Shown one piece after another: positions 1-64,000 of a DNA stretch of 64,000 bases. The DNA is taken from contig OX638329.1 of NCBI GenBank assembly GCA_951812755.1, forward strand, positions 5,419,563 through 5,483,562, read 5' to 3'. Made by a program: the position numbers and the translations under genes. Numbering within the stretch: position 1 is the stretch's first letter; every line of letters starts with the position of its first letter. The notes beneath the pieces are model-generated. The model did no database searches. It saw nothing but the letters and a program-made list of their open reading frames with translations, and was not told the DNA's origin. The DNA comes from an uncultured Latescibacterota bacterium. GTDB taxonomy: Bacteria; Latescibacterota; UBA2968.

Positions 1-1008
1 CTTTATCCCGGCGCATTGGGGTATCAACCGATGCGGCAGGTCATGGCCGATCGCTTGTTGCGGCGCGAAGGAATCGCCCCTTCCGTTGAAGAAATCGCAT
101 TGACCAATGGCTCGATGCAGCCCGTGACCTTGATGGCACAGATGTTTATTGATCAACCCGGTGACGGGGTGGTGATGGAAGAATTTTGTTATTCCGGCAC
201 AATTGGAGCGTATAACAAAGAAGGCGCGGAATTGGTGAGCATTCCCGTGGATGAACACGGCATGCGGATGGACGCGCTATCCGACGAATTAAAAAAACGC
301 GCCGCCAAAGGAAAGCTGCCCAAATTCATCTATGTACTGGCGACATTCCAAAATCCCACGGGTGCGATTATGCCCCTCGAACGGCGAAAAGAATTGTTGC
401 AAATTGCCGCGCAATACGAGCTCCCTGTCGTCGAAGATCACTGTTATGCCGATACGGTGTACGAAGACGATTATTACGTACCTTCGCTCTATACCCTACC
501 ATCAGAAGTCCCCGTGGTACATATTGAATCCCTCTCCAAAATTTTGGGGCCGGGTGTGCGCCTGGGGTGCTTTTTTACCAAACAACCTCTCCTGGGCAAA
601 ATTTTGCAAATTCGTCGAGATGGCGGTACGAGTTCTCTCGCCGCAGCCATTGTGTACGAATATTTCCGCGAGCACCTGTGGTCCCATGTCAATCACATCA
701 ATGCAATCGTAAAAGAAAAGCGCGATTTGATGTTTGAAATGCTGGGACAATGTCCCGACGCTTTTGAGTGGTTCAGCCGTCCCAAAGGCGGATTATTTAT
801 CTGGGTCAAATTGCCCGATGCCACCGATGTGATCGAATGCGAACAAATAGCCGAATCCCGCGGGATTGACTACGCCACCGGCAAGGCATTTCACGTACAC
901 CACGACGACGTGCCCTATCTCCGCCTCGCATTTGGCTACGCATCACTCGCACAAATCCGAGAAGGCATACCAAAACTGGCAGAGTGCGTCATGGCGGCAC
1001 AGAAGTGA
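1..1008 (+). CDS. PLP-dependent aminotransferase, class I/II (5' end outside window)
   Basis: The open frame runs in from base 1 (codons read LYPGALGYQPM), so the gene starts upstream of the window and the TTG at 16 is not the start. The product is a fold-type I aminotransferase of the 2-aminoadipate/MocR-like group. Visible marks are the early GYxPMR segment, ATFQNPTG (cofactor and substrate contacts), and SLSKILGPGVRLG, whose lysine (codon 538-540) should form the Schiff base with PLP. A late GLFIWVKLP segment and the C-terminal LRLAFGY, whose Arg would bind the substrate carboxylate, also fit the family. No GntR-type N-terminal domain can be judged because the 5' part is missing. The amino-acid substrate is not predictable. 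Confidence 0.9.
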   Translation, partial: LYPGALGYQPMRQVMADRLLRREGIAPSVEEIALTNGSMQPVTLMAQMFIDQPGDGVVMEEFCYSGTIGAYNKEGAELVSIPVDEHGMRMDALSDELKKRAAKGKLPKFIYVLATFQNPTGAIMPLERRKELLQIAAQYELPVVEDHCYADTVYEDDYYVPSLYTLPSEVPVVHIESLSKILGPGVRLGCFFTKQPLLGKILQIRRDGGTSSLAAAIVYEYFREHLWSHVNHINAIVKEKRDLMFEMLGQCPDAFEWFSRPKGGLFIWVKLPDATDVIECEQIAESRGIDYATGKAFHVHHDDVPYLRLAFGYASLAQIREGIPKLAECVMAAQK

Positions 1009-1059
1009 GGTCACATTTTTTGAACCGCTTATTGGTCTTTCAATAATGTGGACATCGCT

Positions 1060-4000
1060 ATGGTCCCAGATCTTTCCCCCAACTTTCTCTCACTGGACCT
1101 CGAAGTCAGCAAGCGAGATCACCGCATTCGCGCATTCGCCGCGGTGTGTCCAGATGTTGAGCAACCGCTGGTCTTCCACGGCGGTGACCTGGCAGCGGCG
1201 TTGGCGAAGCTCGACGACTTCGCTGATGGCGCGGACTTCCTGCTCGGTCACAACCTGATCAATTTCGATCTACCACACCTGAAAGCCGCGAAGTCCGATC
1301 TACGGATATTGAACCTACCCGCAGTAGATACGTTGTGGCTCAACCCCCTCGCATTTCCCCGCAATCCCTATCACCACCTCGTCAAACACTATCAGGACGG
1401 ACAGCTCAAACGCGGGCGATTGAACGACCCGGAACTCGATGCCCGACTCGCGCTGGAAGTCTTTGGCAGTCAGCAAACCGCCTTACGCGATGCACCGCTT
1501 AGCTTGCTCGCTACGTGGCATTGGTTGACTGGAACAGGACCTGACAGCGCGGGGTTCGACGCCGTTTTCGCCGCTATAAGATACGCGTCCCGTCCATCCC
1601 ACACAGCAGCCAACGCGGCGATCCGAGAGCGAATTGCGGGCATCGCCTGCCAGAATCGCGGTCAGGATATTCTCAAAGATGCCACCCAAAGTGGCTGGTC
1701 ACTGGCTTACGCGCTGGCCTGGCTATCAGTTTCCGGCGGCAATTCCGTGATGCCCCCTTGGGTACGACATCAGTTTCCAGAAGCCAGTAAGCTGGTTCGC
1801 CAACTACGGGATATGCCTTGTGGCGAGTCGGACTGCGACTGGTGCGGGGAGAGACACAATCCACGCAAAGAGCTTAAACGCTGGTTTGGATTTGACGATT
1901 TTCGCCCGGAACCGAAGGACGACCAAGGCCACCCCATGCAGCAGACCATCGTCGAAGCAGCAATGGCTGGGGAGCATGTGCTGGGCATTCTGCCCACCGG
2001 CACTGGCAAATCGCTCTGCTACCAGATCCCGGCCTTATCCCGCTACGACAAGACCGGTGCTCTTACGGTGGTGATTTCGCCTCTGGTCGCGCTCATGGCA
2101 GATCAAGTGGCGGGACTGGAGGCTCATGGAATCGGCTCATGCGTGGCCATCAATGGGTTGCTGTCCATGCCCGAGCGAGCCGACGCGCTGGACCGGGTTC
2201 GACTCGGGGACGTTGGTATCCTCATCATCTCGCCGGAGCAGCTCCGCAATCGTTCCCTGCACAGGGTAATGGATCAACGCGAGATCGGTGCATGGGTGCT
2301 GGACGAGGCCCACTGTCTCTCGAAGTGGGGGCACGACTTTCGGCCCGATTATCGCTACGTAGGACGCTTCATCCGCGAAAAGGCGGGACAGGATCCGATC
2401 CCGCCAGTGTTATGCCTGACCGCGACCGCCAAGCCCGACGTGATGGCGGACATCAAGCAACATTTTCAGGACGAACTCGGTATAAGACTAAAGATTTTCG
2501 ACGGCGGTGCTCATCGCACCAATCTGGAGTTCATAGTGGTGCCGACAACCGGGGGAGAGAAGTTCTCGCACATCCACCAGATTCTAATGGCTGACTTGCC
2601 TCCGGACATGCCCGGAGGTGCCATAGTCTATTGTGCTACGCGCCGTCAGACCGAAGAAGTGGCGGAGTTCCTGCAGGACAAAGAGGTTGCGGCAGACTAT
2701 TTCCACGCAGGACTACCGCCGGAAACAAAAAAAAGCGTGCAGCAACGCTTCATCAACGGCGAGTTGCGCGTGATCGCGGCCACCAATGCCTTCGGCATGG
2801 GCATCGACAAACCGGATGTGCGACTGGTGATCCACGCCGACATACCAGGATCGCTGGAGAACTATTTGCAGGAGGCGGGACGCGCTGGACGAGATCGGCA
2901 GATGGCGCGCTGCGTACTACTCTATGCAACGGACGATGTGGAGAGACAGTTCGGCATGTCGGCGCGTTCGCGGCTCACCCGGCGAGAGATTCACGGCGTT
3001 CTGAGAGCACTGCGTAACCTGGACCGGAAAAAGCGTCTGGACGGCGAGGTCGTGGCCACCGCTGGCGAGATCCTCGGCGAGGACGACGAAAAGGTATTCG
3101 AACGAGACTCAGCCACCGACGATACCCGCGTGCGAACCGCAGTCTCCTGGCTTGAGGAGGCGGTACTGTTGACCCGAGATGAGAATCGGGTGCAGGTGTT
3201 TCCCTCGTCTCTCCGGGTGGATTCGGTAGAGGAAGCACGCAGGCGGTTGGCGAAAGCGTCCATGACCAACGACCACCGAAGACGGCTGCTCAGAATTGCC
3301 GAGACACTGATTGATGCCGACCCCGACGAGGGCATCTCCACCGACGAACTGATGGGCGTATCCGGTCTAAGTGCCGAAGGCGTACGCAGTGCTCTATACG
3401 ACCTGGAGCGGCTGGGCATCGCCAGCAACGATACGGCACTGACCGCCTTTGTCCACGCGGGAGTAGTACGTAACTCGCTCAAGCGCTTTGATGAGGCGGC
3501 AGAGTTGGAGACCGCCCTGATCGCGCAGATGCGCGAGGCGGCACCGGATATGGGCAAAGAAGACACCTCAATCCTGCATTTGCGCGTCGCCGCACAAACC
3601 CTGCGGGATGAGGGAGTGGACGATCCCCTGCCAGAACGGCTATGGCGCATTCTCCGCAGCATCGCCGGTGACGGGCGCGGCGAAGGAGGCGATCCCGGTA
3701 GCCTTGGGGTACGACGACGAGATGCTGAGACAGTGCAGGTGACATTGCGACGTGAGTGGTCGGATTTGGAGGAACTCGCGGCGCGGCGGCGCGAGGGGGC
3801 AAAATGCCTGCTGGATCACTTGCTCGCCTGCCTACCGCCCGGAAGCCGGGGCACGGATCTACTGGCTGAGACCACCCTTGGCAAACTATTGGAAGCGATC
3901 ACATCCGACCTGTTTCTAAAGAGTAGAAATCCCGAGAGATTGCTGCATCACGCCCTGCTATGGCTGCACGATCAAGAGGTCATTCGTCTCAACAAGGGCC

Positions 4001-6225
4001 TGGCGGTATTCCGTCCAGCCATGACCATCCGTCTGGAGGAGGAGAGGCGCGGCTTTGCCAATGCCGACTTTGCACCGCTCGATTTCCACTACAAGGGGCA
4101 GGTGCTACAAATCCATGTGATGGTGGAATTCGCGCAGCGGGGCCTCAACAACATGGCCGATGCTCTGCGTTTAGCCATTGACTACTTCAGCCTGAAGCAC
4201 GAGGATTTCCTTCGCCTTTGGCTACCAGATCGGGACAAGGAGATTGCGCGGGAGACCACGCCCGAATCGTGGCGAGCCATCGTCGAAAGCCTGAAGAATC
4301 CCATTCAGCAACGCATCGTCGCGGATGATCGGGAGCAGACAAATGTGCTGGTGCTCGCCGGTCCCGGTTCCGGCAAGACGCGAGTGCTGGTGCATCGCAT
4401 CGCCTACCTCATACGCGCAAGGCGAGAGAATCCCCGCGGCATTCTGGCGCTGGCCTATAATCGGCACGCAGCGGTCGAGATCCGGCGACGCCTCATAGAT
4501 TTGATCGGCGACGACGCCCGCGGGGTAACCGTACTCACTTGTCACGCGCTGGCCATGCGACTGGTAGGTGTCAGCTTTCAAGAGCGAGAACGCCGGCTAC
4601 TCGACGACGATGCATTCCGCGAGGTGTTGCGCCAGGCAACGGCACTGCTGCGCGGCGAGGGACTGGAGCCGGAGGAAGCGGACGATCAGCGGGAACGGCT
4701 TCTCGCGGGTTTCCGTTGGATCCTGGTAGATGAATACCAAGACATTGGCGCGGATCAGTACGAGTTGATATCAGCACTTGCTGGACGGACCCTACAAGAT
4801 GAAGATCGCAAGCTCACCCTCTTTGCGGTAGGAGACGACGATCAGAACATCTACGCCTTCAACGGTGCTTCGGTAGAGTTCATCCGTCGTTTCGAAGCAG
4901 ATTACGGGCCAAAGCCCACCTACCTGATCGATAATTATCGTTCCACCGGCCACATCATCACAGCGGCCAATGCGTTGATTAATCCAGCGCGACAACGGAT
5001 GAAGACCGGACATCCTATCCACATTGACCGGGCGCGTGCGAAGAATCCGCCCGGTGGCGACTGGGATACGCTGGACCCGATCTCTTGCGGGCGAGTCCAG
5101 GTTCTGTCCGCCTTGCGCGATCCGATCTCGCAAGCGCAGGTCGCCATGACAGAGTTACAGCGCCTCGCCGGACTCTCGCCGAATTGGGATTGGTCCACCT
5201 GTGCGGTGATCGCACGCGAATGGAAATATCTGGATCCGGTACGTGCGTTCTGCGAAGTCCACCGCATCCCGGTGCAGATGGGGAACGAAGAAATCCCAAG
5301 CTTTTGGCACCTGCGGGAGACCCGGGAATTTGTTGAATGGCTGCGCGGGCGAGATACCCGTCTGGTAGAAGGTGCGGATTTGGCTGATTGGGTGGATGCA
5401 CATCCCCCGGGACCCTGGATTGAGCTCCTGCGCCAAGCCCTGGATGAGCACGCTCTGGAAACTGGCGGCGCGGAAGTGCCAGTGGACCACTTCATCGAGT
5501 GGTTGGCCGAGTGGGGACGAGATATACGCCGCCGCCAACGCGGGCTCTTGCTGTTGACCGCACACCGCGCCAAGGGATTGGAATTTGATCATATAGTAGT
5601 ACTCGACGGAGGTTGGGACAAAATAAATAGGGGCGAAGACCCGGACGCACCGCGCAGGCTCTACTACGTAGCCATGACGCGCGCTCGACAGACTCTCGCG
5701 CTCGTGCGTTTTCAAGGATCGCGATCAGCAGGAGGTACACGACCGGATTTCGTAATGGAATCTGAACCCCCGATGTATGGACGCTTGCACTCGCTGCCAT
5801 ACACCTTTCCGAACAACGGCTCGGTTCTACACCGCACATCCGGCGACTTGCAGTCGGGAACCCTGGAACTCGCACGTCAATATCGGCGGCCCAGTCTACG
5901 CGAAGTCAATCTGGGATTCGCAGGGCGTCACTATACTCGCCATCCTGTACATCGTGCGATAGCCTCCCTGTCGCCGGGCGATCCGATAGAGGCGCGGATT
6001 GCCAAAACTGGATCCTGGGAATTGCTGGATCAGTCAGGGATGGTGGTGGGACGTCTTGCTCAGGCGTTTGAACCTCCACCGGGAATGCGGTGCAAGTCTG
6101 CCACAGTCTTCGCCATCGTGGATTGGAGCCGCGAAGCATCGGAGCCGCAGTACCGCGACCAAGCGAAATGCGATGCCTGGGAGGTTGTGGTGCCGGAGTT
6201 GGTGTTCGAGCCGGAGCGCGAGTAG
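1060..6225 (+). CDS. Exonuclease-RecQ-UvrD fusion helicase
   Basis: A giant DNA-processing protein of 1721 aa from ATG 1060; GTG 1048 is an alternative in-frame start and neither has a clear ribosome site. Residues about 8-140 look like a DEDD 3'-5' exonuclease (DLE at 13-15, GHNLINFDLPHL, NDPELDA). A Cys/His cluster follows (C254, C259, C262, H266). A RecQ helicase core begins at FGFDDFRP, with Walker A LPTGTGKS (314-318), DEAH (415-418) and QEAGRAGRD. After winged-helix-like segments comes a complete UvrD-type helicase: AGPGSGKT (1100-1107), DEYQD (1224-1228), VGDDDQNIYAFNGAS, TAHRAKGLEFD and AMTRAR (1539 on). The usual RecQ zinc-binding RQC cysteines are not seen. GC-rich codon use differs from both neighbours, suggesting transfer. 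Probable role is repair or mobile-DNA defence; this is inferred. Confidence 0.93.
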   Translation: MVPDLSPNFLSLDLEVSKRDHRIRAFAAVCPDVEQPLVFHGGDLAAALAKLDDFADGADFLLGHNLINFDLPHLKAAKSDLRILNLPAVDTLWLNPLAFPRNPYHHLVKHYQDGQLKRGRLNDPELDARLALEVFGSQQTALRDAPLSLLATWHWLTGTGPDSAGFDAVFAAIRYASRPSHTAANAAIRERIAGIACQNRGQDILKDATQSGWSLAYALAWLSVSGGNSVMPPWVRHQFPEASKLVRQLRDMPCGESDCDWCGERHNPRKELKRWFGFDDFRPEPKDDQGHPMQQTIVEAAMAGEHVLGILPTGTGKSLCYQIPALSRYDKTGALTVVISPLVALMADQVAGLEAHGIGSCVAINGLLSMPERADALDRVRLGDVGILIISPEQLRNRSLHRVMDQREIGAWVLDEAHCLSKWGHDFRPDYRYVGRFIREKAGQDPIPPVLCLTATAKPDVMADIKQHFQDELGIRLKIFDGGAHRTNLEFIVVPTTGGEKFSHIHQILMADLPPDMPGGAIVYCATRRQTEEVAEFLQDKEVAADYFHAGLPPETKKSVQQRFINGELRVIAATNAFGMGIDKPDVRLVIHADIPGSLENYLQEAGRAGRDRQMARCVLLYATDDVERQFGMSARSRLTRREIHGVLRALRNLDRKKRLDGEVVATAGEILGEDDEKVFERDSATDDTRVRTAVSWLEEAVLLTRDENRVQVFPSSLRVDSVEEARRRLAKASMTNDHRRRLLRIAETLIDADPDEGISTDELMGVSGLSAEGVRSALYDLERLGIASNDTALTAFVHAGVVRNSLKRFDEAAELETALIAQMREAAPDMGKEDTSILHLRVAAQTLRDEGVDDPLPERLWRILRSIAGDGRGEGGDPGSLGVRRRDAETVQVTLRREWSDLEELAARRREGAKCLLDHLLACLPPGSRGTDLLAETTLGKLLEAITSDLFLKSRNPERLLHHALLWLHDQEVIRLNKGLAVFRPAMTIRLEEERRGFANADFAPLDFHYKGQVLQIHVMVEFAQRGLNNMADALRLAIDYFSLKHEDFLRLWLPDRDKEIARETTPESWRAIVESLKNPIQQRIVADDREQTNVLVLAGPGSGKTRVLVHRIAYLIRARRENPRGILALAYNRHAAVEIRRRLIDLIGDDARGVTVLTCHALAMRLVGVSFQERERRLLDDDAFREVLRQATALLRGEGLEPEEADDQRERLLAGFRWILVDEYQDIGADQYELISALAGRTLQDEDRKLTLFAVGDDDQNIYAFNGASVEFIRRFEADYGPKPTYLIDNYRSTGHIITAANALINPARQRMKTGHPIHIDRARAKNPPGGDWDTLDPISCGRVQVLSALRDPISQAQVAMTELQRLAGLSPNWDWSTCAVIAREWKYLDPVRAFCEVHRIPVQMGNEEIPSFWHLRETREFVEWLRGRDTRLVEGADLADWVDAHPPGPWIELLRQALDEHALETGGAEVPVDHFIEWLAEWGRDIRRRQRGLLLLTAHRAKGLEFDHIVVLDGGWDKINRGEDPDAPRRLYYVAMTRARQTLALVRFQGSRSAGGTRPDFVMESEPPMYGRLHSLPYTFPNNGSVLHRTSGDLQSGTLELARQYRRPSLREVNLGFAGRHYTRHPVHRAIASLSPGDPIEARIAKTGSWELLDQSGMVVGRLAQAFEPPPGMRCKSATVFAIVDWSREASEPQYRDQAKCDAWEVVVPELVFEPERE

Positions 6226-6324
6226 CACATCAAAATCTGTTTACCCAGAATTTTCCTTGATGATTTGGCGTCTTAATGGTACACTTTATACGCGATGTGT
6301 GACTTCAAATTGGAGGTAAAGAAG

Positions 6325-6657
6325 ATGGCCAGCATGACAATACGTAATCTTAGCGACGACATTAAGCAGCGTCTGCGCATCCAGGCGGCTGAGCATGGCC
6401 ACTCAATGGAAGAGGAAGCGCGGATAATTTTGCGTGCTGCGCTTATTGAGCACACGCCTCCCATCAATTTAGCACGCGCTATACACGATCGATGCGCGCC
6501 CCTGGGCGGTGTGGAACTGGATATACCGCCGCGCAAGCCGATGCGCGCCCAACATGCGCCCACGCTTGAACAGGTGCAAAAAATCACAAAAAAAGTTAAA
6601 CTCAATGTCACACAATCCATATTGGAAGACGGCTTTCAGACACATGCAATAAAATAA
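6325..6657 (+). CDS. FitA-like ribbon-helix-helix antitoxin, no toxin partner
   Basis: 110 aa from ATG 6325, which has a good ribosome site (GGAGG at about 6312) 8 bases upstream; an earlier in-frame codon at 6295 has none. The N-terminus MASMTIRNLSDDIKQRL and the following GHSMEEEARIIL are the FitA/StbC ribbon-helix-helix DNA-binding signature. APLGGVELDIPPRKPMR matches the FitA tail that normally leads into a PIN-domain FitB/VapC toxin. Here the protein continues with about 45 unrelated lysine-rich residues and the next gene, 15 bases on, is an Mrp ATPase. The protein is therefore longer than usual and an orphan; it may be a relic or act as a stand-alone regulator. Confidence 0.85.
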   Translation: MASMTIRNLSDDIKQRLRIQAAEHGHSMEEEARIILRAALIEHTPPINLARAIHDRCAPLGGVELDIPPRKPMRAQHAPTLEQVQKITKKVKLNVTQSILEDGFQTHAIK

Positions 6658-6672
6658 AAACAGGAGATCCAA

Positions 6673-7464
6673 GTGAGCGCACCACCAATTCCAGAGCGTC
6701 CACCCATCCCGGGTGTCAAACACATAGTCGCAATCGCCAGTGGCAAAGGCGGCGTGGGCAAAACGACGACCGCGTCGAATCTGGCTGTGGCAATGGCACA
6801 GTCGGGACACGCGGTGGGATTGATGGATGCGGATATTTACGGTCCCAATGTACCGATCATGATGGGCAGCAAAGCGCAGCCACAAATGACACCGGAACAA
6901 AAAATTGAACCACTTGATTGCTACGGTGTAAAATTTGTATCTTTGGGACTGATCGCCGGCGATGGTGTCCCTATAATCTGGCGCGGGCCGATGTTGGCAA
7001 AAATGGTAACCCAATTTGTGCGCGACGTAGCCTGGGCACCGCTCGACTGTCTGGTCATCGACCTGCCCCCAGGCACCGGCGATGTGCAACTGACCCTGAC
7101 CCAATCGACCCCTTTGGATGGCGCTGTCATCGTAACGACACCCCCTCTGGTCGCCCTGGAAGATGTGCGGCGCGGCGTCGAAATGTTTCATACCGTTGAA
7201 GTACCCGTACTGGGTGTAATCGAAAACATGAGCACTTATATATGTAGCAAGTGCGGCACAGAAACGCCGATCTTTGGTCAGGGGGGGGGCGAGCGCACGG
7301 CAAAAGCCTATCACGTCCCGTTTTTGGGCGCGATTCCCCTGCATCTACAGGTACAAATAGGAAGTGATACGGGAGAGCCGATTGTGTCCTCTGATCCCGA
7401 CTCGCCTCTAACAAAAATATACCACGACATCGCCGATAGCATCTGGCGATCTCTGGAAATGTAA
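6673..7464 (+). CDS. apbC: Mrp/ApbC/NBP35-family P-loop ATPase (Fe-S cluster carrier)
   Basis: 263 aa, GTG start with ribosome site CAGGAGA at 6661-6667. The deviant Walker A GKGGVGKTT near residue 21, MDADIYGPNVP and the C-terminal CSKCG pair (CxxC, which bridges a [4Fe-4S] cluster in the dimer) identify the Mrp/ApbC family, which loads Fe-S clusters onto apo-proteins in the cytoplasm. The N-terminal MIP18/DUF59 domain found in many Mrp proteins is absent, so this is the short form. A run of eight G at about 7282 lies inside the gene with the frame intact. It sits 15 bases after the orphan antitoxin and is followed by a terminator, so the two may be co-transcribed. Confidence 0.93.
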   Translation: MSAPPIPERPPIPGVKHIVAIASGKGGVGKTTTASNLAVAMAQSGHAVGLMDADIYGPNVPIMMGSKAQPQMTPEQKIEPLDCYGVKFVSLGLIAGDGVPIIWRGPMLAKMVTQFVRDVAWAPLDCLVIDLPPGTGDVQLTLTQSTPLDGAVIVTTPPLVALEDVRRGVEMFHTVEVPVLGVIENMSTYICSKCGTETPIFGQGGGERTAKAYHVPFLGAIPLHLQVQIGSDTGEPIVSSDPDSPLTKIYHDIADSIWRSLEM

Positions 7465-7490
7465 AAACTGCATCCACAATCGCGTATCAC

Positions 7491-7521
7491 AAAAAGGTGG
7501 TCGTTATGCGAGCGCCTTTTT
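7491..7521 (+). terminator. Probable rho-independent terminator after apbC
   Basis: AAAAAGG pairs with CCTTTTT around a loop of about 17 bases that can pair a little further (one G-T and one G-C pair), ending in a run of seven T. It lies 26 bases after the apbC stop. The stem is short, so confidence is moderate. Confidence 0.5.
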
Positions 7522-7532
7522 TTATTTCTTCC

Positions 7533-7561
7533 TTGTAAACTATACACCCGTTCAGTATATT
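7533..7561 (+). promoter_or_regulatory. Candidate sigma-70 promoter of the RND export operon
   Basis: TTGTAA (7533-7538) and TATATT (7556-7561) are separated by exactly 17 bases, about 85 bases before the adaptor gene. A short inverted repeat, CCAGT..ACTGG, follows at about 7579. Consensus match is 4/6 and 5/6; assigned from sequence only. Confidence 0.45.
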
Positions 7562-7646
7562 TAATGTTAATTTCCGAAACCAGTCTTCCCACTGGTGCGT
7601 CAAAGGTCTTGTAGATTTCAGGCATATTCCAACCTGTGAGGAATAA

Positions 7647-8897
7647 ATGATGTTGCAGCGTATATCAGTTATACTTGGAATTCTAATTGTTCTTGGGGCG
7701 TTTTCGGGGTGCAGTGAGGAAGCTACTGCTGACAAGGCATCTTCTGATAGCACCGCAAAGACCCGTTCTGCCAAGGCTGATTCAACCAAAGCTGATTCTG
7801 CCAAAGTTGCCGCAAAGCAGAAGCGAAACAAACAACAGAATCCAAAGGTCAGAACCCCACCAAATCCCAGGCGTAAAAATCAAAAACCGAGAGTCGCCGA
7901 AGGAGTCCCCGTAAAAGTATCTGTCGTGGGAACGGGCAAAATCTCCCAGCATGTACTCTACAGTGCCACAGTAGAAGCTGAAGAGACCATCGATATTTAT
8001 GCGCGAGGCTCCGGATTGGTGCGGCGCGTACTGGTCGAAGAAGGGGAGAATGTTCGCACGGGCCAGATAATGATTGAGCTGGTTGACGACGAATTAAAGC
8101 TCAATGAAGCCGAGGCAAAATTGGCGTATCAAAAACTGGAAAACCAGCTCAAGCGAAAAGAGGAGCTATTTAATCGACAACTTTTGGCCAAAGAAGAATA
8201 CGAAGACCTCAAGATCAATGTTGAACAGAGCAAAATTCGGTGGGAACGCGCCCGGCTATCCCTTGATTATGCGCGCGTGCGTGCGCCGGTGAGCGGGGTC
8301 ATTTCAAAGCGCTCGGTCAAGCTGGGTGACCGCATTGGTGCCAGTACAAAGCTCTACGAAATGGTCAACTTGAGTCGCTTAATCGCCTATGTACACGTAC
8401 CGGGGCAGGGCATGCACAATTTGGCGCTTGGACAGCCCGCACTCGTGACAACAGATTTTTTGCCCGGCACACAATTTCAAGGAAAGATATTGCGTATCAG
8501 TCCTGTAGTCGATCCCGGATCGGGCACATTTAAAGTAACTCTGGAACTGAAATCAAAGAATCGGCTGCTGCGGCCCGGCATGTTTGTCAATGCACACATC
8601 GTCACAGCGACCCACCCCAGGGCCGTGCTCGTACCCAAAAGGGCTGTGGTGTACGACGATGGCATGCCACACGTATTCGTCGTGTCGGACAGCACGGTCA
8701 ACAAAGTGCGCTTTGAAATGGGCTTTGACGACACCGAATTTGTCGAAGTAGTCGCGGGTGTAAAAAAAGGCGACCAGATTGTAGTAGTGGGACAAAATGG
8801 TTTGAAGGATAAAGCCAAAGTACGGATTATCGAAGGTGAAGGATTACGCATTCCCGCAAAGCCAGATTCAACTGGGGAACAAGCAGAAAAGACATGA
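7647..8897 (+). CDS. RND efflux periplasmic adaptor lipoprotein (HlyD/MFP family)
   Basis: 416 aa, ribosome site GAGGA just before ATG 7647. An N-terminal hydrophobic stretch ends in lipobox FSGC, so the mature protein should be a lipoprotein. A low-complexity Lys/Ser/Ala linker (about residues 27-85) precedes the adaptor body. The body has a biotinyl-lipoyl half (ARGSGLVRRVLVEEGENV), a coiled-coil hairpin (ELKLNEAEAKLAYQKLE... to RWERARLSLDYARV), the second lipoyl half (APVSGVISKR) and the beta-barrel and membrane-proximal domains. It links the permease encoded next to the TolC channel. First gene of a tripartite operon; 93 bases separate it from the permease start. Confidence 0.93.
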   Translation: MMLQRISVILGILIVLGAFSGCSEEATADKASSDSTAKTRSAKADSTKADSAKVAAKQKRNKQQNPKVRTPPNPRRKNQKPRVAEGVPVKVSVVGTGKISQHVLYSATVEAEETIDIYARGSGLVRRVLVEEGENVRTGQIMIELVDDELKLNEAEAKLAYQKLENQLKRKEELFNRQLLAKEEYEDLKINVEQSKIRWERARLSLDYARVRAPVSGVISKRSVKLGDRIGASTKLYEMVNLSRLIAYVHVPGQGMHNLALGQPALVTTDFLPGTQFQGKILRISPVVDPGSGTFKVTLELKSKNRLLRPGMFVNAHIVTATHPRAVLVPKRAVVYDDGMPHVFVVSDSTVNKVRFEMGFDDTEFVEVVAGVKKGDQIVVVGQNGLKDKAKVRIIEGEGLRIPAKPDSTGEQAEKT

Positions 8898-8990
8898 TGA
8901 GGTATCTTTCGTTCTTGTCGTTGTGTGAAAATAGCGAATCGCAGACCTTAATATGTGGGCGGTTCGCTGATTTTTTGTGCGGAGCGATAC

Positions 8991-11900
8991 ATGGAGAACA
9001 ATATGGAATCGGAAGTTCGGAACAATGCAAAACGGGATTTTTCTCAAACATTTGCAATTACGACCCGGCGGCCCGTAGCGATCTTTATGGTCGTTCTGGC
9101 CGTTGCCGTATTTGGTTATGTATCATATCAGCAATTGCCGCTAAATATGATGCCCGACATTTCATATCCAACGCTAACAGTGCGCACCGAATATCCCGAT
9201 ACCGCACCCGAGGAAATTGAAAATTTAATCTCACGGCCAATTGAACAGCGCCTGGGAGTGGTGAGCAACCTCGTGAGTATTACATCGATCTCCAGACCCG
9301 GCATGTCCGACGTGATTTTGGAATTTGGCTGGGATACCAATATGAATGATGCCGTGCAAACAGTGCGCGAAAATCTCGACCGCCTCAATTTGCCGCGCGG
9401 GGTCAATCGCCCGTTGATTTTGCGCTACGACCCCACGCAAGACCCGATAATGCGCGTGGGGATTTACGGCAAAGAGAACATGTATGTATTGCGCCATATT
9501 GCCGAAGAAGAAATCAAACAAGAACTGGAGGCACTCAAAGGCGTAGCCGCTGCGCGTGTAAAAGGTGGCCTCGAAGAAGAAATTCGGGTTGAGATCAGCG
9601 AGCGGCAATTGGCACTGATGGGACTCAATATCAACACCATCAACCGGCGGTTGCAAGAAGAAAATGTCAACCTGGCTGGCGGCAGCTTGCTGGACGGACA
9701 AACGCAGTACCTCGTGCGTACTCTGAATGAATTTCGCACCATCGATGAAATAGCCAATCTGGTAGTGGGCGACCGCAATAATATTGAAATCCGCGTAAAA
9801 GATGTGGGACAGGTTTATCGCACGCACAAAGAGCGGGAGATCATCACACGGGTCAATGGCGTAGAAAGTGTAGAAATCGAAATTTTTAAGGAAGCCGATG
9901 CCAATATCGTGGCGACAGCACAGCGTGTGCGAGATCGCCTATTTGGCACACCCGAACAATTGGCGTACATCGAAAAAGTCAAAGCGGGCGAAATCGAAAA
10001 AGCCAAAGCCAACGACCGACGGGAACAGGTGCGGCAATTTGTGCAAATGAAGGAAATGACGAGCTTTATCGCTTTTACATTACCCGAAGACGTGGCGATG
10101 GAAATGCTATCCGACCAATCGACATTTATTGAGTCATCGGTCAATGAAGTCAAACAGACCGCGCTATTGGGTGGGTTGCTGGCGATACTGGTTTTGTACA
10201 TCTTTCTTCGCAATCCGTCTCACACGGCTATTGTGGGCCTCGCCATCCCAATTTCAATTGTGGCGACATTTGCCCCCATGAACATCTTTGGCGTATCCCT
10301 GAATATCATGTCCCTGGGCGGGTTAGCACTCGGTATTGGCATGCTGGTTGACAACGCCATTGTGGTATTGGAAAGCATTTTTCGATGCCGAGAAGAAGGC
10401 GACGATATGGTTTCCGCCACCATCCGGGGAACGGGTGAAGTCGGCGGAGCGGTTTTTGCATCCACGCTGACAACTGTGGCGGTGTTTTTTCCCATTGTAT
10501 TTGTCGAGGGCGTGGCCGGGCAGATTTTCGGCGACATGGCACTAACCGTTGTTTTTTCACTCCTGGCATCTTTGGGTGTCGCGCTATTTTTTATTCCCAT
10601 GCTGGCTTCGCGGCAAGTGCATTTCGCACGCGGCGATGGCAAAGAACAAGGCGGGCGTCTGATGCAGTCTGAAGTATTGCAGTTGCGCTCGGTGGCGTGG
10701 TTGCTCGAGGGCATGGGTTTGAAAAACAAGGGCGAGGATGCGCTTAAATATCACGCTATGAATTTTCGCACACTGTTGATGCGCGTGCCAATCGGCTTTG
10801 CCTACTTGTTGGGCGAATACGTCATCCGCACATTGTGGCTTGCAAGTGTAATCGCGATCGTAGCACTCAAAGCCGTATTCACCGTATTGGCTGTTCTTCT
10901 GTACCCCATTATCTATCCCGGATGGGGATTTTATTGTTGGCTCGGTTCTGGACCAGCATGGCGTCAGGAAATAAATCGCCTGTGGGGACCTCTGTGCGCC
11001 TGGGCTGCGGAACAAGACCTGTTTGGAAAAGCATGGGTGCGGATAATATGGGACGATTTGCTGATGTTTGTAACACCCCAAAATTTGGGACGCGACCTGA
11101 GCGTGCAAACGAAATGGACAGGGAGAACATTGAAGCGTCTGTTCCACTGGGTTTGGCAGCACGCGACCTGGAAGCGCATCCTGGGAATCACACCCGTGAT
11201 CCTGGGCGCGGTGGGCGTTTTGCTGCTATTTGTGCTCGGCGCGGTTTATTTTCTTCTTCGATTTCTGATTTTTACCACACTCATATTAACCGGCAAAATA
11301 CTTATTTTGACACTCATGTTTTTGTTTTTGACCGGATTGGTCGCATTGCTGGTGGTCGCCCTTGTCCTGTTGCCCATCCTCGCGCCAGTGCTGTTTTTAT
11401 TCGAGCGCGGTTTTGCCGCGATCCGGCGCGCTTACACGCCGTTTATCCGCTGGGCTTTGCACAACAGACTGAGCATTATAACAGGTGCTGTGGTACCTTT
11501 TGCGATATGCTGGATGGTCTTATTGCCCCGATTGGGCAATGAATTGATCCCACAGGTACATCAGGGCGAATTTAATGTGGATATTGGTTTGCCCGTAGGC
11601 ACGCCGCTCGAAATGACTGATGAGACCTTGAAGCTCATTGAGTCGCGGGTAATAGATGCATACGATGTGGGCGCGATTTCTTCGACCATTGGCGTGGATA
11701 AAACCGATATCTCATCATCTGATCAAGGCGAGCACACCGGGGTAGTTTCTGTGGTGCTGGAGAATATCGAAACAGAGGGCCAGGAAAATGTGCTGGCGAG
11801 TTGGGGGCAAGACCTCCTGACATTGCCTTCACGCATTTGGGGCGGCATCAAAGGAGAAAGCGTTTTGGCACAGCGCGAAGACGCATTGATGGCTGATTTG

Positions 11901-13031
11901 AGAAACAAACTCTCGGACTTGCCGCAGATAAAAGCCGATTTTTCACGCCCCGCACTATTTAGTTTTAAGACGCCTGTAGAAGTGGAAATTCGCGGTTATG
12001 ATTTGCCAACATTGACTCAGTTGGGACGCGAGGCCGACCGGGTGATGAGCGAAATTCCCGGACTTTACGATGTGAAATCGAGCCTTCAGCGCGGCAACCC
12101 GGAAGTGCAAATTGTCTATAAACGCGACTTGTTAGCCAAATACAACTTGAATGTGCGTCAGGTAGCCTCGCTGGTGCGCGAAAAAGTACAGGGCAATGTG
12201 GTGACGCGATTTCGAGAGGCCGACCGGCGCATTGATGTGCTGGTGCGCGTAGATGAGGCCGACCGCGCCGGAGTAACTGAACTGCGTCGGCTGGTGGTGA
12301 ACCCGGGGCGACAGCAAGTGCCCATTCGCCTATCTGCGGTGGCCGACATCGAAGTACACGAAGGTCCCAGTGAAATTCGGCGCATAGATCAACAGCGCGC
12401 AGTTCTGATTTCGGCCAATGTGAGCGGTGTGGATTTGGGAACGATGACAGCTATGATTCAGCAGGCGTTGGAAACAATGGAAGTGCCCCAGGATGTATCG
12501 ATGGTCATTGGCGGACAAAACAAGGAAATGGAAACGTCTTTGAACAGTTTGACCTTTGCATTGGGTCTCGCAATTTTTCTCGTGTACATCGTAATGGCCT
12601 CGCAATTTGAATCATTCCTCCATCCATTCGTCATTATGTTTAGCATTCCACTGGCACTGATTGGCGTAATTGTCATTCTATTTGCCACCGGCATACCTCT
12701 CTCAGTCGTGGTCTTTTTGGGCATTATCATGCTGGCGGGCATTGTCGTGAACAATGCCATCGTACTCGTAGATTATATCAACCACCTGCGGCGCAGTGGG
12801 ATGTCCAAACTAGAAGCAATTGTCCAGGCAGGCGAAGTGCGGTTGCGCCCCATCTTGATGACCACATCGACAACCGTGTTGGGATTATTGCCCATGGCAC
12901 TCGGCCTGGGCGATGGCGCAGAAATCCGCACGCCAATGGCGATTACCGTCGTGGCCGGGCTAATCAGTTCCACCCTTTTAACGCTGGTAATTATTCCAAC
13001 GGTATATTCTCTAATGGACCGCGGCGAGTAG
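8991..13031 (+). CDS. RND-family inner-membrane efflux permease with large internal membrane insertion
   Basis: 1346 aa from ATG 8991, preceded by GGAG with 7-base spacing; the frame is open upstream to 8955 without a ribosome site. N-terminal TTRRPVAIFMVVLAVAVFGY, DISYPTLTV, the porter domains and GLALGIGMLVDNAIVVLE mark an AcrB/HAE-type permease, and the second half repeats this (GIVVNNAIVLVDYIN). Standard members have about 1030-1060 residues. The excess is a block at about 545-815, between the first and second membrane bundles, with five or six extra hydrophobic segments around a Trp-rich soluble stretch. Proton-driven export of an unknown substrate is expected. Partner adaptor is upstream and TolC downstream. 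Confidence 0.93.
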   Translation: MENNMESEVRNNAKRDFSQTFAITTRRPVAIFMVVLAVAVFGYVSYQQLPLNMMPDISYPTLTVRTEYPDTAPEEIENLISRPIEQRLGVVSNLVSITSISRPGMSDVILEFGWDTNMNDAVQTVRENLDRLNLPRGVNRPLILRYDPTQDPIMRVGIYGKENMYVLRHIAEEEIKQELEALKGVAAARVKGGLEEEIRVEISERQLALMGLNINTINRRLQEENVNLAGGSLLDGQTQYLVRTLNEFRTIDEIANLVVGDRNNIEIRVKDVGQVYRTHKEREIITRVNGVESVEIEIFKEADANIVATAQRVRDRLFGTPEQLAYIEKVKAGEIEKAKANDRREQVRQFVQMKEMTSFIAFTLPEDVAMEMLSDQSTFIESSVNEVKQTALLGGLLAILVLYIFLRNPSHTAIVGLAIPISIVATFAPMNIFGVSLNIMSLGGLALGIGMLVDNAIVVLESIFRCREEGDDMVSATIRGTGEVGGAVFASTLTTVAVFFPIVFVEGVAGQIFGDMALTVVFSLLASLGVALFFIPMLASRQVHFARGDGKEQGGRLMQSEVLQLRSVAWLLEGMGLKNKGEDALKYHAMNFRTLLMRVPIGFAYLLGEYVIRTLWLASVIAIVALKAVFTVLAVLLYPIIYPGWGFYCWLGSGPAWRQEINRLWGPLCAWAAEQDLFGKAWVRIIWDDLLMFVTPQNLGRDLSVQTKWTGRTLKRLFHWVWQHATWKRILGITPVILGAVGVLLLFVLGAVYFLLRFLIFTTLILTGKILILTLMFLFLTGLVALLVVALVLLPILAPVLFLFERGFAAIRRAYTPFIRWALHNRLSIITGAVVPFAICWMVLLPRLGNELIPQVHQGEFNVDIGLPVGTPLEMTDETLKLIESRVIDAYDVGAISSTIGVDKTDISSSDQGEHTGVVSVVLENIETEGQENVLASWGQDLLTLPSRIWGGIKGESVLAQREDALMADLRNKLSDLPQIKADFSRPALFSFKTPVEVEIRGYDLPTLTQLGREADRVMSEIPGLYDVKSSLQRGNPEVQIVYKRDLLAKYNLNVRQVASLVREKVQGNVVTRFREADRRIDVLVRVDEADRAGVTELRRLVVNPGRQQVPIRLSAVADIEVHEGPSEIRRIDQQRAVLISANVSGVDLGTMTAMIQQALETMEVPQDVSMVIGGQNKEMETSLNSLTFALGLAIFLVYIVMASQFESFLHPFVIMFSIPLALIGVIVILFATGIPLSVVVFLGIIMLAGIVVNNAIVLVDYINHLRRSGMSKLEAIVQAGEVRLRPILMTTSTTVLGLLPMALGLGDGAEIRTPMAITVVAGLISSTLLTLVIIPTVYSLMDRGE

Positions 13032-13294
13032 GGCCGGGACCCTGTGCCCGCCCGTCCTAAAACAGGCGTCTTAAGGTATTGCGATACAGTAAGTTCCTCA
13101 GGAGTCCCATCCTCTCCCCGTCCCCTGCTGCACTGTCCGAGGTTTTTTTCCAATTGACTTTTGGCAACTTTTTATTTTCTTAAACACTTGTAGTTTTTAT
13201 GGCAAGTAAGCAAATATTCGGTAACTTTTTGCGCTTTTTTTCGTCTAACCCTTGTAACAGTCATAGTCATTTTTTAGAAACTTGGAGATCTTAA

Positions 13295-14671
13295 ATGATG
13301 GGGTTTATTAGATATATCGCAGTATTGGCAATTGTCTTTGCCAGTGTGAATACAAGTGCCCAGGAAGAGCGAAGGGAAATGCGCCTCACGCTAAATGAGT
13401 GTGTGGAAATTGCACTGACGAGCAGTGCCCAGATTGAGCAATTTAAGTACACAGTTGCGATTTCTGAGACCGTGGTAGATAATGCGCGAAATAGTTTCTT
13501 CCCGACCACTTCTAATATGTCCTGGAGCATCAGCAGAGGTGTTCAGGGACCTCGTGAAGGGCAGGTTCTGGATCAGACGACGGGCACGCTGGTACAGTTA
13601 TTGGGGGAAGACCGCATTACCGGTGGACAGAATTTCAGAATTGGTGGCTTGACAATGCCGATTTATGACGGTCAAATCATCTCCCAGCTATCGAGCGCGA
13701 AAAACAGTCTGATGCAGGCGCAAATGCAGCAAGCCGGCAATCGCCAAACGATCACTTTTCAAACCAAGCAGCGCTACTTTCAACTGTTACAAGCCATCAA
13801 ACTATTGGAAGTCCAGCAAGAGCGCGTGCGAGTATCCGAAGAAAGCCTGCGCAGAGCAGAGACATTGTATGAAATTGGATCCGCGGCAATTTTACAGGTG
13901 ACGAATGCAAGATCGGCTCTGGCAGCTTTGCGCGCAACCCTGATTCAGCGAGAAAATGATGTACGCATTGCTCAGTCGAACCTGGCATTTACAATGGGTC
14001 TGGGCACAGATGTAGATATTATTCCATCAGAAGAAGAGTTCGAACTTCTGACTCCGAAATATTCTTTTACCGATGCACTATCCATCGCGCTTAAAGGACA
14101 CCCCGACATTTTGGACAGCAAGTACGGTATGTTGTCTGCCCGAGACACTTATAATGCGACGAGAAAAGGTTTGTATCATCCCAGAATAACGATGAACATG
14201 AATGCCTATAGCTGGAGTATTGGTAAGGATGAGGAATTTGGCGGTATAGAAGACCTATTCCTCAAGAACTATGGCTATGGTATTGGTCTCAACGTGACCA
14301 TGCCCATTTTTAACTTCAACACGAGCAACAACCTGAAACGTCAAAAGTTGCAGTATTTGCGCAGCCAGGAGCAATTAGATCAGGCCAAACGACAAAAAGC
14401 ACTGACCATTCGCCTGCGCTATCTCAACCTGGAGCGTTTTCGGCGTTTGATCGAAGCGAATGAAGTGGCTGTGGAAGCGGCTGAAGAAAATTTTAAGCTG
14501 GAAGAAGAGCGGTATAATTTTGGAGGGGGAACATTTCTCGAGCGATTGACTGCTCAGCGCGATTTGTTTAATGCACGCAATAATCTGGTGCAGTCAAAAT
14601 ACAACTATCTGATCGAAATGTCGAATTTGGAAAACGAAGTCGGCACACCTGTTGTCGGAAATCCCGAATAG
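13295..14671 (+). CDS. TolC-family outer-membrane efflux protein
   Basis: 458 aa with ribosome site TTGGAGATC before ATG 13295. A cleavable signal peptide ends near TSAQ (residue 23). The rest is two OEP repeats of long helices, each opening with the typical motif (LTLNECVEIALTSSAQIEQ and SFTDALSIALKGHPDILDS) and ending near ERLTAQRDLFNARNNLVQSKY. It supplies the outer-membrane duct for the adaptor and permease encoded upstream. The 263-base gap before it contains no gene; it is pyrimidine-rich with AT-rich tracts and may hold a separate promoter, though I see no clear one. Confidence 0.92.
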   Translation: MMGFIRYIAVLAIVFASVNTSAQEERREMRLTLNECVEIALTSSAQIEQFKYTVAISETVVDNARNSFFPTTSNMSWSISRGVQGPREGQVLDQTTGTLVQLLGEDRITGGQNFRIGGLTMPIYDGQIISQLSSAKNSLMQAQMQQAGNRQTITFQTKQRYFQLLQAIKLLEVQQERVRVSEESLRRAETLYEIGSAAILQVTNARSALAALRATLIQRENDVRIAQSNLAFTMGLGTDVDIIPSEEEFELLTPKYSFTDALSIALKGHPDILDSKYGMLSARDTYNATRKGLYHPRITMNMNAYSWSIGKDEEFGGIEDLFLKNYGYGIGLNVTMPIFNFNTSNNLKRQKLQYLRSQEQLDQAKRQKALTIRLRYLNLERFRRLIEANEVAVEAAEENFKLEEERYNFGGGTFLERLTAQRDLFNARNNLVQSKYNYLIEMSNLENEVGTPVVGNPE

Positions 14672-14686
14672 TACGGAGGCGAGTTT

Positions 14687-15145
14687 ATGGGTATGTTTTA
14701 TCGAACTGGTATGGGATTGGTTGCGGCTGCTCTGATCTTGAGCATGGCTGTACCTGTCCGGGCTGTGGATAAGGATTTTTTGATGCGATCAAAATTTCAC
14801 GGTGCACTGATGTTGGGCCTGGGCGGCATTCTGGTTAAGCAAGCAGTCGATGCCAAAAAAGAGGCCAATGACGCTTATGATCTTTACAAACAAGCTGGCA
14901 CCTCTGCATTAGCACGAGAATTTTACGATAATTCCAAGCGCCATGACACCCGCGCCGCAGTATTGGGCGTTGCTGGTGGTGCAACCATTCTTTTTGCCGT
15001 GCATCTATTTATTAAAGAAGATGAGGCTGGTTTGCCTCCCCCGAAGATGGATCGGGGCATTGTGAACATCAAGGGCGTGGCATTAGATATAAAAGGCGAT
15101 GTGTTTCAGAGAAAGATGCAGGTACAGTTAAAAAAAGGATTTTGA
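14687..15145 (+). CDS. Small exported or membrane protein of unknown function
   Basis: 152 aa, strong ribosome site (GGAGGCG) and only 15 bases after tolC, so it belongs to the export operon. A signal peptide ends at VRAVD (about residue 26). Two short hydrophobic helices follow (MLGLGGILVKQAV at about 41-54 and AVLGVAGGATILFAVHLFI at about 88-106) with a charged, Tyr-rich helix between them. The tail is a beta-like basic segment (VALDIKGDVFQRKMQVQLKKGF) ending in Phe. Ending in Phe is typical of outer-membrane beta proteins but the size is too small for a barrel. I do not recognise a family. Co-expression with the pump suggests an accessory subunit; this is inference. Confidence 0.8.
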   Translation: MGMFYRTGMGLVAAALILSMAVPVRAVDKDFLMRSKFHGALMLGLGGILVKQAVDAKKEANDAYDLYKQAGTSALAREFYDNSKRHDTRAAVLGVAGGATILFAVHLFIKEDEAGLPPPKMDRGIVNIKGVALDIKGDVFQRKMQVQLKKGF

Positions 15146-15157
15146 AGTATAAAAAAT

Positions 15158-15199
15158 AAAAAAAGGGTCAATGCTCGCTTGAGTGTTGACCCTTTTTTG
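15158..15199 (+). terminator. Strong rho-independent terminator of the RND operon
   Basis: A near-perfect stem AAAAAGGGTCAA / TTGACCCTTTTT encloses a loop that can itself pair CTC with GAG, ending in six T. The mirrored A and T tracts would let it work in both directions. It closes the operon that starts at 7647. Confidence 0.85.
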
Positions 15200-15225
15200 C
15201 ATGGTATTTGTGGAGGGCGTTTGAC

Positions 15226-15720
15226 ATGCCATCGGGTAAGACACATACGCGGATTGATCTTTTTTTATTAGTAATCATCATCGGCATAGGAGCCTGTTTT
15301 TGGGGACCTCTCGTCGAATTTTTTGGACGCGATGAGATGGTCGAATACGGAACTGTTTTTGTGATTGCCTATTTATTTGGCACGTTTTTACTATCGCCCG
15401 ACCTGGACTTAAAGGCCAGTGACCCGTTGAAAAACTGGGGGATTTTGCGTTTGCTGTGGCGGCCTTATTCCCATATTTTCAAACACAGAGGGCTTTCCCA
15501 TGTACCGATTGTGGGCACCCTGACCCGCGTTCTTTATATTTTTGTAGTGGTGTACGCACTCGCAGCTATGGCTAACGCATTCTTTGATTTGGGTTGGAAA
15601 ATGTCGTTTGACGACTTGAAGGACATGGATTTCAAAATCGTTATATGGGCACTTGCGGGGCTGTGTTTGCCTGATCTCTTTCACATTTTGGCCGATCACA
15701 CACTTAAAAACGCCCGTTGA
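15226..15720 (+). CDS. DUF2227-like putative metal-binding membrane protein
   Basis: 164 aa from ATG 15226, with GGAGGGC 8 bases upstream. Opens with MPSGKTHTRID and carries SPDLDLKASDPLKNWG, the pattern LLWRPYSHIFKHRGLSH and a C-terminal DLFHILADH. These His/Asp clusters on the faces of four hydrophobic helices are the marks of DUF2227, related to YdjM/LexA-regulated membrane hydrolases. A metal-dependent membrane-embedded reaction is possible but no substrate is known. It lies between the RND terminator and the M23 peptidase gene, with which it is probably co-transcribed. Confidence 0.8.
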   Translation: MPSGKTHTRIDLFLLVIIIGIGACFWGPLVEFFGRDEMVEYGTVFVIAYLFGTFLLSPDLDLKASDPLKNWGILRLLWRPYSHIFKHRGLSHVPIVGTLTRVLYIFVVVYALAAMANAFFDLGWKMSFDDLKDMDFKIVIWALAGLCLPDLFHILADHTLKNAR

Positions 15721-15776
15721 CTTCTGGTATAGTGCCCTTTATATTGCACACCCGCAGGCTCAAAACATTGGGAGAC

Positions 15777-16610
15777 ATGTTGAACTGGCAACGCAAAAAT
15801 TTTTCGGTGCTGGTCATTCCAGACGATGGCTCAAGAACCCTGAAGTTTAAGCTCACTTATCCCATGCTGTTGGGGATAGGCTTGGGATCGGCCTTTGCGC
15901 TGTGTATGGTATTTATCGGTCTGATTTTTTTTTGGAGAGCCACGTATTGGAAACACACAGCTCAAACGCTTGAACTGGACAATGAGCGTCTGTACGCTGA
16001 CGTTACCCGCGTGGATGAATTGGCGCAAGTGATAGCGCGCATGCAGGTCGGAGAGCAAAAACTGCGTTCTATATTGGCGGGCCACATCGGCTTGTCGCCA
16101 ACACCCGATGAAGCGCAGTACATTGAAGGATACTATGAAATAGCAACCCTATTGGTGCAAAACAAGCCACGCGTTGGTCTGGATGTCCACTGGGTTCCCG
16201 CAATCTGGCCTGTAGCCCCTTCTCTGGGATGGGTGACACGCGCGTTTGAAGCGGGTGACAACTGCATCAACGGGCTATCTCCGACGGGCATATTCAAAAG
16301 TCGTCATTCGGGGATTGACATCGCCGCCAGTGAAGGGACGCCCGTGCAGGCCACGGCCGATGGACAGGTGACATTTGCAGATTTCGATCCCGAGTTGGGG
16401 TATATGGTGATTATTGATCACGGTGGCATTTATACGACGCGGTATGGTCACAATCGCACACTGCTGGTCAAAGAAGGAGAGTATGTCAGGCAAGGGCAAT
16501 ACGTTGCACTGGTGGGTACCTCAACGCAAAGCCGTGAGCCTCATTTACACTACGAAGTTATCGAAGGAGGACGGGCATGCAATCCGCGCGATTTCTTACC
16601 TCAAAAATAG
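15777..16610 (+). CDS. M23-family (LytM) peptidoglycan endopeptidase, membrane-anchored
   Basis: 277 aa from ATG 15777 (GGGAG just upstream; an upstream TTG at 15717 would overlap the previous stop). A cytoplasmic stub (VLVIPDDGSRTLKFKL) leads to one transmembrane helix (about residues 28-52), then a coiled coil and a periplasmic catalytic domain. Zinc ligands are visible as HSGIDIA (HxxxD) and HLHYEV (HxH), with GHN between. The DD-endopeptidase would cut peptide cross-links. It overlaps the bactofilin gene by 34 bases, a pairing known from helical and curved bacteria where bactofilin positions an M23 enzyme to shape the cell. Confidence 0.92.
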   Translation: MLNWQRKNFSVLVIPDDGSRTLKFKLTYPMLLGIGLGSAFALCMVFIGLIFFWRATYWKHTAQTLELDNERLYADVTRVDELAQVIARMQVGEQKLRSILAGHIGLSPTPDEAQYIEGYYEIATLLVQNKPRVGLDVHWVPAIWPVAPSLGWVTRAFEAGDNCINGLSPTGIFKSRHSGIDIAASEGTPVQATADGQVTFADFDPELGYMVIIDHGGIYTTRYGHNRTLLVKEGEYVRQGQYVALVGTSTQSREPHLHYEVIEGGRACNPRDFLPQK

Positions 16611-17029
16611 CGAAGTTTAACAAACAAAACCACGTAGAAGCCATCAATACAATTGTGGGCGAAGGATCGGTTGTGGAAGGGCACTTTGAGGTCACCGATA
16701 GCATTCGCATAGATGGGACTTTTCGCGGAAAAATCACGTCTTCTGGTTCACTTGTCGTCGGTACTCAGGGTGAGGTGGATGCCGATTTGATCCAGGTAAA
16801 AGATGCGATCGTTGACGGATGTGTCAAAGGACCTCTGGATGCTTCGCGCTCAGTAAGGCTTGGCTCCGGTGCTGAGGTCAATGGCGATATTACAACTCAG
16901 GTGCTGATAGTCGAAGAAGGTGCTGTGCTGCACGGGACATGTGCTGCAGCACCCAATACTGTAGATATAGAAAAGCAGGAGGATATGGACATAGCAAAAC
17001 AAGATAATGTCAAGCAAGTAGCAGATTGA
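16577..17029 (+). CDS. Bactofilin (polymer-forming cytoskeletal protein)
   Basis: 150 aa, ribosome site GGAGGA inside the end of the M23 gene. Residues about 22-125 are the bactofilin/DUF583 right-handed beta-helix, seen as repeated short strands: TIVGEGSVVEGHF, DSIRIDGTFRGKI, SGSLVVGTQGEV and VRLGSGAEVNGDI. Flanking tails are short and polar, as usual. It should form nucleotide-free filaments beneath the membrane and recruit the M23 enzyme. Last gene of a three-gene + strand unit ended by a strong terminator. Confidence 0.93.
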   Translation: MQSARFLTSKIAKFNKQNHVEAINTIVGEGSVVEGHFEVTDSIRIDGTFRGKITSSGSLVVGTQGEVDADLIQVKDAIVDGCVKGPLDASRSVRLGSGAEVNGDITTQVLIVEEGAVLHGTCAAAPNTVDIEKQEDMDIAKQDNVKQVAD

Positions 17030-17046
17030 TCGACACTGCGATAGAT

Positions 17047-17080
17047 AAAAAACGCGCGTTTTACGACGCGCGTTTTTTTT
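17047..17080 (+). terminator. Rho-independent terminator between bactofilin and hflX
   Basis: AAAAAACGCGCG / CGCGCGTTTTTT stem with an 8-base loop and a T8 tail. The genes on both sides converge here, and the A/T symmetry allows bidirectional use. Confidence 0.85.
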
Positions 17081-17119
17081 GTTTCTCCAGATAGCTAACC
17101 CGCTGATACTGCATCTTGT

Positions 17120-18424
17120 TCAGCACAGGCTCTGATAACGACCATTGGGCAAAAGACGCTGTGCATTGTGTTGGCTGAGTTTGACCTCCATTAAAACATC
17201 GTTGCCTTTGTAGTCCGTGTGCAAAATTTCGCCAATTCGGTAGAGTTCTGACAGAAGTTTGCCTTCGCGTTGCGGAATCTGAACCACGAGCGTCAAGCGG
17301 TCACCCTCAAGGTGATTGTAGATCGCCCACCGCAGATCTTTGAGTCCCTCGCCCGTTTCAGCGGAAAGCCAGACCGCATCGGGATATGTCGCCATTAGAT
17401 ATTTACGTCGGGTCCGGTCGTCTAACAAATCATTTTTGTTAAACACCAGCATCGTCGGCCTGTCAGCTACGCCGAGTTCGCCAAGCACCTCAATCACCGT
17501 GGCGATGTGTTCTTCACAAGCTGGATGGCTGACATCAACGACATGGAGCAACAGATCGGCTTCGATTGCCTCTTCAAGGGTACTGTGAAAAGAAGCGATC
17601 AGATGGTGGGGCAGCTTTTTGATAAAACCAACGGTATCGGATAAAAGAATATCGCGGTTATAACCGAGGGAAACGCGCCGTGTGGTGGAATCGAGGGTGG
17701 CAAAGAGCCGATCTTCAATCAATACATCGGCACCGGACAGGGCACGCATAAGCGTGGATTTGCCCGCATTGGTATAGCCGACAAGCGCTGCGCGAAAAAT
17801 ATCGGTGCGTTGTTTGCGGGCAATTGCGCGTTGTCTGGCAATGCGGCCGAGTGCTTGTTTGAGGATGGTAATGCGGCGGTTGGTCGCGCGTCGATCTACT
17901 TCGAGCTGCGTTTCACCCGGACCGCGCGTCCCCACGCCGCCAGTGCCACCAGTACCGCCGGCCTGCCTCGAGAGATGGGTCCATTGACGGGTCAAACGGG
18001 GCAACATATAGATAAGTTGAGCCAACTCGACCTGTGTTTGCGCTTCTCGGGTCCTGGCACGGCTGGCAAAAATGTCCAGAATAAGTCGGCTGCGATCGAT
18101 AATTTTAACTTCAAGCAGGGTTTCGAGATTGCGGGTTTGTGCTGGCGAAAGGTCTTCGTCAAAAATAACGACGTGTGCATCGCATTCTGCGATCTGTTCC
18201 ACGAGTTCTTCGGCCTTGCCGCGACCAATGAGATACGCGGAGTCTCTGCGCCGGCGTTCCTGAAGCACCTGCACGGCAACGTCAACACCCGCCGTATCCG
18301 CCAAAAGGCCGAGTTCGTCAAGCGTGTCTTGTGCTTCATCGAGTGAGATGCCAGGCAGCGCAAGCCCGACGAGTATGCCCCGCTCAAGCGCGTGTTCTTT
18401 TGTGAGATCGTGCATATTTGCCAT
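17120..18424 (-). CDS. hflX: GTPase HflX
   Basis: 434 aa. The N-terminal HflX domain shows FDEDLSPAQTRNLE, then the glycine-rich linker GGTGGTGGVGTRGPGE and a coiled helix. The GTPase domain follows with G1 GYTNAGKST, G3 DTVGF and G4 NKNDLL. HflX binds the 50S subunit and splits stalled 70S ribosomes under stress. AGGA lies before the ATG at 18424. First-sight operon with the HIT protein gene 12 bases upstream on the same strand. No Hfq gene is adjacent, unlike in Escherichia coli. Confidence 0.95.
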   Translation of the reverse strand: MANMHDLTKEHALERGILVGLALPGISLDEAQDTLDELGLLADTAGVDVAVQVLQERRRRDSAYLIGRGKAEELVEQIAECDAHVVIFDEDLSPAQTRNLETLLEVKIIDRSRLILDIFASRARTREAQTQVELAQLIYMLPRLTRQWTHLSRQAGGTGGTGGVGTRGPGETQLEVDRRATNRRITILKQALGRIARQRAIARKQRTDIFRAALVGYTNAGKSTLMRALSGADVLIEDRLFATLDSTTRRVSLGYNRDILLSDTVGFIKKLPHHLIASFHSTLEEAIEADLLLHVVDVSHPACEEHIATVIEVLGELGVADRPTMLVFNKNDLLDDRTRRKYLMATYPDAVWLSAETGEGLKDLRWAIYNHLEGDRLTLVVQIPQREGKLLSELYRIGEILHTDYKGNDVLMEVKLSQHNAQRLLPNGRYQSLC

Positions 18425-18436
18425 ATACTGTCCTAT

Positions 18437-18937
18437 CTAAATCGTCTTAAAATTTGGCCTTATGATGGAGGCGATTTCTTCCGCCCGTTCCCATGATACG
18501 GTCACCTTCTGCTTCATACTCCCATCTTTTGGCTGTAAGGTAGCGATATGAGGTGGTCCACTCCCCCAGTTGCTCGACTTACGCCGGGGAACAACGTGCA
18601 TGTGAAAATGCGGCACCTCCTGCAAGCTGGCCACGCCGTTATTCTGATACACAGTAATTCCATCCGGCTTGAAAGTTTTAATGAGTGCTTCCGCAGCTAT
18701 TCGGACCGTCTTCATAATTTCCCCGGCTTCATCATCCGTCAGATCCAATATCGTCGGCGCGTGTCGGCGAGGGATAACGAGAAGCTGTCCGATTTCAAAC
18801 TGCCTGGGATTGAGCAACGTAAGCGTCTTTTCCGTTGAATTGATAACATGCCTGTTTTCACCGCGTCCAGCAACTCTTTCACAAAATGGACAGGGATCCA
18901 ACATCGGCATCTCAAATGCGGCAACAGTATCACTCAT
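18437..18937 (-). CDS. HIT-family nucleotide hydrolase/transferase
   Basis: 166 aa. The histidine triad HFHMHVVPR (H-x-H-x-H) near residue 112 is the catalytic centre of the HIT superfamily (AMP-lysine or Ap4A-type hydrolysis). CPFC near the N-terminus with a downstream His may bind zinc, as in the Hint/FHIT-like bacterial group. Its C-terminal 45 residues beyond the triad are longer than in minimal Hint proteins. Overlaps the preceding GNAT gene by 4 bases (ATGA), so translation is probably coupled. Confidence 0.92.
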   Translation of the reverse strand: MSDTVAAFEMPMLDPCPFCERVAGRGENRHVINSTEKTLTLLNPRQFEIGQLLVIPRRHAPTILDLTDDEAGEIMKTVRIAAEALIKTFKPDGITVYQNNGVASLQEVPHFHMHVVPRRKSSNWGSGPPHIATLQPKDGSMKQKVTVSWERAEEIASIIRPNFKTI

Positions 18938-19848
18938 CTTTCATCCTCATCTCGTCCGCTTTGATTCAGCCTTCCCCAGTGCTTTTGTCGCACCATTGGC
19001 ATCCAGCCAAACCGATTGTAGAACCTTCCCGCGCCAGCCTGTTCGTTCTCCCGCGCAACGAACAGCACGACCCGATCGCACTTAGCCAGCCGTAGCCATT
19101 CAACAGCGTGCCGGACAACCCACGAACCGACGCCCTGATTTCGCATAGATTCACTCGTCTCGATCTCCGAAAGCTCCGCCCATCCTGTCAATGCAGACAA
19201 CTGGCCACCTTCAGTGAGATCTGAAATACATTCACAATGCGCAACGTTTCGTCCATCGAGCCGAGCGACAAATCGCGTACCGAATCTCCCCAAATCGCGA
19301 TGGATCGTTACACCTCTTACGGGCGGCTCACCAGGAGAAGCGATACCATTCAGCGTACCGCCATAGACGGTTGAATCAATATCCTCATTCGATGAATAAC
19401 CAAATTGTTCTATCAAACCGATTATATGCGGCCAGACATCCGGTATTCCTACGCAAGCATGAACCGGCAAGGGTCCTAAAATCCTCTCGTCCAATACCTG
19501 CCAAGCGTTCATTTGACGCCGGCACTCCGTCAGGACTTCCGCCCCAACTTCACGCTCTCCAGGCCAGAACAATATCCAATCAATTTCTCCCACACCCTTC
19601 CAGCGCGTATCGTCGCCGTATCGGAGGAGATGCGCCGCCGCACAAACGCGATCTCTGACGATTCCGACAATGGACTTTCTTTCGACAACCCAGGGATCGG
19701 TGATCTCCTCACTTGGATTGCTCTTCAGGCGCTCCCACAAGTAATCTGGCGTCAAGCTCCACCCGGGTATCACAGTACTGAGATGACTATTCACAAGCTT
19801 CATGACCTGGGGCAGATGAGAGCGATCAAGTGGTGCTATTTGTACCAT
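18934..19848 (-). CDS. GNAT-family N-acetyltransferase
   Basis: 304 aa from ATG 19848; the frame is open to 19860. The acetyl-CoA loop is visible late (ESMRNQGVGSWVVRHAVEWL, about residues 250-270), followed by ARENEQAGAGRFYNRFGW. The N-terminal 200 residues look like a second, degenerate GNAT-like half (VCAAAHLLRYG, ILFWPGERE), so this may be a tandem GNAT with one active site. Substrate unknown. Its stop overlaps the HIT gene start. Confidence 0.85.
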   Translation of the reverse strand: MVQIAPLDRSHLPQVMKLVNSHLSTVIPGWSLTPDYLWERLKSNPSEEITDPWVVERKSIVGIVRDRVCAAAHLLRYGDDTRWKGVGEIDWILFWPGEREVGAEVLTECRRQMNAWQVLDERILGPLPVHACVGIPDVWPHIIGLIEQFGYSSNEDIDSTVYGGTLNGIASPGEPPVRGVTIHRDLGRFGTRFVARLDGRNVAHCECISDLTEGGQLSALTGWAELSEIETSESMRNQGVGSWVVRHAVEWLRLAKCDRVVLFVARENEQAGAGRFYNRFGWMPMVRQKHWGRLNQSGRDEDER

Positions 19849-19890
19849 TTGCAATCCCACAACTTTGAACTCATAGATTTGTCTCCATTT

Positions 19891-20364
19891 TTATCGCAAT
19901 AATTTCTTATAAAAAACAATGGTCATTTTGTCATTGAGCTCTCGCGTAACGCCAGTTTTCCTGTATCCCATTTTCTCATACAAAAAACAATTGCCTTCCT
20001 CTTGTAGAATAGTCTCAAGCTCCCAACACTCCGCATCAACAACGCCCTCAACAAGTGCCATAGCATCCTGACCATACCCCTTCCCCTGGTACTCTGGGAC
20101 GATAAACATGGGACTAATCCTCGCCCGCCTGGTCTCGTCATTGAAGATAATTCTGATCGCGCCGATGCGGACGCCATCGAGTATAATGAAATAATAAGTG
20201 GTATGGGGTTGCTTTAATCTGTCGATAACTCGTTCGACATCTTCATTGGCTGGATTAGTCTCATAATCCCGATACTTGCGAAGCAGTGGCAGAAACGATT
20301 CCACCTGAAGGCGGTGAATAGCTTCCGCATCTGCGATAGATGCTTTCTTTAAACTGATTCGCAT
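19891..20364 (-). CDS. GNAT-family N-acetyltransferase
   Basis: 157 aa from ATG 20364, which has AGGTGA 8 bases upstream; the frame extends to 20400 but overlaps the neighbour. Full GNAT fold: ASIADAEAIHRLQVESF start, acetyl-CoA loop VPEYQGKGYGQDAMALV and terminal YEKMGYRKTG. Substrate cannot be told. First of three consecutive GNAT genes on this strand that share little sequence with each other. Confidence 0.92.
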   Translation of the reverse strand: MRISLKKASIADAEAIHRLQVESFLPLLRKYRDYETNPANEDVERVIDRLKQPHTTYYFIILDGVRIGAIRIIFNDETRRARISPMFIVPEYQGKGYGQDAMALVEGVVDAECWELETILQEEGNCFLYEKMGYRKTGVTRELNDKMTIVFYKKLLR

Positions 20365-20368
20365 AAAT

Positions 20369-20920
20369 TCACCTATTTTTTCGCGCCTCCCATTCATCAC
20401 GCAATAACCCGCACCACACCATGTTTTTAAACTCGCCTCTCAGATAGATATCCTGGCGCAAGACACCTTCACGGACCATTCCCAGCTTCTCCATTACCCG
20501 GATAGAACCCACATTTCTCTCATCGGCTGCAGCGCGAATGCGATTTAAATCTGGATAGACCGAAAACGATTCGTCGATAACAGCACCCACAGCTTCCGTC
20601 GTCAACCCTTTTCCCCAAAAGCGTTGAGCAATGCTATAACCCATTTCGCCAACGCGATTATTAAAATCAAACCCAATATTGATTCCACCAATAACAGAAC
20701 CCGCGTGTTCAATCGCCCAGTATAGACGTGTTTTGCGATCCTGCAACACTTGACCTGCCACAAATTTTTCGGCGTCTGCTCTCGTGTACGGTTGGGGAAC
20801 CGGAAGAAAGCGCGCCCATTCCGGATCGGATGCGTATGACAAAACATCTTCAACATCCACAAGACTAAACAGCCTGAGTATCAATCGGTCTGTCTTAATA
20901 AGTTCCGACGGCATTCCCAT
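20369..20920 (-). CDS. GNAT-family acetyltransferase, RimJ/RimL-like
   Basis: 183 aa. IKTDRLILRLFSLVDVEDVL and PEWARFLPVPQPYTRADAEKF are the Acetyltransf_3 opening. AQRFWGKGLTTEAVGAVI is the acetyl-CoA loop and NVGSIRVMEKLGMVREG the typical C-terminal strand. RimJ/L-like enzymes acetylate protein N-termini or small amines. Separated from the next GNAT by 4 bases. Confidence 0.92.
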   Translation of the reverse strand: MGMPSELIKTDRLILRLFSLVDVEDVLSYASDPEWARFLPVPQPYTRADAEKFVAGQVLQDRKTRLYWAIEHAGSVIGGINIGFDFNNRVGEMGYSIAQRFWGKGLTTEAVGAVIDESFSVYPDLNRIRAAADERNVGSIRVMEKLGMVREGVLRQDIYLRGEFKNMVWCGLLRDEWEARKNR

Positions 20921-20934
20921 ATCTCTTTTTTGAG

Positions 20935-21549
20935 TCAGAGCACATCCTCATTCAACCATCTAAGAAAACTCTCGTCATTAGTGTATTGATAGGCAAACCC
21001 ACCACAACCTCTAAAAAGTTCCGGCTCCTTACTGCCATCTTCAATCAAGAGACTATTTTCATAGTGGATATCATCACCCAGTGCCTTAAACGCAATCGGC
21101 CAGAGTACGCGCTTATCGAATTCTCCGTAATCTGAAGAATTGATAATCACGTCAAATTTCTCGTCCAATCCATGCGCTGGAACAACGACATCTGAGAAAA
21201 CATCCATATTGGCAGTTACAATCGCGGTACGTCTCCCTTGCCTTCTCTGCGCCAATGCGAAATTCAAAACCGCCTCGTTAAAGTCAAGATCCCTGCACCC
21301 CAATTCCATAGTTTTCAAAACCGCAGAAATATCCATATTCGCGTGATCGGAGACAATGGACGCAATATCTCTGAGACTCAGGGCATTTGTCATCCACATC
21401 CTGCAAATATGCCGATTGGCGAACACCTCCTCTTGAATAATATCATGCCACTCGGGACATTCAGGCGGGGATACCTTGAAATAGAGGTCCGAGGACAGCG
21501 TAAAACCAAAATCAAAAACAATGCACTTGATTGATTCGTACGTCTGCAT
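20935..21549 (-). CDS. HAD-superfamily hydrolase
   Basis: 204 aa from ATG 21549 with GGAGAG 9 bases upstream; an in-frame GTG at 21567 precedes it. Motif I is FDFGFTLS: the nucleophile Asp is present but the second Asp of DxDxT is Gly, as in dehalogenase or epoxide-hydrolase-like HADs. Motif II is in VTAN, and the acidic motif IV is IEDGSKEPELF. A helical cap lies between. It could be a phosphatase with altered chemistry or a dehalogenase-like enzyme. Same-strand accessory run; upstream gene 6 bases away. Confidence 0.85.
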   Translation of the reverse strand: MQTYESIKCIVFDFGFTLSSDLYFKVSPPECPEWHDIIQEEVFANRHICRMWMTNALSLRDIASIVSDHANMDISAVLKTMELGCRDLDFNEAVLNFALAQRRQGRRTAIVTANMDVFSDVVVPAHGLDEKFDVIINSSDYGEFDKRVLWPIAFKALGDDIHYENSLLIEDGSKEPELFRGCGGFAYQYTNDESFLRWLNEDVL

Positions 21550-21554
21550 GCGAT

Positions 21555-22289
21555 TTAGTCTCTCCACTTATCACGTGGATAGGCCTGGAAGTTGAATTCT
21601 CCTCTATTGAGCGCCTCATCAAATTGAACAAGAGCCTTGATCGCCTTTTTGCGGGCATCTGCCATAAACGGATTCAGCAATTGTGTCTCTCTGTATGTGG
21701 AAGGCGAGTTCGTTTTCAGGTGTTCAATCAGTTGCAGGAGAAACCTGCCTGCTCCAGATGGCAACTTCTCGCGCTCTTCCTCCGGTAGATAGAGTTCAAG
21801 AGCCATCCCAATGAAATGCGCCATTCCAGGACCTGTTCTGTGATCTTCATCTTCTGCAGTCCTGGGAATCAGCTTACAACCCATTCGCTTCAAGCATGCT
21901 GATATCTCGGAATCCGCTTTTCCAAATAGGGGTATATTGCCTGGACCAAGATGCGATAGTCCAAACCTCTCTCGATTCAATATTGATAGTTCCTTATCTA
22001 CAGCAAGTCGTGCTGTGCAACAATCAATCACAACACAATCAGATTTGGCATGCTCATTGATCTTCGGAACCCATTTGCCAAGTGCCCAGACGGGAATCGC
22101 CAGAAAAATAACATCTGCTGCGGAAAGACTCTCAGTATTGTTGTTTGACTGCCGCGCTCTACTATCGGCCAACTCAAAGCTTATATCGCGACTTGAAATA
22201 ACCTCGACCTGAAATTGATCCGCGAATGCATTTACTGCCTGCTTTCCCATTCTGCCAAAACCGATTATGCAAAGCCTCTTCCTTGCCAT
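21555..22289 (-). CDS. Prephenate-dehydrogenase-like NAD(P)-binding oxidoreductase
   Basis: 244 aa. The N-terminal Rossmann motif CIIGFGRMGKQAV, then VIFLAIPVWALGKWVP, DCCTAR and SHLGPGN follow the TyrA layout. A helical C-terminal domain contains EDHRTGPGMAHFIG where TyrA has its substrate His. It is shorter than standard TyrA and has no ACT or chorismate-mutase part, so tyrosine synthesis is only one option. The start has AAAGGAAG, which belongs to the end of the dispersed leader repeat upstream. Confidence 0.8.
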   Translation of the reverse strand: MARKRLCIIGFGRMGKQAVNAFADQFQVEVISSRDISFELADSRARQSNNNTESLSAADVIFLAIPVWALGKWVPKINEHAKSDCVVIDCCTARLAVDKELSILNRERFGLSHLGPGNIPLFGKADSEISACLKRMGCKLIPRTAEDEDHRTGPGMAHFIGMALELYLPEEEREKLPSGAGRFLLQLIEHLKTNSPSTYRETQLLNPFMADARKKAIKALVQFDEALNRGEFNFQAYPRDKWRD

Positions 22290-22301
22290 TACAGATGACT
22301 T

Positions 22302-22392
22302 CCTTTATATGATAGATAGCGTTTCACCAAGGAAAATTTACTACTCTTGTGACACTTTTAGCGGCAAAATGGTTTCTATATTTCAAAAGTAG
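22302..22392 (-). repeat. Dispersed leader repeat, copy A
   Basis: About 90 bases, nearly identical to copy B at 23381-23474 and clearly related to copy C at 30538-30610. The shared core in minus-strand reading runs from AGAAACCATTTTGCCGC through GTGTCACAAGA to GAAACGCTATCTAT. It ends in ATATAAAGG, which supplies the ribosome site of the TyrA-like gene directly downstream. All three copies sit just before a minus-strand start codon. Confidence 0.85.
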
Positions 22393-22406
22393 AAATAGAC
22401 TGTTGC

Positions 22407-22667
22407 TCAAGCGGCAGTGGTCTGTCTAATTTCCCAACCGGGGAAAACGAGAACAGCCGGATGGCACTGCAACGCCCGAGCGAGTACCTTGGCGCGCTCA
22501 ACCCCAAGCCGGATGCGGTTATTTTCAATGGCCGAAATAGTCGATTGAGGAATGCCCGTGCGCCTGGCGAGTTCATTTTGACTAAGCTCCTGAAGCTCTC
22601 GGATAATACGGACGGATTCTCCTACGGATACCTCAATCTGCTTCTTAGCACGACGGTAATTTTCCAT
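22407..22667 (-). CDS. XRE-family helix-turn-helix regulator
   Basis: 86 aa from ATG 22667 (GGAGA upstream). The HTH is GESVRIIRELQELSQNELARRTGIPQ STISAIENNR, a clear Cro/C1-type domain, ending with a hydrophobic tail VLVFPGWEIRQ. No RelE/HigB-type toxin lies on either side: upstream is the racemase gene and downstream the leader repeat. It resembles HigA-like antitoxins in size; here it is an orphan, or a regulator of the neighbouring genes. Confidence 0.9.
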   Translation of the reverse strand: MENYRRAKKQIEVSVGESVRIIRELQELSQNELARRTGIPQSTISAIENNRIRLGVERAKVLARALQCHPAVLVFPGWEIRQTTAA

Positions 22668-22707
22668 TTCACTGTCTCCGGGAATCATGAGCAGAGGGAT
22701 TCAATTT

Positions 22708-23370
22708 TCAGTCTCCAACTTGATTCCATACATCGGCTGCATGCATTAAGCCTATTTCGGGACTACTAAGAATTGGAACTGAAATTTCCGGGCACAAATT
22801 TGCGGCTCCCGCCATAGAGGCTTGTGCCAACACAATGACATCTCCTTCAGATGCTCTGTCTTTTATATTTCGGGCTATTTCAGTAAAATATCCTTTGTGG
22901 TCTCCCTCCTCAAATCTACTCCAAGCATTATCACAAAAAACCTCAAGAAGTTCAACGCGCTTTTGACGTGCTTTTGCGGTTTCAAGAATAAGGTCACGAG
23001 TTGGCGCGATTGTACTCTCAAGTGCCGCAGCAACAATAATTCGGGAACCTATTTCGACTGCTTTCTCTGCCATGGGTCTATCGATTCGAACAATCACACC
23101 ATCTGTTACATTATTTACTTTTTCCGCACTTGCTCCAATTGTAGAACATGTGCAGAGTATCACAGTTGAGCCTTCTCCGATTGCGGAGAGGATACAATCC
23201 CGAATACGTTCATCCAAGTTTTGAGTGATTCCTTTATCACGGGCCTCTGCCAAAAATTGTTCTTCTATAATATGTCTAATGGGCAATTCTAAAGAAGCTT
23301 CCTCTATAAGCCGATTAAAAGTATCGACATGCACGGGTGAAGTGTGAAGAAAAGCCAGATGGGATTGCAT
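22708..23370 (-). CDS. Asp/Glu racemase-family protein
   Basis: 220 aa. Two conserved cysteine or threonine loops of the family are present: VILCTCSTIGASAE (about residue 72) and a second half with IVLAQASMAG, where the second catalytic Cys appears replaced by Ala/Ser. HTSPVHVDTF is the substrate-binding opening. With one catalytic Cys, a hydantoin-racemase or maleate-isomerase-like variant or a non-racemising role is possible. Preceded directly by leader repeat copy B, which provides AAAGGGCG. Confidence 0.82.
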   Translation of the reverse strand: MQSHLAFLHTSPVHVDTFNRLIEEASLELPIRHIIEEQFLAEARDKGITQNLDERIRDCILSAIGEGSTVILCTCSTIGASAEKVNNVTDGVIVRIDRPMAEKAVEIGSRIIVAAALESTIAPTRDLILETAKARQKRVELLEVFCDNAWSRFEEGDHKGYFTEIARNIKDRASEGDVIVLAQASMAGAANLCPEISVPILSSPEIGLMHAADVWNQVGD

Positions 23371-23380
23371 AAAATGACGC

Positions 23381-23474
23381 CCTTTATATGTGATAGATAG
23401 CGTTTCACCACAGAAATGCTACTAATCTTGTGACACTTTTAGCGGCAAAATGGTTTCTATATCGCAAAATAGGT
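23381..23474 (-). repeat. Dispersed leader repeat, copy B
   Basis: Nearly identical to copy A over the whole length (CCTTTATATG, GATAGATAGCGTTTCACCA and TTGTGACACTTTTAGCGGC read on the plus strand). Its left edge abuts the start of the racemase gene. It begins just downstream of the APH gene and its hairpin. Confidence 0.85.
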
Positions 23475-23482
23475 TCACAAAC

Positions 23483-23511
23483 GGCGTGGGCTGGTTTACT
23501 CAGCCCACGCC
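23483..23511 (-). terminator. Hairpin at the end of the phosphotransferase gene
   Basis: A perfect 11-bp stem GGCGTGGGCTG / CAGCCCACGCC with a 7-base loop. Its arm covers the last codons and stop of the APH gene. The minus-strand tail is only GTTTGTG, so termination may be weak or depend on other factors. Confidence 0.5.
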
Positions 23512-24528
23512 ATGCAGGCTCTCGAGGTCGGAAACCGCCGCACCCAGAAATTCAGGCGTCTTGGGGTGTAGAAGACGACCGCAGTCCCAGAAAAACCTTA
23601 TCCCACGGAGATTAGCGACAATTGACAACACCTTCTCCTCTACAGGCGATAACTCCATAAGGGACTTTTCGATGACGGCCTCGTAGGAAGATCGAAAAGC
23701 ATCAACGTATCCGGGTTCGAAATGCTCTGAACCTGGCTTGACCACGTATTCCCCTTCAGCTTGCAGCAGGTCATGGGCTGCCGTCCCCCAGCCAGCCGAT
23801 TGGAAGTCATGGGCGTTTGAAATACGCAGTGCGTTGCCGTTCTCCACGAGCACATTGTGGAGTCCTGCTTCGCCCCACAGGAATACGTTGTCGCCATGCA
23901 CCCTGACTTCGGGTGCCGGGTCCGTGGCGACCAATAGCCTGCCCCAGAGTTCCGGCAGGGTTGCCACCATGGAGGAAACCAACACCTCGTCTCCAAACAT
24001 TGCTTCCTGGATTGTCTCTTCCCATGACGTAAGATCTCTCTCTGTCTGAGATTGAAGTTCGTCTGGACACTGTTGGCTGTGAATGTGTGCTACTGTTTTT
24101 CCCAGTAGTACGCCCAACTGCAACCGCTGTGATCGAGATGCGCCCAGGTAGTAACTGAGTCCCGACTCACCCGGCTCACCTGGGATCAAAAGACATTCAA
24201 AGGCAAGCGGTTCTCTATCGCCGCCGTACACCAGAGATTCAGACACCGGAACACTGGCGATACCGCGCAATGCCCTTGTGGCGGCGAACTCAGTTTTCAA
24301 ACTGAACCCGAGAGATCGGCGAAACTGTATCTTCAAGATCACCCGTCCGTGGGCGCGAGTCTCTACCAGAAAAACCTGGTTTGTGAAATTGGTCTCCAGA
24401 CGCTTGATTGACCGGGATGAGCTGAAACCATGTTTCTCGAAAAGCGCATCAATCTGTCCACGAGTTACATCCGGCTTATCGCGGAATAGAGCGCGAATAT
24501 CCTTCATGCTGGCGAGTCTTATTACCAT
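23500..24528 (-). CDS. Aminoglycoside-phosphotransferase-like kinase
   Basis: 342 aa. APH/choline-kinase fold: N-lobe with FTNQVFLVETRAHGRVILKI (ATP lysine) and C-lobe with RVHGDNVFLWGEAGLHNVLV. In the usual Brenner motif HGDxxxxN the Asn follows after four residues; here eleven separate them. The metal Asp would be in NAHDFQSAGWG, followed by TAAHDL. The small-molecule substrate is unknown; antibiotic resistance is not implied. No ribosome site is clear, and immediately upstream are broken fragments of other genes, so the present 5' context looks recombined. Confidence 0.82.
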   Translation of the reverse strand: MVIRLASMKDIRALFRDKPDVTRGQIDALFEKHGFSSSRSIKRLETNFTNQVFLVETRAHGRVILKIQFRRSLGFSLKTEFAATRALRGIASVPVSESLVYGGDREPLAFECLLIPGEPGESGLSYYLGASRSQRLQLGVLLGKTVAHIHSQQCPDELQSQTERDLTSWEETIQEAMFGDEVLVSSMVATLPELWGRLLVATDPAPEVRVHGDNVFLWGEAGLHNVLVENGNALRISNAHDFQSAGWGTAAHDLLQAEGEYVVKPGSEHFEPGYVDAFRSSYEAVIEKSLMELSPVEEKVLSIVANLRGIRFFWDCGRLLHPKTPEFLGAAVSDLESLHGVG

Positions 24529-24665
24529 GCGGAAATGATTCCAAAAACTCCGATTGTGAACACAACCAAATTCCTAAGAAATATGAAGATCCACACCATA
24601 AAGCCGCAGTCCCAGCTTTTCTGCGACGCGTTGAGAGGCTCTATTGTCCCAAGAAGCACTATAAA
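24529..24665 (-). pseudogene. Fragments: GNAT C-terminus followed by NUDIX N-terminus
   Basis: Reading the minus strand from about 24663, one frame gives SASWDNRASQRVAEKLGLRL and ends at TAG (24574-24576); this is the closing strand of a GNAT acetyltransferase. Directly after it, 24534-24575 repeats the first codons of the intact NUDIX gene (26883-26924) with 40 of 42 bases identical, including its ribosome site and GTG start (FTIGVFGII). The frame then breaks into the APH start region. Two gene remnants are thus joined in 130 bases. Confidence 0.8.
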
Positions 24666-25094
24666 TTATAAGTCACGCTCTCGTATCAGAGTATCTACCC
24701 CGTATTTTCCTGAGCCGATAACTACAAACATCCCTGTAATAACCAGGTACAGAAACGCCATCTCCTTCGTACTGAATGGATCCGCTGCGTGTTGAAAGAA
24801 CCCGGCCACCAACATGGTAAACCATATAAAAAACGCCCCTGGCCGCGTGAGTAATCCCAGTGCCAACAATAGCCCGCCGCCAAACTCCGAAAAGGCTGCC
24901 AGCCAGGCAAAAAACTCGGGAACAGGAAACCCCAGATCTCCCGTAATGGTCACAAACTGCTCGGAAGGTGGGAGCTTCCCCAATCCATGTCCCATTGCCA
25001 TACTCAACCCTGTAAAAATCCTGAGAATCGCCAATCCGACATTTGCCGGAATCGACTCAATAACCGCTCCGCCAAATAGAAGTCGCTTAATCAT
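24666..25094 (-). CDS. DoxX-family membrane protein
   Basis: 142 aa with four hydrophobic helices. GLAILRIFTGLSMAMGHGLGKL, the conserved Glu in FSEFGGGLLLALGLLTR and AGFFQHAADPF are DoxX family marks. Such proteins are inner-membrane quinone- or redox-linked subunits with varied roles (thiosulfate:quinone reductase subunit, sulfur-stress protein). Very good ribosome site (TTAGGAGG). Stands alone between gene remnants on both sides. Confidence 0.9.
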   Translation of the reverse strand: MIKRLLFGGAVIESIPANVGLAILRIFTGLSMAMGHGLGKLPPSEQFVTITGDLGFPVPEFFAWLAAFSEFGGGLLLALGLLTRPGAFFIWFTMLVAGFFQHAADPFSTKEMAFLYLVITGMFVVIGSGKYGVDTLIRERDL

Positions 25095-25112
25095 ATTCTG
25101 CCTCCTAATTAA

Positions 25113-25182
25113 GGTTCACCGCCCTTTTCCTCCCAGAGTTCAATACCGTATTTCCACTCCTGAGCATTACATACCCACTATT
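25113..25182 (-). pseudogene. Remnant of a nucleotidyltransferase C-terminus
   Basis: Minus-strand frame reads WVCNAQEWKYGIELWEEKGGEP and stop. It matches the intact nucleotidyltransferase at 28501-29340, which has VGNALEWQYGIEL (10 of 13 residues shared with VCNAQEWKYGIEL), so a second copy of that gene was once here and only its tail remains. Confidence 0.6.
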
Positions 25183-25185
25183 CAA

Positions 25186-25353
25186 TCATTTTTCAGAGTT
25201 CGCAATAAAATTTTTGAGATCCTCATTTTCCATATCCTCAAGAGGATGAAGGTCAATCGGTGTGAGAACCCCGATCTTAAATTCCAAATAACCAGCTTCG
25301 TAATTCTCGGCAAATTCGGGATCTCTTTCCTTAGAGACTGTTTTAAAACTCAT
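25186..25353 (-). CDS. Small ORF, possible truncated HigA/XRE-type antitoxin
   Basis: 55 codons from ATG 25353 with GAAGGG 8 bases upstream, stop TGA at 25186. The start MSFKTVSKERDPEFAENYEA and LEFKIGVL resembles the segment that precedes the HTH in HigA-like antitoxins, but the HTH is missing and the rest (acidic, DMENEDLKNFIANSEK) is different. It may be a decayed antitoxin or a small protein. It lies within the remnant-rich gap 25095-25597. Confidence 0.45.
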   Translation of the reverse strand: MSFKTVSKERDPEFAENYEAGYLEFKIGVLTPIDLHPLEDMENEDLKNFIANSEK

Positions 25354-25384
25354 TTTGTCCCTTCTCGGCTATGCGCTATTGCCC

Positions 25385-25505
25385 TGTCATTCTGAGCGGA
25401 GCGCAGCGGAGTCGAAGGAGCGGGGTACAACTGGCCGCTTCTCAGGCCAGTTCATCTCTTACCAACTCAGGTGGAAAAGATGCTTCGGCTACGCTCAGCA
25501 TGACA
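25385..25505. repeat. Dispersed inverted-repeat element, about 121 bp
   Basis: Ends TGTCATTCTGAGCG and CGCTCAGCATGACA form a 14-bp terminal inverted repeat with one mismatch. Inside, AACTGGCC and GGCCAGTT form another hairpin (25429-25452). Elements with TGTCATTCTGAGCG ends are widely scattered in environmental bacterial genomes. I see no clear target duplication. Nothing else is recognisable between it and the methyltransferase gene. Confidence 0.65.
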
Positions 25506-25597
25506 AAACGCCGGACATGCGTAACATCAGTTATTAATTTTAAAACAGCTTCTTACGTTTCTCAACATACTTTTTTAAATCGCTCATCGTTTTTTTC

Positions 25598-26392
25598 TTA
25601 TGGAGTCAATGCAGCGACCATTAGCCAGACCGGCAATCCCGCACGAGGATTCACCCTCCAATCCAGCAACGATTCATCGGTTTCGGACGCATCATTGCTT
25701 CCCCGCCAAAAATCGGAATCTCGAGCCGGACTTTCGAGAACTTTCTTGACTATCAATCCAGCTTGTGACAGCGGATTGAGCAAGTCCGCCAGGGTCCAGT
25801 TAAACACATACGATTCGTCTGTTGACTCCTGAAATGGTCCGGTTTCCCAATAAGGCTTTTCCATTTCAAGAGGCGTTATCTGATCTTTCCATGGACGCAT
25901 GAATGGATGAATGTCGTAAAAGATGTATGCGCCACCTGACTTCAGGATTCTCGAAACCTCGCAAAATACCCCAGAGAGATCAGCGATCCACACAAAAAAG
26001 CCATTTGTTGAACATACGAGATCAAAACTCGAATCGACCAGCGATTCCAGACAGGCAGCATCGGAACGCACAAAATCAATCGACACACCGAGCACTTCTG
26101 CACGATCAGCTGCCAGTTTCAATCGCTCCTCTGAGATGTCCGTTGAAGTAACCCTGGCACCCAGACCTGCAAGTGCATAGGCTGCCATGTTATCTCCGCT
26201 ACCAATTACACACACCTGCTTGTCGCGAAGCGTACCCACCATCTCTTGGATTGTGTCAAGTGTCCCGCCATCAAATGCCAATTCAGGTTCTTTATGACAC
26301 CTGTGCCAAAGATCATCGCGATTCAGGTGTTCCTCCCAATCCGCAGCCATATTGTTCCAGAGCCTGCGATTGGCCTCGTGAATTTTGATCAT
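25598..26392 (-). CDS. SAM-dependent methyltransferase (class I)
   Basis: 264 aa from ATG 26392, with GAGAGGTCGG upstream; the frame is open to 26410. Motif I is VCVIGSGDNMAAYALAGLGA, motif II acidic end VTSTDIS, motif III FDLVCSTNGFF, then LKSGGAYIFYDIHPF. This pattern matches methyltransferases of the Methyltransf_11 type, which act on small molecules. Motif I has Ser-Gly-Asp where Gly-Cys-Gly is common. Substrate unknown. Confidence 0.88.
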   Translation of the reverse strand: MIKIHEANRRLWNNMAADWEEHLNRDDLWHRCHKEPELAFDGGTLDTIQEMVGTLRDKQVCVIGSGDNMAAYALAGLGARVTSTDISEERLKLAADRAEVLGVSIDFVRSDAACLESLVDSSFDLVCSTNGFFVWIADLSGVFCEVSRILKSGGAYIFYDIHPFMRPWKDQITPLEMEKPYWETGPFQESTDESYVFNWTLADLLNPLSQAGLIVKKVLESPARDSDFWRGSNDASETDESLLDWRVNPRAGLPVWLMVAALTP

Positions 26393-26474
26393 AGCTGTCC
26401 GACCTCTCAAGTATTCAAAATGACGCTTAACGTTTCTCCAGTTGAAGAACGCTCACAGGCGGTGTGTATATTTC

Positions 26475-26912
26475 TCAAATTTTTCCTTCATTGATCAAAT
26501 CAATAGAAGAAGGACCGGTTTGTACCTTGTAATATGTCCTTGTCCTGTCCGCGAAGTAATCCTTGATGCGCTCGACCTGCTTCAGAGAAGTGTTACTCGG
26601 GATACGATCTAAATGAAAATATTCAATCTGATCCGCCTCATCAGTGAGTTGGATCGCACCTCCTGTAACCTGGCAAAAAAATGACAATACGATCTCATGC
26701 TTATCCGGTTTACTATACACCCCGCTGAGATGGACGGGCACGGCTTTCAAACCCGTTTCTTCTTCTATCTCTCGCACCAGCGCAGCCCATGGACTCTCGC
26801 CTGCCTCAACGCCCCCACCAGGCAAATTCCACAGATCAAAATCGCGTCGGTGGCACAGCAAGACACGGTCTTTGTCATCGGTAATGATTCCAAAAACTCC
26901 GATTGTGAACAC
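26475..26912 (-). CDS. NUDIX hydrolase
   Basis: GTG 26912 is preferred, because AGGA lies 8 bases before it (an earlier TTG at 26918 overlaps the upstream gene). About 145 aa. The NUDIX box GGGVEAGESPWAALVREIEEETGL is complete, with all catalytic Glu residues. VLLCHRRDFDLWNLPGGG is like MutT/ADP-ribose-type enzymes. Substrate unassigned. Its first 42 bases also occur as a fragment at 24534-24575. Follows a second, unrelated-looking NUDIX gene by 2 bases. Confidence 0.93.
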   Translation of the reverse strand: MFTIGVFGIITDDKDRVLLCHRRDFDLWNLPGGGVEAGESPWAALVREIEEETGLKAVPVHLSGVYSKPDKHEIVLSFFCQVTGGAIQLTDEADQIEYFHLDRIPSNTSLKQVERIKDYFADRTRTYYKVQTGPSSIDLINEGKI

Positions 26913-26914
26913 GA

Positions 26915-27460
26915 TCAAATTCCTTTTTTGATATATCGAATATATCCCAACTCTGCCTCGGAGATACCCAACCCGTCCAGTTCACCTATTGGGACAAATG
27001 TCGATTCCTCTTCATAGTCATCGTCGCACATCAAATCTGGCACATATTTGGAAGCGCGGGCGGTATAAACGATTTGAAAAAAGTGAGGATGGAGGAATTG
27101 ATATCCAGGCGGCTTCGGCTTGAGATGTTCCAGATGGATGAACCCCAGACGTGAGATAGATTCAATGGTCCAGCCTGTCTCCTCTGCAACTTCTCGGCGA
27201 AGTGTTTGTTCAAAAGTCTCTCCCTCTTCGCGACGCCCTCCGGGTAAAATGTGGTTGCCCTTGCGATTCCTGAGTGCCAGAACAGAATCATTCTGAAAGA
27301 CGAGACATCGAACAGAAGTTACGAACTGCTCTGACGGCTGTTCATCGGAACGAAAATAACACACGCGCAAAGGCATCGTCCCATCTGCCCATAGAGCTTC
27401 TGTCTCATGAAAAGGTCTCTTATCCTTCAAAAACGTCTGTATATCTTCGTTACAATCCAA
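26915..27460 (-). CDS. NUDIX hydrolase
   Basis: 181 aa from TTG 27460, which overlaps the end of dcd by 11 bases; AGGAAT lies about 9 bases upstream. The box GGRREEGETFEQTLRREVAEETGW is intact. A 55-residue N-terminal extension precedes the NUDIX core and the C-terminal part is long and aromatic. Adjacent dCTP deaminase and another NUDIX gene suggest a nucleotide-pool cleaning group; that is inferred from context. Confidence 0.9.
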   Translation of the reverse strand: MDCNEDIQTFLKDKRPFHETEALWADGTMPLRVCYFRSDEQPSEQFVTSVRCLVFQNDSVLALRNRKGNHILPGGRREEGETFEQTLRREVAEETGWTIESISRLGFIHLEHLKPKPPGYQFLHPHFFQIVYTARASKYVPDLMCDDDYEEESTFVPIGELDGLGISEAELGYIRYIKKGI

Positions 27461-27989
27461 TTCTGTCTATTCCTTTAAAATCGAGATATAAACGACTGGG
27501 TTGAATACCCGTGTTATTTTGATATTTGCCACTTTCATAGGTCTCGAAATCGCCATCCAGAGTATGGTAATAAATTTGGCAGATTTCCACATTTGGATAG
27601 ATTCGGACAGGCCGAATACAGAACATCTCCAAAGTCCAGTAGCCAGCAAAGCCCACATCACCAAAACCTGCGGTTACGTGTACAAACAGTCCCAATCTTC
27701 CCACAGATGACCGCCCCTCGAGCATGGGAACATAATTATTCGTTTTGGTAAATTCTGCTGTCCTGCCAAGATAGAGCGTTTGGGGCTGCATCTCGTACCC
27801 ATCATCCGAAATTTGAATGGATCGCGTGCGATTTTTCTTCTTCATATCGAGAACGCCATCCTCATATATCATGAGTTCATTGGCAAGTGAGAGATTATAG
27901 CTATTGGGATTGAGCCTGGCAGGATCAAACGGCTCAATAATAATGTCTTTCCCCATTCGCTCGTGGATCTTTTTTCCCGACAAGATCAT
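27450..27989 (-). CDS. dcd: dCTP deaminase (Dcd/DCD-DUT family)
   Basis: 179 aa from ATG 27989 (MILSGKKIHERM, the usual Dcd opening); the frame extends to 28070 without support. PNSYNLSLANEL, GRSSVGRLGLFVHVTAGFGD and WTLEMF follow the trimeric dCTP-deaminase/dUTPase fold; the Glu of TLEM aligns with the catalytic Glu. The common RIDPGW segment is replaced by FGDVGFAGYW, so whether it deaminates, hydrolyses or does both is open. It would supply dUMP/dUTP for dTMP synthesis or remove modified dCTP. Confidence 0.85.
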   Translation of the reverse strand: MILSGKKIHERMGKDIIIEPFDPARLNPNSYNLSLANELMIYEDGVLDMKKKNRTRSIQISDDGYEMQPQTLYLGRTAEFTKTNNYVPMLEGRSSVGRLGLFVHVTAGFGDVGFAGYWTLEMFCIRPVRIYPNVEICQIYYHTLDGDFETYESGKYQNNTGIQPSRLYLDFKGIDRIGL

Positions 27990-28003
27990 AACGCGCTCCC
28001 TGA

Positions 28004-28480
28004 TTATTCTACTTCTGGAAGATCTCTGTACATGATATGCATATAGTCTGTAAATCCATGCTTTCTCCAAAATGAATATCCAACGGTATTCATAGAAGCC
28101 ACCCGAAGTTCAACTCTGTCTATACCCCAAGACCGAAACCAATCCAACATCTCATTTAGCATCAACTCCCCAAGTCCTTTTCTCCGATGTTCAGAAGAAA
28201 CAGCCAAATCTTCAATAGTACCACAGGTTTGCTTGACAAATACAGGAGGATATTTGTCAATTCTTGCTATTCCAAAGCCCAATACCTTTGTATTCTCGAC
28301 CGCTATAATCACAAGGGCATCCTCTGCCCCAATCAGTCTTTCCAGATTCTTACCCATGCTTTCTTCCGCATCATCGGACAGAGTATATCTCGAATCAAAC
28401 GGGACGTGAAAATCCATGAGTTCTTTCCAGATCTCGAGTATAGCGGGTATATCAGAATTCAAAGCCTTAACAACTTCCAT
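28004..28480 (-). CDS. GNAT-family N-acetyltransferase
   Basis: 158 aa. SDIPAILEIWKELMDFHV opens the fold; the acetyl-CoA loop is LAVSSEHRRKGLGELMLNEML; ASMNTVGYSFWRKHGF closes it. Length is typical for the family. It lies 14 bases upstream of dcd and 20 after the nucleotidyltransferase gene, so the three may form one transcript. Substrate unknown. Confidence 0.92.
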   Translation of the reverse strand: MEVVKALNSDIPAILEIWKELMDFHVPFDSRYTLSDDAEESMGKNLERLIGAEDALVIIAVENTKVLGFGIARIDKYPPVFVKQTCGTIEDLAVSSEHRRKGLGELMLNEMLDWFRSWGIDRVELRVASMNTVGYSFWRKHGFTDYMHIMYRDLPEVE

Positions 28481-28500
28481 TTTTATTCACTCCAATTACT

Positions 28501-29340
28501 CTATGCGTCATTGACCACCTGGCCCAAATTGGCTTCCTCGGCCACCTGCCTATATACTTCTGTTTTTGAAACCTCCGAAATCACAAAATCGAGAAAATCT
28601 ATAGCCTCCTGTCTCGCATCTAATTCAATACCGTATTGCCATTCCAGAGCATTCCCCACCAAATCACCCCACCTATCTCCATAGTTCTCCTGCACCCAGG
28701 ACGCAGCCATCTTCTTCGAGCCAACAACGGAGCAAATTACAGTATGTAGTATTCGACACAGATTCAGAATGAAATACGCTTCATGATGGCTATCCCTAAA
28801 ATACTCCGGATTGGATTTTTTCGGTGCCCATTCCTGAAACAAATCGCGAACGCAGGCTTTCCGCACATCCTCAACATCAACCGGGGGCGACAGCTTCTTA
28901 AAGCTCGGACCAAATAAAGCGATGGAATGACCATGAAGAAAATATTTGTTAATTATCCATTCATTTCCATAAGGTGCCTCCTCATAAAGGGTACAATCAC
29001 CACCCCAATACCATGGTCGAGGCTCCGTTGGAGGCATAACACATGGGAGCATCTTGACAGGCGTGTAAGAACACTCTAATCGCCCTGCCCATTTTTCGAA
29101 TTTCCCTTCTATCTCTCTGTGTAAACGCCCAATTGAATCGAGTTCACTTTGAGAAACTGGTCGATGCACAATCACAGTAATGTCAATATCACTGCTATGG
29201 TAGTTGAACGCATCATAGGACAGAGAGCCAGTCAGATATATCCCGAGTACATTTCCTTCGAGAACGGGCATAACGCTTTGAACGAAAAAATCTATAATCT
29301 CGTTCACATCGGGATATTTTGTAAGGCTGCTGGCAATCAT
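28501..29340 (-). CDS. Nucleotidyltransferase (aminoglycoside-adenylyltransferase-like)
   Basis: 279 aa. The catalytic motif LTGSLSYDAFNYHSSDIDITV (GS..D.D, residues about 38-55) and the helical C-terminal half with CRILHTVICS and SKKMAASWVQ follow the AadA/DUF4111 layout. Real substrates of environmental members are mostly unknown. The start codon is part of a 9-bp target duplication made by the element at 29347-29528, which has cut the gene off from its original upstream region; no good ribosome site remains. Confidence 0.87.
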   Translation of the reverse strand: MIASSLTKYPDVNEIIDFFVQSVMPVLEGNVLGIYLTGSLSYDAFNYHSSDIDITVIVHRPVSQSELDSIGRLHREIEGKFEKWAGRLECSYTPVKMLPCVMPPTEPRPWYWGGDCTLYEEAPYGNEWIINKYFLHGHSIALFGPSFKKLSPPVDVEDVRKACVRDLFQEWAPKKSNPEYFRDSHHEAYFILNLCRILHTVICSVVGSKKMAASWVQENYGDRWGDLVGNALEWQYGIELDARQEAIDFLDFVISEVSKTEVYRQVAEEANLGQVVNDA

Positions 29341-29346
29341 TGAATT

Positions 29347-29528
29347 ACGTCAGGTGTGACTTTGAAATAATGGTGAAGAAAACAAGCAATCAGTGGTCAG
29401 CAGTCAGAAAAACAAGGATTTTAGAGCCGTCATTGCGGCAGGGTGTTAGCCGCAATCCAGTGGTTTTGACTTTCTTATATCTGTTTATCGGTATTACTAT
29501 ATGGCGGTTTTGAAGTCACACATCACGT
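29347..29528. mobile_element. MITE-like non-coding element with 9-bp target duplication
   Basis: 182 bp bounded by terminal inverted repeats ACGTCAGGTGTGACTTTGAA (left) and, read inward from the right, ACGTGATGTGTGACTTCAAA; 17 of 21 positions match. The direct repeat CATTGAATT flanks it on both sides (29338-29346 and 29529-29537), as expected for a transposition target duplication. It has no coding capacity. Inside is a hairpin CATTGCGGC/GCCGCAATC almost identical to that in the tandem repeats at 45.2-45.7 kb. The left duplication includes the ATG of the nucleotidyltransferase gene. Confidence 0.8.
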
Positions 29529-29553
29529 CATTGAATTGTCTTCGTCTATACTG

Positions 29554-30102
29554 TCACGTCAACTTGCGTTTCATGAATATGGCAACTTCACCCTCAACAT
29601 CGCGATTGGTATAATAGGACAAATCGATACCATCGACGCCAAATCCTACACTTCGATAGAAATCAATAGCTGGCACATTGGTATTTTGAGTCTCGCAAAC
29701 TAAAATCCTCAGACCTTCAGCTTTGGCGATTTCCGCTACCTGCTCCATCAATTGCCTGCCGACGCCCTTTCTCCTGTATGACTCGGCAATCCCAAATTCT
29801 CTGATCCACAGACTCCTATTCCACTCTATCTTTTCCGAAATAGCGATACCCACAAGCTGACCAGCGTCGTAAGCTCCCAGCGACAGACCCTGATTGACAA
29901 GTTCGCTGTAGTTCCTGAAATCCTCATCCAATATTGACCAGCGTTTCACATAGGGTTCATCCAATTTTTCACGCTTCAGAATAAAGCAGAACTCATCAGC
30001 GGTCTCAGTCTTCGAGACCTGGTACCTATCAGTAGAAACATAACCATCCATTATATGCAGATCCTCGCGCCGTAACTGCTTTAATTTTCTGATTTCGACC
30101 AT
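29554..30102 (-). CDS. GNAT-family N-acetyltransferase
   Basis: 182 aa. The acetyl-CoA loop is AESYRRKGVGRQLMEQVAEI; QNTNVPAIDFYRSVGFGVDG is the closing segment. An 80-residue N-terminal half with DEPYVKRWSILDEDFRNY differs from the other GNATs here. Streptothricin-acetyltransferase-like proportions are possible but not shown. The 213 bases downstream hold the MITE-like element. Confidence 0.92.
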   Translation of the reverse strand: MVEIRKLKQLRREDLHIMDGYVSTDRYQVSKTETADEFCFILKREKLDEPYVKRWSILDEDFRNYSELVNQGLSLGAYDAGQLVGIAISEKIEWNRSLWIREFGIAESYRRKGVGRQLMEQVAEIAKAEGLRILVCETQNTNVPAIDFYRSVGFGVDGIDLSYYTNRDVEGEVAIFMKRKLT

Positions 30103-30182
30103 GTATTTCCAAGCTCTTTCGTCTAATATCCATAGGTTTATTTTGATCTATTCTCTTCCAGCCAGCCGACTGTGAAATCCAC

Positions 30183-30527
30183 CTATTTCGCAGCAATCGC
30201 GACCATCTCTACAAGCGTATCTCCCTCCAGCTTAACCTCCACACAGGCACGCTGGGGCCAATTGTCTGAACCAATCCATGCGTCCCAAACCGCATTGAGA
30301 ATAGGTTTCTTTGACATATCTGTGATATAGATCGTGACGGAAAGAAGATAAGACTTATCGGTCCCCGCCTCCGCGAGATTCGCGTCCAACTGTTCAAGAG
30401 CCTGCTGGGTCTGACTCTCGAGGTCTGCGGACACATCCGGCGCAGTGACAACCGTATAGACGATGCCATTATGCGCAACGGACTTGCTGCGACCAAATGC
30501 CTTTCCCGGATATCGTATGATAGACAT
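30183..30527 (-). CDS. RidA/YjgF/YER057c-family protein
   Basis: 114 aa with GGAG 8 bases before the ATG. GIVYTVVTAPDVSADLESQTQQALEQLDANLAEAG and WPQRACVEVKL follow the RidA fold; members deaminate reactive enamine/imine intermediates from PLP enzymes. The arginine of the RidA active site appears present in WPQRACVEV. Leader repeat copy C lies directly upstream. Role with the neighbouring accessory genes is unknown. Confidence 0.9.
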   Translation of the reverse strand: MSIIRYPGKAFGRSKSVAHNGIVYTVVTAPDVSADLESQTQQALEQLDANLAEAGTDKSYLLSVTIYITDMSKKPILNAVWDAWIGSDNWPQRACVEVKLEGDTLVEMVAIAAK

Positions 30528-30537
30528 AAATGCTCCA

Positions 30538-30610
30538 ATAGATAGCGTTTTACAACAGAAATTTTACTAATCTTGTGACGACTCTATCAGCAAGGTGGTT
30601 TCTGTGATGC
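30538..30610 (-). repeat. Dispersed leader repeat, copy C
   Basis: Diverged copy of the repeats at 22302 and 23381: plus-strand ATAGATAGCGTTTTACAACA, AATTTTACTAATCTTGTGAC and GGTGGTTTCT are kept. It ends 10 bases before the RidA start codon. The remaining bases to 30730 show no gene. Confidence 0.75.
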
Positions 30611-30734
30611 ACGCAATAAGTTTTTTGGGGGTGGGGCGATAACGGTCCGCGGATTGCCGAAGGATGAGAAAAGAGAAAATTGTTGGTTTCCGCTCAGAAA
30701 ATAAACTATATTGGAGGGCAAGCGAATCAGAGTA

Positions 30735-30768
30735 GCATCTGAGTTGCTCGTACTCAGATGCTGTTTTT
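30735..30768 (+). terminator. Intrinsic-terminator hairpin in the ZIP gene leader
   Basis: GCATCTGAGT / ACTCAGATGC, a perfect 10-bp stem with a 7-base loop, followed by TGTTTTTATTTTT. It lies about 40 bases before the transporter start with no plus-strand gene upstream, so it may attenuate the transporter message. TATATT at about 30708 could be a -10 box. No known riboswitch class is recognised. Confidence 0.6.
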
Positions 30769-30799
30769 ATTTTTCACCTTCATTTTTCTATTTGAGCCA

Positions 30800-31663
30800 A
30801 TGCCACTTCTAACATTCAAATTACTCGCTGCTATTGCCATCTTAGCCATCGCCGTAATCGGCGGCGTAATCCCCCTCTTCGCCGCCCGCCACGAATCCAG
30901 CCGGCGCTTCTTTTCATTGGGCAATGCTTTTGCCGGTGGACTCTTCCTGGGGGTCGGTTTCATCCACTTGCTACCCGAAGGAATGGAAAAACTCGAGGGA
31001 GTCGTGGACTACCCACTGGCGGCACTCTTAGCGGCACTGGGCCTTGGTGCCCTGCTGCTGATTGATCGCGTCATCTACGGCGATCACCATGCCGATCACT
31101 CACACTCACCGGGCAAACTGCAAATGCAGCAATCTATCTACCCGTACGTATTGCTGGCACTTCTATCAATCCACTCAGTCATCGCAGGTATCACTCTCGG
31201 ACTCGAATCACACGTCGTAGGCTCGTTCGCCATCATGCTCGGGATCCTCTCCCACAAGGGATCAGCCGCCTTTGCCCTCATGGTTAGTGTCCACGAGGCT
31301 GGCATTCGGGCGAAACAGCAAAAAACCATGCTGGCAATCTTTGCCACAATGACGCCGTTGGGCATCCTCATAGGTCTGGTAGCCGCCTTTTTCTTAAGCG
31401 AGAATGAGGCAATCACGGCCTTGATCGAAGGAAGTTTTAACGCACTCGCCGCCGGGACCTTTATTTATGTGGCAACCATTGAAATCATCGACGCGGAGTT
31501 ATCAACGCGCGAAATGCGATTGGCAAAATACGTACTGAGTGCCCTCGCTGGCGATGACGACGTGCCCATGCCTACGAAAGATAGTGATCGCGTGGCGAAA
31601 TTCGTACTGATCATAGCCGGTATTGCCCTGATGGCATTGCTATCCCAGTGGCACCTGCACTAA
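30800..31663 (+). CDS. ZIP-family divalent metal transporter
   Basis: 287 aa from ATG 30800; the frame is open to 30758, but that ATG is inside the hairpin. Eight hydrophobic helices. The metal path is marked by IHSVIAGITLGLES (helix IV) and SHKGSAAFALMVSVHEAG (helix V); GDHHADHSHSP is the His-rich cytosolic loop between helices III and IV. Expected to import or equilibrate Zn2+, Fe2+ or Mn2+. The possible attenuator before it hints at metal-linked control; not shown. It converges with the methyltransferase gene, 10 bases apart. Confidence 0.92.
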   Translation: MPLLTFKLLAAIAILAIAVIGGVIPLFAARHESSRRFFSLGNAFAGGLFLGVGFIHLLPEGMEKLEGVVDYPLAALLAALGLGALLLIDRVIYGDHHADHSHSPGKLQMQQSIYPYVLLALLSIHSVIAGITLGLESHVVGSFAIMLGILSHKGSAAFALMVSVHEAGIRAKQQKTMLAIFATMTPLGILIGLVAAFFLSENEAITALIEGSFNALAAGTFIYVATIEIIDAELSTREMRLAKYVLSALAGDDDVPMPTKDSDRVAKFVLIIAGIALMALLSQWHLH

Positions 31664-31673
31664 GGATCGCACT

Positions 31674-32429
31674 TCACTTTCGGCAAATAATAAAGTGTTC
31701 CATCCACAAATGCCAGATATAATCTACAGATCGAAAGCCCACCTCTTTTAGCCATTCAACCTGGAAAGAAAAACGAGATATCCGATCTCTCTCCGGACTG
31801 TCTTCATCTACCTGAGCAATAATCTCACGCACCCGATTCGCCTCTTCAATATCAATTCCCGCTTCTTCGAATCTCTCCTCTCGGCGCAGAGTGAGCCGCC
31901 TTCGACCCAACCTATAGACATCGTCATCAAAGCGCGTGGACATAGCATCAATAAAAAAGAACCAGCCACCTGTCTCAAGCACATCGTAAATCTGCCTGAA
32001 TATGCGCACCTTATTCTCATCTGTAAGATGATGAATAGTCGAAAACGATGCAACAAACTGAAAAGATCCCAAACCTTCTAACAGCCCCTCATTGAGATCT
32101 CTCTGAAGAAACTCTACGCGATCTGAAAAAGTGCCCATTTTCTGAGCTGCAAATTTCATCATCTCATCTGAAAAATCGATAGCCACACACGTTGCATTTG
32201 GATATTTCATCAGCACACAATTGAGAAATATACCCGTTCCACATCCCAAATCGAGCATCCGAAATTCGGTCTGGTCATCAAACGGAATAAAATCCATAGC
32301 CAGACTGTGGTAAAAGTCAAACATCTCAATCCGAATCGGCTGCAGGCGATCATAATCCTCAGCACGCGTTGAGAATTGAACACTTTGAGATTTCTGGTTC
32401 TTTTGATTATTCATCATTTCGGCTATCAT
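31674..32429 (-). CDS. SAM-dependent methyltransferase (class I)
   Basis: 251 aa. Motif I RMLDLGCGTGIFLNCVL, AIDFSDEMM, then SFSTIHHLTDENK and a C-terminal GFRSVDYIWHLWMEHFIICRK, as in small-molecule methyltransferases of the UbiE/Methyltransf_12 type. Overlaps the upstream hypothetical gene by 23 bases, so they are probably translated together. Substrate unknown. Confidence 0.9.
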   Translation of the reverse strand: MIAEMMNNQKNQKSQSVQFSTRAEDYDRLQPIRIEMFDFYHSLAMDFIPFDDQTEFRMLDLGCGTGIFLNCVLMKYPNATCVAIDFSDEMMKFAAQKMGTFSDRVEFLQRDLNEGLLEGLGSFQFVASFSTIHHLTDENKVRIFRQIYDVLETGGWFFFIDAMSTRFDDDVYRLGRRRLTLRREERFEEAGIDIEEANRVREIIAQVDEDSPERDRISRFSFQVEWLKEVGFRSVDYIWHLWMEHFIICRK

Positions 32430-32673
32430 ACTTTCTTATTTTTAAATTTTTTAAATTTGATATGTACCCTTCTGCTTGATCACAAAACGCTAAATACTCT
32501 TCAGTTGAAACTGCTTCGGATTTGCGAATCTCTAACGCTCTATGAGCAAAATGATCTTTTCGATTTTTTAGATGATCAATAAGCCCTTCGTATGATGGTG
32601 TGAATTTAAATCCATACGCTACTTCTGCCTCTACGAATGCCAGATGCAGCACCTGTTGGGAATTTGTTGACAC
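32407..32673 (-). CDS. Small protein of unknown function
   Basis: 88 aa from GTG 32673; a weak GAGAAAG site precedes it. Helical and charged (FVEAEVAYGFKFTPSYEGLI, LKNRKDHFAHRALEIRKSEA, YISNLKNLKIRKYDSR). No recognised domain. The last 23 bases overlap the methyltransferase start. A nearby PIN toxin makes an antitoxin role thinkable, but there is no DNA-binding motif to support it. Confidence 0.55.
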   Translation of the reverse strand: MSTNSQQVLHLAFVEAEVAYGFKFTPSYEGLIDHLKNRKDHFAHRALEIRKSEAVSTEEYLAFCDQAEGYISNLKNLKIRKYDSRNDE

Positions 32674-32809
32674 TTGGTATATTCTTTCTCAATGCAGACA
32701 AAATTGAGTATGACTATGAATCTTCTCTCCTTCTTTTTCCCCACAGCAGGATCTACAAAGAATCCCCACCAGACAAACCATCCGATGGGGATCAACTAAA
32801 AGAGACGCC

Positions 32810-33004
32810 TTATTCTGACGAAGATATCGAGATTTGTGGAGGAGCAGAATCACGCAACTTTAGAAATGATTCAATTTGCTTCGAGTATGTGGCATTGAAA
32901 GACTGTAGATACGCTAAATATCTGTGCAGATCATGGTCGCATTCCTCTGACATTCTCTTGCGACTCTCTCGTATGCTGTCAATCAATTTTTGATAGGCGT
33001 CCAC
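32810..33004 (-). CDS. Small helical protein next to a PIN toxin
   Basis: 64 aa from GTG 33004, with its ribosome site GGAGGTG inside the last codons of the PIN gene and only 2 bases between the genes. Two amphipathic helices (YQKLIDSIRESRKRMSEEC and YLAYLQSFNATYSKQIESF), then a polar tail. The tight spacing and translation coupling suggest it works with the PIN protein, perhaps as its antitoxin in reversed gene order. No known antitoxin family is recognised. An ATCCCCA/TGGGGAT hairpin lies downstream at about 32762-32792. Confidence 0.65.
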   Translation of the reverse strand: MDAYQKLIDSIRESRKRMSEECDHDLHRYLAYLQSFNATYSKQIESFLKLRDSAPPQISISSSE

Positions 33005-33006
33005 GA

Positions 33007-33480
33007 CTATTCACCTCCCATCAGTTCCAGGGGCGTTGTCAAAATTGGCACATGTAGGCCCAACAATGCATTGATGCGACGAATATGTCCAAACTTGTTG
33101 GCATTGGCAAGATGCTCACAGTTCCAGGTGAGAAGATAATCAAATTTATGAAACGATGCCAGAGCAAGGTGTAAAGCATCTCCAAGAGGATTGCGTGGCA
33201 TCAGATGATGCTGAATATAGACCTCCACAATCTCACCGATCTCCTCCCCAGGCGGAATTGCCGGCAAAGTAAGTGCCAAATTTAAAGCTTCATCTCGGTG
33301 TGGCAGTTTACCGATATCCAATTCAGCCAGAACGGCTGTGCTGGTCGAGATGAGATAATAGTGGCGATGCCTATCCCACCACTGACGCGTCCAGTCCCTC
33401 ATCGCAATCGCTGCTGGATCAGTGCGACGCTCATAGTAGAAACTGAATATCGATGTCTCAATGTAAACAGTTTGTTCCAC
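33007..33480 (-). CDS. PIN-domain protein (VapC-like ribonuclease)
   Basis: 157 aa from GTG 33480, with GGAG 9 bases upstream; the frame runs to ATG 33513 without a ribosome site. TVYIETSIFSFYYE holds the first acidic residue (Glu in place of Asp, common in this subgroup), VLAELDIG the second, and GDALHLALASFHKFDYLLTWN the third and fourth. Such proteins cleave RNA in toxin-antitoxin pairs. No antitoxin precedes it; a 64-aa gene follows. Confidence 0.87.
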   Translation of the reverse strand: MEQTVYIETSIFSFYYERRTDPAAIAMRDWTRQWWDRHRHYYLISTSTAVLAELDIGKLPHRDEALNLALTLPAIPPGEEIGEIVEVYIQHHLMPRNPLGDALHLALASFHKFDYLLTWNCEHLANANKFGHIRRINALLGLHVPILTTPLELMGGE

Positions 33481-33522
33481 AATCTGCTTGCTCCGCTTTA
33501 ATATACCGCCCATCAGTTTTTT

Positions 33523-34830
33523 TTACCATCGGGGACCAGTCACCCCATTGATAACATCAAGAGCCGCCTTCACCTCACACCACGGGACCTCATGGGGCAA
33601 CCTATCTGACAGAGCGGATCTGGCAGCACAAACGCCGGTAGCCTGTCCCATTGCCACGGCATTTCCAGTCACCCGATAGCTCGAATGCGCTATAAAATCA
33701 CCACTGATACAACGCCCCGCCATCAGCAAGCCATCGACATCCCGCGCGATCAGAGCACGAAGTGGAATATCATAGGGCTGTGACCGGTGCGGCTTGGCCT
33801 CCACAATTTTCGTCTTTTTCGGATCAGTCGAATGCACGTCAATCCCCATTGTAACCCGACAAACTGCATCCTCGAACCGCGCACCCCGCAAAAGATCCTC
33901 CCCCGTCACCTCATACCGCCCGTGAATCCGCCGTCCCTCCCGAACACCAATCTGCGCGCCCGTTGCCACCACGCGCATATCCGACCACACACCGCCGTAC
34001 GCCCTCAAAGCAGCCACCTGTGTATGAACCTCTCGACGTGCGCGAATCATCGCCTCTGTAATCGCATTGGCATCATCGCATTGCACGCCGTACTGGTGAT
34101 TCGCCATCAGCGCGAACAGATTATCCCTGATCCGAAATAACGTCGGATGACCATAAGAAGGCGAAACACCGACCTCCTCCATCAGCGCGAACAGCCGCTG
34201 CTTCGGCTCTGCCATAGACCCGCCCACGTAGGGCTCGATCTGATCGAACTGCAGCCCCGTAATCAGCGCCATCAGACTCATCGGCTGGACATCCCCCGTT
34301 TCCGGATGACCGACATCAAACCCGCATCCGCAAAGCGCCCCCAGATCACCGTCACCAGTCGCATCGACAAAAACCTTCGCATGCCATGCTTCTCGCCCGC
34401 TTTTAGACTCCGTAATCACAACCGAAAGCCTGTTCTCGCTATCACGCGCTGCACCAACCACGCGCGTCAACAGCCGAATCTCGACACCAGCCTCGACACA
34501 CATCTCGTCGAGAAGCAACTTCATCTCTTCGACATCATACGCGTAATTCTTTCCGCCCTGGGCGCGAAGCCTGCGCGCATCCCGCGCATCGAGCCGAGAC
34601 GTAATCTCCGCCATAATGCCGGGCTTGTCCGCCGAATCAATAATCCAGCTCAACGCACCCGTCGTCCACACCCCTCCCAGGCAGCCGTGCAACTCAATCA
34701 GCCTCGTCCTGGCACCCTGCCGCGCACACGCAATCGCAGCGGCAATACCAGCCGGACCCCCGCCACAAACCACCACATCCACACCTTCCACAATCGGAAT
34801 ATCTCTTTTCTGTTCTCTATGGATCAACAT
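33523..34830 (-). CDS. FAD-dependent oxidoreductase (FAD_oxidored family)
   Basis: 435 aa with GAGAGGC before ATG 34830. The dinucleotide motif VVVCGGGPAGIAAAIACARQGA and second-strand RLIELHGCLGGVWTTGALS mark the PF12831-type flavoprotein; FVDATGDGDLGALCGC and GLLMAGRCISGDFIAHSSYR are the later FAD contacts. These occur in carbohydrate and amine breakdown clusters of sponge-associated and soil bacteria, but their reactions are largely untested. Separated from the S9 peptidase gene by 13 bases, so one operon with that and the amidohydrolase is likely. Confidence 0.9.
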   Translation of the reverse strand: MLIHREQKRDIPIVEGVDVVVCGGGPAGIAAAIACARQGARTRLIELHGCLGGVWTTGALSWIIDSADKPGIMAEITSRLDARDARRLRAQGGKNYAYDVEEMKLLLDEMCVEAGVEIRLLTRVVGAARDSENRLSVVITESKSGREAWHAKVFVDATGDGDLGALCGCGFDVGHPETGDVQPMSLMALITGLQFDQIEPYVGGSMAEPKQRLFALMEEVGVSPSYGHPTLFRIRDNLFALMANHQYGVQCDDANAITEAMIRARREVHTQVAALRAYGGVWSDMRVVATGAQIGVREGRRIHGRYEVTGEDLLRGARFEDAVCRVTMGIDVHSTDPKKTKIVEAKPHRSQPYDIPLRALIARDVDGLLMAGRCISGDFIAHSSYRVTGNAVAMGQATGVCAARSALSDRLPHEVPWCEVKAALDVINGVTGPRW

Positions 34831-34843
34831 GGCAGCCTCTCAT

Positions 34844-36766
34844 TCAGCTACAATACCTCTTCAACCACGACAACATCCTATCGAGATATTCCACGTGCAG
34901 CGCCGGGTGTCCGCTCCTCCTGAACCCGTGAGACGACTTCGGAAAGCGCACAAACTCCACTGTCTTGCCCTGTCTCTTCAGCGCAACAAAAAACTGCTCG
35001 GCCTGCTCGATTGGACAGCGGTAGTCCTCCTCCCCGTGCATCAACAACACCGGCGTCTGCACCTCAGATGCATACGTCAACGGCGACCGTTTCACAAGAG
35101 CTTCCACATTCTCCAGAACCGACCCCTGCCACTGATTCTCTCCGAACGACACCCCGATATCCGACGTACCGTACATACTGTGCAAATTGATACACGGCGC
35201 ACCGATCACCGCCGCCTTGAACCGATGGTCGTGACCGACAATCCAGCCACTCATAAAACCGCCATAGCTATAGCCGTGAACCCCCAACCGGTCCGCATCC
35301 ACATAGGACCGCTCGCACAGCAAATCAACCCCTGCCATCAAATCCAGAAAATCTTCCCCACCCCAATCCCCCAGCACAGCCTTCAGAAACTCCGGACCAT
35401 AAGACGACGACCCCCTCGGATTCACAGCCAGCACAATATAGCCCGCGCCCGCCAGAATCTGATGCGTGACATCGTAAGAATCCGAAAATCGGCCATTTGG
35501 TCCCCCGTGAATATCCAGCACCAGCGGATATGACCTCGCCTCGTCGAAATCCTGGGGAAACAGCACCCGCGCCTGAATCGTCTCGCCCCCTCGATCAAAC
35601 ACCAGCTTCTCCACGCGCGCACCAGGATGGGCCTCCAAAAACTCAGCATTCACAGCCGTCACTGCGCGTTGATGCTTCGTCCCCACCTCCATCACCACCA
35701 CATCGCCCGGACAAACAGGCGAGGACATCACCATAGCGACATGCCCGCCCGCGCAGTCAACCGACAAACCCGTACAAACCCGATCACCCCCACCCAGGAC
35801 TTCATTCTCCAGAGAAAGGTCATCGGGATTCACCCGACACAAAAACGACTCCCCCGCCCTATCACCGATAAACAATATCCCACCCCTCGGCGTCCAGCAC
35901 CGCGGCGCAAGGGGTTGCACAACCGTATAAACATCACCCGCCACACACAACGGCGCCTCATCTTCCTCCAGCACAAACAACCACGACTGCCTTGAATCCC
36001 ACACATCCGCGTCCGGCGACCCCGCAACCACCAACCGCATGCCGTCCGGCGACCACGCCACAGACTCCGCACGGCTCAACCCCTGTGACCAGCACCGCGA
36101 CCGTCCACCCGCCTTTTCCATCACATGAACCTCTGAACCCCGCATAAAATCGCGCCCCTCAACGCAATCCGTCACAAAAGCAATACGACTCCCATCGGGT
36201 GACCACGCCGGCGCCCCGTGATCCCCTTCCCCCTCCGTAATCTGCTCAGCCTCGCCCGTTACAGCATCCACCAGAAACAATTGCGAAAATGCGTCCCCTC
36301 GCCAGCCACCCTCGTCATCGCGATACCGCACGCGACGGGCGACCTGCGTCCTCGGTGCCTTCTCCTCGCCTTTTTCCACGCGATCTGGATCCACCCGCGA
36401 CACAACGACAAACGCCGAACCATCGGGCGACCACGCCATATCCTTCACACCATCGGGAAGCCTCGTCACCTGTCTCGCATCCCCACCATCAACCGGCATC
36501 ACCCAAACCTGCTTTTTATCATCCTCTCCCGAACGCAAAAAAGCCAGCGTCCTCCCATCAGCCGAAAGTCTGGGCGCACTGTCCCCGGTCGCCATATCCA
36601 CAGCATCCCCATCCGCAAGCGACTGCACCACAATCCGCGACTCTCGCTTCATCGTCTCCTCGTTGATCGCCTGCCGCACAAAAACCACAGCCGACCCATC
36701 CGCCGCGATCTCCACTGCCGATACTTCGACCAAATTGTATATATGCTCGGGTTTAATTGGCGACAT
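34844..36766 (-). CDS. S9-family serine peptidase (acylaminoacyl/dipeptidyl peptidase-like)
   Basis: 640 aa. Residues about 20-380 are TolB/PD40-like propeller blades (PDGVKDMAWSPDGSAFVVV, APAWSPDGSRIAFVTD, SVAWSPDGMRLVVAG). The hydrolase domain has nucleophile GYSYGGFMSG, Asp in MHGEEDYRCP and His in KSSHGFRRSGH. No signal peptide is visible, so it acts in the cytoplasm on short peptides. Stop lies 13 bases before the oxidoreductase start, and its own start is 2 bases after the amidohydrolase stop. Confidence 0.93.
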   Translation of the reverse strand: MSPIKPEHIYNLVEVSAVEIAADGSAVVFVRQAINEETMKRESRIVVQSLADGDAVDMATGDSAPRLSADGRTLAFLRSGEDDKKQVWVMPVDGGDARQVTRLPDGVKDMAWSPDGSAFVVVSRVDPDRVEKGEEKAPRTQVARRVRYRDDEGGWRGDAFSQLFLVDAVTGEAEQITEGEGDHGAPAWSPDGSRIAFVTDCVEGRDFMRGSEVHVMEKAGGRSRCWSQGLSRAESVAWSPDGMRLVVAGSPDADVWDSRQSWLFVLEEDEAPLCVAGDVYTVVQPLAPRCWTPRGGILFIGDRAGESFLCRVNPDDLSLENEVLGGGDRVCTGLSVDCAGGHVAMVMSSPVCPGDVVVMEVGTKHQRAVTAVNAEFLEAHPGARVEKLVFDRGGETIQARVLFPQDFDEARSYPLVLDIHGGPNGRFSDSYDVTHQILAGAGYIVLAVNPRGSSSYGPEFLKAVLGDWGGEDFLDLMAGVDLLCERSYVDADRLGVHGYSYGGFMSGWIVGHDHRFKAAVIGAPCINLHSMYGTSDIGVSFGENQWQGSVLENVEALVKRSPLTYASEVQTPVLLMHGEEDYRCPIEQAEQFFVALKRQGKTVEFVRFPKSSHGFRRSGHPALHVEYLDRMLSWLKRYCS

Positions 36767-36768
36767 AT

Positions 36769-37914
36769 CTATCTCCCACGCGACGTATAAACGCGACCAC
36801 CCTTGACAACCGCAACCGGCACCAAATTCTGCCGCCCCGTCCGAACTTCTCCGCGAGAGTCCTCAAGCCGAAACGCCCCTTCTCGCAACTCAAACACAAC
36901 GGCATCCCCAAACGCCCCTTTCGCCAGCGTCCCCACCTCACCCTTCATCCCAATGACCTCAGAAGGCACGGAAGTCACGCGCGAGATCGCCTCATCCATC
37001 GACAGACCCAGGTGCAAAAACTTTGTCACCACAGACGCAAGATCGTAAACAGGACCATTTACATTGTAAATATGCAGATCCGATGAAATCGTAGTCGGCA
37101 GCACATCCTGCGACATCGCCGCCTCGACAATCCCCCACGAAAAAGACCCCGCCCCGTGTCCCACATCGAACACAACACCCCGCTCAATCGCATCCAGAAC
37201 CGAATCGCGGATGCGACCTTCACCATCGAAAATCCCGCACGGAAAGTCGTGAAAACAATGCGTTAAAATATCCCCACCCTTCATCACCTTCAAAATATCG
37301 TCAATCGAATCGCACCACGCATCCTGTGGATGCACCATAATGGACAATCCAGCCGCATCTGCTGCCTCTCTCGCCCTGTGCAAAGGCAACATCCCGGATC
37401 GCTCGCTGACAATACTATTCCTCGTCAGTCGAACCTTCACCCCGAGAACAATATCGCGGTGCTGCTCAATCATGCGGCAGGCCTTATCCACATCCGCGTA
37501 TTCGGGAATCTCGAACTCGCCAATCTCGGCAGTCAGCATACCCTGAGACGAAATATTCATCTGCGCCAAAATCCGCGTCTCACTCACATCGATCACGTAC
37601 TTCCGGAACCCCGGAAAAATATCTGCACCCGCAGATCCCGCATCGACCACAGTAGTTGCGCCTCGCGCAAGACACGTAGGGTCGGGTTCGATACCGTAGT
37701 GGCTGACACCTGCAAACACATGGACGTGAATATCGATCAACCCCGGCGTCACCACACAACCCACCGCGTCAATCACCTCGCGGGCATCGCCCTTATCCAG
37801 ATCTTCCCCAACAGCAACAACCCTGCCATCTGCGAACGCCACATCCCGCACGCCGCTGAGGTCTTCCGCCGGATCGACCAGCGTCCCGCCCTTGATGAGC
37901 AAATCGTACGTCAT
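36769..37914 (-). CDS. Amidohydrolase/deacetylase-family metallohydrolase
   Basis: 381 aa. PGLIDIHVHVFAG gives the HxH metal pair, VKVRLTR carries the lysine that could be carboxylated, then IMVHP, THCFHD and SSDLH supply the remaining His and Asp ligands. This layout matches the dihydroorotase-like deacetylases (D-aminoacylase and EF_0837-type), which hydrolyse amides of amino acids or sugars. Ribosome site GGGAG. First gene of the three-gene set with the peptidase and FAD oxidoreductase, consistent with peptide or amide catabolism. Confidence 0.9.
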   Translation of the reverse strand: MTYDLLIKGGTLVDPAEDLSGVRDVAFADGRVVAVGEDLDKGDAREVIDAVGCVVTPGLIDIHVHVFAGVSHYGIEPDPTCLARGATTVVDAGSAGADIFPGFRKYVIDVSETRILAQMNISSQGMLTAEIGEFEIPEYADVDKACRMIEQHRDIVLGVKVRLTRNSIVSERSGMLPLHRAREAADAAGLSIMVHPQDAWCDSIDDILKVMKGGDILTHCFHDFPCGIFDGEGRIRDSVLDAIERGVVFDVGHGAGSFSWGIVEAAMSQDVLPTTISSDLHIYNVNGPVYDLASVVTKFLHLGLSMDEAISRVTSVPSEVIGMKGEVGTLAKGAFGDAVVFELREGAFRLEDSRGEVRTGRQNLVPVAVVKGGRVYTSRGR

Positions 37915-37971
37915 ACCAAACTCCCTTCTCGTGAACTCCTGTAACCACTCACCGGGATAACAAGCGAAATA

Positions 37972-39627
37972 TTAATCCCGATGGCTGGAATTTAGCTGGA
38001 ACCGAATGCGGGATTCGAAACCGGCGAGCGTATCTCTTGTCAGGAAATACGTCCCCAGACCCACGGCAAGAGTCAGGACGACAACCGCCACAAACCAACG
38101 AAAGAGAACGTACTGGATCCCGATCGCAATACCCACAGCGACGAGATAGATCAACATTATTCCTATCATATCCGCGTTGCGGTCCGGTGGCGTTTGTTTT
38201 CCGAATGGGACACCGTCGATCATCTTTAAACCTACTCCGAGATACAGGAACGCAACGACTGTGCTGTACGCCATAAAAAAGACAGCATCCCACCACACCC
38301 CCCAGGACCACACCAACACGAACAGGCAGACGACATTCGGAACGACGACCAGCATAATCCAGAGCACTGCGTGAACCCCCTTCACAAACGGACGAAGGGA
38401 AGAATCCGGCACAATGGACAATGACCAGATGCCCTTGTAGTCATTGCCATACGCCAGGAACCAGCACGTATTAACAATCATCAAGCCAAACAGGTGGGGC
38501 AGAAAGTGTATGAAGGCAAAGCCCGGAGCAAATGGAGAGTCCCCCCACCCGGAGCGGAATATAATAATGACTCCAAAGAACACGATCGGAATACTTGTGA
38601 CCATCATGTTTCGCCGGAACTGCCAGTCTCGAAACATCATGGAACACACGTAATCAAAACCGGCGCGACTGGCCTGACCGCCGGCAAATCTGGCAATCCA
38701 CGGACCTACCTTCCACCGTCTTCTCTCCCTTCTTCTCACCCTGGAACCTGAGTGCATCAGACCCGAAACACGGATTAGATGATCACCCGAGAGCGCCCGC
38801 AGTCCGAATACGAAGGCGAAGATCGCGACAGCAATACCCACAGCACCCAGCACTGCCGGGAACCCACCAGGCACTGCATCACCGACAGCGAGCCATGCTT
38901 CGGGTGGCTCAATTGAAGCTACCCAACGCAAGAGCTTCTTTCGCGACAGGTTCAGAAAACTGTACCCAAACCAACAAAACATGGGGAGCACCTGAGCCAT
39001 GGCCGCAGCCGCCTTGAGACGTCGCGTGGGAATAAAGCGCACCAACCAGCCGAATAGACTACAACAGAGTAATGCGACGACCAGCCCCATCCCCAGAGCG
39101 ATCACAAAGTGCACGGGAAAATAGACCACGGATGGGAACCCGTCACTATGAGAAAGAAAAATACCGACGAGTGCCGGCACCCCATTCACCCCCACCACGA
39201 CATAGATGACAATTTTAATCAGATGGGTCAGTTTCGCGCCCGACCAGGTGGCTCCGTTCACCGGTTGGTGCGCCAGAATCAGTCCCTCAACCGGGTTCAC
39301 CAGATTTTCGGCGACCTCGGAGATCAAAAGAACGCTGAGTTGAAAAACAGTGAGACCGACAAAGACGAGGAGGTAAATTCCAGAAGAGGCACCGCCCGCG
39401 GCCATCAACAGGCTGATAATGCTGGACAGAATGAACCAGAAGATCGTAAAAAAACGCAGGGACTGGTTGTGACTGCCCATTCGAACCACTTCCTGCCGTT
39501 TGCTGAGCGTCTGGAACAAATCGATAAGAATCCAGTATTGGTGCGGCTCAATCCCGCATCGCTTGAGCAGACCAGCAAAAACCGTTCCGCGAAAGAACCG
39601 CCTGCCGATGGCACGAAGATCCCTCAC
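37972..39627 (-). CDS. ABC-2-type transporter permease
   Basis: 551 aa, GTG start overlapping the ATPase stop by 4 bases. About twelve hydrophobic helices, with a large loop in the middle (RVRRRERRRWKVGPWIARFAG). The N-terminus up to residue 60 is cytoplasmic and basic. No signature motif beyond its topology; assignment rests on the coupled ATPase and general likeness to large bacterial exporter permeases. Substrate unknown. Confidence 0.85.
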   Translation of the reverse strand: MRDLRAIGRRFFRGTVFAGLLKRCGIEPHQYWILIDLFQTLSKRQEVVRMGSHNQSLRFFTIFWFILSSIISLLMAAGGASSGIYLLVFVGLTVFQLSVLLISEVAENLVNPVEGLILAHQPVNGATWSGAKLTHLIKIVIYVVVGVNGVPALVGIFLSHSDGFPSVVYFPVHFVIALGMGLVVALLCCSLFGWLVRFIPTRRLKAAAAMAQVLPMFCWFGYSFLNLSRKKLLRWVASIEPPEAWLAVGDAVPGGFPAVLGAVGIAVAIFAFVFGLRALSGDHLIRVSGLMHSGSRVRRRERRRWKVGPWIARFAGGQASRAGFDYVCSMMFRDWQFRRNMMVTSIPIVFFGVIIIFRSGWGDSPFAPGFAFIHFLPHLFGLMIVNTCWFLAYGNDYKGIWSLSIVPDSSLRPFVKGVHAVLWIMLVVVPNVVCLFVLVWSWGVWWDAVFFMAYSTVVAFLYLGVGLKMIDGVPFGKQTPPDRNADMIGIMLIYLVAVGIAIGIQYVLFRWFVAVVVLTLAVGLGTYFLTRDTLAGFESRIRFQLNSSHRD

Positions 39628-40424
39628 GACCGCAGACCCTCGATAATTTTAGAAACGCCACTCACTGTTTCATCCGCATGGGTTAGTTGTCGAAAAACAT
39701 CTTCGAGACTCCCCCTCTCGGTAGCAGACTTCAGCGATTCCAGCGACCCGTCCGCGATGAGACGACCTTCATGGATGATCAGGGCACGGTCACACACGCG
39801 CTCGACCACGTCGAGAACATGTGAACTGTAGAGAATGGTCTTCCCTTCCGCCGCCAGAGCAGCGATCAGGTCCCGAACCATAAGCCCCGTGTTGACATCC
39901 AGACCCGAGAGAGGCTCGTCGAGCATCACCACGTCGGGATTGTGAAGAAGGGCCGCACTCAGGAGCACTTTTTGGCGCATCCCCTTCGAGTACCCATCCA
40001 GACGACGCATTCGGTCCTTATCCAGATCAAACTGCTTCAGGAACAGATCAATTCGCGCCTGAAGAATATCTTCGGGAACTTCTTGAAGGCGGCCCATAAG
40101 TTCCAGAAATTCCTGCCCCGTCAGACTTTCAAAGAGCGCGGCAGCTTCCGGCACGTACCCGATGCGTTTCTTGGCCTCAACAGCCTCGATGGGCATGGAA
40201 TAACCAGCTACCCAAACCGACCCTCCACCAGGTGGGAGGATACCCGTCAGGACCTTGATAGTCGTACTCTTACCAGCGCCGTTCGGTCCCAGCAGTCCAA
40301 CAACCTCGCCTCTTCCCAGAGCAAACGATATATCGTGCAGAACCTGGCTGCTACCGTAGCTGAAAGTCAACCCATCTACGGTCACAACCGAATCGCAATC
40401 ATGTTCTTTACCTGGATAATTCAT
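39624..40424 (-). CDS. ABC transporter ATP-binding protein
   Basis: 266 aa from ATG 40424, with AGGGAT upstream; the open frame to 40451 runs into the PhyH gene stop. Walker A GLLGPNGAGKST, Q-loop region GYVPEAAALFESLTG, signature YSKGMRQKV, Walker B VVMLDEPLSGLD and the switch SSHVLD are complete. The ABC-2 (CcmA/NatA-like) type is suggested by the sequence around GLTGILPPGGG. It pairs with the permease encoded next. Closing tail (SLEDVFRQLTHAD) is common in this group. Confidence 0.95.
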   Translation of the reverse strand: MNYPGKEHDCDSVVTVDGLTFSYGSSQVLHDISFALGRGEVVGLLGPNGAGKSTTIKVLTGILPPGGGSVWVAGYSMPIEAVEAKKRIGYVPEAAALFESLTGQEFLELMGRLQEVPEDILQARIDLFLKQFDLDKDRMRRLDGYSKGMRQKVLLSAALLHNPDVVMLDEPLSGLDVNTGLMVRDLIAALAAEGKTILYSSHVLDVVERVCDRALIIHEGRLIADGSLESLKSATERGSLEDVFRQLTHADETVSGVSKIIEGLRS

Positions 40425-40447
40425 TAATATCCCTACAAGCACTACTT

Positions 40448-41230
40448 TCACCCGGCGTGTACGCGCGGCATAATCAGGCGGCGGTTACGCGCCAGAGGCA
40501 AACCCGCAAAAGCGCAGCGGTTATTCCACTGATCGATAGCCGCGGCACTTTTGTATTCATTGATAATGGCGTGGCGACCCTGCTGCGTGTAGTTGTGCCC
40601 AGCCCGGTGTACGACCAGCACATGAATAATCGCCACATCACCGGGTTGCGCGCTCAGAACAACCGGACGTTCGGGAGCAATCAAATCATCTGCAATCGTA
40701 TGGCCCCTGGACGTCGGAAACTCGCCCTCGCGATGAGAACCGGGCACCACCTCTGTCGCCCCAGCCTCAAAATCAGTGGGATCGAGATACGTAATAGCCG
40801 CAGCCAGATCTGGAATCGTGTGACGCTCATACGGCCAATCCTGATGCCAGCTCTGCTCACAAAAAAATCCGGGCGGTTTATTGCGGATCTTCCCATTGTG
40901 AAAATCCAGATCAGGCCCCAAAAGATCGACCATAACCGAGACAATGCGCGGCTCGGTGAACTGATCGAACCAGTAATCATCAGCCAGCGTCTGATCCATC
41001 ATACCGACGACATTCTTCGGATTAAAAGAATCGGGCTGATACCCCTCGGGCACCTCCATAAAACTGTAGCGCATATTTTGGGGGCGCCCTTCGGTGCGGA
41101 CGACCAGATCGTGGAAACGGCCGCGCATCTCCTTCATTTCTCGGGGACCGTAAAAACCCTTCAGAAAAAGGAAGCCATCGTCGTCAAACGCGCGCTTCTG
41201 CTCTGGCGTCAGAATCAACAGATCGGACAT
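40448..41230 (-). CDS. Phytanoyl-CoA-dioxygenase-family (PhyH) oxygenase
   Basis: 260 aa with GGAGGAC before ATG. Iron ligands are HQDWP (HxD, about residue 128) and the distal His in IIHVLVVHRAGHN; the 2-oxoglutarate-binding Arg fits GRHAIINEYKS. Opens with TPEQKRAFDDDGFLFLKGFY, typical of the family. Non-haem Fe(II)/2-oxoglutarate enzymes of this type hydroxylate many small molecules, and the substrate cannot be inferred. Last-gene spacing to the ABC ATPase is short (about 23 bases), so one transcript is possible. Confidence 0.93.
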   Translation of the reverse strand: MSDLLILTPEQKRAFDDDGFLFLKGFYGPREMKEMRGRFHDLVVRTEGRPQNMRYSFMEVPEGYQPDSFNPKNVVGMMDQTLADDYWFDQFTEPRIVSVMVDLLGPDLDFHNGKIRNKPPGFFCEQSWHQDWPYERHTIPDLAAAITYLDPTDFEAGATEVVPGSHREGEFPTSRGHTIADDLIAPERPVVLSAQPGDVAIIHVLVVHRAGHNYTQQGRHAIINEYKSAAAIDQWNNRCAFAGLPLARNRRLIMPRVHAG

Positions 41231-41270
41231 AACACAGTCCTCCTACAACTGCTAATTAACAGGTATTTCG

Positions 41271-42251
41271 TCAATGAGGATGGGTTAATTCATGGAGAAA
41301 GGGCAACAACAAGGCGATAACGACGCTCACGACCAGACCGAAAGTAATCTTGGCAAAGTCCGAAAGCACCAGACGCGACACCTCCTTACGGCTGCGATGC
41401 TTCTCATTCCATGCAACGGCGATCTCGCGTCCAGCCAGCAAACCGACGAAAACCCAGGTCGTGCTCATCGGAAGCTTGCTAACTTCCTTGAACAGAAACA
41501 GCACAATGCCGTAAATCAAATCTACAAACGTCGCCGAGCGGATATCCGTGGTATTCGTCTTTGTCAGCACAACCTTCTGGATCGCACCGCCCTGCGTATA
41601 AAAGATAATGGCTTGCATAGCCAGCATAGCGACGATGGATGCAATGAACCATCCCGCGGATATGTCTGGTATGCGAGTGACCGGGTCGCGAGGCAGAAAA
41701 ACATAAATATTGGCCAGATCCTGAATCAGCCACTGGCTCCAGAGAAAACCGGTTGAACACCACTGCGCCACGACCCACCAGGGACTTTTCGGTCCCTCCG
41801 TTTTTCTGAAGCGGGACTCTAATCCCCGTGTAACCAGCCTGTAAATGAGAATGGCAGCCACGAAGGCGGTCGCATACCCTGCCAACGACTTGATCAGCAT
41901 GCTCGGCAATGCTTTGGGTGCAAACACCGTCAGAGTCAGGAATGTGGTACTGACCGGGATACCACCGCGTGTCAGCAAAAGCAAGACAAAAGGCGGGATA
42001 CAGTAAACCCAGTTAAAGTGGTCTGGCACTTCAATCGCCGTAAGCCTCCCATACGAGACATCGCCGTCATAAACCACCCACCCATACACGAGAACCACAG
42101 CCAGAATGCCGCCGCCAAAGAGCCATAGCACCCACCATGGGCGGTGAGAGTTGGAGCTGAGAAATGTCCCCAGCGTCTGAATTGCGTCGTTACCGACAAT
42201 GGAATACGCACCGAGCAAAAAGCCGACCACCATTAAAATTTCCAGACTCAT
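41271..42251 (-). CDS. PiT-like membrane protein, putative anion/phosphate permease
   Basis: 326 aa from ATG 42251, which has AGGGAGGG 7 bases upstream; the frame is open to 42314. About nine helices. Two half-signatures of the PiT fold are seen: FLLGAYSIVGNDAIQTLGT near the start and GGIPVSTTFLTLTV, with a second inverted half containing KLPMSTTWVFVGLLAGREI. PiT proteins use GANDAAN and VSTTHA, so the family link is remote and phosphate transport is not certain. No PhoU-like gene is next to it. Confidence 0.75.
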   Translation of the reverse strand: MSLEILMVVGFLLGAYSIVGNDAIQTLGTFLSSNSHRPWWVLWLFGGGILAVVLVYGWVVYDGDVSYGRLTAIEVPDHFNWVYCIPPFVLLLLTRGGIPVSTTFLTLTVFAPKALPSMLIKSLAGYATAFVAAILIYRLVTRGLESRFRKTEGPKSPWWVVAQWCSTGFLWSQWLIQDLANIYVFLPRDPVTRIPDISAGWFIASIVAMLAMQAIIFYTQGGAIQKVVLTKTNTTDIRSATFVDLIYGIVLFLFKEVSKLPMSTTWVFVGLLAGREIAVAWNEKHRSRKEVSRLVLSDFAKITFGLVVSVVIALLLPFLHELTHPH

Positions 42252-42335
42252 AAATCCCTCCCTGTAAAGTTGTGTCAAATGTCTATTACCTGAGTCATGG
42301 CGGACATTTAACAAACGATTGTGATAATAACGATA

Positions 42336-43805
42336 TCATGCAATCGAGAAATCAAATATAGCATGCGACTGGTCGGATGCAGCGGTAAATGTGACGATCG
42401 CCGTAGTATCTGTAATCTCAACGGTTCGCTGTGCGATATCCGTCTCGATCCCAATATCGAGACCGTCCAGACACCACACATCCCCTTCGAACACAGCGGC
42501 ATCGGCTCCCGGAGAAAAAATCTCAAACACAAATTCTCGCGGATGTCCGATCTCCGTCTGCTGTTCACCTCTGATCTCAGCCTCAATCGACAGACGACCC
42601 GCTTCAGCCTTCGCCGCAACCTGTCCAATATGCCGCAACGCCAGCCAACCGGTCTCGCCATCTGACATGCGCCAGTGGATCGTCGCCGGATGGTATTGGA
42701 AGCTGCGACCAGAATAGCCTCCCGAGTCCTCTGCACCAATCATGTAATGCTCATCCAGCCAAGCGGTTGCAACGCGCCCATCCGTGATCTGTTTCTCGAC
42801 ACTTCTCGGACCTTCAAACGCCGAGAAGGCGGCAGCGACCTCTAGCGGCGCATCAACCCCGAGAATCGCAAGACACGGTCCATAGTTGAACTCGGAATTG
42901 ACCTCCACTCCACTCGGAAACGGCGTTACCTCAGGACCAAACGCGAGCCAGATATGCAGACTCGTAAGTGCGGTATAATGCTTCATATCCATCCCATAGC
43001 TGCGGGAAAAAGGCCCGCACAGATTGCCCAATCCCGCGTGGTAATAGCGCGCAATATCCCGCCAGAGTTCTGCCTCCATATACGCACCCAATTCGTGGAG
43101 CGCACTATTCTCCAAATAGCGTCGCCAGAAACCGAGCGCGTAAAGATTGACACCGTAGTACGTCGGCGAATTGTACTCCGCAAAAGCATTATTCTGCGCG
43201 AACAAACGATAGACCTCACCACCAAACTCTTCACCGTATAAAACCATCTCATCATTTCCGATACGCTTCCCAACCCACACGGACATCGCGGCCTTCATCA
43301 AAGCAATATTCGAATACGTCGGCGGACAGCGATCCGGCGGCTCTCCCACAACAGCCATCTCCAAAGACAGGATCATTCGATCGCTCAGCCTCTGGGGCAA
43401 CCGATCCCCGTACTCCTCGAGCGCAGTCGCAAACCCAAGCCCGATAAACTGTCGCCAATTCGGATCATAAGTTCGCCACATCACAGCATCACCCTCTGAC
43501 GGATGTGGCTCGCCCACATAGCGATAGAAAGTACCGTGGTATGGCGTCCCCGGCTCATTGAACTGGTTATCGATAATCGCATCAATCGTGCGGCACGCCT
43601 GCTCAACATCGTCACCTTGATTGCGGAGAAGAAGCCCCACCGCGAACCAGACCGAATTCCGAACCATTAGCACCGCATCATTTTGGCGATGAGACCACAA
43701 CAACGCGCCCTCGGGATCCCAAAACCCCTCTGACCATTCGAGCGACTCAGTTGCGAGATGTCTTGCATGAGGGGATAGATCGGATAAAGAAATTCCTTTA
43801 GACAT
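42336..43805 (-). CDS. Protein of unknown function, probable alpha/alpha-toroid plus beta-sandwich
   Basis: 489 aa, no signal peptide. The first 340 residues are helical with many aromatic residues (ESLEWSEGFWDPEGALLWSH, TYDPNWRQFIGLGFATALEE, NSPTYYGVNLYALGFWRRYL), a pattern like the toroids of heparinase/alginate-lyase and terpenoid-type enzymes. The last 140 residues are strand-rich (WRMSDGETGWLALRHIG, VEITDTTAIVTFTAASDQS). I cannot name a family. A polysaccharide lyase-like or sugar-acting role is a guess; no catalytic residues are identified. Lies alone between a PiT-like gene and an ankyrin gene. Confidence 0.8.
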   Translation of the reverse strand: MSKGISLSDLSPHARHLATESLEWSEGFWDPEGALLWSHRQNDAVLMVRNSVWFAVGLLLRNQGDDVEQACRTIDAIIDNQFNEPGTPYHGTFYRYVGEPHPSEGDAVMWRTYDPNWRQFIGLGFATALEEYGDRLPQRLSDRMILSLEMAVVGEPPDRCPPTYSNIALMKAAMSVWVGKRIGNDEMVLYGEEFGGEVYRLFAQNNAFAEYNSPTYYGVNLYALGFWRRYLENSALHELGAYMEAELWRDIARYYHAGLGNLCGPFSRSYGMDMKHYTALTSLHIWLAFGPEVTPFPSGVEVNSEFNYGPCLAILGVDAPLEVAAAFSAFEGPRSVEKQITDGRVATAWLDEHYMIGAEDSGGYSGRSFQYHPATIHWRMSDGETGWLALRHIGQVAAKAEAGRLSIEAEIRGEQQTEIGHPREFVFEIFSPGADAAVFEGDVWCLDGLDIGIETDIAQRTVEITDTTAIVTFTAASDQSHAIFDFSIA

Positions 43806-43886
43806 TGCATGTTTCCATGTTCAAATTTGAGTTCACTATAATATACGCTCTCATTGCAAATCCTCTACTGAGAAATTTCCATTAGG

Positions 43887-44591
43887 TTATGACTTCGCCG
43901 CATGTTGCCGCAACACTTCGGCAATGCGTTTGAAGCGCGCATCCTCGGGAAACTGCGCAAGCCATTCCATCAACGTCTTATTATCCTCTGTAAACTCTGC
44001 ATCGGGATCGGCGCCATTTTCCAAAAGCAACTTTACCGTATCGAGATGCCCGTGCCCACCAGCGCAATACAAAACCGTATGCCCGCGATCATTTGCGACA
44101 TTGACATCTGCACCCTGTGCGATCAACAGACGCACGATTTCCGTATCGCCATTGCGCGCCGCGTGATGAATAGGCTGATCGCCGCGCCCATCTACCGCCG
44201 TCGCCAGATATGGATGCCTGTTGAGCAATGCCTGCACCCGCGCTACATCCGCGAGAAAAACAGCCCCCAGAAACTGCCGCGACAAATCATCAACAGGACG
44301 AACATGGGGATCCAGAGCACCGTATTGAATAAGCAGTGAAACAATACCCTTATTATTCGGAACCTCACCCGCGTAGTGCAGCACATAGCCATCATGAGCC
44401 GCCAAATCCGCACCCGCCTCAATAAGCAGTCGCACGACATCCTCACGCCGCCAAAGTCCCGCGTGAAAAATCGGCCGCCATTCGTATTCATCATCCGCGT
44501 CAACAACAGCGGGATCGGCTGCGATCATTTCGCGCACAGCCTCGATATCCCCACGCCTGCATGCATCGTGAATTGTCAATGTGTCACTCAT
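43887..44591 (-). CDS. Ankyrin-repeat protein
   Basis: 234 aa, mostly ankyrin repeats: TIHDACRRGDIEAVREMIAA, GLWRREDVVRLLIEAGADL, NNKGIVSLLIQYGAL, PIHHAARNGDTEIVRLLIAQ and GGHGHLDTVKLLLENGADPD. About six units, one irregular in the middle. Protein-binding scaffold in the cytoplasm; no signal peptide. Its start overlaps the end of the upstream gene by 4 bases (ATGA), so the two products may interact. Confidence 0.93.
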   Translation of the reverse strand: MSDTLTIHDACRRGDIEAVREMIAADPAVVDADDEYEWRPIFHAGLWRREDVVRLLIEAGADLAAHDGYVLHYAGEVPNNKGIVSLLIQYGALDPHVRPVDDLSRQFLGAVFLADVARVQALLNRHPYLATAVDGRGDQPIHHAARNGDTEIVRLLIAQGADVNVANDRGHTVLYCAGGHGHLDTVKLLLENGADPDAEFTEDNKTLMEWLAQFPEDARFKRIAEVLRQHAAKS

Positions 44592-45181
44592 CGTTCACCA
44601 CCTCTTTTCAAAAACGCCTCAAATTCATTCATACTGGTCACTCCTTCTTCCAATACAGCCCGGTAAATATCCTGACTTGAAAAGGATCGACGATAGCCGG
44701 GATCTTGCCAGCATTGTGACTTAATTCCAAGAATGCTCAGACGTATCTCTGGCGTTAATCGTCTGGCCAGACCAGCCTCGTAAGCAATCGCCTTTTGGTA
44801 TTGGTCTCCATCCAGTGTCCAAATATCAATCTTCCAATCCCCTCTGCGCTCATCTCCCAGATAAACACCCCAGTAAAGCCCCCGTGGAAGCCCTTTCGTC
44901 TGACCAATCCGTTCATTGCGAAAATGCATCCTCACAGGGCAAAGGGCTGAAGCAATCTGTCCCCCGAGGTGAAAAAAGCGCGTTTCCACAATCTCATCAG
45001 CCTCCAAATAGATATCAAGATCTCTCCATGTCATCAGTTGCAGTACATAACTACCGGCCACATGGGGTGTGCCATATCTCTTCAAAAGACTTAGCAGCCC
45101 CTTTTGATGAAGAATTTCATCCGCTTCGCGGCGGATCAATTGGTCGGTTTCTATTAAATTATTGGACACGTTCACCCTCAA
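44588..45181 (-). CDS. Nucleotidyltransferase-fold protein
   Basis: 197 aa at most. The start is uncertain: TTG 45181, or GTG 45169, which has GAGGG a few bases upstream. VAGSYVLQLMTWRDLDIYLE has the GS..DxD pattern of the minimal nucleotidyltransferase fold, and WKIDIWTLDGD gives a third acidic position. The C-terminal part is helical. Function unknown. Translationally coupled with the ankyrin gene. Upstream lie the tandem repeats of 45.2-45.7 kb. Confidence 0.75.
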   Translation of the reverse strand: MRVNVSNNLIETDQLIRREADEILHQKGLLSLLKRYGTPHVAGSYVLQLMTWRDLDIYLEADEIVETRFFHLGGQIASALCPVRMHFRNERIGQTKGLPRGLYWGVYLGDERRGDWKIDIWTLDGDQYQKAIAYEAGLARRLTPEIRLSILGIKSQCWQDPGYRRSFSSQDIYRAVLEEGVTSMNEFEAFLKRGGER

Positions 45182-45213
45182 TTATTTGTGTGCATTAAAC
45201 TTGTAGCCCAGGC

Positions 45214-45681
45214 ATTAGTACTATTTCAAATAAGTTTCGTGTCTAAACCCACTGGACTCCGGCCTGCGCCGGAGTGACGAACGGCGGTTGTCATTGCGGC
45301 ATGGTGTTAGCCGCAATCCAGTCTTTCAGAAAAACATATCAGCAAATTTTTTTGACAGAGCAATTAGTACTCTTTCAAATAAGTTTCGTGTCTAAACCCA
45401 CTGGACTCCGGCCTGCGCCGGAGTGACGAACAGCGGTTGTCATTGCGGCATGCTTTAAGCCGCAATCCAGTCTATCAGAAAAATATATCAACAAATTTTT
45501 TTGACAGAGTAATTAGTACTCTTTCAAATAAGTTTCATGCCTAAACTCACTGGACTCCGGCCTACGCCGGAGTGACGAACGGCGGTTGTCATTGCGGCAT
45601 GCTTTAAGCCGCCACGCGAAGCACAACGTCAGTAATCCAGTCTATCAGAAAAATATATTAGCAAATTTTTTTGACAGACCA
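45214..45681. repeat. Three tandem ~149-bp repeats with hairpins
   Basis: Units begin at 45214, 45363 and 45512, each with ATTAGTACT and TTTCAAATAAGTTTC. Each contains the hairpin ACTCCGGC-CTGC-GCCGGAGT and a second, CATTGCGGC/GCCGC. The third unit is 170 bp through a 21-base insertion in the second hairpin (ACGCGAAGCACAACGTC). Unit 3 ends at the stop codon of the DUF2442 gene (ATTAG again). Nothing codes in this 500-base stretch. The GTCATTGCGGC hairpin also occurs in the MITE-like element at 29.4 kb. Confidence 0.9.
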
Positions 45682-45682
45682 A

Positions 45683-45985
45683 TTAGTCCTCCGTCTCAAC
45701 GAGAGACCAACGCTTGCTCATGCGTTTAAGTTCAGGAAGATGCTCAGACCAATCATGTAAAGTCGCTGGATCAAAATCAGCTCCATTCGGCCATACCAGA
45801 GTATGGACCTCTGGATCAATCCGAACTTGATTAAATAACGATACATCGCGAAGTGGACCGAATAACTCACCTTCCAATATGGCATGGAAATCGATAATCT
45901 GTTCCGAATCATCGTCAAAACAAACTCGAAGTGTATAGGGTGCCTGTATTTCAAAAAACGTCACGCGATATATGGGATGGCGCAT
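45683..45985 (-). CDS. DUF2442-family protein
   Basis: 100 aa with AAAGGAGA before ATG. TLRVCFDDDSEQIIDFHAIL, LFNQVRIDPEVHTLVWPNGADFDP follow the DUF2442 pattern. These small proteins often lie beside DUF4160 partners and are suspected toxin-antitoxin parts; no DUF4160 gene is next to it here. Its stop codon falls in the tandem-repeat array. 11 bases separate it from the methyltransferase gene upstream. Confidence 0.85.
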   Translation of the reverse strand: MRHPIYRVTFFEIQAPYTLRVCFDDDSEQIIDFHAILEGELFGPLRDVSLFNQVRIDPEVHTLVWPNGADFDPATLHDWSEHLPELKRMSKRWSLVETED

Positions 45986-45996
45986 GTCGGTCTCCT

Positions 45997-46611
45997 TTAT
46001 CGTCTTAGGCAGCGGCGTACAATAACAGAATGAAAATAAATACTGTCTCGGGGTTCCAATCTGCGATAGTACTCCAATCTAAATGACTTCTGCAAAACTT
46101 TCAGAAGTGTCTCGGTCCTTCTCAAAGAAAAAAACCGCTTCGGTTCGTAAGTATCTCGCTCCAAAATGCCCTCGAAATCATCGCCTCCCCACACGCCAAC
46201 ATACATCAACCCATCCTCCACGAGCCGCGCTGCAATCAAATCGAAAATCTCATCTATATCTGCTTGCGGGATGTGGAGCAGGCAATTCATAGAATACACC
46301 GCATCAAAAGTCTCGCCCAACTGATCGAGATTATAGCAATCCAAAACGCGAGCAGAAATACCCTTTTCTTTTCCCAGCTTTACCATCGCAGGCGCATTGT
46401 CAACCGCAAAAACCTGAAAGCCCTGCTCTTGAAAGAATTTCGCATCGTGACCGGGTCCACATCCCAGTTCGAGAATAGAACTTCTCTGTTCATCTCTCAA
46501 GCACTGCAAAAACGCGTCTCTCTCTCGCTCCTTAAACGCATCGGGAGAATTATGCTCCCTCTCCAGAGCATATCTTTCATACGAGGCAATCAGGCTATTG
46601 GTAAACTTCAT
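45997..46611 (-). CDS. SAM-dependent methyltransferase (class I)
   Basis: 204 aa from ATG 46611 with GTGGAGG 8 bases upstream; the frame is open to 46677. Motif I ILELGCGPGHDAKFF, FAVDNAPAMV, then DAVYSMNCLLHIPQADIDEI and the C-terminal RDSIYFHSVIVR. Typical small-molecule methyltransferase. Divergent from the glutamine-synthetase-like gene, with 165 bases between, which probably holds both promoters. Confidence 0.9.
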   Translation of the reverse strand: MKFTNSLIASYERYALEREHNSPDAFKERERDAFLQCLRDEQRSSILELGCGPGHDAKFFQEQGFQVFAVDNAPAMVKLGKEKGISARVLDCYNLDQLGETFDAVYSMNCLLHIPQADIDEIFDLIAARLVEDGLMYVGVWGGDDFEGILERDTYEPKRFFSLRRTETLLKVLQKSFRLEYYRRLEPRDSIYFHSVIVRRCLRR

Positions 46612-46776
46612 GAAAGCCTCCACAAAATGGAATTGGCAGATGGGGAATAGGAGCATTGGTTCTTGATTTTCAGCCACAGCCTTTTATATTTCCAACCACA
46701 AATAGATACCACCTTATTATGTGTTGCAACCTCCATAAAACCAAAGACATTTTTTGTAGATAGGGCAAAAAACTTT

Positions 46777-48141
46777 ATGACAACAGATCAAATCAAAGCG
46801 CGTCTTGAAAGCGACAAAATTCAAAAAATTAAACTCGCTGGCTTCGACATCGACGGCGTTATGCGCGGCAAATACATATCGCTCGACAAATTCTTTTCCA
46901 CCATCGAAAAAGGCCTGGGCTTCTGTGATGTGACATTCGGCTGGGATATGATCGATCAACTCTACGAACAACCCACCGTCACGGGCTGGCACACCGGATA
47001 CCCGGATCTCCTCGCAAAAATTGACCTGAGCACATATCGCGTGATCCCCTGGGAACAAAATACCGCGTTATTTTTACTCGACTTTTACGAAAACGAAAAT
47101 CAGCCACTTGCGGTATCCCCGCGCCAACTGCTCCAAACAGTCGTTCGCAAAGCGAATGACATGGGATTTCAGCCATACATGTCAGCGGAATACGAATACT
47201 TCATCTTTCGAGAAACGCCTCACTCCCTTGAGGACAAAGGATATGAGAATATGACGCCGCTATCGCCCGGCTGGTTTGGCTACAGTGTGTTGCGGGCATC
47301 TGCGGCTTCAGAATTTGTTCACGCAATAATCGATGGAATGGGAGCTTATAACGTTGAACTGGAAGGAATACACACCGAAACCGGACCCGGCGTGTATGAA
47401 ACCGCGATTCGTTACGCCACGACCTGCAACGCCGCAGACAAAGCCGCCCTATTCAAAACTGGCGTAAAAGAAATTCTATCCAGACACGGACTCGTCGCAA
47501 CCTTTATGGCGAGATGGAGTCCAGACTACCCCGGCTGCAGCGGACACCTGCACCAGAGCCTGTGGAATTTAGAGGGAGACACAAATCTATTTGCCGATGA
47601 ATCAGATCCACTGGGTATGTCTCAAATAATGAAACACTATATCGCCGGACAAATCGCTACAATGCCCCACATGATGGCCCTTATATGCCCGACCATCAAC
47701 TCCTACAAACGGACAGTCCCCGGAGCCTGGGCGCCGACCAACGCCTCCTGGGGAATTGAAAATCGGACCACATCTCTCCGCGCGATTCCAGGTACATCCC
47801 CTGAATCCACGCGCACCGAATATCGACTGGCCGGCGCCGACGCCAATCCCCACATCTCAATGGCGGCCAGCCTTGCCGCCGGGCTATACGGCATAGAGCA
47901 CCAACTCGACCCCGGTGAACCATTCACGGGAAATGCCTACGAAGCTCCCGAAGGGCGATTTGATCCCTTGCCAAAATCACTTGAAGAAGCGACAGACCAG
48001 TTAAAAAATAGCGAAATTATCCGCGCCTGCCTCGGCGATGCATTTGTAGATCACTTCGCAATCACACGCGAACACGAAATCGCGGAATATCGCCGCGCCA
48101 TAACGGATTGGGAACTCAAACGATACTTTGAGATCATTTGA
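46777..48141 (+). CDS. Glutamine-synthetase-family ligase (GlnA/PuuA-like)
   Basis: 454 aa from ATG 46777; the frame is open to 46663 without support. N-terminal beta-grasp with FDIDGVMRGKYI, catalytic SAEYEYFIF, ELEGIHTETGPGVYE (metal Glu), CSGHLHQSLWN (His of the ammonia/metal site), and TINSYKRTVPGAWAPTNASW, NRTTSLRAI near the end. The usual adenylylation Tyr segment is not seen. The class acts on glutamate with ammonia or an amine (gamma-glutamyl-amine synthetase, as PuuA). No nitrogen genes lie nearby, so amine catabolism or a special glutamyl ligation is as likely as assimilation. Confidence 0.9.
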   Translation: MTTDQIKARLESDKIQKIKLAGFDIDGVMRGKYISLDKFFSTIEKGLGFCDVTFGWDMIDQLYEQPTVTGWHTGYPDLLAKIDLSTYRVIPWEQNTALFLLDFYENENQPLAVSPRQLLQTVVRKANDMGFQPYMSAEYEYFIFRETPHSLEDKGYENMTPLSPGWFGYSVLRASAASEFVHAIIDGMGAYNVELEGIHTETGPGVYETAIRYATTCNAADKAALFKTGVKEILSRHGLVATFMARWSPDYPGCSGHLHQSLWNLEGDTNLFADESDPLGMSQIMKHYIAGQIATMPHMMALICPTINSYKRTVPGAWAPTNASWGIENRTTSLRAIPGTSPESTRTEYRLAGADANPHISMAASLAAGLYGIEHQLDPGEPFTGNAYEAPEGRFDPLPKSLEEATDQLKNSEIIRACLGDAFVDHFAITREHEIAEYRRAITDWELKRYFEII

Positions 48142-48147
48142 TAATGC

Positions 48148-48206
48148 AATTAAAAATTGAGAATTAAGAATTAAGAATTGGCCCATCCCGTCCCCAATTT
48201 TTAATT
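48148..48206. terminator. AT-rich hairpin between convergent genes
   Basis: AATTAAAAATTG (48148-48159) pairs perfectly with CAATTTTTAATT (48195-48206), with a loop of about 35 bases including three AATTAAGAATT-like units. It separates the glutamine-synthetase gene from the GMC gene and covers the end of the latter. Similar AT-rich units are dispersed in many genomes; use as a bidirectional terminator is inferred. Confidence 0.45.
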
Positions 48207-49697
48207 CCTAATTATATAATTCCCCACCCGCAAGGCATTTGCCGCAATCGTCAAACTCGGATTGACGCCACCAGATGTGGGAAACACGCTCCCATCCGTC
48301 ACAAACAAATTGTCAATCCCTCGAAACTGGCAATTTTCGTCCAGCACACTCGTCTCTTCATCATCGCCCATACGCACTGACCCCACACCGTGAGAAAAGG
48401 TGTCAATGCGATACGTATGAAAAAAAAACGCGCCCGACGCGCGCAAAATACCTTTGGCTTTTGACACCAGATAATCGCGGCGTTCGCAATCTCGCGCTGT
48501 GTACTGATGTATGACCTGTGCGCGGCTGATGCCATAAACATCCTTCTCATCTGCCAGCGCAACGCGATTCTCAAACTGCGGCTCATCCTCTGCAACACAC
48601 AACAGATTTTGCAAAAAACCAGCAACTGTTGCCGTCAGATTTTTAAGCCCAAAAGGCGCGTGGTGTTTCAGAGCTATGGGCGACGGCGTGTAAATATCCT
48701 GAATCACCCCAACGGCGCGGCCGTCCCGATCTCGACAATCCTCGTAAAAATCCGAAAAACACACTTGCTTGTGAAACACCCGCTCGGGATTTGTGCGAAA
48801 CGGAAACACGCCCGCCACAACAGCATTGCAATGCCGCATCAAAAAACGCCCAATCAAATCGCCCTGCGGAACCGAATGCAACTCTGACCGCAACAAAATA
48901 GCCGGACTTTGCAGCGCTCCCGCAGCGACAATAGCAATGGGCGCGGGCACTTCAAACGCCTTTTTTGTTCGCCGATCCACACACGCCACAGCGCGCACAC
49001 GCCTCCCCTTGCAAATAACACGCGCGACCTGCACGCCCGTCAAAATATCAGCCCCTGCATCCTGCGCCAATTTGAGCAACGTCATAGTCAGATCATTTTT
49101 AGCCTCAATTTGACACGGAAAACCATCGCAGGTCAAACATCGAATACACACCGTGCGCGCCCGATCCGAAAAATTGATCGCCAATGGCATGCGAAAAGGC
49201 CGATACCCCAGCGCACTTCCAGCATCCCAAATGCGCTGTGCAGGGCGAGTGAGTTCAATAGGCGGATACAAATAGTCGCCCGTGCGCGGCGGCTCGCACG
49301 GATCGACATCCGCCTCCCCATGCACTTCCAACAAGCGCTCGACACAATCGTAATGCGGAGCGAGGTCCCCATACAAAATCGGCCACGCGGCCAAATCTTC
49401 TTCGCGCAGCCTCAGCGATGCCCCGCCGTAAAACACGGACATCCCACCAACCACTTCATTCTCGACCACATCTGAAAAATCGCGGTCCTCATATTGCCTG
49501 ACGCGAAGCGGTGATGGCCCCTGATAGCGTTTCTCAACCAGCACCGAACGGGGATCCCAATCCACTGCATCGCGTCTTGCCCAATCGCCCCGTTCCAACA
49601 GTAAAACCTTCATGCCAGCCATAGCCAACACATAAGCGCAGGCACTACCTCCAAATCCCGTACCGATAATAACGGCGTCATAATCGTTAAAATTCAT
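48201..49697 (-). CDS. GMC-family flavin oxidoreductase
   Basis: 498 aa. FAD-binding motif AVIIGTGFGGSACAYVLA; GGMSVFYGGASLRL; a cysteine-rich stretch CIRCLTCDGFPC near residue 190, typical of the bacterial GMC dehydrogenase subgroup; IVAAGALQSPAILLRS; and the C-terminal HGVGSVRMGDD and SGGVNPSLTIAANALR. Cytoplasmic or peripheral membrane; no twin-Arg signal. GMC members oxidise alcohols, including sterols. Its start overlaps the stop of the membrane-protein gene upstream by 4 bases, tying it to the transport genes. Confidence 0.92.
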   Translation of the reverse strand: MNFNDYDAVIIGTGFGGSACAYVLAMAGMKVLLLERGDWARRDAVDWDPRSVLVEKRYQGPSPLRVRQYEDRDFSDVVENEVVGGMSVFYGGASLRLREEDLAAWPILYGDLAPHYDCVERLLEVHGEADVDPCEPPRTGDYLYPPIELTRPAQRIWDAGSALGYRPFRMPLAINFSDRARTVCIRCLTCDGFPCQIEAKNDLTMTLLKLAQDAGADILTGVQVARVICKGRRVRAVACVDRRTKKAFEVPAPIAIVAAGALQSPAILLRSELHSVPQGDLIGRFLMRHCNAVVAGVFPFRTNPERVFHKQVCFSDFYEDCRDRDGRAVGVIQDIYTPSPIALKHHAPFGLKNLTATVAGFLQNLLCVAEDEPQFENRVALADEKDVYGISRAQVIHQYTARDCERRDYLVSKAKGILRASGAFFFHTYRIDTFSHGVGSVRMGDDEETSVLDENCQFRGIDNLFVTDGSVFPTSGGVNPSLTIAANALRVGNYIIRN

Positions 49698-50497
49698 AAA
49701 ATCTCAAAAACATACAAAACAATTAACCCAACAATAATGACAAGTGCCCCGTAGTGGAATTTTTCTCGGGCATCAATACACCGCTGAATCCGCGGCAAAT
49801 CGGGGCGAAATTTGCCCGACATCGTGCGCTGAATATAAGTTTTGTAATACTCCACAACAAAACGCTCCAACCCACCATTCATATACACCAGAAAACCCAA
49901 CGATATGGCATGCATGGAATCATTGAGAAAATAGAACAATGGAGAACACACCGCCAGCACCAGGCCCGACCGCTGAAACTTCAAAATTTTGAACCCTTCA
50001 AACGGCGCGTCTTTATACGCCCCGCCAAGCGACACCAGCAGGCCCGTGACATAAGCAGTCAGAAGAAATACCCAGAAACTCGTCACAGACGCGGGAATCA
50101 ACAACACGGCAAAAACGCCCAGCACCAGCACAGTTCCCACAGCATAGCGCAACAAATCGCTCGCAACATACCGACCAAAAAATGTAATGCGGGAAGGCAC
50201 AAAATACTTATCCTGATCTTCCGTGCGGAAAAACCCCTTGTAAAGCTCGGCCAAAAACCGTTCCAACCCCATAATCAGAAAAAAAATCTGAACCCATCCC
50301 AACGCAGAAAAACTCGCCTTAAAAATCGGCACAAAATACAACACCGCAAAAATCACAACATGAAAATAAATACTCCGCGGAAAAGTTTTGGGCTTAAAAT
50401 CCTCGTAGGGCGAATCCTTGAACGCCCCCCACAAAGACGTATAAAGTCCAGATACAATACTCACGCCCAGACCAATATAGAAATTCATAGCTATCAT
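49694..50497 (-). CDS. Integral membrane protein built from an internal duplication
   Basis: 267 aa, about eight hydrophobic helices, no recognised family. The two halves share sequence: GLYTSLWGAFKDSPYEDFK (residue ~18) with GLLVSLGGAYKDAPFEGFK (~152), and GLERFLAELYKGFF (~77) with GLERFVVEYYKTYI (~210). So it arose by tandem duplication of a four-helix unit. The acidic/aromatic loops sit on one side. ATGA overlaps with the MMPL gene before it and the GMC gene after it indicate a co-translated operon. Function unknown; a membrane partner of the transporter or the oxidoreductase is inferred. Confidence 0.85.
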   Translation of the reverse strand: MIAMNFYIGLGVSIVSGLYTSLWGAFKDSPYEDFKPKTFPRSIYFHVVIFAVLYFVPIFKASFSALGWVQIFFLIMGLERFLAELYKGFFRTEDQDKYFVPSRITFFGRYVASDLLRYAVGTVLVLGVFAVLLIPASVTSFWVFLLTAYVTGLLVSLGGAYKDAPFEGFKILKFQRSGLVLAVCSPLFYFLNDSMHAISLGFLVYMNGGLERFVVEYYKTYIQRTMSGKFRPDLPRIQRCIDAREKFHYGALVIIVGLIVLYVFEIL

Positions 50498-52935
50498 TCC
50501 GATTTGTCTAATGCCTGCACTTCACCTTTTTTTCGCACCCGTCCCCCTTCAAGCACCTCCAAAATAGCGGGCAGCACCAGCACGGCAGCTACAAAACAAG
50601 TCAACAAACCAATCAACGCCAATCGCCCAATCGAATTCAGACCGGGATGTGTCGCCATCATCAATCCAAAAAATCCCACCATCGTAGTCAGCATAGAAAT
50701 GAACATCGCCCCACCTGTGCTCCTGATCACCACCGGCATAGACCCGGGACCCTCCTCTCGATATCGGTGATAGAGATGCACCCCATTGTCAATCCCCATA
50801 CCAATGATAGTGGGCAACGCGACCATATTGTAGAAATTGAGCTTCAAATCCTGCAAATACAGCGACCCACACATCCACACAGTACCACAGGCAAGGGGAA
50901 AAATCACCAGCAAGGCAGAGCACAAACTGCGAAAATCAGCCAGCACAATGAGAAGCACGACCACCACCGTCAGCGAGATCGCACGCGGACTATCGCGCAA
51001 CATCAGGCGCAACATATCGGCAAAAATAATATTGGAACTCGACGAATAAAATACCTTCCCCGATGCGGTGTGAATCTCGTGTGAATCTTCAGCAAATGCA
51101 ATGGCATTTTTACCATCGCGCAACTGCACACTCGGCAAAATTTGTGCAAAATACGCCTGACTCCCATCAATAGTCTCAAATTTTCTCAATAAATTTTCGG
51201 GCAAATCCTCAACCGAAAGTCTTTTGACATCCAACAAATCGCGCAGGGAATCGAGCTGTGCCTTTTGTGTGCCCCTGATCAACTTCGCGCCCTCGCCATT
51301 GGTCAACGCGCGAATTTCTCCAATAATATCCAGCTTCTCGTCCTGACCGCGCAACTCTGTCCAGAGCGTTTTGACTTTGTCAATCGTCGGCGTCGGATCA
51401 TCTTCGGCTATTTTCTTTTCCAATGCAGCTACAATTTCATCGAGTTCCTCTTTGCTATCCGTCAGCACAATGCCATAAGACTGCGATTCACTGCCGTATT
51501 TCGGAATCGTCGCCATCTTTTGTTTCACTTTCACCGATGCGGGCAAATTAGAGCGCAAATTGGTGAAATCGTATTCAAATTCTATATCGCGCAAATGAAT
51601 GCCCAGATATATCGTGAGGATCAACGCGCCGGCAATCACCAACTTTGGATATGGGAAATGCCCCCGGCTACCGCCCCAATTGTGTCCCCACACATGCCGC
51701 ATGCGAATCCACATGAACCTTTGATCCGCCAGCACCAGCACGGCGGGCAATACAGTCGTCATCGATACCAGCGACATCAAAATGCCCGTGCCCACAATAA
51801 AACCAAACTCGGAAAACCCTCTGAAATCTGTCAGCGTCAGAGAAAAGAACGCAATGGATGTGGTTATCGCCGCCGTCAAAATAGCCTGTCCAGTCTGGCT
51901 CAGCATCGTCTCTATGGACTGTCGCACATCTGTCTTATCCATGCGAACTTCGAGATATCGCGCGAACATATGAATACCAAAATCGATTCCCAGTCCAAAC
52001 AAAATCACAAATAAGAAAGCCGTCATAGTATTCAAATTGCCGATAACCCAATAAGTAATCGCAAACGCCCAGATCAAGCCCATCGCCAGCGGAATAGCCA
52101 CAAAAAAAGCCGCCAATGGCTGGCGGAAATAAAACGTCAAAAGCGCGACAATACCCACGACACCAAATATCAGTGTCGAGAAGACATCGCTTAAAATGGT
52201 ATCGTATTCGTCAATCTTGTTCTTAAACGGACCCCCGTATTCAATCAACATCTGCGGGTGATACGCACGCGGATTCACCTTCTTAACCGCCTGCTGGATC
52301 ACCCGCTGCATATCTTTGGCAAAGCCGATATTGCTCACCGTACCTGCTGCCATCGCCTCCAATGCCAGGACGGTGCGGTCGGAATTGGTGTAATATGTCT
52401 CATCTCCATTATCTGCCGTGCGATACCTGGACTCAATATCCGAAAAATCGAGCACGGCTTCTTCTTCATCAAGAGAAATATACAACGGCGACAGCTTCAA
52501 CTTTTCCTGGATAATATAATCATCTATGCGCGTGAGAATCTCATCCAAATCATCCGTTTCCATAAACAACAGCGCGTTTTTGCGATAAAATTCCGCATCT
52601 CGCTTGTAATCGACAAAGTTGATATAGGTCGCGTATTTTTCATCCTGTAATTCACGTGCCAGATCCTCGGCAAAACGCCTATTTGCCTCAAAATCGGGAC
52701 TCTGCACCAAAACCACCAGACTGCCCACACCACCCACGCGCTGTTTGATCTCATTGAGCGTCTTCACACTCTGATAATTTTCCGGAATCAGAGCAACGAG
52801 ATCCGTCTCGAGTTTGCGTCCAAGCCTGAACACAAAAAAACTGCAAAAAATCGTTAACAAAATCGACACCACAAGAATACCTCTGTAGTGCCGATACGTC
52901 CACCCCGCCAAAAAACGAAGCCCCACTTCAACCAA
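50494..52935 (-). CDS. MMPL/RND-superfamily lipid transporter (HpnN-like)
   Basis: 813 aa from TTG 52935 with AAAGGTGG upstream. Layout is one helix, a large periplasmic domain, five helices, then the same again. First bundle: DVFSTLIFGVVGIVALLTFY, FLFVILFGLGIDFGIHMFARY (Gly/Asp of the proton relay). Second bundle: LPTIIGMGIDNGVHLYHRYR. HpnN and MmpL relatives move hopanoids or other lipids toward the outer membrane. Shorter than AcrB-type pumps (about 1030 aa). Directly follows the MlaC/HpnM-like gene, the same order as in hopanoid loci, but no squalene-hopene cyclase lies in the window. Confidence 0.9.
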   Translation of the reverse strand: MVEVGLRFLAGWTYRHYRGILVVSILLTIFCSFFVFRLGRKLETDLVALIPENYQSVKTLNEIKQRVGGVGSLVVLVQSPDFEANRRFAEDLARELQDEKYATYINFVDYKRDAEFYRKNALLFMETDDLDEILTRIDDYIIQEKLKLSPLYISLDEEEAVLDFSDIESRYRTADNGDETYYTNSDRTVLALEAMAAGTVSNIGFAKDMQRVIQQAVKKVNPRAYHPQMLIEYGGPFKNKIDEYDTILSDVFSTLIFGVVGIVALLTFYFRQPLAAFFVAIPLAMGLIWAFAITYWVIGNLNTMTAFLFVILFGLGIDFGIHMFARYLEVRMDKTDVRQSIETMLSQTGQAILTAAITTSIAFFSLTLTDFRGFSEFGFIVGTGILMSLVSMTTVLPAVLVLADQRFMWIRMRHVWGHNWGGSRGHFPYPKLVIAGALILTIYLGIHLRDIEFEYDFTNLRSNLPASVKVKQKMATIPKYGSESQSYGIVLTDSKEELDEIVAALEKKIAEDDPTPTIDKVKTLWTELRGQDEKLDIIGEIRALTNGEGAKLIRGTQKAQLDSLRDLLDVKRLSVEDLPENLLRKFETIDGSQAYFAQILPSVQLRDGKNAIAFAEDSHEIHTASGKVFYSSSSNIIFADMLRLMLRDSPRAISLTVVVVLLIVLADFRSLCSALLVIFPLACGTVWMCGSLYLQDLKLNFYNMVALPTIIGMGIDNGVHLYHRYREEGPGSMPVVIRSTGGAMFISMLTTMVGFFGLMMATHPGLNSIGRLALIGLLTCFVAAVLVLPAILEVLEGGRVRKKGEVQALDKSE

Positions 52936-52949
52936 TGAGTGCCACCTTT

Positions 52950-53546
52950 CTAATCCGACGTATCTTCACTTAGTTTTTCTTTTAATTTATCCATCAAGCC
53001 TGCAAAAGAAGACTTGCGAATCTCCCGGCGAAACTGCGACCGGTTACTGCGCGCAACACTCAACTCATCGATGACCATATCGTAAATCAACCACTTTCCA
53101 TCAACGAGATGCAATTTATAGTCAATCGTACTCGACTCCCGCCTGTAATACACCACCGTCTTGACAATAGCCTGTGTGCTATCAACCTCGACACCTGTAT
53201 AGTCGATCTTTTCCGCTTTCGTATATAACGCGGGATCGGCGTAATTTTTCTCGATCAACTGTCTGTTCACAGCCACAAAATCAGCACGCTCTTCTTCTGT
53301 TCGCGCTGCCCAATCCCGGCCGAGAGACTCCCTGCTAAATGTGCCGAAATCGAACAACTCACCGACAATAGCTTTAAGCGCGGCGCGCTCTTCCGCCGTA
53401 TCGCCCCCGGTTTCTGAACGCACAATATCCTGAATCGCCCGATCGCGGCTCTTCACCATATCCAGCAGCGCATCGCCCTGATCAGACGCACCCGCCACAC
53501 CCATCAAAACGAGCATCAGAAGCGCATGCCTGAGCAATAAAATCAT
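52950..53546 (-). CDS. MlaC/Ttg2D/HpnM-family periplasmic lipid carrier
   Basis: 198 aa from ATG 53546; the frame is open to 53627. Signal peptide (LLLRHALLMLVLMGVAGASD). The family pattern is seen in LFDFGTFSRESLGRDWAARTEEERADFVAVNRQLI and, near the end, VDGKWLIYDMVIDELSVARSNRSQF. MlaC-type proteins carry a phospholipid or hopanoid across the periplasm. Fourteen bases separate it from the MMPL gene. Upstream (53547-53779) is AT-rich without a gene. Confidence 0.9.
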   Translation of the reverse strand: MILLLRHALLMLVLMGVAGASDQGDALLDMVKSRDRAIQDIVRSETGGDTAEERAALKAIVGELFDFGTFSRESLGRDWAARTEEERADFVAVNRQLIEKNYADPALYTKAEKIDYTGVEVDSTQAIVKTVVYYRRESSTIDYKLHLVDGKWLIYDMVIDELSVARSNRSQFRREIRKSSFAGLMDKLKEKLSEDTSD

Positions 53547-53779
53547 AACATATCGCCTATTAATATCAACAACTTGTTTGCAGACAGAATTTTCATCCAT
53601 TTTAATATTTTTCTCTCCAAAAGTCAAGACAGCGGAAACCCGTCTTTGAGAAAGAGAACATCAGTATTAACAAAAATAAAGAACGCCTATTTTGCAACAA
53701 AATTCTCTAATGATTTTCAAAAAAATACCGCGTATAATTTTAGACGTATCTAACCACCAGAAGATCCGAGCGATGACAC

Positions 53780-54369
53780 TTACTTGCCAAAAGCATTGGC
53801 AAAAATCAGAAAATCTCCAAATCCAATTATGCCATCCCCATCCAGATCAAACCGCGCTTCATACCCCTCATCGTCCTCACTAAACCCAAACTGTGCCACA
53901 AAAAGCAAAAAATCGGCAAAATCAATAGCACCATCGCCATCAAAGTCCGGCGTTGGCGGCTTATCAAACAAGACCTCAACGCCTCGCTCTTGCAGAGCTG
54001 GAATATGCGTGGTGATAGACAACGAACTCAGCCGATTATCCACAAGATTCAACCTGGTCAGATTGGTTGCAGAATCAAGCCCTTCCAACTCACGGATATT
54101 GCGGTTGCTCGCGTCCAGAGCAGTCAAACTCGCCATATCTGTCGTGGTAATAGGTGCAAAAAGTAAATCATCCGCACCGTGCGGGGTTCACCCACGTTTA
54201 AATTAAACGTTTGTTTTGGCGCGACAAAGAGGCTATCTGGCTCTCTCAGGTCGAGCGGCAGACAGAAATGCACATCAGTGGATGGCGGAGAAGCATATCC
54301 AACAGACGGAAAACGAAGCAACGCAAACAAGCACGCGCTCAGCCTGAGTATCTTGCAATAGGTTCGCAT
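53780..54369 (-). pseudogene. Frameshifted secreted LRR protein with dockerin-like EF-hand tail
   Basis: Two frames that fit one gene. The first (54369-54124) has a signal peptide and runs to NLNVGEPRTVRM, then stops. The second (ending 53780) is open from directly after the shift and gives PHGADDLLFAPITTTD, leucine-rich units (LTALDASNRNIRELEGLDS, LTRLNLVDNRLSSL) and two calcium loops (DFDGDGAIDFADF and DLDGDGIIGFGDF). One extra C in the C4 run (plus-strand GGGG 54182-54185) would join them in frame. May be a pseudogene, a sequencing error or a programmed shift. The EF-hand type resembles tails of many secreted proteins in Poribacteria-like genomes. Confidence 0.7.
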
Positions 54370-55490
54370 GGAAACACCTCACCAAACAATTGGTGATAGA
54401 GGGCGATGGTTTGGCTGGCACTTTTTTTCCATGTAAAGGAGGCGGCCCACCGTTGCCCCTGGATGGACAGACGATGGCGTAGTGCAGTGTCTGTCAACAG
54501 GCTCTGCATCCCCTCGGCGATAGATGCCACATCGTGTGGATTGACGAGCACCGCGTACGTGCTGCCGATTTCGGATAAGGATGATCTATTGGAAGTCAAG
54601 ACGGGGCAGCCAGAGGCCATGGCTTCGAGGACCGGCAAACCGAATCCCTCTACCAGTGAAGGAAAAGCGAAGAAAAGCGCGTGGACAAAGCAGGCGCGAA
54701 CCTGGTCATCGGTCAGCGAGCCGAGCATCAGTACGCGATCAGATAGGCCAACCCGATGGGCCAAACGCATGAGATAGGAGGCACCTTCGCCACGCCCGGC
54801 GAGTGCGAGAAAAAGGTCGGAATTATCTTCGGCGACGCGGGCAAAAGCACACAGCAGACGCGGGATATTTTTGTAGGGCAGGCTATTGCCGAGAACAAAG
54901 ACGAAGCGGCATCCCCGGCAGATGTCTGGCAGGTGATCTGTGGCGTCGTCATCTCCTCCCCATACGGGTGCAACGCCGTGGTGGATAGTCGTAATTTTGT
55001 CGGACGGTACGCCGCAGCAAATGGCGGCCTTGCGCGTACTCTCCGATATAGCGATGATGTGACAGGCCGACGTCATTGCCATGCGAATACCGAGATTCCC
55101 CAATGACCCCTTGACCCACCGCCGCCAGCAAAGCCCATCGGCAAGGTGAGCGTGTTTCACCCAGATCAAATCGTGCAAAGTAATAACGACGCGACGCGCA
55201 TATACGCCCCTGGGCAGAAAGTGGAACAAAGCGTGGTACAGATCGGCATGAAGCGCGTTGATAACCTGGGCACCCGTGAGAATATTCCGCGCTGACGAAA
55301 TATCGTAAGGCAAAAAAATTTCCCGAAAATTGGGCTGGTTTGCGAGAGGACCATGCCGCGACGGACGACGCACGACATAGTATTCATTTTCCCGGTCTAT
55401 CGCAGCGATAGCAGACACAATATTAGCGGCGTAGCGACCGAGTCCTGTGGGCACATCATACAAAGATCGAGCGTCTATACAGATTCTCAT
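54339..55490 (-). CDS. GT4-family glycosyltransferase
   Basis: 383 aa. GT-B fold: N-terminal RICIDARSLYDVPTGLGRYAANI, then THHGVAP, and the donor-binding C-lobe with FVLGNSLPYKNIPRLL, FFAFPSLVEGFGLPVLEAMASGCPV (E-x7-E motif) and SSLSEIGS. Transfers a sugar, probably from a nucleotide sugar, to a lipid or glycan acceptor. Its last 31 bases overlap the LRR gene start. Within a lipid-related run, so a glycolipid product is possible. Confidence 0.93.
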   Translation of the reverse strand: MRICIDARSLYDVPTGLGRYAANIVSAIAAIDRENEYYVVRRPSRHGPLANQPNFREIFLPYDISSARNILTGAQVINALHADLYHALFHFLPRGVYARRVVITLHDLIWVKHAHLADGLCWRRWVKGSLGNLGIRMAMTSACHIIAISESTRKAAICCGVPSDKITTIHHGVAPVWGGDDDATDHLPDICRGCRFVFVLGNSLPYKNIPRLLCAFARVAEDNSDLFLALAGRGEGASYLMRLAHRVGLSDRVLMLGSLTDDQVRACFVHALFFAFPSLVEGFGLPVLEAMASGCPVLTSNRSSLSEIGSTYAVLVNPHDVASIAEGMQSLLTDTALRHRLSIQGQRWAASFTWKKSASQTIALYHQLFGEVFPCEPIARYSG

Positions 55491-55538
55491 AATGGGACCA
55501 ATCGCTAGAGATGTAACAAATACAACAAAATCCCAATC

Positions 55539-56993
55539 TCAGTCCGCTTTCTCTCCCAACTTCGCCTCATCCACATTCAAAGCACCGCGCGCGCGAAGCA
55601 TCTGCCCACCAAAGCCGAAAATACCCGCCGTCAACAGCGCAGAACCAATCACGAGAAACCAGTACATACCCTCAATACTATTGGCGACGGCCAATGTGCA
55701 AAAGAAAGCAGCAAAAAAGTCGCGGCGGCTCACAAATTTGAGCGACATACAAAAACGGTGAAACCACCCGCGTTCACTCTCGGGAACATCGCTTGAAAAC
55801 GCCATATTAAAACTCACAATACTGCCGGACCCCACCACTTTCATATATAGAAAAATCAGCAATACCCCCAACACATCCATAAAAACCATCACACCGCCCA
55901 GCAGGGGATAAAATGCCTCACCCGTATATTCGTACATCCCGGCGAGCACCGCGATAAAAAACACGAGATAAGACATATTATCCGCCAGCGTATCGACCCA
56001 CTCGCCCAGGCGAGAACCCATAAATTTTAATTTGGCAATCTCGCCATCGCACCCATCTACAATAGACGCAAACTGAAACAACAGCCCGCCCAGTGCCAGA
56101 TGCAAATAACTCGCACTCCCCTTAAAAACCAGCCAGGCGGACAAAAAACTCAACAACATCGTCGCAATCGACAACTGATTTGGCGTAACAGGTGTATGCA
56201 CGAGCAGACGAGAAATGCGCGTGGAAATTTTGCGATTAAAATAGCGCGACACAAAGCCATCGGTCGGCTTGCCAAGCCTGCGAAACAGCTCCTGCTCGGC
56301 GTGGACATGCGCTTCGGGCGTATCCACATCGAGCCAAAATGCGCCATCGATATCCGCAGTCCGCATACTGCCTCTCTCAGCCAAAATGCGAATCCCCCCC
56401 GACAATGACCCCTCGCCCTCTGCAATAGACTGCTCAAGCGCGCCAAACAAAAACGGACTACACAGAAAAATCCCCGTATCTACCGCATTGAAATCGGCCA
56501 ACTCTTTTCCAATTTTGACCACGCGACGGTTCTGTGTCATCACCTTCGTGGCATCTTCCATATCAAAAATGCCATCGAGACCTGTATCGACACACAGCAC
56601 AGCTTCATCCCGTCCAACCGGCATACGACGCAACTTGACCAGTATCTCGGGATCAAACAGATGATCGGACATCAAAAGAATAAACGGCTCATCGACATAT
56701 TCTCTGGCACTCAATACCGACACCCCATTGCCGCGCGCCCATTCCTTATTTTGAACCCAGTCAATCGCCACATCCGAAAGCTGAGGATCATCGGCAAGCG
56801 CGTGCATAATCTCGTGGCACCGATACCCAACCACAACCACAAACTCTGAAATACCCGCGCGCATAGCCGACAAAATCGTGCGCTTGAGCAATGGCACGCC
56901 GGCCAGGGGAACGAGAGGCTTGGGCAAATCCGCCCCATAACCTCTCAACCGACTACCCATACCGGCGGCAATAATTACAGCTTTATTCACCAT
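55539..56993 (-). CDS. Bifunctional nucleotidyltransferase / CDP-alcohol phosphotransferase (IPCT-DIPPS-like)
   Basis: 484 aa from ATG 56993; the frame is open to 57047. N-terminal NTP-transferase: IIAAGMGSRLRGYGADLPKP (nucleotide loop) and NAVDTGIFLCSP. The C-terminal half is a six-helix CDP-alcohol phosphatidyltransferase with DGCDGEIAKLKFMGSRLG and DTLAD, the two Asp-rich metal sites (usual form DGxxARx8Gx3Dx3D). The same fusion makes di-myo-inositol-phosphate phosphate in hyperthermophiles (CTP plus inositol-1-phosphate, then transfer). In a mesophile it could build a phospho-inositol or other phospho-alcohol lipid head. Start overlaps nothing; TolC gene lies 34 bases upstream. Confidence 0.9.
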   Translation of the reverse strand: MVNKAVIIAAGMGSRLRGYGADLPKPLVPLAGVPLLKRTILSAMRAGISEFVVVVGYRCHEIMHALADDPQLSDVAIDWVQNKEWARGNGVSVLSAREYVDEPFILLMSDHLFDPEILVKLRRMPVGRDEAVLCVDTGLDGIFDMEDATKVMTQNRRVVKIGKELADFNAVDTGIFLCSPFLFGALEQSIAEGEGSLSGGIRILAERGSMRTADIDGAFWLDVDTPEAHVHAEQELFRRLGKPTDGFVSRYFNRKISTRISRLLVHTPVTPNQLSIATMLLSFLSAWLVFKGSASYLHLALGGLLFQFASIVDGCDGEIAKLKFMGSRLGEWVDTLADNMSYLVFFIAVLAGMYEYTGEAFYPLLGGVMVFMDVLGVLLIFLYMKVVGSGSIVSFNMAFSSDVPESERGWFHRFCMSLKFVSRRDFFAAFFCTLAVANSIEGMYWFLVIGSALLTAGIFGFGGQMLRARGALNVDEAKLGEKAD

Positions 56994-57027
56994 AACTTCT
57001 ACAACCTTTCGCAATATCCCGAGCGAA

Positions 57028-58344
57028 TTACAAAAGACTGCGCCCAACAGCCCGTTGTAATCTTACCCAGGATCGGTTAAAATTGAACACCGCTTCGTAA
57101 TATTTGGCGCGAATAATGCCGTACTCCTTTGCGGCATCAATCATATCCGACGCCTCTTCAAGCCCGGCATTAAACCCATCGCGAACCGATACAAACCACC
57201 GGCGGGTCGCCCGTCGCGCCACGCTGGCAGCCGCCACATTCTTCTGTGCCTCGATCAACTCGCGGTAAATCTTCTCAATTTCAATTGCCACACCCTTCTC
57301 GGCCAGTTGCTTCTGATACAACAACTTCTGATATTCCAAACTCGCTTTCCGCGCCTTCGCCGACGTAAGCCCAAACGACAGCGACTGCCGAACACCTATC
57401 ACCGCCCCTGCCTGCAAAATATTGAAATCATCTCTGGCGAAAGGACTTAGTTGATCGTCGCGGTTCGGTGCATAGCCATACTTAAATTGACCCGCAATAA
57501 ATACCTGGGGATACTGCTCGCCCTTTGCCACCTGCATTAGAGATTCACGCACCTGCACAACAGCCTGCAACTGCTGCATATCCTCGCGCTCTCCCGCGCG
57601 TTTGAGATAAAACTCAAGCGGCTCAATCTCCACATCAACCGGCGTTAAAGGAGCAGCAAGAGTCAGCGAATCCCCTTCGCTCAATCCCAGAAGCAGGCGC
57701 AGGGCAGACTCGGCAAGAGCTTTGGTTTTCGATGCCTCGTGTACTTTTTCGCGCACATCAAAGGCAAACCGATCAATGCGGCCCAGATCGGCATACGTAA
57801 AATCGCCTTCCTCTGCCTCCAGTTTCTCCGCCACAAAATCGCGCGCCGTTTGAAAATCACTTTGCGCCTCCAATGCCAGCGCCCACAAATCCTGCGTCAG
57901 TTGCAACCCAAAATACACCTCGGCAACCTGAAGCTCCAGATCGCCCCGCGCTTTTCGCAGCCCCGCCTGCTGAGCCGTCACCCCTGCCATAGCTGCGGCT
58001 TTGGCTCCGGATAACTGACCAAATGTGAACAGAGGTTGCACAATCGTGGCCTCCGTACGCGTAAAAATACTCAAATGACTCAGCATAGTATTACCAGTGA
58101 GCGCGTCACCGCGCGCCTCGGGCGAGGGACCAATAACAGACCGCAATTCAAACTGCGGCAAAAAGCGCACGGCATTGGCCTGATCTAATTGCGCCCGCGC
58201 AATATCGACATCAACCGCTGCTGCACGCACGCCGGGATGTACGCGCATAGCCCGTGCAATACTCGCAGACAAATCATAAGTTTCGGCGTACACAGAATGC
58301 ACACAGATAAAAATCCCCAATGCGAACACGCACAGCTTTTGCAT
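57028..58344 (-). CDS. TolC-family outer-membrane protein
   Basis: 438 aa from ATG 58344, followed by a signal peptide (LCVFALGIFICVHSVYA); the frame is open to 58473. Two OEP repeats of long helices (LSASIARAMRVHPGVRAAAV, QLQAVVQVRESLMQVAKGEQ) and strand pairs (FIAGQFKYGYAPN). No adaptor or ABC exporter is next to it, but a nucleotidyltransferase fusion and a flippase-family gene flank it, so it may export a product of this locus. Different in sequence from the TolC at 13.3 kb. Confidence 0.9.
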   Translation of the reverse strand: MQKLCVFALGIFICVHSVYAETYDLSASIARAMRVHPGVRAAAVDVDIARAQLDQANAVRFLPQFELRSVIGPSPEARGDALTGNTMLSHLSIFTRTEATIVQPLFTFGQLSGAKAAAMAGVTAQQAGLRKARGDLELQVAEVYFGLQLTQDLWALALEAQSDFQTARDFVAEKLEAEEGDFTYADLGRIDRFAFDVREKVHEASKTKALAESALRLLLGLSEGDSLTLAAPLTPVDVEIEPLEFYLKRAGEREDMQQLQAVVQVRESLMQVAKGEQYPQVFIAGQFKYGYAPNRDDQLSPFARDDFNILQAGAVIGVRQSLSFGLTSAKARKASLEYQKLLYQKQLAEKGVAIEIEKIYRELIEAQKNVAAASVARRATRRWFVSVRDGFNAGLEEASDMIDAAKEYGIIRAKYYEAVFNFNRSWVRLQRAVGRSLL

Positions 58345-58535
58345 GTGTGAAAAAACAACACACATGTTGCAATTTAACAACACAACCCCCTGAACTCCGG
58401 CGAAAAACTCAGAAATATAAAAATATATACCTATATAAAACAAATACTTAGAAAATAACACCCAAACAGGCACGAAATATCGTCTCCTATATAAGCGAAA
58501 TCCGTGCCATCGTAAAAATATAAAAAAACCGTACC

Positions 58536-58564
58536 GTAGCAGCGGGTTTGAAACCCGCTGCTAC
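58536..58564. repeat. Perfect palindrome
   Basis: GTAGCAGCGGGTTT-G-AAACCCGCTGCTAC: a 14-bp stem with a single central base. It sits between the UPF0104 gene end (58576) and the TolC start (58344). Elements of this GTAGCAGCGGGTTT type are common in several uncultured phyla; it may serve as terminator or be REP-like. The rest of 58345-58575 is AT-rich with no gene. Confidence 0.7.
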
Positions 58565-58575
58565 AGACAAAATAT

Positions 58576-59523
58576 TCACCGCCGCACCGCCATCAAAACA
58601 AATCCAAAAAACACCCAAAAAATTTTCCGAATGCGCCGAATCAATGCAACACCCAATCCCAATTCTGGTGTCAACCCCAACAATTGAAAAAGAAACACAT
58701 GCCCGCTCTCAAAAACACCGACACCAGATGGAATAAAGAAAAACGCCGCGTTTATAATCAACGACAAGGACGTGAGCAAAAAAGCGGTCAAAAAAGGTTG
58801 TGGCTGCCCCAACAAGTTGAGAATCGCATATACTTCAAAAGTTCCCAAAACCCAACTCAGTATGTGCAACGCCATACACAGCCAGAACCCCAGGCGATTC
58901 TGCTGGTAAAATGCCGCGATCGTCCGATCAACTTCTTCAAACTTTTCACGCCTCGACTCCAAAAAAGAGAGACGCAACTTCTTCAAAACATCCAGCAACC
59001 ATACAGACGCCCGTTGGCGCTGAGACACATACGCCGCCACAATCCCCACCGTACCCAACACCAGAGCAGCTCCCAAACCAATCTGCACCTCTACTGAAAG
59101 CGAAAACATACCCACGGCCAACCCCGTGCCAACCAGCGCGAAAACCAGGCCGCTCACCATTTCAACCGTCTTATTGATCACCAGAGAGGGTACGCCCTGC
59201 GTCACAGAAACCCGATCGCGCAACATATACGCTTTGGCCACCTCACCGCCCACATGGGAAGCCGGTGTGACATTGCCAACAGCTTCTCCCGACAACTTTG
59301 TGCAAAAAAGTGACCAAAAATGAGGCCGATCACCATCAAAACACATCGCCCATGCCCACGTATTGCTCACATGCCAGCCCAATGCAATGAGCAAAACAGG
59401 CACATAGCCCCACCCCATCTGCCGCACTTGCGTCCAGGCCGCAATAATCCCAACCTCGTAAATCAACACCGCCAGCAGCGTTAATCCAATTCCCCAGAAC
59501 ATCACCTTGCGCGCAGTTCTCAT
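58576..59523 (-). CDS. UPF0104/LPG-synthase-TM family membrane protein (HpnL/flippase-like)
   Basis: 315 aa, about eight helices. NVTPASHVGGEVAKAYMLRD is the conserved GE..R.. segment, VINKTVEMVSGLVFALVG and FFIPSGVGVFESGHVFLFQ the later family marks. The family includes HpnL of hopanoid loci, AglD2 and the TM part of MprF, which move or modify lipid-linked molecules across the membrane. The catalytic soluble domain of MprF is absent. It lies upstream of the TolC, nucleotidyltransferase and MlaC genes, all on one strand. Confidence 0.88.
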   Translation of the reverse strand: MRTARKVMFWGIGLTLLAVLIYEVGIIAAWTQVRQMGWGYVPVLLIALGWHVSNTWAWAMCFDGDRPHFWSLFCTKLSGEAVGNVTPASHVGGEVAKAYMLRDRVSVTQGVPSLVINKTVEMVSGLVFALVGTGLAVGMFSLSVEVQIGLGAALVLGTVGIVAAYVSQRQRASVWLLDVLKKLRLSFLESRREKFEEVDRTIAAFYQQNRLGFWLCMALHILSWVLGTFEVYAILNLLGQPQPFLTAFLLTSLSLIINAAFFFIPSGVGVFESGHVFLFQLLGLTPELGLGVALIRRIRKIFWVFFGFVLMAVRR

Positions 59524-59596
59524 TCACTATCTATCCCAAAAGAAACGGCGACCAAAATGCGCCGCCGTTCGTCAAAAAATATCTTATAGAATACAG

Positions 59597-61105
59597 TCAA
59601 TTAATCCGCATAATCACATGATAGCCCAGAGGGGTTTTGACAACCCCACTGACTTCATTGGGTTTGAGCTTCATCACTGCGGCTTCAAAATCCGGATGCA
59701 AATCGCCCTTGGAAAAAAACCCCGTGCTTCCGCCATTTTCTTTTGAAGGATCAACAGAATAACTCCTCGCCAAAGCGGCAAAATCTTCTCCGGCTTTGAG
59801 CTTGTTCAAAATTTCCTGAGCCTCAATTTCCGTCTTCACCAGAATATGCCGCACCCGCATCTTGCCCGCCTGAATCGACTTAATAATATCCAGATTGCCC
59901 TGTGCATCGCGCAGCGTACTGGCATCCTTGCTCTCTGCCATTGCCGTTTCATACGCTCTTCGCGCCTTGTCAAAATCTCCCCGAGACGAATAAATAAACC
60001 CCAAATTGTTGTGGATCTCGGCATCTTTGGGATCAATCGCCAATGCCTTCTCGTAAATCACACCCGCAGAATCGACCTTCTCTTCGCCCAAATACAGCAA
60101 TGCCAACCGTTTATAGGGCGCAATCCACTTGGGAGCGCGCGAGATACAGGTCAACAGTTCGGCCTTGCCCTGTGCAATATCGCCCCTGGCCACATACACT
60201 TCCGCCAGCCGAAATCGCACCAAATTACCATCGGGCGCGCGCTCCAAAATGCCCAGCATCTCGCCAATACTGGCGTCAAATTTACCTCTGGCCGCGTACA
60301 ACTGTGCAAGTGCATCGCGCACCTCAAGATCATCCGGAGCGAGATCGCGCACCTTTTCCCAGGCCGTCTGTGCCATATCCAAAGAATCCACTTCTGCACT
60401 CATAAAACCGAGCGCGCGATATACCGACGGATCTTCTGGCGCAGCAGCAACAGCCTCCCGATATGCCGCAAAAGCCTTCTGCGTCATCCCCAGCGCGTGA
60501 AAAATCCCACCCCGATTGACCATCAACATCACATTGTCCGGATTGGCTGCAAGACCGCGATCCATCGCGGCAATCGCATTGAGTGTATCGCCAACCGCAA
60601 TATGGGTCAGCGCCAGCGATTGATACACCTCGATAAAATCGGGACGGCGTTTGAGTGCCGCTTCAAAATCGGCAATCGCTTCTTTGGGCTTGCCCAGATC
60701 GCCATTGAGAGATGCGCGCTCTGCCAGAAGCAAAGCGGGTTCTTCGCTTTGCCCAATACCCTCACTCAGCGCAGAAAGCGCCTGAGAAATTTTGCCCTGC
60801 CGAGCGAACACCAGCGCCAGATCGCGATATCCGCGAACAGAACTCGGTTTTATCTCAACCACCTTTTGAAAAGCGGCCGTCGCAGCGTCCAACTGCCCGG
60901 CCTCTGCGTAAAGCGTCCCCAAAAAACCGTGCGCTGCCACACTATCGGCATGTGCATCGACAAAAGCGCGTGCCACCGCGAGCGCCTCGTCAATTTTGCC
61001 CTCGCTATAATGCGCCTCAATCTCTTTCAAAAAATCCCGCGCATCCACAACTGGGGCCTGTAAAAATATCATACCCCATACAAAACACAGCATCCAACGT
61101 TTCAA
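59597..61105 (-). CDS. Exported TPR protein fused to a parvulin peptidyl-prolyl isomerase
   Basis: 502 aa from TTG 61105 with GGAGGT 6 bases upstream; earlier codons of the frame to 61153 lack support. Signal peptide MKRWMLCFVWGMIFLQAP. Residues about 25-390 are about eleven TPR units (IDEALAVARAFVDAHADSVA, PEDPSVYRALGFMSAEVDS, DAEIHNNLGFIYSSRGDFDK). The end is a PpiC/rotamase domain: MRVRHILVKTEIEAQEIL, FAALARSYSVDPSKENGGST, PLGYHVIMRI. A periplasmic chaperone/scaffold for secreted proteins is inferred. Divergent from the next gene, with 50 bases between. Confidence 0.92.
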   Translation of the reverse strand: MKRWMLCFVWGMIFLQAPVVDARDFLKEIEAHYSEGKIDEALAVARAFVDAHADSVAAHGFLGTLYAEAGQLDAATAAFQKVVEIKPSSVRGYRDLALVFARQGKISQALSALSEGIGQSEEPALLLAERASLNGDLGKPKEAIADFEAALKRRPDFIEVYQSLALTHIAVGDTLNAIAAMDRGLAANPDNVMLMVNRGGIFHALGMTQKAFAAYREAVAAAPEDPSVYRALGFMSAEVDSLDMAQTAWEKVRDLAPDDLEVRDALAQLYAARGKFDASIGEMLGILERAPDGNLVRFRLAEVYVARGDIAQGKAELLTCISRAPKWIAPYKRLALLYLGEEKVDSAGVIYEKALAIDPKDAEIHNNLGFIYSSRGDFDKARRAYETAMAESKDASTLRDAQGNLDIIKSIQAGKMRVRHILVKTEIEAQEILNKLKAGEDFAALARSYSVDPSKENGGSTGFFSKGDLHPDFEAAVMKLKPNEVSGVVKTPLGYHVIMRIN

Positions 61106-61158
61106 AAGTTGACCTCCATCCTTGACAACATCCATATAACACAATATACTCACATTTC

Positions 61159-61719
61159 ATGAACTCTTTAAAACAAAACGCCGTTCCACTCATAGCCTTT
61201 CTAATCGCGGGAAGCACAGCGATACTCGCTTACGACCACTTGCACTACGTGATTCCCTTTGTGGTCTTTAAGTATCCCATCGCCATTGTCGTGCTCTACG
61301 CTTTTTTTCACCTCATCGCTTATGCAGAGCGTCGCCGCAGTGCCCAACTCGACGATGTGGGCTTGCTTCGGCCCTTGCGCGATGGCGCATTCCTCGTATG
61401 CCTGCACGCACACCTGCGCGACCTCGGCATAGACCTGAGCCTTTTATCGTCGGCATCCAGCATGCATCTCGCCCTGTTATCATGGGCGGTCGCCCTCATC
61501 GGATATTATGCCATTGAGCAACCCGGTGGACTACCCGGTCGCTTAATCAATATCCTATCCTCTTCTGCCACGCGCATCACAGTCTGCCGCGGACTCATCA
61601 TCTCGGGACTTCTGGGTGCAATCGGCACATTCGCGGCAATTGTGCAGCCTCTCTGGCTCGGCCTACCTCTGCTTCTGGTATTCATTCGCGCCTATCAGCG
61701 GTCCGGAGACGGATCGTGA
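61159..61719 (+). CDS. Membrane protein of unknown function
   Basis: 186 aa, five to six hydrophobic helices (VPLIAFLIAGSTAILAY, FVVFKYPIAIVVLYAFFHLI, ALLSWAVALIGYYAIEQPGG, LIISGLLGAIGTFAAIVQPL). One motif, CRGLIISGLLGAIGTF, resembles no family I know. No signal peptide cleavage site. Its stop overlaps the GTG start of the EamA gene, so they are probably one operon. Confidence 0.75.
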   Translation: MNSLKQNAVPLIAFLIAGSTAILAYDHLHYVIPFVVFKYPIAIVVLYAFFHLIAYAERRRSAQLDDVGLLRPLRDGAFLVCLHAHLRDLGIDLSLLSSASSMHLALLSWAVALIGYYAIEQPGGLPGRLINILSSSATRITVCRGLIISGLLGAIGTFAAIVQPLWLGLPLLLVFIRAYQRSGDGS

Positions 61720-62600
61720 ACGTACAGAACGAACGCCTCAACACCCGCGCCGCCCTGCTCAACCTCTTGACAGCAATCCTCTGGGGCGGAAATTCCGTAT
61801 CCATCAAAATGGGACTATCTGGTATTCCGCCGCTTTCCCTGGCCGGCATGCGTTTTTTGCTCGGCGGACTCGTCGTCTATATTTGGACGCGCCCCCTGAA
61901 AATCGACCTGAAACTCAAATCCAACGAGAGACGAGGCATTATCGGCCTCATTTTTATTTTTCTCGCGCAAATCTACCTGCTCAATGCGGGAACCGATTAC
62001 ACCCTCGCCAGCCGCTCGACCATCTTTATCTCGGCCTATCCCTTCTTCACCGCCTCGTTTGCACACATCTTTATACCGGGCGACAAAATCAGCACGCGCA
62101 AAATGACCGGCATGGTATTGTCTTTTCTCGGCGTGGTAATCATCTTTGCCGAAAGCCTATCACTCGGCGAATATCAACATCTCCTGGGCGACATCCTCGT
62201 CATCGCAAGTGCCGCTCTGCTCGGTGCCCGCCAGGTTTATCTCAAGCGTCTCGTCCAGAACATACACCCCGGAAAAGTCTTGATCTGGCAATCCGCCCCC
62301 AGCGTACCCATCTTTTTTTTCCTCAGCGCGCTTTTTGAAACACAGGCTATCCAATTCGATATCCGCGTCCTGAGCGCCGTTCTCTATCAGGGTCTCGTCG
62401 TCGCGGGATTTTGCTTTATCCTCCTCACAAGCCTGCTAAAACGCTATTCGGCCAGCCGCCTCTCTGTATTTGGATTCATCACCCCAATTGTCGGCGTCGT
62501 CATCAGCAACCTCCTCCTCGGCGACCCCATCTCACCCATCCTCCTCCTCAGCCTCGCGCTCGTGGGCATCGGCATCACCATTGTCAATACGTCACAGTGA
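61716..62600 (+). CDS. EamA/DMT-family transporter
   Basis: 294 aa from GTG 61716, overlapping the upstream stop by 4 bases. Ten helices in two EamA repeats: ILWGGNSVSIKMGLSGIPPL with LAGMRFLLGGLVVYIW, and the second half QSAPSVPIFFFLSALFE to LYQGLVVAGFCF and LSVFGFITPIVGVVISNLLLGD. Such proteins export amino acids, sugars or metabolites; the substrate is unknown. Converges with the sulfatase gene. Confidence 0.92.
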   Translation: MNVQNERLNTRAALLNLLTAILWGGNSVSIKMGLSGIPPLSLAGMRFLLGGLVVYIWTRPLKIDLKLKSNERRGIIGLIFIFLAQIYLLNAGTDYTLASRSTIFISAYPFFTASFAHIFIPGDKISTRKMTGMVLSFLGVVIIFAESLSLGEYQHLLGDILVIASAALLGARQVYLKRLVQNIHPGKVLIWQSAPSVPIFFFLSALFETQAIQFDIRVLSAVLYQGLVVAGFCFILLTSLLKRYSASRLSVFGFITPIVGVVISNLLLGDPISPILLLSLALVGIGITIVNTSQ

Positions 62601-62688
62601 GTCTCTCCCAAACGAATAGCCTATCAATCTATGCGGTCTCATTATACGCCGCAAGAAAAAATTGGTTTCAGAACCCAATGTACGCGCT

Positions 62689-64000
62689 TTACTCGAGCCG
62701 AATATCCGGCAACTCAAAATCATCGCCCGTGTCTTCAATCCACTGTGCGAGGCGCTTATGGCACCTCTCCTTCTCCTTCTGGAACGCCCTGTTATAAACG
62801 TAATTCGCCTGTTCGCACGGATCATCTGCCGTATTGAAAAGCAACCAATCATTACCCGGTGTACAGGCGTATTTCCACCCATCTCGCATCACCACAGCCC
62901 GCCACGCCTTGTTCACAGTGTGCGAATGCATCTTTCGGGGAATCTGCTGCAAATACGCCGAGTCGGGCTCTGCGTTTCTATCGGATTTGCCCTTGAACTC
63001 GGCGGCATTGCTGGAAATACAGTGACCCGAATAATCGTATCCGACCATGCCCTCGGGAACGAGAATACCGCAAAGTCCCAGCGTAGTAGGCGCAATATCC
63101 ACGTGATTGATCACCGCATCGGTAGATCCCGTATTCATATTAGCACCTCCCCCCACTTTGCCAATAATAAACGGAATGCGGACCGACTCTTCCCACGGCG
63201 ATGATTTGCCAGTCTGCGCGTGGCTCCACAGCATATCGCCGTGATCAGAAAAGAAAATCACATAAGTCTCCCGATCAACACCCATATCTTTGAGAGCCAT
63301 GCGAATCCGCCCCACATTATAATCCAGATTCTCCACCATCGCGTAATAACCCGCATGATCCAGAGTTGCCCGCTCGCGGATCCAGGGAACATCCGGCACA
63401 TTGCGCCGAAGCTGAATATCCGACGGATGAATCCGAGGCGCACCGCGATCCGGATTGGTGGGTGGCACAAAGGGACTGTGGGGCGGCTGCACCGAAAGCA
63501 CGGCAAAAAACGGCTGATAGTCTTCTTCACCATTCACATGATCCACAAGATGGTCTAATAACAAGGTCGTCAAACTATCGGTTTCGTATCCGTCCAAACG
63601 CCGGGGCGTTTCGCCCTCCGAACCATAAACATAGCACTCGTTCTGATTGTTATTGTTTTCATATCCCATCCAGTACTGAAAATTCCCCCTGCGCTCGGGA
63701 GGCACATAGTTCTCCCGCGCATTAGATCCATCCACATGCCACTTGCCGACATAAGCCGTGTGATACCCCGCGTCATTAAAAGGCATAGCAACAGTCGGAA
63801 TCGCCGGATCCAGCGGAGACGGCGTCTGCGTCACCCCATTCTGATGCGGATAAGTACCCGTCAGCAGCGCACCGCGGAAAGGCGAACACCACGGCGCACC
63901 GGAAACCGCGCAGTCAAAACGCATGCCCTCTCGCGCGAGATTGTCAATATTCGGCGTAAACACATTGGGATCGCCCCGATAGCTCAATGCATGTGCGCGG
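62689..64000 (-). CDS. Sulfatase (5' end outside window)
   Basis: The open frame continues to base 64000 (codons RAHALSYRGDPNVFTPNID), so the N-terminal start lies beyond the window; at least 436 aa are seen. The sulfatase signature is APWCSPFRGALLTGTYPHQNG: Cys (formylglycine site), Pro and Arg match CxPxR, with Phe in place of the common Ser. YVGKWHVDG and FFSDHGDMLWSHAQTGKSSPW supply later metal and sulfate contacts. It should hydrolyse sulfate esters, possibly of carbohydrates; it needs formylglycine maturation elsewhere. Confidence 0.93.
   Translation of the reverse strand, partial: RAHALSYRGDPNVFTPNIDNLAREGMRFDCAVSGAPWCSPFRGALLTGTYPHQNGVTQTPSPLDPAIPTVAMPFNDAGYHTAYVGKWHVDGSNARENYVPPERRGNFQYWMGYENNNNQNECYVYGSEGETPRRLDGYETDSLTTLLLDHLVDHVNGEEDYQPFFAVLSVQPPHSPFVPPTNPDRGAPRIHPSDIQLRRNVPDVPWIRERATLDHAGYYAMVENLDYNVGRIRMALKDMGVDRETYVIFFSDHGDMLWSHAQTGKSSPWEESVRIPFIIGKVGGGANMNTGSTDAVINHVDIAPTTLGLCGILVPEGMVGYDYSGHCISSNAAEFKGKSDRNAEPDSAYLQQIPRKMHSHTVNKAWRAVVMRDGWKYACTPGNDWLLFNTADDPCEQANYVYNRAFQKEKERCHKRLAQWIEDTGDDFELPDIRLE

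Follow-up and report, generated by a model that had tools for sequence, protein, structure and literature searches.

The locus described here raises the question of what kind of sequence separates two neighboring genes in the genome of an uncultured Latescibacterota bacterium, how it came to be there, and whether there is anything special about the start codon at its edge. The window that we analyzed is a 64,000-nucleotide stretch of contig OX638329.1, and the host genome consists of one contig of 6.53 Mb. A preliminary description had drawn attention to a MITE-like sequence of 182 bp with 21-bp inverted ends (17 matches) and a perfect 9-bp direct repeat at both edges, the left copy of which was said to include the ATG of a nucleotidyltransferase gene. 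Direct reading of the sequence bore out all of these points (Table 1). The two 21-bp ends are ACGTCAGGTGTGACTTTGAAA and, as the reverse complement, ACGTGATGTGTGACTTCAAAA, with 17 of the 21 positions matching, and the left copy of the 9-bp repeat contains CAT (29338-29340), the complement of the ATG. The interior of the element has no open reading frame of 60 amino acids or more and no transposase gene. As a single strand, the element folds better than shuffled sequences (z = -3.2, DNA parameters), and a search of Rfam returned nothing above threshold. Its end sequence has three matches in the window at three or fewer mismatches, compared to 0.29 expected.

Table 1. Features of the window at and around the 182-bp element.
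Feature	Position	Strand	Evidence
Nucleotidyltransferase (AadA_C-type) gene, start codon in left duplication	28501..29340	-	279-aa ORF
Left 9-bp target-site duplication, CATTGAATT, holding the nucleotidyltransferase ATG (complement)	29338..29346		Direct reading; single copy at the empty site of L208
182-bp MITE, subfamily A, without a transposase gene	29347..29528	+	Host copies; absent at the site in six relatives
Left terminal inverted repeat, fits AC(N)6T(N)5TT	29347..29367	+	IS982 motif from PMC7335449
Internal hairpin, GTCATTGCGGC...GCCGCAATCCAGT, separate dispersed palindrome	29429..29461	+	204 core copies in the genome
Right terminal inverted repeat	29508..29528	-	19/20 bases shared with the end of L098, which bears a transposase gene
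Right 9-bp target-site duplication, CATTGAATT	29529..29537		Direct reading; empty-site comparison
GNAT acetyltransferase gene, upstream of the nucleotidyltransferase gene	29554..30102	-	ORF and domain match

Comparison with relatives demonstrated that the element was inserted at this position, and that it is present there in the host genome only among those compared. The nucleotidyltransferase gene is held by seven genomes of the genus, including the host. The other six (L203-L208) run through the site without the insert. One of them (L208) reads TCATTGAATTGTCTTCGTC, which is letter for letter the joined flanks of the window with a single exact copy of the repeat; three others (L203-L205) have one base different in the repeat. 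The same upstream gene follows in L203, L205, L208, and partly in L204, and there is another neighbor in L206 and L207. Because the site is empty in six relatives, the flanking repeats are due to an insertion and not to chance. An empty site with a single repeat is what the preliminary description had anticipated; its alternative, that the 182 bp might be fixed in relatives without the flanking repeat, was looked at and does not hold for any of the six.

The element belongs to a multicopy family. Using pattern and BLAST searches, we found that the ends recur across the host genome, as the preliminary description had led us to expect, with 84 end sequences at one mismatch or fewer and about forty elements with IS982-type ends (see below). 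When paired elements of the host and its relatives (82 in all) were clustered, they fell into subfamily A, subfamily B, and mosaics, and no transposase gene was found among the 82 elements clustered. Subfamily A, which includes the window element, has 22 near-full and four partial copies in the host genome (86-98% identity), and 18 aligned copies have a mean pairwise divergence of 4%. Subfamily B elements are about 183 bp and have two other palindromes in the interior, and mosaics with the same ends reach 983 bp. Exact flanking repeats of at least 6 bp, mostly 7-9 bp with a mode of 8, were present at 61 of the 76 distinct elements of 400 bp or less; in a control with mismatched flank pairs, exact repeats were present in 24 of 5,700 (0.4%). 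At two loci (L014 and L021), nested or tandem copies share one outer duplication. The ends are present in all 11 genomes of the genus and absent from all four genomes that belong to other genera of the family, and the public records with these ends are mostly labeled Candidatus Latescibacterota, with one set labeled Gemmatimonadota. Short and non-coding, with inverted ends, a target duplication, empty sites, and dispersed copies, the window element is a MITE.

Several other occurrences of these ends were seen. The same ends are found on contigs labeled Gammaproteobacteria and Poribacteria (L184, L191, and L135), reflecting misbinning or transfer. The element of 983 bp (L061 1001-1983) has these ends, an 8-bp duplication, and no transposase gene, and is filled by alternating repeats of several palindrome families. 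Elsewhere in the window (6290-6305), a lone exact subfamily B end, ACGCGATGTGTGACTT, is located ~20 bp upstream of a gene for a FitA-like ribbon-helix-helix antitoxin, and this end precedes the same antitoxin gene in two other species (L084 and L093).

The nucleotidyltransferase ORF next to the MITE matches AadA_C (E = 5.8e-11) and, weakly, NTP_transf_2. Ancestrally, 22 nt separated the stop codon of the acetyltransferase gene from the start codon of the nucleotidyltransferase gene; the gap has since grown to 213 nt, which places the nucleotidyltransferase gene 191 nt further from the acetyltransferase gene. Because the start codon was copied in the duplication, the nucleotidyltransferase reading frame survives intact. 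The preliminary description held that the gene had lost its native leader and kept its start. The second part stands, but the first requires some revision: the duplication preserves 6 nt upstream of the ATG, the leader beyond -6 is element sequence, and the chief loss is the closeness to the acetyltransferase gene. Any effect of the insertion on expression is one that we infer. If there were such an effect, through uncoupling from the acetyltransferase gene or through a leader supplied by the element, the insertion might have been retained because of it, and the position of the insert, where 22 nt had separated two genes on the same strand, together with the preserved downstream frame, would be in keeping with this. 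We consider retention for this reason quite improbable, given that a scan of the relevant strand for promoters and terminators gave no signal clearly above chance, that the presence of the insert at this site in the host only, among the genomes searched, gives no sign of conservation, and that almost all copies of the MITE are intergenic anyway.

Does the start codon in the duplication reflect a special target? None of the 22 host copies examined clearly interrupts a gene, and the few ORFs that span a copy are short or overlap element sequence. The duplication contains a start codon in two of the 22, the window element and a second copy (L019, 1499-1690) whose 8-bp duplication, TATGTACA, includes the start codon of a methyltransferase-like gene. 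By a rough estimate, a preference for intergenic regions combined with duplications of 7-9 bp would give about one such case per 22 copies, so coincidence, with targets this small, is the simplest account of the start codon in the duplication.

The ends point to the transposase family that may have moved the MITE. Published IS982 ends conform to AC(N)6T(N)5TT, and the direct repeats of that family vary in length (PMC7335449). This motif fits both ends of the window element and 147 of 152 ends of the family. A screen of lone ends identified a contig of a relative (L098, from genome G004) in which the end ACGTGATGTGTGACTTTAAA, closely similar to the right end of the window element (Table 1), is followed by a 211-codon ORF that runs to the end of the contig. 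This ORF matches the NCBIfam model transpos_IS982 with an E value of 7e-33, but at 114 of 130 bits it is below the curated cut-off. Of the loci found, L098 is the best candidate for a parent. In a phylum-wide search, we found the same pairing of end and transposase in two other families: an element at its full length of 1,079 bp, frame-disrupted and with no duplication (L198, from G038), and an end with an IS982 transposase gene that is cut by the contig (L199, from G046). The preliminary description had envisaged a full-length IS with these ends, and these three loci indicate that such a transposase-encoding element exists in relatives. In addition, G003 has a 183-bp element (L095 501-683) that is recognizably such an IS with its interior deleted, matching the 5' end of L098 at 90% and the 3' end of L198 at 77%. 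Through this element, the transition from an IS to a miniature form can be seen within the genus.

The interior of the window MITE appears to have another origin than the IS. A deletion derivative should have IS sequence beyond the inverted repeat, and such sequence was found only in L095 501-683 and not in the window element. Queries with the IS matched no subfamily A element, and beyond the ends we detected no similarity between these IS and the interior of the window element. Pairing of the ends throughout the single contig of the host genome yielded only MITEs, mosaics, and lone ends, and no intact autonomous element with these ends. The host does have one intact-looking IS982-family gene above the NCBIfam cut-off (L197), with ends that match those of the window element at 12-14 of 20 bases; it was rejected as the parent because of this difference in the ends. 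A second IS982-like gene of the host (L194) is short, has no such ends, and was also rejected. Other candidates for a larger element were an end pair around a recombinase-like gene (L120), which has three mismatches and no duplication, and 756-bp pairs in L085 and L113, in which ends are paired by chance across an ordinary gene, with no duplication.

If a transposase of some other family mobilized the MITE and the IS982 likeness of the ends were accidental, one would expect what we found, an interior unrelated to the IS and no autonomous element in the host genome that has precisely these ends. This reading seems very unlikely to us, in that IS982-type transposase genes are bordered by the same ends in three families of the phylum, the end motif and the variable repeat length are as published for IS982 (PMC7335449), and the genus has an element derived from that IS by internal deletion. 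Because the ends fit the motif and the same ends occur at an IS982-family transposase gene in relatives, mobilization in trans by an IS982-type transposase is the most likely explanation of the sequence data. We believe that the window element is very probably a non-autonomous IS982-type MITE that was inserted at a 9-bp staggered cut by a transposase encoded elsewhere. An IS982-family DDE transposase would recognize ends of the type ACGTSATGTGTGACTT, and the 182-bp element would enter the 22-nt gap between the acetyltransferase and nucleotidyltransferase genes at the staggered cut. Repair would then duplicate the 9 bp, with the start codon among them, and leave the downstream frame intact.

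The alternative that the element is a REP-like, hairpin-based palindromic repeat and not a DDE-type MITE, with terminal repeats that are secondary, draws on the ~204 genome copies of the hairpin inside the MITE and on how well the element folds, but it is scarcely credible given the target duplications and precise empty sites, which are marks of DDE-type insertion, and the fact that the hairpin is mostly found without these ends. There was also no match to PF01797 (Y1/RAYT transposase) in the host genome, in a search with positive controls.

The hairpin itself consists of TCATTGCGGC, a loop, and AGCCGC at 29430-29453, and has four copies in the window. The other three are in the 45-kb array (45291, 45440, and 45589; chance 0.01), consistent with the earlier proposal that the MITE and the tandem repeats at 45 kb have a hairpin in common. 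Three subfamily A copies (L020, L021, and L022) have the same 22-bp insert in the hairpin, and a near-identical insert is present in the 45-kb array (45291-45640). The inserted, or long, form accounts for 25 of the first 100 among the matches listed. The insert-bearing copies each resemble different insert-free copies: L021 resembles L006, with the same substitutions, L022 has changes in common with L005, and L020 has changes in common with L011 and L017. The short and long forms thus differ by the same 22 bp at the same place, and the change between them took place independently in three or more lineages of the MITE. Because loss of the insert lengthens the perfect stem, repeated quasi-palindrome correction is a plausible ordinary cause of the change in form. 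We think it very unlikely that a dedicated process drives the switching of this two-state module. If one did, and if quasi-palindrome repair or gene conversion were not responsible, the hairpin would reveal a new mode of form change in dispersed palindromes.

In G003, the IS deletion derivative is part of a larger arrangement. Over 1,703 bp (L095 501-2203, contig G003:C33), an ORF of ~417 codons that has no Pfam match stands between two IS982-type miniature elements, one being the deletion derivative and the other a MITE of subfamily B. An 8-bp duplication, AAGGCAGA, is present at the outer ends only, and no empty counterpart of the site was available. This unit is likely a composite MITE transposon, in which the two elements appear to have moved the gene as a unit. 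Composite MITE units are known (PMC13367494).

The insertion in the window is ordinary in kind and well documented here, and its mechanism is already known. What the analysis provides is an IS982-type MITE family documented in an uncultured phylum: its empty sites are clean, relatives have a candidate parent IS, and in one case two of its elements form an apparent composite; the family should also be useful for repeat annotation in these genomes. IS982-derived MITEs have been documented in Cardinium (PMC9769881). One of these, MITECca01 from Cardinium cOegib (PMC9769881), is like the window element in being short and multicopy, with no transposase gene and with ends resembling those of an IS from the IS982 family. 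It differs in its length of about 240 bp, in that the genome carrying it also has its parent IS intact, and in having parent-derived sequence beside its end, whereas the interior of the window MITE bears no relation to the IS that we found and the host genome has no intact parent. IS of the IS982 family (PMC7335449) are about 1 kb and encode a transposase, unlike the 182-bp window element, which shares with them the AC(N)6T(N)5TT ends and the direct repeats of variable length. In TIME-COMP composite structures (PMC13367494), which are known for moving resistance genes, the bounding miniature elements derive from Tn3, and the G003 unit (L095) has IS982-type elements and a cargo gene without a Pfam match; the two are alike in having a passenger gene between two miniature elements.
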